16,416 nucleotides of DNA from Candidatus Raymondbacteria bacterium RIFOXYA2_FULL_49_16 (lineage in GTDB: Bacteria; Fibrobacterota; OXYB2-FULL-49-7; XYB2-FULL-49-35), in contig MFYT01000013.1 in NCBI GenBank assembly GCA_001789205.1, positions 1 through 16,416 on the forward strand, given 5' to 3'. Position numbers and translations under genes: made by a program. Position 1 is the stretch's first letter. Each line of letters begins with the position of its first letter. The notes beneath the pieces were generated by a model. It made no database searches, had not been told where the DNA came from, and worked only from the letters and a program-made list of their open reading frames with translations. Positions 1 through 16,416 of the stretch are shown piece after piece.

Positions 1-132
1 ATCCATGACAATGACCTGTTCAAAGCCGGAATCCCGAGAAACTTTCAGATATTCGACCCACTCGATTTCATAGCAGAAGTAACCCAGCATATACCGAACA
101 AAGGCGAACATCAGATAAGATATTATGGCTGG

Positions 133-163
133 CTCGCCTCGCGTCGCCGCAAGGCGAGGCGGG
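133..163. repeat. Palindromic insertion 1 in the transposase remnant
   Basis: This 31-base segment separates the Trp codon at 130-132 from the Tyr codon at 164-166 of the transposase and shifts the frame. It is itself a hairpin: 133-142 pairs with 154-163 (ten pairs, one G-T), loop 143-153. The core right arm is GCGAGGCG, a string also present in insertion 4. Confidence 0.7.
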
Positions 164-286
164 TATTCTAATAAGAAGCGGGGTATGAGGGAAAAAGCCG
201 CGGCAGCCGGTGTAGAGCAACCGGAGAAAAAGCCCAGTAAAAGGCAGCTTATGACCTGGGCTGCTCTAATCAAGTGTGTTTATGAG

Positions 287-310
287 GCGATGCACCGAGC
301 TTGCCGAGGT
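287..310. repeat. Palindromic insertion 2 in the transposase remnant
   Basis: These 24 bases sit between the VYE codons (ending 286) and the VDPLKC codons (starting 311) and keep the frame. The segment has imperfect dyad symmetry: CACC at 293-296 faces GGTG at 308-311 around GAGCTTGCCGAG. It resembles the GAGCTTG-centred short palindromes common in environmental bacterial genomes (from memory). Its symmetry is weaker than that of the other insertions. Confidence 0.55.
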
Positions 311-329
311 GTAGACCCCTTGAAATGCC

Positions 330-344
330 TCCGCCAGAGGCGGA
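330..344. repeat. Palindromic insertion 3, TCCGCC-N3-GGCGGA
   Basis: A perfect 6-bp inverted repeat with a 3-base loop (330-335 and 339-344). It stands where the transposase should encode the residues between the first Cys and the Gly-Gly of its Cys-x-x-Cys-Gly-Gly motif. About 17 bases replace an expected 9, so this copy replaced or deleted some target sequence and changed the frame. Same arms as insertion 5. Confidence 0.7.
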
Positions 345-430
345 CGGCGGTTTAATGAAGATAATCAGCTTCATAGACCAGGATGACATCATAGAGCGTA
401 TCCTGAAGCACTGCGGGCTGTGGAAGGACC

Positions 431-459
431 CGCTTCGCTCTCGCGAAAGCGAGGCGAGG
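431..459. repeat. Palindromic insertion 4 in the transposase remnant
   Basis: Lies between the LWKDP codons and the proline-rich PQPRPPPE stretch; boundaries are uncertain by a few bases because both flanks are C/G-rich. It folds with arms 431-438 and 443-451 (eight pairs, one bulged A, tetraloop TCTC). It continues into GCGAGGCG (449-456), which matches the right arm of insertion 1. Confidence 0.55.
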
Positions 460-528
460 CCACAACCAAGGCCGCCGCCCGAAATCTTCATTAAGTTCCC
501 CGCCCTCGAAGAACCGTTGCCTGATTAC

Positions 529-545
529 ACTCCGCCTCAGGCGGA
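529..545. repeat. Palindromic insertion 5, TCCGCC-N3-GGCGGA
   Basis: A perfect 6-bp inverted repeat, 531-536 and 540-545, loop TCA, preceded by AC. Removing 529-545 joins the Pro-Asp-Tyr codons (520-528) to FEDIPSYDD and a stop at 573-575, directly before the terminator-like hairpin. That ending is more natural than the unshifted frame, which runs on to about 651. Confidence 0.65.
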
Positions 546-575
546 TTTGAGGATATCCCATCTTACGATGATTGA

Positions 576-616
576 AGGCTTTGCCGGAAAGTCCCTGGCG
601 AAGCCTTTTTTATTTT
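576..616 (+). terminator. Hairpin plus T-tract after the transposase remnant
   Basis: Arms 576-585 (AGGCTTTGCC) and 597-606 (GGCGAAGCCT) form a ten-pair stem with one G-T pair, followed by T-rich sequence from 606. It starts right after the inferred transposase stop. It fits a Rho-independent terminator, though a hairpin near this end is also expected at an IS91-type element terminus. Bases 617-799 hold nothing else I recognise. Confidence 0.6.
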
Positions 617-799
617 CTTGTTTTCGATGCCTGGAAGGGTTATTTTCTTGACGAGGAGGCCGAATTTGGATGCGGAGAGAGGGACGCGAGGCGGGGGTCT
701 CTATCGAATACCGGAAAGAAATACGCCCTGCACATGCCAGACGGAGGTTAGGCGAACTGGAAAAAGCAATTCCCTATCAATTTATCTTTTTTGTGATCC

Positions 800-828
800 T
801 TGACTACTGCCCGTGGTAAACCTATTTT
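800..828 (+). promoter_or_regulatory. Sigma-70-like promoter for the small membrane protein
   Basis: TTGACT at 800-805 and TATTTT at 823-828 are separated by 17 bases. Transcription would begin near 835, giving a very short leader before the ATG at 847. Confidence 0.5.
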
Positions 829-846
829 TCTGTCCGAGAAAAATCA

Positions 847-1170
847 ATGAAAAAAGCAATGTCCGGTATTTTCCTCGGAATGATCGCCGGCGTCATAGAT
901 GTGATTCCCATGGTGCTGCAAGGCCTAACCTGGGACGCGAATCTTGCGGCCATTTCCATGTGGGTGGTGGTTGGACTATTACTTACCATGACGACTGTCC
1001 GCCTGCCAAGCCCGGTGAAGGGCGTGCTCATTGCGGTACTGGTACTGCTTCCTTCGGCCATCCTCATTGGATGGAAAGAACCTTTCAGTCTTGCACCTAT
1101 TTTAATCATGACCTGCCTGCTTGGAAGCGCTTTGGGATTTTTTATCGAGAAGATTGGCGTACGAAGTTGA
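847..1170 (+). CDS. Small four-helix inner-membrane protein, unknown function
   Basis: The 107-residue protein is almost entirely hydrophobic, with likely membrane segments at about residues 5-25, 33-50, 56-76 and 80-100. Lys-rich and Gly/Pro-containing turns separate them, for example LPSPVKG at 53-59 and GWKEPF at 75-80. No catalytic or binding motif is visible and I do not recognise a named family, although the regular helix pattern and codon structure look like a genuine gene. The ATG follows a weak purine stretch (GAGAAAAA, 836-843) and a promoter-like sequence. It stands alone on the + strand between the transposase remnant and the convergent sulfatase gene, so the context gives no functional hint. 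Confidence 0.7.
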   Translation: MKKAMSGIFLGMIAGVIDVIPMVLQGLTWDANLAAISMWVVVGLLLTMTTVRLPSPVKGVLIAVLVLLPSAILIGWKEPFSLAPILIMTCLLGSALGFFIEKIGVRS

Positions 1171-1180
1171 TCGGACATTT

Positions 1181-1206
1181 GTACCTGGCACCTTTTTGGT
1201 ACCTGG
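1181..1206. repeat. Repeat/hairpin between convergent genes
   Basis: GTACCTGG occurs twice in direct orientation (1181-1188 and 1199-1206). Between them, GGCACC (1187-1192) can pair imperfectly with GGTACC (1198-1203) around a TTTTT loop. It fills most of the 38-base gap between the membrane protein stop (1170) and the sulfatase stop (1209), so it may be a weak terminator or a dispersed repeat unit. Confidence 0.4.
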
Positions 1207-1208
1207 TA

Positions 1209-2492
1209 TTACTTCCCCGGCCTGTCTTTTGGTGAAACCGCGTCACGATCATTCACCACAGCGCCTTGGGGGCAGGGGATATGGCCGGTTAAAAATGGGT
1301 CATTGGTCTCTTTCATCCACTGGTCTAATTGATTCCGCATGGATACCAGCGCATGTGTATAGTTCGGATCTGCCGCGCAGTTGTGCGCTTCGAGCGGATC
1401 GAACACAAGATCGTATAATTCCTCATCCACCCGTTTTCTCTCTTGCCATCCATGGTTGAGCCAGAGATCTTTTGAAGGGCTGTCATCGGTATGGCACGCG
1501 ACAGCGCGGTCACGATCGGGAAAGCGCCTGATATATTTATACTGTTTAGTGCGCACAGCCCTATGCGGATCGTACGACGAATGATAATTGATTTCAGCGA
1601 AAACCGCGTCGCGTACTTCGCTCTTCTCGTTTAGTATCAGCGGCATTAGCGAAACCCCTTCAAGCCAGGGTGGCGGTTCTATGCCAAGATAGTCGCACAG
1701 TGTCGGAAATATATCAACCTGCGAAACAAGGGAATCAAGAACTCTGCTGCCGGAAAAGCCCCCTGGTCCGCGCATTATGAGCATAACGCCTATGCCATGG
1801 TCTGTGAGTGTGCATTTCATTCCTGGAAAGGCTATGCCATGATCGGTTGTTGCAATGACCAGCGTATTACTGCTATGGCCTGTCTTTTCAAGAGCCATAA
1901 GCACTCTGCCCACCCGTTCGTCAAAGATATGGACGCTTTCCTTGTAGTGCGCCATGTCTTCGCGCACCTGTGCAATATCCGGCAGCGGCAATGGCGGCAA
2001 ACAGTAGCCAGGATCATCAAACTTTTTTTCAGGAAAGGGACGATGGGTCTCGGACATGCCCACTGAAAGGAAAAAAGGGCCGGGAATCTCGTTTTCAAGA
2101 AACCGCACTGCTGCCAGATCCATGTCATCATCGGCGGTGCAGAGAACATGATCGTAGCTGATTTTTTTCACATCATGGGCGATATGCTGGACACCCGCAA
2201 GCGCGGTCTTGTACCCGTGTTTCTTAAGCGTATGGATAATATGCCGCGAGTAATCGTTGAGTGAAAACCCCCGGTGCGCAAGGCCCAGCATTCCATTTAC
2301 ATGGGGCGCGGTACCGGTAAGCAGAGAGGCCCTGCTGGGCGAGCAGGTAGGAGACATACAATATGCCTGGCGGAAGAGCACGCCTTCTCGGGCAAGGCGG
2401 TCCAGGTTTGGTGTGGGCATCTGATGACCGTAAGGGCTGATATACCGTCCGGTATCATGCGAATGAATATACAGAATATTCGGTTTTGGCAT
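1209..2492 (-). CDS. Sulfatase, sulfamidase-like (Cys-type, formylglycine-dependent)
   Basis: A 427-residue member of the alkaline-phosphatase-like sulfatase superfamily. The activation and active-site motif C-x-P-S-R is at residues 50-54 (CSPSR, followed by ASLLTG); Cys50 would be converted to formylglycine. Other expected ligands are visible: His12-Asp13 near the N-terminus, His150, Asp217-His218 (TTDHG) and Lys226. The N-terminal layout, with TPNLDRLAREG followed by SPTCSPSRASLLTG, resembles bacterial relatives of heparan N-sulfatase, so a sulfated sugar is a plausible substrate, but specificity cannot be read here. No clear signal peptide is seen, so it may be cytoplasmic. The ATG has a good AAGGGGA ribosome site that overlaps the stop of the LysE-type gene 11 bases upstream, suggesting coupled translation. 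No sulfatase-maturing enzyme lies in the window. Confidence 0.9.
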   Translation of the reverse strand: MPKPNILYIHSHDTGRYISPYGHQMPTPNLDRLAREGVLFRQAYCMSPTCSPSRASLLTGTAPHVNGMLGLAHRGFSLNDYSRHIIHTLKKHGYKTALAGVQHIAHDVKKISYDHVLCTADDDMDLAAVRFLENEIPGPFFLSVGMSETHRPFPEKKFDDPGYCLPPLPLPDIAQVREDMAHYKESVHIFDERVGRVLMALEKTGHSSNTLVIATTDHGIAFPGMKCTLTDHGIGVMLIMRGPGGFSGSRVLDSLVSQVDIFPTLCDYLGIEPPPWLEGVSLMPLILNEKSEVRDAVFAEINYHSSYDPHRAVRTKQYKYIRRFPDRDRAVACHTDDSPSKDLWLNHGWQERKRVDEELYDLVFDPLEAHNCAADPNYTHALVSMRNQLDQWMKETNDPFLTGHIPCPQGAVVNDRDAVSPKDRPGK

Positions 2493-2503
2493 AGCGTCCC
2501 CTT

Positions 2504-3115
2504 TTAGAATAAAAACCCCACTCCTTCATACATCAACTTGCCGGCATAGGCCAGAAGCACGCAGGCGAGAAAGCGCATGAAATAGACATAGGCCTTACCT
2601 GTCAACAGATGGCGCGCTTTACCCGTAATATGGGCAATTAAGATTTTTCCGCCTACAAGACAGAGATAAAAGAGCGCGATAAAGATAACTGCATTGCGCG
2701 GGGAATTTGTCCATGCTTTTATGACCAGGGGGCCGCCCACGGTCATCCAGAAGAGATAGGGGTTGGGACTCAGAAAATTCACCATGACACCTTTGACCAC
2801 TGAGTGCGCCTGCACTGCCTCATGGTCTGGATGGGGGATTTGTGACCTGAAGCTGCCGTAGGCAAGGTAGAGTACAAAAAGGCCGCCAATGCACGAAACA
2901 GCGCCCAGGATTGTTGACGAATGGGCGACATGCATGAGTATTGTGAGTGCGACCGCAATGATGGGCAGGTCGGTAAGCAACGGGGCCAGGGCCACTTTGG
3001 CGCCTTCACGCGTCCCGTATGCAAGGGTATGGGAGATAACGAGCGTGGTAAGGGGGCCTGGTGAAAACCCTGATGAAAGCCCGAAGGTGAGGCCGCTGAG
3101 AATTATAGTCGTCAT
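2504..3115 (-). CDS. LysE/RhtB-family amino-acid exporter
   Basis: The 203-residue protein has the LysE-type start: a hydrophobic first helix, GFSPGP at about residues 16-21, and the downstream GAKVALAPLLTDLP segment. About six membrane helices follow. The middle carries VVKGVMVNFLSPNPYLFW, the family's NPK/NP-type segment before helix 4. Such proteins export amino acids or small metabolites across the inner membrane; substrate cannot be assigned. The ATG lacks a strong ribosome site, and the gene starts 27 bases after the hepT stop, so it may be cotranscribed with the toxin-antitoxin pair. It is closely coupled to the sulfatase gene downstream; I know no established link between the two functions. 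Confidence 0.88.
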   Translation of the reverse strand: MTTIILSGLTFGLSSGFSPGPLTTLVISHTLAYGTREGAKVALAPLLTDLPIIAVALTILMHVAHSSTILGAVSCIGGLFVLYLAYGSFRSQIPHPDHEAVQAHSVVKGVMVNFLSPNPYLFWMTVGGPLVIKAWTNSPRNAVIFIALFYLCLVGGKILIAHITGKARHLLTGKAYVYFMRFLACVLLAYAGKLMYEGVGFLF

Positions 3116-3142
3116 TGTGTATGTGAAAGAGATGCGATGGTT

Positions 3143-3490
3143 TTATAATGAGGTGGATCGACGGATCTTCTTTAATAATGGCAGAACTGCGGGAAGATCG
3201 TTTTGTACGATGCCCCAGACTATCTCATAGTTTACACCAAAGTAATCGTGTATCAGAATGTCCCTCAGGCCGGCCATACGTCGCCATGGCACACGGGAAT
3301 TTTTCTGCCTAATCATCGCAGGAATTTTCTTTGTAGCTTCGCCGATGATCTCAAGATTCCGAACAATCGCATCTTGTGTTTTAGTGTCTTTAGTGAATGA
3401 ACGGTAGTTTATGCCGGATGCGTAATTCTCGATCCGTTTCAAGGCTTCAATCATATCCTCGAGAAGTTCACGTATGCCACGATCAGACAT
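3143..3490 (-). CDS. hepT: HepT-like HEPN ribonuclease toxin
   Basis: A 115-residue HEPN-domain (DUF86) protein. The catalytic RX4HXY motif is intact as Arg76, His81 and Tyr83 (RDILIHDY). In the MntA/HepT module HepT is an RNA-cleaving toxin that MntA silences by adding AMP to the motif tyrosine; that is family knowledge, not shown here. The start at 3490 was chosen because MSDRGIRELL begins the conserved first helix and overlaps the mntA stop by 8 bases (ATGTCTGA). A start at 3541 is possible, but would add 17 residues of out-of-frame mntA sequence. The order antitoxin then toxin matches the family. Confidence 0.88.
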   Translation of the reverse strand: MSDRGIRELLEDMIEALKRIENYASGINYRSFTKDTKTQDAIVRNLEIIGEATKKIPAMIRQKNSRVPWRRMAGLRDILIHDYFGVNYEIVWGIVQNDLPAVLPLLKKIRRSTSL

Positions 3491-3803
3491 ATGCCAGGTC
3501 TTTCTTGATGTCCGCGACCGTGGTGCGGCTTCGGATGGCATTTACCCCGTCTTTCGTAAGCATATCGACCCTTCTTCCTGTCTTTTTTTCGAGGAATTCC
3601 TTCATTTCAAAGAAGGCAAAGCCGATAGGTTTCGCGAGATGAACGACAAGATCAACATCGCTGTTGATGGAGGGGCGTCCAGAGGCAAATGAGCCAAACA
3701 GCGCCATTTTCCGTACGCCATATTTACTGCGCAAAACAGGCAGCAAACTATGAAGGGTCCGGATCATGTTCCTGCGCTGGATTGTGGTGTTCTTTGAAGT
3801 CAT
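3483..3803 (-). CDS. mntA: MntA-like minimal nucleotidyltransferase antitoxin
   Basis: A 106-residue minimal nucleotidyltransferase. The GSX10DXD motif is exact: Gly37-Ser38, then Asp49 and Asp51 (GSFASGRPSINSDVD). The third acidic residue is likely Asp80 (RRVDML). All residues needed for AMP transfer are therefore present, which fits the AMPylating antitoxins paired with HepT. Its 3' end overlaps hepT by 8 bases. The ATG at 3803 has no Shine-Dalgarno sequence; a second Met at residue 13 follows AGGA but at very short spacing. Two modes of expression are plausible: from the promoter-like sequence just upstream, which would give an almost leaderless mRNA, or coupled to nadD, whose shifted frame would end in an ATGA overlap here. 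Confidence 0.9.
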   Translation of the reverse strand: MTSKNTTIQRRNMIRTLHSLLPVLRSKYGVRKMALFGSFASGRPSINSDVDLVVHLAKPIGFAFFEMKEFLEKKTGRRVDMLTKDGVNAIRSRTTVADIKKDLAYV

Positions 3804-3811
3804 ATGTGATA

Positions 3812-3840
3812 AATATACCCTTTTTCGGATAAAGGCGCAA
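3812..3840 (-). promoter_or_regulatory. Possible promoter for mntA/hepT
   Basis: On the minus strand a TATATT -10 box (3812-3817) lies exactly 17 bases downstream of TTGCGC (3835-3840). The -10 match is good, the -35 weak. Only eight bases separate the -10 box from the mntA ATG, so the transcript would start at or next to the start codon. Confidence 0.4.
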
Positions 3841-4380
3841 TTACCGGCCTTGGGTTGCAGCGAGCGATTTCCTGATCTCTGTGGACGAGAGATCGACCGG
3901 TTTCATGGGAAAGCAGGTCATCTTTTCCCGGTATTCCGGATAGTCTTTCAGCGGTTTGTAACCGGGCCGGGCGGCCACGGCAATGGTCGCCAGTTTGAAA
4001 ATACGCGCGGGCCGCTTCCATTTTTTAATTTCGGGGATGTTGTCTGCGCCCATGATGAACACCAGGCGCGCCTTGGTTTTTCTTTTAAAATGCGCGAGGG
4101 TCTGCCAGGTGTAGGTAGTCCGCTTCCGGGCAATTTCAAAGTCTGAGACGCGGATTTTTTTTTGTTTCTTGAAAGCAGCGGTGAGCATGGTGAGCCGTTC
4201 GGAAATCGAAAACAGGGGTGGTTTTTTGTGCGGGGGAATTCCCGCAGGAACAATATAGAGCCAAGAGAGGGAAAGTTCTTGGATTGCGCTTTTAGCAAGG
4301 GCAACATGGCCTTTGTGCACTGGGTCGAAGACGCCGCCGAGAATGCCGATACGCTCCTCAGCCAGAGGTTTTTTCAGCAC
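3841..4380 (-). CDS. nadD: Nicotinate-nucleotide adenylyltransferase, C-terminus probably frameshifted
   Basis: NadD joins nicotinate mononucleotide to AMP in NAD synthesis. The 179-residue product has the nucleotidyltransferase signature GGVFDPVHKGH (15-25), PPHKK (49-53), GADN (111-114) and the C-terminal LSSTEIR (164-170). It stops nine residues after that motif, lacking the usual tail of about 20 residues containing a Pro and a Tyr-Ile pair. One extra base in the ACCCAAGG run (about 3847-3854) would open the frame ending PLSEKGYIYHI at 3800-3802, with Pro and Tyr-Ile at nearly the expected spacing; see findings. The start at 4380 is GTG, overlapping the bamD-like gene by 23 bases; no better in-frame start precedes IGILGG. 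Confidence 0.88.
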   Translation of the reverse strand: MLKKPLAEERIGILGGVFDPVHKGHVALAKSAIQELSLSWLYIVPAGIPPHKKPPLFSISERLTMLTAAFKKQKKIRVSDFEIARKRTTYTWQTLAHFKRKTKARLVFIMGADNIPEIKKWKRPARIFKLATIAVAARPGYKPLKDYPEYREKMTCFPMKPVDLSSTEIRKSLAATQGR

Positions 4381-5281
4381 TGCTTTTTGCCCGTTTATTC
4401 ATCTTCTTTTCAATCTTGGCCTGGAGCGAGGAGAGGTCGGCTGAGAGGCTGTCGATATATTTTTTGATGTCGGTCCGGTTGTCGTAGGGGATGAACCCAA
4501 AGAGGTGAAAGACGAACGAGGCCCTGCTCCGCTTTGGTTCGAGCGTGAAGTTGTTTTTTTCCCGTTCAATGAGTGTGGCGATCATTTGACCGCACGTGTC
4601 AGCCTGGTTCCGGGCATCGGTGAAATTCTTCTGCATGAAAAAGGAGCGCGCCCATTCGTACCGGCCGCGCGCGACCCAGCGCGAGCCAGGGTAGGTTTTT
4701 TCGAGAAGCTGGAAATAGTGGATGGCCGACGACGGGTAGCCCATTTTCCTGTAGAGCCGGCCCGCGAGAAACTCCTTTTCGGCAAGTCGGTCGAGACAGA
4801 GCTGTTTGATGTTTTCGATGTCGGGTACAAGGTCGCTTTGGGGATAGGTCTCGAGAAAGAATTCCGCCTCGTCAATGGCCTTGCGCGTTGTCTCCTGGTC
4901 CAGGCGCGCGGGCAGGGTCTCGGCGTACATGGTTTTGCAGAGATAATAGAGCGCGTCGTCGGCAAAGGGGTTGTCGGCGGGGAATTCGTTTAAAATGATC
5001 CGGAACGCCTGCTCGGCCGCGAGATAGTCTTCGAGGTTGAAGTTGCACAAGCCAATGTAGTACTGCACCTCGGCGATGCTGGCATTGCCCGGGTAGTCGA
5101 ATTTGATCTGGTCGAACCGCTCCTTGGCCTGGAAAAAGCGGCCTTTGTCGAATTCTTGTTTGGCCTCGGCAATGAGGTCCTCGACCAGCGGTTCCATCTG
5201 TGTATAGCGCGGTCCGCATCCGTAAAAGAAGAAAAGGCACGCGGCAAGCGTGCAGCAGAGAGCGCGGGCATGTGTTTTCAT
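4358..5281 (-). CDS. bamD: BamD-like outer-membrane assembly lipoprotein
   Basis: BamD is the essential lipoprotein of the BAM complex that inserts beta-barrel proteins into the outer membrane. The 307-residue product begins with a basic, hydrophobic signal ending FFFYGC, so Cys22 would be lipidated; the bulky residue at -3 is unusual for a lipobox. TPR-like repeats follow: EAKQEFDKGRFFQAKERFDQ, YYIGLCNFNLEDYLAAEQAF, and later LAGRLYRKMGYPSSAIHYF with LLEKTYPGSRW, the classic BamD pattern. The C-terminal 60 residues (TDIKKYIDSLSADLSSLQAK and a Lys-rich end) extend beyond the usual size of about 245 and look coiled-coil. The gene starts four bases after the cpoB-like stop and overlaps nadD, so the three are probably one operon. 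Confidence 0.85.
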   Translation of the reverse strand: MKTHARALCCTLAACLFFFYGCGPRYTQMEPLVEDLIAEAKQEFDKGRFFQAKERFDQIKFDYPGNASIAEVQYYIGLCNFNLEDYLAAEQAFRIILNEFPADNPFADDALYYLCKTMYAETLPARLDQETTRKAIDEAEFFLETYPQSDLVPDIENIKQLCLDRLAEKEFLAGRLYRKMGYPSSAIHYFQLLEKTYPGSRWVARGRYEWARSFFMQKNFTDARNQADTCGQMIATLIEREKNNFTLEPKRSRASFVFHLFGFIPYDNRTDIKKYIDSLSADLSSLQAKIEKKMNKRAKSSAEKTSG

Positions 5282-5285
5282 GGGA

Positions 5286-6092
5286 TTATTGTTCCAGCTG
5301 CGAGATGTATTTCCGGGCTTCCTCGGTATATTCGCTTTGAGGGTATTTGTTCAGCATGTTTTTAAATTCGACCACAGCTTGTTCGTTGTCGCCCAGCTTG
5401 GAGTAGCAGATGGCGATGCGCATTTGGGCGTCATCGGCCTTGTCCGTGTTGGCATAGGCGAAGATTTTTTTGTAGTTGGCAATGGCCCGCGCATACTGGC
5501 CCATGTTGAAATAACTTTCGCCTATCCAGAACTGGCAATTGTCAGCGAACGCGCCATTGGGATTGGCGTTAAAGGCCTCTTTGAAGGCCACTGCGGCGTT
5601 GAGGTATTTGGCATTGTTGAAATAGGCCTGGGCAGTGCGGTATTTGCGTTCGTCAGGAGAGAGCGCGGCATTGGCTTCCTTGGTGCCTGGCCTGAAAACA
5701 TTGGCGTCAAAGACCGCTGGTTCGTTGCTTCTCTTTGGCGCCTTGATGCGCATACGGAGCGTGTCGAGTTCGCGGTAGATGTTTTTCACCTCTTCAGTGA
5801 GCACCGCGAGCCTGTTTTCGATCTCCTCGACTTTGGCGCCGCTGACACTGGCCATTTCCTCGGAGAAGTTGAGCATCTGGTTGTTGACTTCGGTGAGTCT
5901 TCCGCTGACTACTTCGACGTCGAGCCGCGCCTCTTGGGCCAGTTTGAGCGCCTCGTCCGCGTTTTCCTTTACCATGACAATGTCGATTTCGGGCAGGAGC
6001 ACGTCACCTTCGGGCACCGCGGGTTTTGTTCCCACACATCCTGCCAGAAGACCGAGGAGCATAAGAACAGCCAAAAAACGGATGATATTCAT
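5286..6092 (-). CDS. cpoB: CpoB/YbgF-like lipoprotein, coiled coil plus TPR
   Basis: The 268-residue protein has a lipoprotein signal (LLAGC, lipid Cys19), a charged coiled-coil region at about residues 40-116, a linker, and a C-terminal TPR domain from about 148. In the latter, YRTAQAYFNNAKYLNAAVAF, YFNMGQYARAIANYKKI and YSKLGDNEQAVVEFKNML are three repeats ending with KYPQSEYTEEARKYI. This is the YbgF/CpoB architecture, which links outer-membrane constriction (Tol-Pal) to peptidoglycan synthesis. In many bacteria it is a soluble periplasmic protein encoded after pal. Here it has a lipobox and sits directly before a bamD-like gene with no tol-pal genes in view. The ribosome site AAAGGCG is weak. 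Confidence 0.85.
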   Translation of the reverse strand: MNIIRFLAVLMLLGLLAGCVGTKPAVPEGDVLLPEIDIVMVKENADEALKLAQEARLDVEVVSGRLTEVNNQMLNFSEEMASVSGAKVEEIENRLAVLTEEVKNIYRELDTLRMRIKAPKRSNEPAVFDANVFRPGTKEANAALSPDERKYRTAQAYFNNAKYLNAAVAFKEAFNANPNGAFADNCQFWIGESYFNMGQYARAIANYKKIFAYANTDKADDAQMRIAICYSKLGDNEQAVVEFKNMLNKYPQSEYTEEARKYISQLEQ

Positions 6093-6138
6093 GGGTTACG
6101 CCTTTGTATTTCTATAGTATGTATATCGACCGCCTTTA

Positions 6139-6172
6139 AAAATAGTTAAGTCCTTAATGAATCGTCAAGGAC
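6139..6172 (-). promoter_or_regulatory. Possible promoter of cpoB-bamD-nadD with an overlapping inverted repeat
   Basis: On the minus strand TTGACG (6163-6168) and TATTTT (6139-6144) are 18 bases apart. The -35 box overlaps a 6-bp inverted repeat, GTCCTT at 6150-6155 and AAGGAC at 6167-6172, with an 11-base spacer. The repeat could be an operator or a weak terminator of the cyclase gene. TATACA/TACTAT strings nearer the cpoB start are alternative -10 boxes. Confidence 0.35.
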
Positions 6173-6181
6173 GCGGCCATG

Positions 6182-9133
6182 TTATTTTTCCGTTGCCGTA
6201 TACACGCCGTCCCAGGGTTCGCCTTTTTTTACCGGAGGGTTTTCCTTGTACTCGATGCAGCGCTGCAACATCACCTTGCTCGGGCAGGTTTTAACGCCCG
6301 GCTGCGGATACCAGATTTCGTATTTGAGCGCCTCTTCGTACAGGGCAATAGCGTCGTCCCACTTTGTCGCGCGATAGGCGGCAAGGGCCTGGGAAAAGGT
6401 CTCCACCAGTTTTTGCATTTTCTCGTCAGCCTCGGTCTTGAGGCAGAGCAGTTCGTGGATTGCCACGGGTTCGTTTTTTCCCACCACGCGCAAAAGGTCT
6501 ATTTCGCGCGCCAGGATGGAGCCGTCGGTGAGTTTCAGCGTGTCATTGGAGCAGGTGGAGAACGAACCATACTGTTTTGAGCCTGACTCGAGGCGGGCGG
6601 CAAGGTTCACGGCATCGCCCATCATGGTGTAGTTCATGCGCATGGTGGAGCCCATGTTGCCGGTCACGATGGGGCCTGAATTGACGCCGATGCGCATGCG
6701 CATCTCGTGGACAATGGTGGGCCATTTTTCGCCTTCGGATTGCCATTTGAGCCTGAGTTCTCCCAATTTGCTCTGCATTTTGAGCGCGGTCTTGCAGGCG
6801 CGTGTGGCGTGGTCGGGCAGGGGCATGGGCGCTCCGAAAAAGGCGATGATCGCGTCGCCTTCGTACTTGTCAAGCGTGCCTTGTTCGCTCATCAATATAT
6901 CGGTCTGAGCCGAGAGGTATTCGTTGAGCAGTTCGACCAGTTTTGTGGGGCTTCCCAGTTTTTCGGAAAAGGTTGAGAAACCCTGGATGTCCGTAAAATA
7001 GGCGGTGCGCACGCCTTCATCGCCGCCCAGCTGGGGCCGCTGCTTGGTTTCGTACATCACGTCGATGAGCTCGGGCGAGAGGTAGTTTGAGAAGGTGGCT
7101 TTCAGGAACTTCTTATCGCGCTCCTCGGTAATATAGCGGTAGACCAGGACGCCGATGAACGAAGCGAAGATGCCCAGAACCGGTCGCACGACCTCAAAAT
7201 CGACATTGTTGAAAAAGTAGGTGAAGGTGACCACGTAGATGTAGCCCAGGGCAAGGGCCACGGAAACGCCAATGCCGAAAAGCGGTTTTACAAAGAAGAC
7301 CGCGAGCGAGGTGGCAAGGCATAGCGCCAGCACCACAAGAAACATGGGCAGGGGTTCCACGGGCTCCATGAAATCAGTGTGGAGGATGTTGTCGATGCAG
7401 GTGGCGTGGATTTCCACGCCCGGGTACTCGGCCGCGACCGGTGAACCGACCAAGTCGAACATGGAGGGCGCGTTGGATCCGATAAGGAATATTTTGCCCG
7501 CGAAATATTCGCGCGGCACCCGTTTTGCCAGGATGTCGTAATAGGACACGGTCTTGAAGGTGGCCTGCTTTTGCCCTTTATAATTGATGCGCATGCGGCT
7601 GCTTTCGTCCACGGGAATGCGGATGGGATCGCCGAACGAGACGGTTTCATTGGGCTTGATGGCGTTGATGTCCTTTTCGATGAGGGCGAGGAGCTGGTCG
7701 AGTGTCTTGCCGCGCAGAAGCGTGTATTCGGTGTACAGACCGTCTGCCTTGCGCCAGACCGTGAGCTGCTCTGAGACCGGGAGGGTCTCCCCGTTTTTCA
7801 GGGCCATGATTGTTTTACCGTTGAGTCCCGCTACCAGGAGTAGCGTGGACAGGGGGATGTATTCAATGGCGTTTTCGCCGTTGTCAACTTCTATGATCGT
7901 GAATTCTTTTTCGCCCACGCGCTGTATCGCTGTTGACTGGCCCACGCCAATGGGTTCATTTTCCGGCATGCCCAGGAATTGCTCCGCGGTCACGCCGTTC
8001 AGGTCGCGGATGGTGGAGAATCCCAGGATCCCGGCCGGGATGTCGCAGGTGATCGCGCCGGTTTGGTCTTTCCTGACCACCGCCTTTTCGGTGATGATGA
8101 GGTTGCCGCCAACCTTGAGCGCCTTGATTTCAGGCGCGCGCCGCAGCAGCGCGCGCACCATTGTCCCGTTCATGCCCGGATAGCTCACGGTGAGCGAGGA
8201 ATCCGCTTCCCTGCGCAGATAAAAGGGCTTGCCGCAATCGATGTACTTGCCCGGGACAAAGGTGACGTCCTTGAGCCTTTTGCCCATGACTTTGAGGCAG
8301 GTCTGGAGCGAGAGCGCGGGATAGACATAGCCGCGGAAGACATTGAGCAGGGGGATGGTACGGTGGATCGCATCCTCATCGGCCGCGACGTTCACCAGGG
8401 CGATGCGGTCCGCGGCCTGGGCCAGTTCGGGAAAGGCGCCGTCGAGTACAGTCTTTTTCGGCAGCCGCTCTATGGACATGGCCTCCATCTTGGTACTCGA
8501 CTCCGGGTTTGATTCAAGACGGTGTTTTTCCGTGGTACGCGCCATATAATCCGACCGGTTGTCGTAGTTGAGGGTGTCGTTGAGGATCATGGCGTGGATC
8601 ACATTGCCCGCCCGCTGTGTCGACTGGACAAACTGGCTGTCGTAGTTTACCCCTGTGGCAATGGCCTGGTGCAGGCGGGAGAAGTCGGCCTTGGTAAAGG
8701 AGAGCGCCCCCTGGCGCTGTGCGAGCATATCCATGAAACGGTTCGATTCCTTGACCCCGAAATCAGCGTCGTTGAAATGAATATCAAAGACCTCCACCGC
8801 GGCGTTGCCCGACTTGAGATATTCGACCACATCGCCATGGTAGCTGCGCGGCCATTTGTAGTAAACGCCCAATTTATCAGAAAGCATGCTCCGCTCGTCA
8901 ATATTCACGATGACCACGTCTTCGATGAGGTCGACTGTGCGCACGCCCTCCATGCCTGTGCTGCTGAACGCCGAGCTTCCCAGGTATTTGAGCTGGTATC
9001 TGAAATCATAGGTCTTGTTCTCGAGGTTTGTCCACAGTTGGGGCATGAGTTTCCGGACCATGCCGGTGATCAGAAGTGCCGCTGCTACGCCGATTCCCAG
9101 GGCCAGGCCCAGTTTTTTGAGGGTCTTTTTCAT
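6182..9133 (-). CDS. CHASE2-domain class III adenylate cyclase, membrane-bound
   Basis: The 983-residue sensor cyclase has a first membrane helix at about 8-25, a large extracytoplasmic CHASE2 region to about 590, three more helices (about 595-615, 617-640, 650-666) and a cytoplasmic class III catalytic domain (about 700-895). All six canonical residues are present: metal-binding Asp715 (FTDIQGFS) and Asp760 (KYEGD), base-selecting Lys756 and Asp840 (MMGDAVN), and transition-state Asn843 and Arg847. The Lys/Asp pair indicates ATP, hence cAMP. The tail (about 905-940) has a TPR-like helix pair, AAYRATKWDDAIALYEEALK. The sensor is longer than usual, with an extra segment at about 345-500. The ATG at 9133 has a strong AGGAGC ribosome site. 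It lies 35 bases after the pgsA-like gene. Confidence 0.92.
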   Translation of the reverse strand: MKKTLKKLGLALGIGVAAALLITGMVRKLMPQLWTNLENKTYDFRYQLKYLGSSAFSSTGMEGVRTVDLIEDVVIVNIDERSMLSDKLGVYYKWPRSYHGDVVEYLKSGNAAVEVFDIHFNDADFGVKESNRFMDMLAQRQGALSFTKADFSRLHQAIATGVNYDSQFVQSTQRAGNVIHAMILNDTLNYDNRSDYMARTTEKHRLESNPESSTKMEAMSIERLPKKTVLDGAFPELAQAADRIALVNVAADEDAIHRTIPLLNVFRGYVYPALSLQTCLKVMGKRLKDVTFVPGKYIDCGKPFYLRREADSSLTVSYPGMNGTMVRALLRRAPEIKALKVGGNLIITEKAVVRKDQTGAITCDIPAGILGFSTIRDLNGVTAEQFLGMPENEPIGVGQSTAIQRVGEKEFTIIEVDNGENAIEYIPLSTLLLVAGLNGKTIMALKNGETLPVSEQLTVWRKADGLYTEYTLLRGKTLDQLLALIEKDINAIKPNETVSFGDPIRIPVDESSRMRINYKGQKQATFKTVSYYDILAKRVPREYFAGKIFLIGSNAPSMFDLVGSPVAAEYPGVEIHATCIDNILHTDFMEPVEPLPMFLVVLALCLATSLAVFFVKPLFGIGVSVALALGYIYVVTFTYFFNNVDFEVVRPVLGIFASFIGVLVYRYITEERDKKFLKATFSNYLSPELIDVMYETKQRPQLGGDEGVRTAYFTDIQGFSTFSEKLGSPTKLVELLNEYLSAQTDILMSEQGTLDKYEGDAIIAFFGAPMPLPDHATRACKTALKMQSKLGELRLKWQSEGEKWPTIVHEMRMRIGVNSGPIVTGNMGSTMRMNYTMMGDAVNLAARLESGSKQYGSFSTCSNDTLKLTDGSILAREIDLLRVVGKNEPVAIHELLCLKTEADEKMQKLVETFSQALAAYRATKWDDAIALYEEALKYEIWYPQPGVKTCPSKVMLQRCIEYKENPPVKKGEPWDGVYTATEK

Positions 9134-9168
9134 GAGAGCGCTCCTGTTGAAAGGGGTTGGGCTGACTG

Positions 9169-10374
9169 CTATTTAAAATATTTATCCAAAATGAAGCGGC
9201 AGGCAAGGATATAATCGATACCTGATACGACCGTGACTGCGGTGACCAGGGCCATGAGGGTGAAGGGCACATAGCTCCAGACCACGAGCAGCGAGGCGTA
9301 GATTTCCGGATAGAGTGAGGGAAAAGACGAGTGGGCAAGCGTGCTGAGCGTGGTGGCAAGCAGGAGAATGGTGAGAATGGCCGTACCTTGCAGGCCGGTC
9401 TTCCACTTGCCCGAACGCCGGGCGGACACGACCACATTTTCAGCGGCCGCGAGTGTGCGGATGACCGAGATGGAGGCCTCGCGGTAGTAGATGAGCGCCA
9501 CCATCCAGACCGGCACATAGTTTGAGGCCACAAAACAGAGGAAAATAGTGGTGGTGCAGATTTTATCGGAAAAGGGATCGAGGTATTTGCCGAACTTGGT
9601 CACCTCGTTGCGTTTGCGCGCAAAATAGCCGTCTAATCCGTCCGAGACCACAAAGGCGATGCCAAAGACAATGGCGATGATCTGAAACATAAGGGAGTTG
9701 TCGGCGAAGTTGGGGTTGCGGTCGTAGAAATAGATGACCAGAAAGGCGGGGCTCATGAGCAGGCGCACGAGCGTGATTTTTGTGGCAAGGTTCATGTCCT
9801 TGATGCCGCGGCGTTTTTTAAAGTAGTTCCAGATAAAGCCCGCGGTATCGGCAATGGCCACCATGAGCACCAGAATCATGGCAAGGTCCGCAAGGTGTGA
9901 AAGATTCAGCACAACCGTGGGACCGGCAAAGGGATAGCGTTTGATGGTGTAGAGGGCGGCGACCGTCACCAGCGCCACCTCATTTACACGACGCATGCTT
10001 ACGGGGGCGAAATAATCGCGGCTGCCTCTGAGAAAAGCGATGCTGTGCCACATGGAAAAAAGCTCCTTGAGCACAATAAAGAGGGACCCCAGCACCATGA
10101 GGGCCGGAAAGCGTTCTGATCCGGCGATTTCCATACGTCCCAGGAGGGCGAGTACCGGAATAAAGGCAAAGCCGTCAATGACCGAGGAAAAGACCTTTGC
10201 CTTGAAATTGACCCTGAAGCGGCCGAAAAAGGAGATGGCCACAATGGCGGCCATGCCGTAGGCCGCGTTGAGGTGCTGTCCGCTCTGAAGGGCTTTTATG
10301 ATCACTGGTACCAGGCAGAGCTTTCCGATTGAAACAAGGGTGAGGGGCAGGGGAATGCGCAGGGGTTTGTTCAT
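9169..10374 (-). CDS. pgsA: PgsA-like CDP-alcohol phosphatidyltransferase with a degenerate N-terminal copy
   Basis: The C-terminal half (about 195-401) is the size of a whole PgsA. It carries the full motif D-x2-DG-x2-AR-x8-G-x3-D-x3-D: Asp245, Asp248-Gly249, Ala252-Arg253, Gly262, Asp266, Asp270. It also has the PgsA-like stretch YYREASISVIRTLAAA followed by GKWKTGLQG. It should transfer a phosphatidyl group from CDP-diacylglycerol, probably to glycerol 3-phosphate. The N-terminal half (1-190) is also membrane protein with the same order of elements, but without three of the four catalytic Asp. The usual protein is about 180-200 residues, so this one is doubled. The start overlaps the recN stop by four bases (ATGA). 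The exact acceptor alcohol is inferred. Confidence 0.85.
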   Translation of the reverse strand: MNKPLRIPLPLTLVSIGKLCLVPVIIKALQSGQHLNAAYGMAAIVAISFFGRFRVNFKAKVFSSVIDGFAFIPVLALLGRMEIAGSERFPALMVLGSLFIVLKELFSMWHSIAFLRGSRDYFAPVSMRRVNEVALVTVAALYTIKRYPFAGPTVVLNLSHLADLAMILVLMVAIADTAGFIWNYFKKRRGIKDMNLATKITLVRLLMSPAFLVIYFYDRNPNFADNSLMFQIIAIVFGIAFVVSDGLDGYFARKRNEVTKFGKYLDPFSDKICTTTIFLCFVASNYVPVWMVALIYYREASISVIRTLAAAENVVVSARRSGKWKTGLQGTAILTILLLATTLSTLAHSSFPSLYPEIYASLLVVWSYVPFTLMALVTAVTVVSGIDYILACRFILDKYFK

Positions 10375-12020
10375 ACGGTGCCTTCAACGAGTTCGCGGGC
10401 ATGGCTGAGGCCAATGCGTGATTTGGCATTGCCCAGCATACGGGCGATTTCAGCCACGCGATCGTTATTGCACAGCTCCCTGATCGCGACATGGGCGCGG
10501 GAGCGCTCCACGGATTTTGACACCAGGAAGTGCGCGTCAGCGGCGGATGCGATCTGGTGCAGATGGGTGACACAGAAGAGCTGGTGAAATGCGGAGAGCT
10601 TTTTGAGAGCAGCGCCAATGGCCACAGCGGTCTCGCCGCCTGTTCCCGCGTCTATTTCATCGAACACGAGGACCGGAATGCGGTCGGCCGCGGCAAGGAC
10701 CGATTTGACAGCGAGCATAACGCGCGAGGTTTCGCCGCCCGATGCGATTTTTGACAAAGGACGCTGGGGTTCGCCCGGGTTTGCGGCTATCATGAATTCA
10801 AGGCCCTCGCCTCCGGAGGGGCTGTATTCGGCAAAAGGGGTGAAGCAAGTGGCAAAGGCGGCCTCGCCCATGTTGATGGCAGCAAGCGCCTGGTTTATTT
10901 TTTTGTCGAACGAGGCAGCGGCTTTTTTCCGTTCGGCGGATAGTTGTTTCCCTGCTTTTTCCATGTCCCTGTACAGGCCAGCTGCCTCTTTTTCGAGCCT
11001 GTTTTTTTCGAACGACGTATTTTCGAGGAGATCGAGGTCGGCCCTGGTCTGATTGAGCAGGTCAACAAGGCCTTGTTCGTCTTTGCCGTATTTGCGTTTG
11101 AGCCTGCTGATCTGCGCCAATCCGCTGTTGAGCGCCTCGATGTCGGCTGGTTCGTCGTCAGCGGAGAATTCCCGGTCGCACGCTGATACCACTTCACCCG
11201 CTATTTTACGGAGATCGGCAATGGCCGCGGCTTGGCCGGCAAAGCTATGATCAATTGCCGCAAGCTGGAGCGCGGCCTTTTCCGCGCTTGCGAGGCGCTT
11301 TAAGAAATCGTCGTTGAGCTGGTCCTGCACTTTTTGCCTGAGCTCGGTTGTTTTGTGGCCGCCTTCGGCGCGCTTTATCCTCGAAAGCAGCTCAGCTTCC
11401 TTTCCGGGAGAGAGTCCTGCCTCGATTAAATCCCTGAACTGGAACTCGAGAAACTCGCGTTGTTTCCCGATTTCGCGGGAGCGGGCCTCGAGGGCCGCGC
11501 ATGCCGCTTTTTTCTCGCTGTACGCCTCGTAGCGAGCGGAGTAGGATGCGCATAGGTCGCTTGCCCCTGCATAGGCGTCAATGCATTCGCGCTGGTAAGC
11601 GGGCCCAAGCAGGGACTGGTGCTCGTTCTGGCCGTGGACGTCGACCAGAAGGTCGCCCAGGTCCTTCACGGTCTTGAGCGGGGATTTGATGCCGTTGACG
11701 AAACAGCGGTTTTGGCCGTCGTCGTTTATTTCGCGGCGCACGGAAATCTCGCCTTCCTCGGGCGCAACGCCAAGCTGTTCGCAGGCAGCAAGCAGCTTTC
11801 GGTTTTTTCCTATGGTAAAGGTGGCCTGCACCATGGCCTGCTTTTCGCCCGTGCGGATGGCGGAAGGATGGGCGCGGCCGCCCAGCACCAGAGAAAGCGC
11901 CTCGATGATGATGGATTTGCCCGCGCCGGTTTCTCCGGTGACAACGTTGAGTCCCAGGCCAAATGCAATGTCGATTTTTTCTATGAGGGCAACATTGCGG
12001 ATGGATAAAAAAGAAAGCAT
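10371..12020 (-). CDS. recN: DNA repair protein RecN
   Basis: RecN is an SMC-like ATPase that acts at DNA double-strand breaks. The 549-residue product is full length. It has the Walker A motif GETGAGKS (29-36), the VDVHGQNEHQSLL Q-loop region (126-138), a long coiled-coil centre (about 160-380), the ABC signature SKIASGGETSR (423-433), Walker B VLVFDEID (450-457) followed by AGTGG, and the switch VTHLHQIA (484-491). The ATG at 12020 is preceded by GGAG at good spacing. It is the first gene of the minus-strand series and overlaps the pgsA-like gene by four bases. No LexA box was recognised in the short upstream region, which holds a repeat cluster instead. Confidence 0.97.
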   Translation of the reverse strand: MLSFLSIRNVALIEKIDIAFGLGLNVVTGETGAGKSIIIEALSLVLGGRAHPSAIRTGEKQAMVQATFTIGKNRKLLAACEQLGVAPEEGEISVRREINDDGQNRCFVNGIKSPLKTVKDLGDLLVDVHGQNEHQSLLGPAYQRECIDAYAGASDLCASYSARYEAYSEKKAACAALEARSREIGKQREFLEFQFRDLIEAGLSPGKEAELLSRIKRAEGGHKTTELRQKVQDQLNDDFLKRLASAEKAALQLAAIDHSFAGQAAAIADLRKIAGEVVSACDREFSADDEPADIEALNSGLAQISRLKRKYGKDEQGLVDLLNQTRADLDLLENTSFEKNRLEKEAAGLYRDMEKAGKQLSAERKKAAASFDKKINQALAAINMGEAAFATCFTPFAEYSPSGGEGLEFMIAANPGEPQRPLSKIASGGETSRVMLAVKSVLAAADRIPVLVFDEIDAGTGGETAVAIGAALKKLSAFHQLFCVTHLHQIASAADAHFLVSKSVERSRAHVAIRELCNNDRVAEIARMLGNAKSRIGLSHARELVEGTV

Positions 12021-12114
12021 TCTGTATTCTCCGGTGCCTTAAAGATAGAAAAACAGGGATGCGGCATGCAATTATGACCTGCGCGGGCGATATTCTGGCA
12101 ATTCGGTATCTATT

Positions 12115-12209
12115 ACAGGGGCGTCATTTGATTCATGCCATGCCGGCATCTGTTGTACGGGCGTCATTCTGCAATAGAGGGTTCACATTCATGAATGACG
12201 CCCCTACAA
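12115..12209. repeat. Palindromic repeat cluster, MITE-like, upstream of recN
   Basis: Three copies of a GGGGCGTCATT unit lie in the recN/DHH intergenic gap. Copy B (12153-12169) and inverted copy C (12193-12209) match over 17 bases with one mismatch, enclosing 23 bases. Copy A (about 12115-12129) is in the same orientation as B and shares 12 perfect bases with inverted C (12117-12128 against 12194-12205). Between A and B lies a perfect 10-base palindrome, ATGCCGGCAT (12140-12149). The layout suggests a decayed small inverted-repeat element. Confidence 0.65.
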
Positions 12210-12262
12210 ACAATGAAATTATCGAATACGCCCAAAATCATTTGCGTTTTTTTATAGAATAA

Positions 12263-13255
12263 ATGTATCTACTAAAACTTATGCTTTCGCGCATTGTTAC
12301 TCATAACGACCTTGACGGCATCTTTTCCGCGTCGCTGTGCAGCGCCATCCATGGCATTGACGAGGTGGAATTCACCGGGCCCAACGCGGTGGCCAACCGC
12401 GCGGTTTCCATCACCGCGGACGACATTGTCTGCGACCTGCCCTATCCGGGCGAGTGCGGGCTCTGGTTCGACCACCACGCGGGCAATGCTGAGGAGCTCA
12501 GGCGGCTGGGCGTTGACCCACTATCGCAGCCCGGACGGTTTGCGCAGGAAAAGAGCTGCGCGCGCGTCATCTATTCCTATTACCAGAACGACTACGACTT
12601 CCCCGTCTTTTACGGCGAATCGGTGCGCGAGGTCGATAAAATTGATAGCTTTGATTTCGCATCAGTGGCTGAATGGCGCGCGGAGACGCCTGTGCGTATC
12701 ATCAATGATTCGCTCAAATGCGCGTTTAGGGACCGCGAGGCCGAGGGGGCCTATTATCGCTCCCTTATCGGCAGGCTTGCGGAACAGAGCATGGCCGAGG
12801 TGGCGCAGGCCAACGATGTGCGGGACTATTTCCAGGCCTATCTGAAGGACGAGGAGAAGATGGTTGAATTGATCAGGGCATCGTCATCGTTCCATCCGGC
12901 TGATCGGGACAGGGAGTTTGCCATCATCGACCTTACCCACTATCCCAAACAGACCATGGTAGTACGCAATCTTGCCCAGATCATTTACCCGGAGATATAC
13001 GGCGTTTTCCTGGTCCAGAACCTGTACGACCGCGGTGTCAAGACCACCAATCTCAAGGTGTCGGGGTCGCTCACCATCCGCAATGGCAAGGGAAAAAAGG
13101 ACATCGGCGAGATCATGCGTATTCTCAACATCGGCGACGGCCATCCGGGCGCGGGATCGGGCCAGATTTTCTGCGATTCAAAGGCGGACATGGAGCGGAA
13201 AAAACAGGACGCCCTTGACAAAATCTGCCAGATCTGGCATTCACAGGCGGCCTGA
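12263..13255 (+). CDS. DHH/DHHA1-family phosphoesterase
   Basis: The 330-residue protein has the DHH metal-site motifs: THNDLDG (13-19), CDLP (57-60), FDHHAGN (69-75) and DKIDSF (125-130). The C-terminal DHHA1 part has GDGHPGAGSG (291-300), a variant of the usual GGHxxAxG substrate-binding loop. Relatives are Mn-dependent phosphodiesterases or phosphatases acting on nanoRNA, pAp, cyclic dinucleotides or polyphosphate; which one cannot be told. It is probably cytoplasmic. Two starts are possible: ATG at 12263, or Met7 at 12281 (MLSRIVTHND). The second is closer to the motif and follows a TATAGA-like -10 box at 12253. Neither has a clear ribosome site. It is divergent from recN and convergent with the next gene. 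Confidence 0.88.
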   Translation: MYLLKLMLSRIVTHNDLDGIFSASLCSAIHGIDEVEFTGPNAVANRAVSITADDIVCDLPYPGECGLWFDHHAGNAEELRRLGVDPLSQPGRFAQEKSCARVIYSYYQNDYDFPVFYGESVREVDKIDSFDFASVAEWRAETPVRIINDSLKCAFRDREAEGAYYRSLIGRLAEQSMAEVAQANDVRDYFQAYLKDEEKMVELIRASSSFHPADRDREFAIIDLTHYPKQTMVVRNLAQIIYPEIYGVFLVQNLYDRGVKTTNLKVSGSLTIRNGKGKKDIGEIMRILNIGDGHPGAGSGQIFCDSKADMERKKQDALDKICQIWHSQAA

Positions 13256-13257
13256 CG

Positions 13258-13279
13258 CAGGCACGCTGCCGGGAGCCTG
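13258..13279 (+). terminator. Weak hairpin between convergent genes
   Basis: CAGGC (13258-13262) pairs with GCCTG (13275-13279) just after the DHH gene stop, with a 12-base loop and no long T-tract directly after it. It is a possible but weak terminator. Confidence 0.25.
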
Positions 13280-13297
13280 TAAAATTCCCTAACAATT

Positions 13298-14755
13298 CTA
13301 TTTTTGTATCACAAGACGCCTGCTCAATACCCTGCCTGCTGTTTCCACCCGAACAATGTACATACCTGACGGCCAGGCATCGGCATTGCAGGTGAAATAC
13401 GCCCTATTGGAAATCCGGTAATACAGGCGCCCGTTTATATCGTACACGCCGGCCCTAATTCCCGTGTTCTCGTTCCCGCGGATCCTGACAGCGAATGACG
13501 ACCTGCCTGGATTGGGATTTACCGTTATGGTAACGGCTACCAAGTTTGCCTTTTGGCCATGTTCGTCTACGGCCGCGGGAATCAAATGCGCAATGCTCCA
13601 CACATGGATAACAGGTTTATCGGAACGGTACTGGAAGGCATAGATGATCCCATTGTCCCGGTCGTACGCAAGGGCCTCAATGCCGTTCCTGCAGTTATTG
13701 TTCCAGAAAAGCCTGTTGTCAAGATCTTCGACATGATACGGCATGACTTCATTTGGCTGCATGTGGCCCTGGGCCACCTTGCCCAGGGCCATAGGGTCAT
13801 AAAATAACAACCTGTGGGTATATGGGTAGCCGTGGGACCCCTTGTTCCCACCGCAAAGATCATTACAGTCCACCGCACTGCCGTAGCAATCACTTCCTCC
13901 TTCGGTGGCGGTCACGATAATGGAGGATTTATTACCCGCTTCCAGCCAGGCGCCTGCGAAATACTGGTTCACCATCTTATAATCGGGCCATTCGTCGGAG
14001 CCGGGAGAGTAAAAAGCCAACCGGACCGCGGGCAGGATCGTGCCGTTGGCAGGGGAGCCCGCAGGTACCTCGATGGCATAAAATGGAGGTCCTTCGGACT
14101 GGTGGCCCCTTCCTGAGGACCTTGCCCTGCCGCCTATAACATTCGTACCAGGTGCGTACTGGTCGGCCCACCATTGTGGAATTAAGAAGAGATAATCCGT
14201 GGTGAAAATGGAATGATAACTTCCCGCGTGCCAGAGGCCGCCTGCATTGGGCGAGGAAAGAGTGGAGGTGGATATGCCAAAGCCGTTCATGTCCTCGGGC
14301 ATTACATAGTAATATTTATAGGCTGCCCAGAATATGGAACCGTCCGGCATATACTGGAGCCCGCCTAGGCGGTCGGCGGAAGCCGGTCCCTGGTCCATAT
14401 TCATTAAACCCTGGGTAATATCGGCAAAAGGTTGAAGCGTGGTTGCCACAGGCAGGTCGTCATAATTGGTGCTGACGAGTGGTGCAGGAATGGAAATTTC
14501 AGACACATGGTTTTGATAGATATGGCCAACACCGAAAAGCGAGCCCGGATAACCATCGACCTTGCCGCCAGGGTCTCCATGTGGATTGAATGTAAGCGCC
14601 CCGCCGCCATATCTCCATTGGGAAGTCCCGCTTTTACCAGGCAGTTTGAAAGCACCCTTGTAGACAATGTCGCTTGGCATAAAAAGCCTGCCCGTGTCAA
14701 TTTGGGCACAAATGGACATGGATAATATGTAAACTATTACTGAAAAACCTTTCAT
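13298..14755 (-). CDS. Secreted protein of unknown function with a T9SS type A-like C-terminal tail
   Basis: The 485-residue protein starts with a signal peptide (cleavage likely after SICA, residue 17). The main region (about 25-400) is rich in Gly, aromatic residues and beta-type sequence, for example GAFKLPG, YGGGALTFNP, GYPGSLFGVGH and GGLQYMPDGS. It contains a Cys cluster at 290-301 (CYGSAVDCNDLC). I do not recognise a characterised family. The last 75-80 residues match the Por-secretion sorting domain pattern: NPNPGRSSF (413-421), AGVYDINGRLYY, WPSGMYIVRVETAGR, ending RRLVIQK. In type IX systems this tail directs export and surface attachment. The ATG follows a strong AGAAGGGGG ribosome site. 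It is divergent from the regulator gene, which may control it. Confidence 0.8.
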   Translation of the reverse strand: MKGFSVIVYILSMSICAQIDTGRLFMPSDIVYKGAFKLPGKSGTSQWRYGGGALTFNPHGDPGGKVDGYPGSLFGVGHIYQNHVSEISIPAPLVSTNYDDLPVATTLQPFADITQGLMNMDQGPASADRLGGLQYMPDGSIFWAAYKYYYVMPEDMNGFGISTSTLSSPNAGGLWHAGSYHSIFTTDYLFLIPQWWADQYAPGTNVIGGRARSSGRGHQSEGPPFYAIEVPAGSPANGTILPAVRLAFYSPGSDEWPDYKMVNQYFAGAWLEAGNKSSIIVTATEGGSDCYGSAVDCNDLCGGNKGSHGYPYTHRLLFYDPMALGKVAQGHMQPNEVMPYHVEDLDNRLFWNNNCRNGIEALAYDRDNGIIYAFQYRSDKPVIHVWSIAHLIPAAVDEHGQKANLVAVTITVNPNPGRSSFAVRIRGNENTGIRAGVYDINGRLYYRISNRAYFTCNADAWPSGMYIVRVETAGRVLSRRLVIQK

Positions 14756-14855
14756 CAGGCGCCCCCTTCTTGTTATTTTTTGGTTTCACTGATAATATAC
14801 AGCAAAACGTGTAAGTAAAAGATCAGATTCTCATTAATTCTATCTTAAATCTGCA
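14756..14855. promoter_or_regulatory. Divergent promoter region of the secreted protein and the regulator
   Basis: On the + strand TTGTTA (about 14771-14776) and TAATAT (14794-14799) are 17 bases apart and could serve the regulator. On the minus strand TATATT/TATTAT strings over the same bases, with a T-rich upstream part, could serve the secreted protein, so the two promoters would overlap. No convincing long operator palindrome was seen. Confidence 0.4.
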
Positions 14856-15965
14856 ATGAACTCATCTAAAATAAAATATCTGGATATTTACACACGGCTC
14901 AAAGAAGAGATTGAATCCGGTCGCTATCCGGTCAATACCCTTCTTCCCACATCGATTGAGTTGTCACATATCTACGGGGTTTCCCTGCAGACCGTTCAGA
15001 AGGCACGAAGGCTCCTTGAAGTTGAAGGGCTGTTAAAGGGGATCCCGGCCAAGGGCACCCTGGTGACAAGCAAAACCATGGTCCACCACTATTATCCAAA
15101 AAGTAAAACGCCCCGCATAGGCCTTCTGGCCCCGTATATGCCCTCTGCCATGGTCGGCAACACATACCTGGCGGGGATTGTCCAGGGCATGCAGACGGAA
15201 ATGACGGCGTTAAAGGGTCTTATTCAGATAATTTCATTGTACGGGAAATCATCGTTCGAGATAATACGGGAGATCAATTTTTTCAAGATCAACGGGCTTG
15301 TCACTATTGAACTGGAAGATGATAAACTGAGAAAGGAAATTGAAGTGTTTTCCATGCCCATGGTCCATCTCGAGATCCTGGACTCGGCAACACACTGGAA
15401 AACAATTGTTGCCAACCATGCCAACGGCGGCATCATTGCCCTGCGGAAACTTGTTGAGCTTGGACACAGAAACATTCTCTATCTGAATGTTTTTAAATCG
15501 CGCCTTAACAAACCAGACCAGATGTCCCAGGTCCGCTGGACGGGCATCGAGGAAGAAGCGGATAAAATTTCCGGGCTGGAGATACATAAAGAGGACGTTA
15601 CTGTAGGAAAAGGATCGCTGTATATTAAGGAGCAGGTAGCTGACATTTTACAAATCCACAAGGCCTGTACGGCAATCATCTCCTCGCTCTTTACCGACCA
15701 TGTAAAGGATTATTTCGAAACCAGGAACATTTCCCGGGCCAGAAAAATGGATTTCATTTTTTATCATGAAGACAGTAGGCCCTATCTGATTAATAAAAAG
15801 CCCGTCTGGATATGTAAAACTGACGGGCGAACAATGGGCCGTCTTGCCGTAAAAACACTGCTTGATACAAAAGACACCTATCCAAAAACACAATATGTGC
15901 CCATGCATCTTGACAGGAATGTTTATACGGTGAGGTTCCTGACAGAATACAGCCAGGGGTCATGA
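14856..15965 (+). CDS. Transcription regulator, GntR-type DNA-binding domain with LacI-type sensor domain
   Basis: Residues 1-72 form a GntR-like winged helix: KYLDIYTRLKEEIESGRY, LLPTSIELSHIYGVSLQTVQ KARRLLEVEGLL and GTLV. Residues from about 86 to 365 look like a LacI-type periplasmic-binding fold, starting PRIGLLAPYM, with TYLAGIVQGMQTEM, the LRKLVELGHRNILYL segment, and the closing GRLAVKTLLDT. Such hybrids usually sense a sugar or related ligand and control neighbouring carbohydrate or surface genes. The obvious candidate target is the divergent secreted-protein gene 100 bases away. No good Shine-Dalgarno sequence precedes the ATG. Confidence 0.88.
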   Translation: MNSSKIKYLDIYTRLKEEIESGRYPVNTLLPTSIELSHIYGVSLQTVQKARRLLEVEGLLKGIPAKGTLVTSKTMVHHYYPKSKTPRIGLLAPYMPSAMVGNTYLAGIVQGMQTEMTALKGLIQIISLYGKSSFEIIREINFFKINGLVTIELEDDKLRKEIEVFSMPMVHLEILDSATHWKTIVANHANGGIIALRKLVELGHRNILYLNVFKSRLNKPDQMSQVRWTGIEEEADKISGLEIHKEDVTVGKGSLYIKEQVADILQIHKACTAIISSLFTDHVKDYFETRNISRARKMDFIFYHEDSRPYLINKKPVWICKTDGRTMGRLAVKTLLDTKDTYPKTQYVPMHLDRNVYTVRFLTEYSQGS

Positions 15966-15969
15966 GGGG

Positions 15970-15999
15970 TTTGCAGGAAAATATTTCAGGAGCTGCAAA
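15970..15999. terminator. Possible two-way terminator between convergent genes
   Basis: TTTGCAG (15970-15976) and CTGCAAA (15993-15999) form a 7-bp inverted repeat with a 16-base loop, placed between the regulator stop (15965) and the PKD gene stop (16004). Confidence 0.35.
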
Positions 16000-16003
16000 A
16001 GAC

Positions 16004-16416
16004 TCATGGATTGACCATGACCTTGCGTACCTGGGCCGCGCTGTCGCCTTTTGAGTCAACCACCCTGAATCGGGCCAGGTACATGCCCGCGGCAGTATAG
16101 GTGTGCGCGGCCCGGCCGTGCACACGCGACGAATAGTCCCACGATCCGTTGTTGTCAAAATCCCATTGGTACCGCTCGATTTCGGAACAGTTGCTGCTGG
16201 CCCTTCCGTGGAACTGCACGGACTCTCCCACGCGTGTCTCAGTGTCGCCGTCGATGGCGGTTTCGGGCTTGTCGTCCATGATGGAGACATAGAGCGTGTC
16301 GGGCTTTGACAGGTTGCCATGGTTGTCCGCCACCAAAAGTTGCACCAGGTAGTCGCGCGGCTTGTCAAATATCCATGCCATGTCGGGCACGGCCGCGATT
16401 GTGTCGGGCCTTCCTG
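16004..16416 (-). CDS. PKD-domain protein, C-terminal end only
   Basis: The gene runs off the right edge; the frame is open to 16416, so the GTG at 16390 is internal. The visible 136 residues hold the end of one immunoglobulin-like repeat (KPRDYLVQLLVADNHGN) and then a complete PKD-type repeat: VGESVQFHG, YQWDFDNNGSWDY, HTYTAAGMYLARFRVVDSKG, ending VRKVMVNP. PKD repeats occur in large surface or secreted proteins, often as spacers beside binding or enzyme domains. Unlike the neighbouring secreted protein it has no T9SS-like tail; it stops right after the repeat. The convergent regulator gene ends 38 bases away. Confidence 0.85.
   Translation of the reverse strand, partial: GRPDTIAAVPDMAWIFDKPRDYLVQLLVADNHGNLSKPDTLYVSIMDDKPETAIDGDTETRVGESVQFHGRASSNCSEIERYQWDFDNNGSWDYSSRVHGRAAHTYTAAGMYLARFRVVDSKGDSAAQVRKVMVNP

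What the first reader, a model, noticed from the sequence alone, without database searches (positions are those of the whole stretch)
9169..10374. Doubled PgsA: an inactive-looking copy fused to an active one
The C-terminal half has every catalytic residue. The N-terminal half follows the same plan: PLTLVSIGKLCLVPVII against KITLVRLLMSPAFLVIY; KVFSSVIDGFAF against FGKYLDPFSDK; VLKELFSMWHSIAF against YYREASISVIRTLA; and a final helix with a basic end in both. The D-x2-DG-x2-AR part is missing and only Asp67 remains, in the place of Asp266. This looks like gene duplication and fusion with loss of activity in one copy, possibly giving an internal pseudo-dimer, since enzymes of this family act as dimers.
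Basis: partly seen in the sequence, partly recalled or inferred. Interest (0 to 1): 0.65.

Follow-up and report, generated by a model that had tools for sequence, protein, structure and literature searches.

The report
Lipid enzyme fused to dead twin
In this bacterium and its Fibrobacterota relatives, the only enzyme that makes the membrane lipid precursor phosphatidylglycerol phosphate carries a second, catalytically dead domain on its front that is predicted to have the same fold, so one chain may contain both halves of what is normally a two-chain enzyme.

Summary
Confirmed: window 9169-10374(-) encodes a 401-aa protein. Residues 194-391 are a complete PgsA. Residues 1-190 are a six-helix domain without the catalytic motif. 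The architecture is not a local oddity: an N-domain profile finds it in 117 of 167 genomes of the phylum, while other families of the phylum have ordinary ~200-aa PgsA. The own genome has only this PgsA plus one PssA. All 51 C-halves read keep every catalytic residue; no N-half has the motif, yet the N-halves are under purifying selection.

An AlphaFold2 model of the N-half (two sequences; pLDDT 72.7, pTM 0.61) nevertheless matches CDP-alcohol phosphotransferases: the top eight aligned entries are all of that family, led by S. aureus PgsA (Z 12.9, 163 of 185 residues, 3.3 Å). Topology and three buried charged residues agree. One correction: Asp67 corresponds to Asp270, not Asp266.

Best reading: a degenerate CDP-AP protomer fused in front of an active PgsA, probably as a pseudo-dimer (untested). 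Tandem CDP-APs and the pseudo-dimer idea are already published (CHPT1): a new variant of a known kind.

The parts
9169..10374 (-). whole gene, 401 aa, two-domain PgsA
   Evidence: TIGR00560 and PF01066 on the C-half
9805..10374 (-). N-half, residues 1-190: six-helix domain without catalytic motif, predicted CDP-AP fold
   Evidence: AF2 pLDDT 72.7, pTM 0.61; VIA-align top 8 entries all CDP-AP, best 7drk Z 12.9
9172..9795 (-). C-half, residues 194-401: active-looking PgsA
   Evidence: TIGR00560 above cut-off; SaPgsA structure 7drj E 2.8e-22 with the family profile
9565..9642 (-). catalytic motif D245-x2-D248G-x2-AR...G262-x3-D266-x3-D270
   Evidence: present in 51 of 51 fused proteins
9787..9819 (-). 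short linker between the two domains (residues 186-196), conserved RDPxHRKP in relatives
   Evidence: column counts
10321..10323 (-). K18 in N-TM1; R/K in 46 of 51; proposed equivalent of R204
10174..10176 (-). D67 in N-TM3; D/E in 48 of 51; proposed equivalent of D270, not D266
10066..10068 (-). K103 in N-TM4; R/K in 49 of 51; proposed equivalent of R298
9988..9990 (-). R129 at the start of N-TM5; K/R in 50 of 51; proposed equivalent of K323/K325
10371..12020 (-). recN immediately upstream, 4-base ATGA overlap with the start of the fused gene; adjacency kept in relatives

Best explanation
The gene encodes the organism's only phosphatidylglycerol phosphate synthase. The C-terminal domain is the enzyme: it binds CDP-diacylglycerol and metal ions through the four-Asp motif and transfers the phosphatidyl group to glycerol 3-phosphate (inferred from family membership). 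The N-terminal domain is a CDP-alcohol phosphotransferase protomer that has lost the catalytic motif (shown: motif absent, domain conserved in the family, selection retained; predicted: same fold). Both domains run parallel in the membrane with cytosolic ends (inferred from charge distribution). The domain most likely takes the place of the second subunit of the usual homodimer, so that one chain is a pseudo-dimer with a single active site, the dead half serving as structural partner (inferred, not shown).
For: C-half is PgsA above curated cut-off, sole PgsA beside a PssA in the genome, with CdsA- and PgpA-family genes present. N-half fold: AF2 on the N-half alone pLDDT 72.7, pTM 0.61; structural alignment puts S. 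aureus PgsA first (7drk Z 12.9, 3.3 A, 163 of 185 residues, model 8-184 on chain 1-185), the first eight entries are CDP-APs, best unrelated chain Z 10.2; the full-length model gives the same for residues 6-194. Two-domain form in 117 of 167 genomes of the phylum, ~200-aa PgsA elsewhere. Full motif in 51/51 C-halves and 0/51 N-halves; buried charges K18, D67, K103 conserved as basic/acidic/basic in 46-49 of 51. Loop charges give Nin-6TM-Cin for both halves. Omega N 0.14, C 0.07 (median of 48 pairs). Weak in-register PF01066 matches in five relatives' N-halves, residues ~71-168 on profile 72-150, E 3.7e-4 to 0.26. Precedent: in CHPT1, TM7-10 superpose on TM3-6 of the neighbouring protomer of bacterial dimers, the repeat is not recognisable in sequence, and tandem bacterial CDP-APs exist in InterPro (PMC10182977).
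Against: Profile-profile comparison of the halves is not significant and native helix order does no better than shuffled order. N-halves also give comparable chance hits to unrelated membrane families (TgpA_N 1.4e-4, DUF7807 6.7e-4), so the PF01066 hits alone prove little. The AF2 alignment had two sequences, only the best of five models exceeded pLDDT 61, Foldseek's own E-values were not significant, and Z 12.9 is just under the tool's caution level for helical bundles. Oligomeric state and domain packing were not tested; the full-length model is poor (pLDDT 50).
Confidence: 0.6

Rival explanations
1. The N-half is a degenerate CDP-AP domain, but the protein still dimerises through its C-halves; the N-half is a peripheral regulatory or assembly domain (for example a lipid sensor or partner-binding platform).
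For: Fold evidence is the same. The N-half evolves about twice as fast as the C-half by omega and has its own conserved non-PgsA features such as the IEKPYYxLW stretch and the RDPxHRKP linker. CHPT1, with its extra half, is still a homodimer.
Against: A short linker and parallel topology fit a partner position well; the CHPT1 precedent puts the extra half in the position of the bacterial partner protomer.
Confidence: 0.22
2. The N-half is an unrelated six-helix membrane domain that happens to resemble a CDP-AP in a low-depth model.
For: No significant sequence match by any profile method; low-depth model; six helices is common.
Against: Eight of the top eight structural matches are CDP-APs from several subfamilies, covering the whole domain end to end; charges in TM1, TM3 and TM4 are conserved with the signs and order of PgsA; same inside/outside charge pattern.
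Confidence: 0.15
3. Annotation artefact: the true protein starts at the internal Met194 and the N-half is not translated or is a separate gene.
For: Met194 opens the PgsA-like part and AAGGAC lies directly before it.
Against: The frame is open through both halves in all 51 proteins read; Met194 exists in 1 of 51; the AGGA is too close to the ATG; N-halves are under purifying selection.
Confidence: 0.02

Closest known systems
PgsA, CDP-diacylglycerol--glycerol-3-phosphate 3-phosphatidyltransferase (TIGR00560; S. aureus PgsA 7drj/7drk)
   Same: C-half: family match over the curated cut-off, complete motif, six helices; N-half predicted to have the same fold
   Different: S. aureus PgsA is one ~190-residue domain; here a second, motif-less domain precedes it in the same chain
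Eukaryotic cholinephosphotransferase CHPT1/CEPT1 (PMC10182977, 8ero)
   Same: CDP-AP chain with an extra repeat without the motif, not recognisable in sequence; proposed origin by duplication/fusion
   Different: There the extra unit is C-terminal and has only four helices (TM7-10), and CHPT1 is still a homodimer; here the extra unit is N-terminal and complete (six helices), and the enzyme is a bacterial PgsA
Bacterial tandem CDP-APs listed in InterPro (B3T1S3, cited in PMC10182977)
   Same: two CDP-AP units in one bacterial chain
   Different: those are recognised as two CDP-AP units by sequence; here one unit is unrecognised by Pfam and NCBIfam and lacks the motif. B3T1S3 itself was not examined here
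AF2299 and AfIPCT-DIPPS (4o6m, 4mnd)
   Same: CDP-AP domain with an N-terminal fused domain
   Different: the fused domain there is a soluble cytidylyltransferase or related domain, not a second membrane protomer (from general knowledge)

Membership tests
PgsA (C-half) | match to TIGR00560 above curated cut-off | tested here: met
   115.4 bits against 109.1
PgsA (C-half) | D1xxD2G1xxAR...G2xxxD3xxxD4 motif | tested here: met
   D245, D248, G249, A252, R253, G262, D266, D270; 51 of 51 family members
PgsA (C-half) | phosphatidylglycerol phosphate synthase activity | not testable with these tools
   needs enzyme assay or complementation
CDP-AP superfamily (N-half) | six-helix CDP-AP fold | tested here: met
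   AF2 model of N-half matches CDP-AP structures in the top eight places, best Z 12.9 over 163 residues; moderate confidence because the alignment had two rows
CDP-AP superfamily (N-half) | PF01066 match above the gathering score | tested here: not met
   none in the window protein; best relative 21.4 bits against 22
CDP-AP superfamily (N-half) | catalytic motif | tested here: not met
   0 of 51 N-halves; so it is at most a degenerate, non-catalytic relative, not a functional member
CDP-AP superfamily (N-half) | significant profile similarity to PgsA | tested here: not met
   hhalign E 0.02-0.19, no better than helix-shuffled controls
Pseudo-dimeric CDP-AP (CHPT1-like arrangement) | extra unit occupies the place of the neighbouring protomer | not testable with these tools
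   full-length model too poor (pLDDT 50); no complex prediction available
Pseudo-dimeric CDP-AP (CHPT1-like arrangement) | both units parallel in the membrane | tested here: inconclusive
   positive-inside pattern is the same in both halves, Nin-6TM-Cin, which fits; but topology is inferred, not measured

The most novel reading that the evidence does not exclude
One major lineage of Fibrobacterota has replaced the homodimeric PgsA, normally an essential lipid enzyme, by an obligate intramolecular pseudo-dimer with one live and one dead complete protomer. This would be a bacterial counterpart, independent of the eukaryotic CHPT1 lineage, and would show that the second active site of the CDP-AP dimer is dispensable while the second protomer is not.
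Probability: 0.45. Interest if true: 0.6.

Novelty: new variant of a known kind. Interest (0 to 1): 0.5.

Why it matters
The CDP-AP enzymes of known structure are homodimers, and why they need a partner is unclear. A naturally fused pair with one dead half separates the need for a second protomer from the need for a second active site, and offers a bacterial intermediate for the duplication-and-decay path proposed for eukaryotic phosphatidylcholine synthesis. It also gives a likely identity to a currently unannotated ~190-residue domain found in over a hundred Fibrobacterota genomes.

Tried and rejected
Direct profile-profile comparison of halves (hhalign through the tool and locally, 19 to 51 sequences a side): E 0.02-0.19, best local hit out of register. 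hhalign with composition-corrected scoring (-sc 4) gave E 8e-6 with near-full-length register, but 76 of 240 helix-shuffled profiles scored as high, so it was discarded as evidence. Own global aligner with all 720 helix orders: native order ranked 6-8 for the window's own lineage under two of four gap settings, but not for the other lineages; inconclusive. Ungapped sliding of single helices: TM3 puts D67 on D270 as second best of all positions; other helices mixed. Power control: PgsA proteins with the motif masked still match PF01066 at 3.9e-10 and 2.7e-16, so the N-half has drifted far beyond mere motif loss. N-half profile against PDB sequences: no match at E up to 10. Tree of C-halves: fused form clustered, but single origin neither shown nor excluded. 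The S. aureus PgsA and AF2299 papers are not in the library.

Full report
The observation. The minus-strand ORF 9169-10374 encodes 401 residues. Residues 194-391 match pgsA (TIGR00560, 115.4 bits, cut-off 109.1) and PF01066 (E 1.8e-32); residues 1-190 match nothing in Pfam or NCBIfam. The catalytic motif is complete in the C-half and absent in the N-half. The genome holds two genes with PF01066, this one and a PssA (TIGR00473 over cut-off), so this is its only PgsA; CdsA- and PgpA-family genes are present.

It is a conserved architecture. A protein search of 60 genomes of the phylum gave open frames of 385-437 residues in families f2 and f7 and mostly ~200-residue frames elsewhere. A relative in the public collection is titled Fibrobacteres bacterium (L031, 53% identity). 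A profile of 19 N-halves (A3) found the domain in 117 of 167 genomes of the phylum, in families f1, f2, f7, f11 and f12, within open frames of 378-472 residues, and in none of the listed f5 and f10 genomes. The window's genome is the only one held of its class. Most relatives for which enough flank was read carry recN directly upstream; in the window the recN stop and pgsA start overlap as ATGA. The C-half tree clusters the fused form but does not settle whether it arose once.

The N-half is maintained but catalytically dead. Of 51 fused proteins read in full, 51 C-halves have D-x2-DG-x2-AR-x8-G-x3-D-x3-D and no N-half has D-x2-DG-x2-AR. Median omega over 48 pairs with dS 0.1-1.2 is 0.14 for N and 0.07 for C (distant pairs are near saturation and some give N omega near or above 1, so this is rough). 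N-half identity between lineages falls to 17% where the C-half keeps 47-53%.

Sequence comparison of the halves. PF01066 touches the N-halves of five relatives in the right register (residues ~71-168 on profile positions 72-150; E 3.7e-4, 0.0027, 0.0063, 0.013, 0.26), but unrelated membrane families reach similar E-values in other N-halves and DUF6232 touches more members. Motif-masked true PgsA sequences still match at 4e-10 or better, so the N-half has diverged far. I count sequence evidence as weak support only.

Structure. AlphaFold2 on the N-half of the window and L031 alone gave pLDDT 72.7 and pTM 0.61 with six helices at 9-30, 34-50, 57-85, 90-115, 125-146 and 152-189. Structural alignment ranks S. 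aureus PgsA first (7drk Z 12.9, 3.3 A, 163 of 185 residues; 7drj Z 12.7); ranks 1-8 are all CDP-APs, and AF2299, DIPPS and PSS follow; the best unrelated chain has Z 10.2 and the best unrelated natural protein 8.5. The full-length model, poor overall, shows the same for residues 6-194. Cautions: two-row alignment, one model of five above pLDDT 61, Foldseek E-values not significant, Z just below 13, and the tool's advice that helical bundles reach such values by chance. What carries weight is the specificity: the family predicted in advance takes the top eight places, end to end.

Register and residues. K18-L-x-L-x-P23 lines up with R204-L-L-M-S-P209 (TM1), D67 with D270 (TM3), K103-E104 with R298-E299 (TM4), R129 with K323/K325 (TM5). 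This pairing was made by hand from the alignments and is consistent with the end points of the structural match; a residue-level structural alignment was not available. Across 51 proteins these N-half columns are basic in 46, acidic in 48, basic in 49 and basic in 50. In f7 relatives the TM3 motif reads GDK against SDK. Asp67 is therefore more likely the equivalent of the fourth Asp (in M. tuberculosis PgsA1, D93, proposed catalytic base; PMC9385802) than of Asp266. With the other three Asp gone, it is unlikely to assemble the metal site. Loop charges give the same inside/outside pattern for both halves, Nin-6TM-Cin twice, joined by a short cytosolic linker, which allows a parallel arrangement like the native dimer.

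How it most likely works. The C-half does the chemistry. The N-half, a complete but dead protomer, probably fills the partner position. This last step is inferred. It follows the published case of CHPT1, in which TM7-10 superpose on TM3-6 of the neighbouring protomer of bacterial CDP-AP dimers, the repeat is not recognisable in sequence, and duplication or fusion followed by loss was proposed; the same paper notes tandem bacterial CDP-APs in InterPro (PMC10182977). CHPT1 itself remains a homodimer, so an extra half need not abolish dimerisation; that is the main rival.

Verdict. It is a new variant: a bacterial PgsA with a complete, dead, N-terminal protomer, found across a large part of a phylum.

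Noticed in passing
6182-9133 (-): CHASE2-domain adenylate/guanylate cyclase directly downstream of the fused pgsA; CHASE2-like pieces also lie beside the single-domain pgsA in other families of the phylum, so this neighbourhood may predate the fusion.
   Followed up: partly
3143-3803 (-): Two small overlapping ORFs that look like a HEPN/MNT nucleotidyltransferase toxin-antitoxin pair (by sequence appearance only).
   Followed up: no
13298-14755 (-): Secreted-looking 485-aa protein with a C-terminal Por secretion sorting tail just under the Pfam cut-off.
   Followed up: no
12263-13255 (+): 330-aa protein with no Pfam family at E 0.001; the stretches HNDLDGIFSA and WFDHHAGN look like a DHH-type phosphoesterase.
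   Followed up: no
L134, L135 (family f11): Most diverged N-halves among the fused proteins: the TM3 acidic position is Tyr and the TM4 basic position is Gln, which suggests further decay of the dead domain in a lineage with 1.6-2.1 Mb assemblies.
   Followed up: partly
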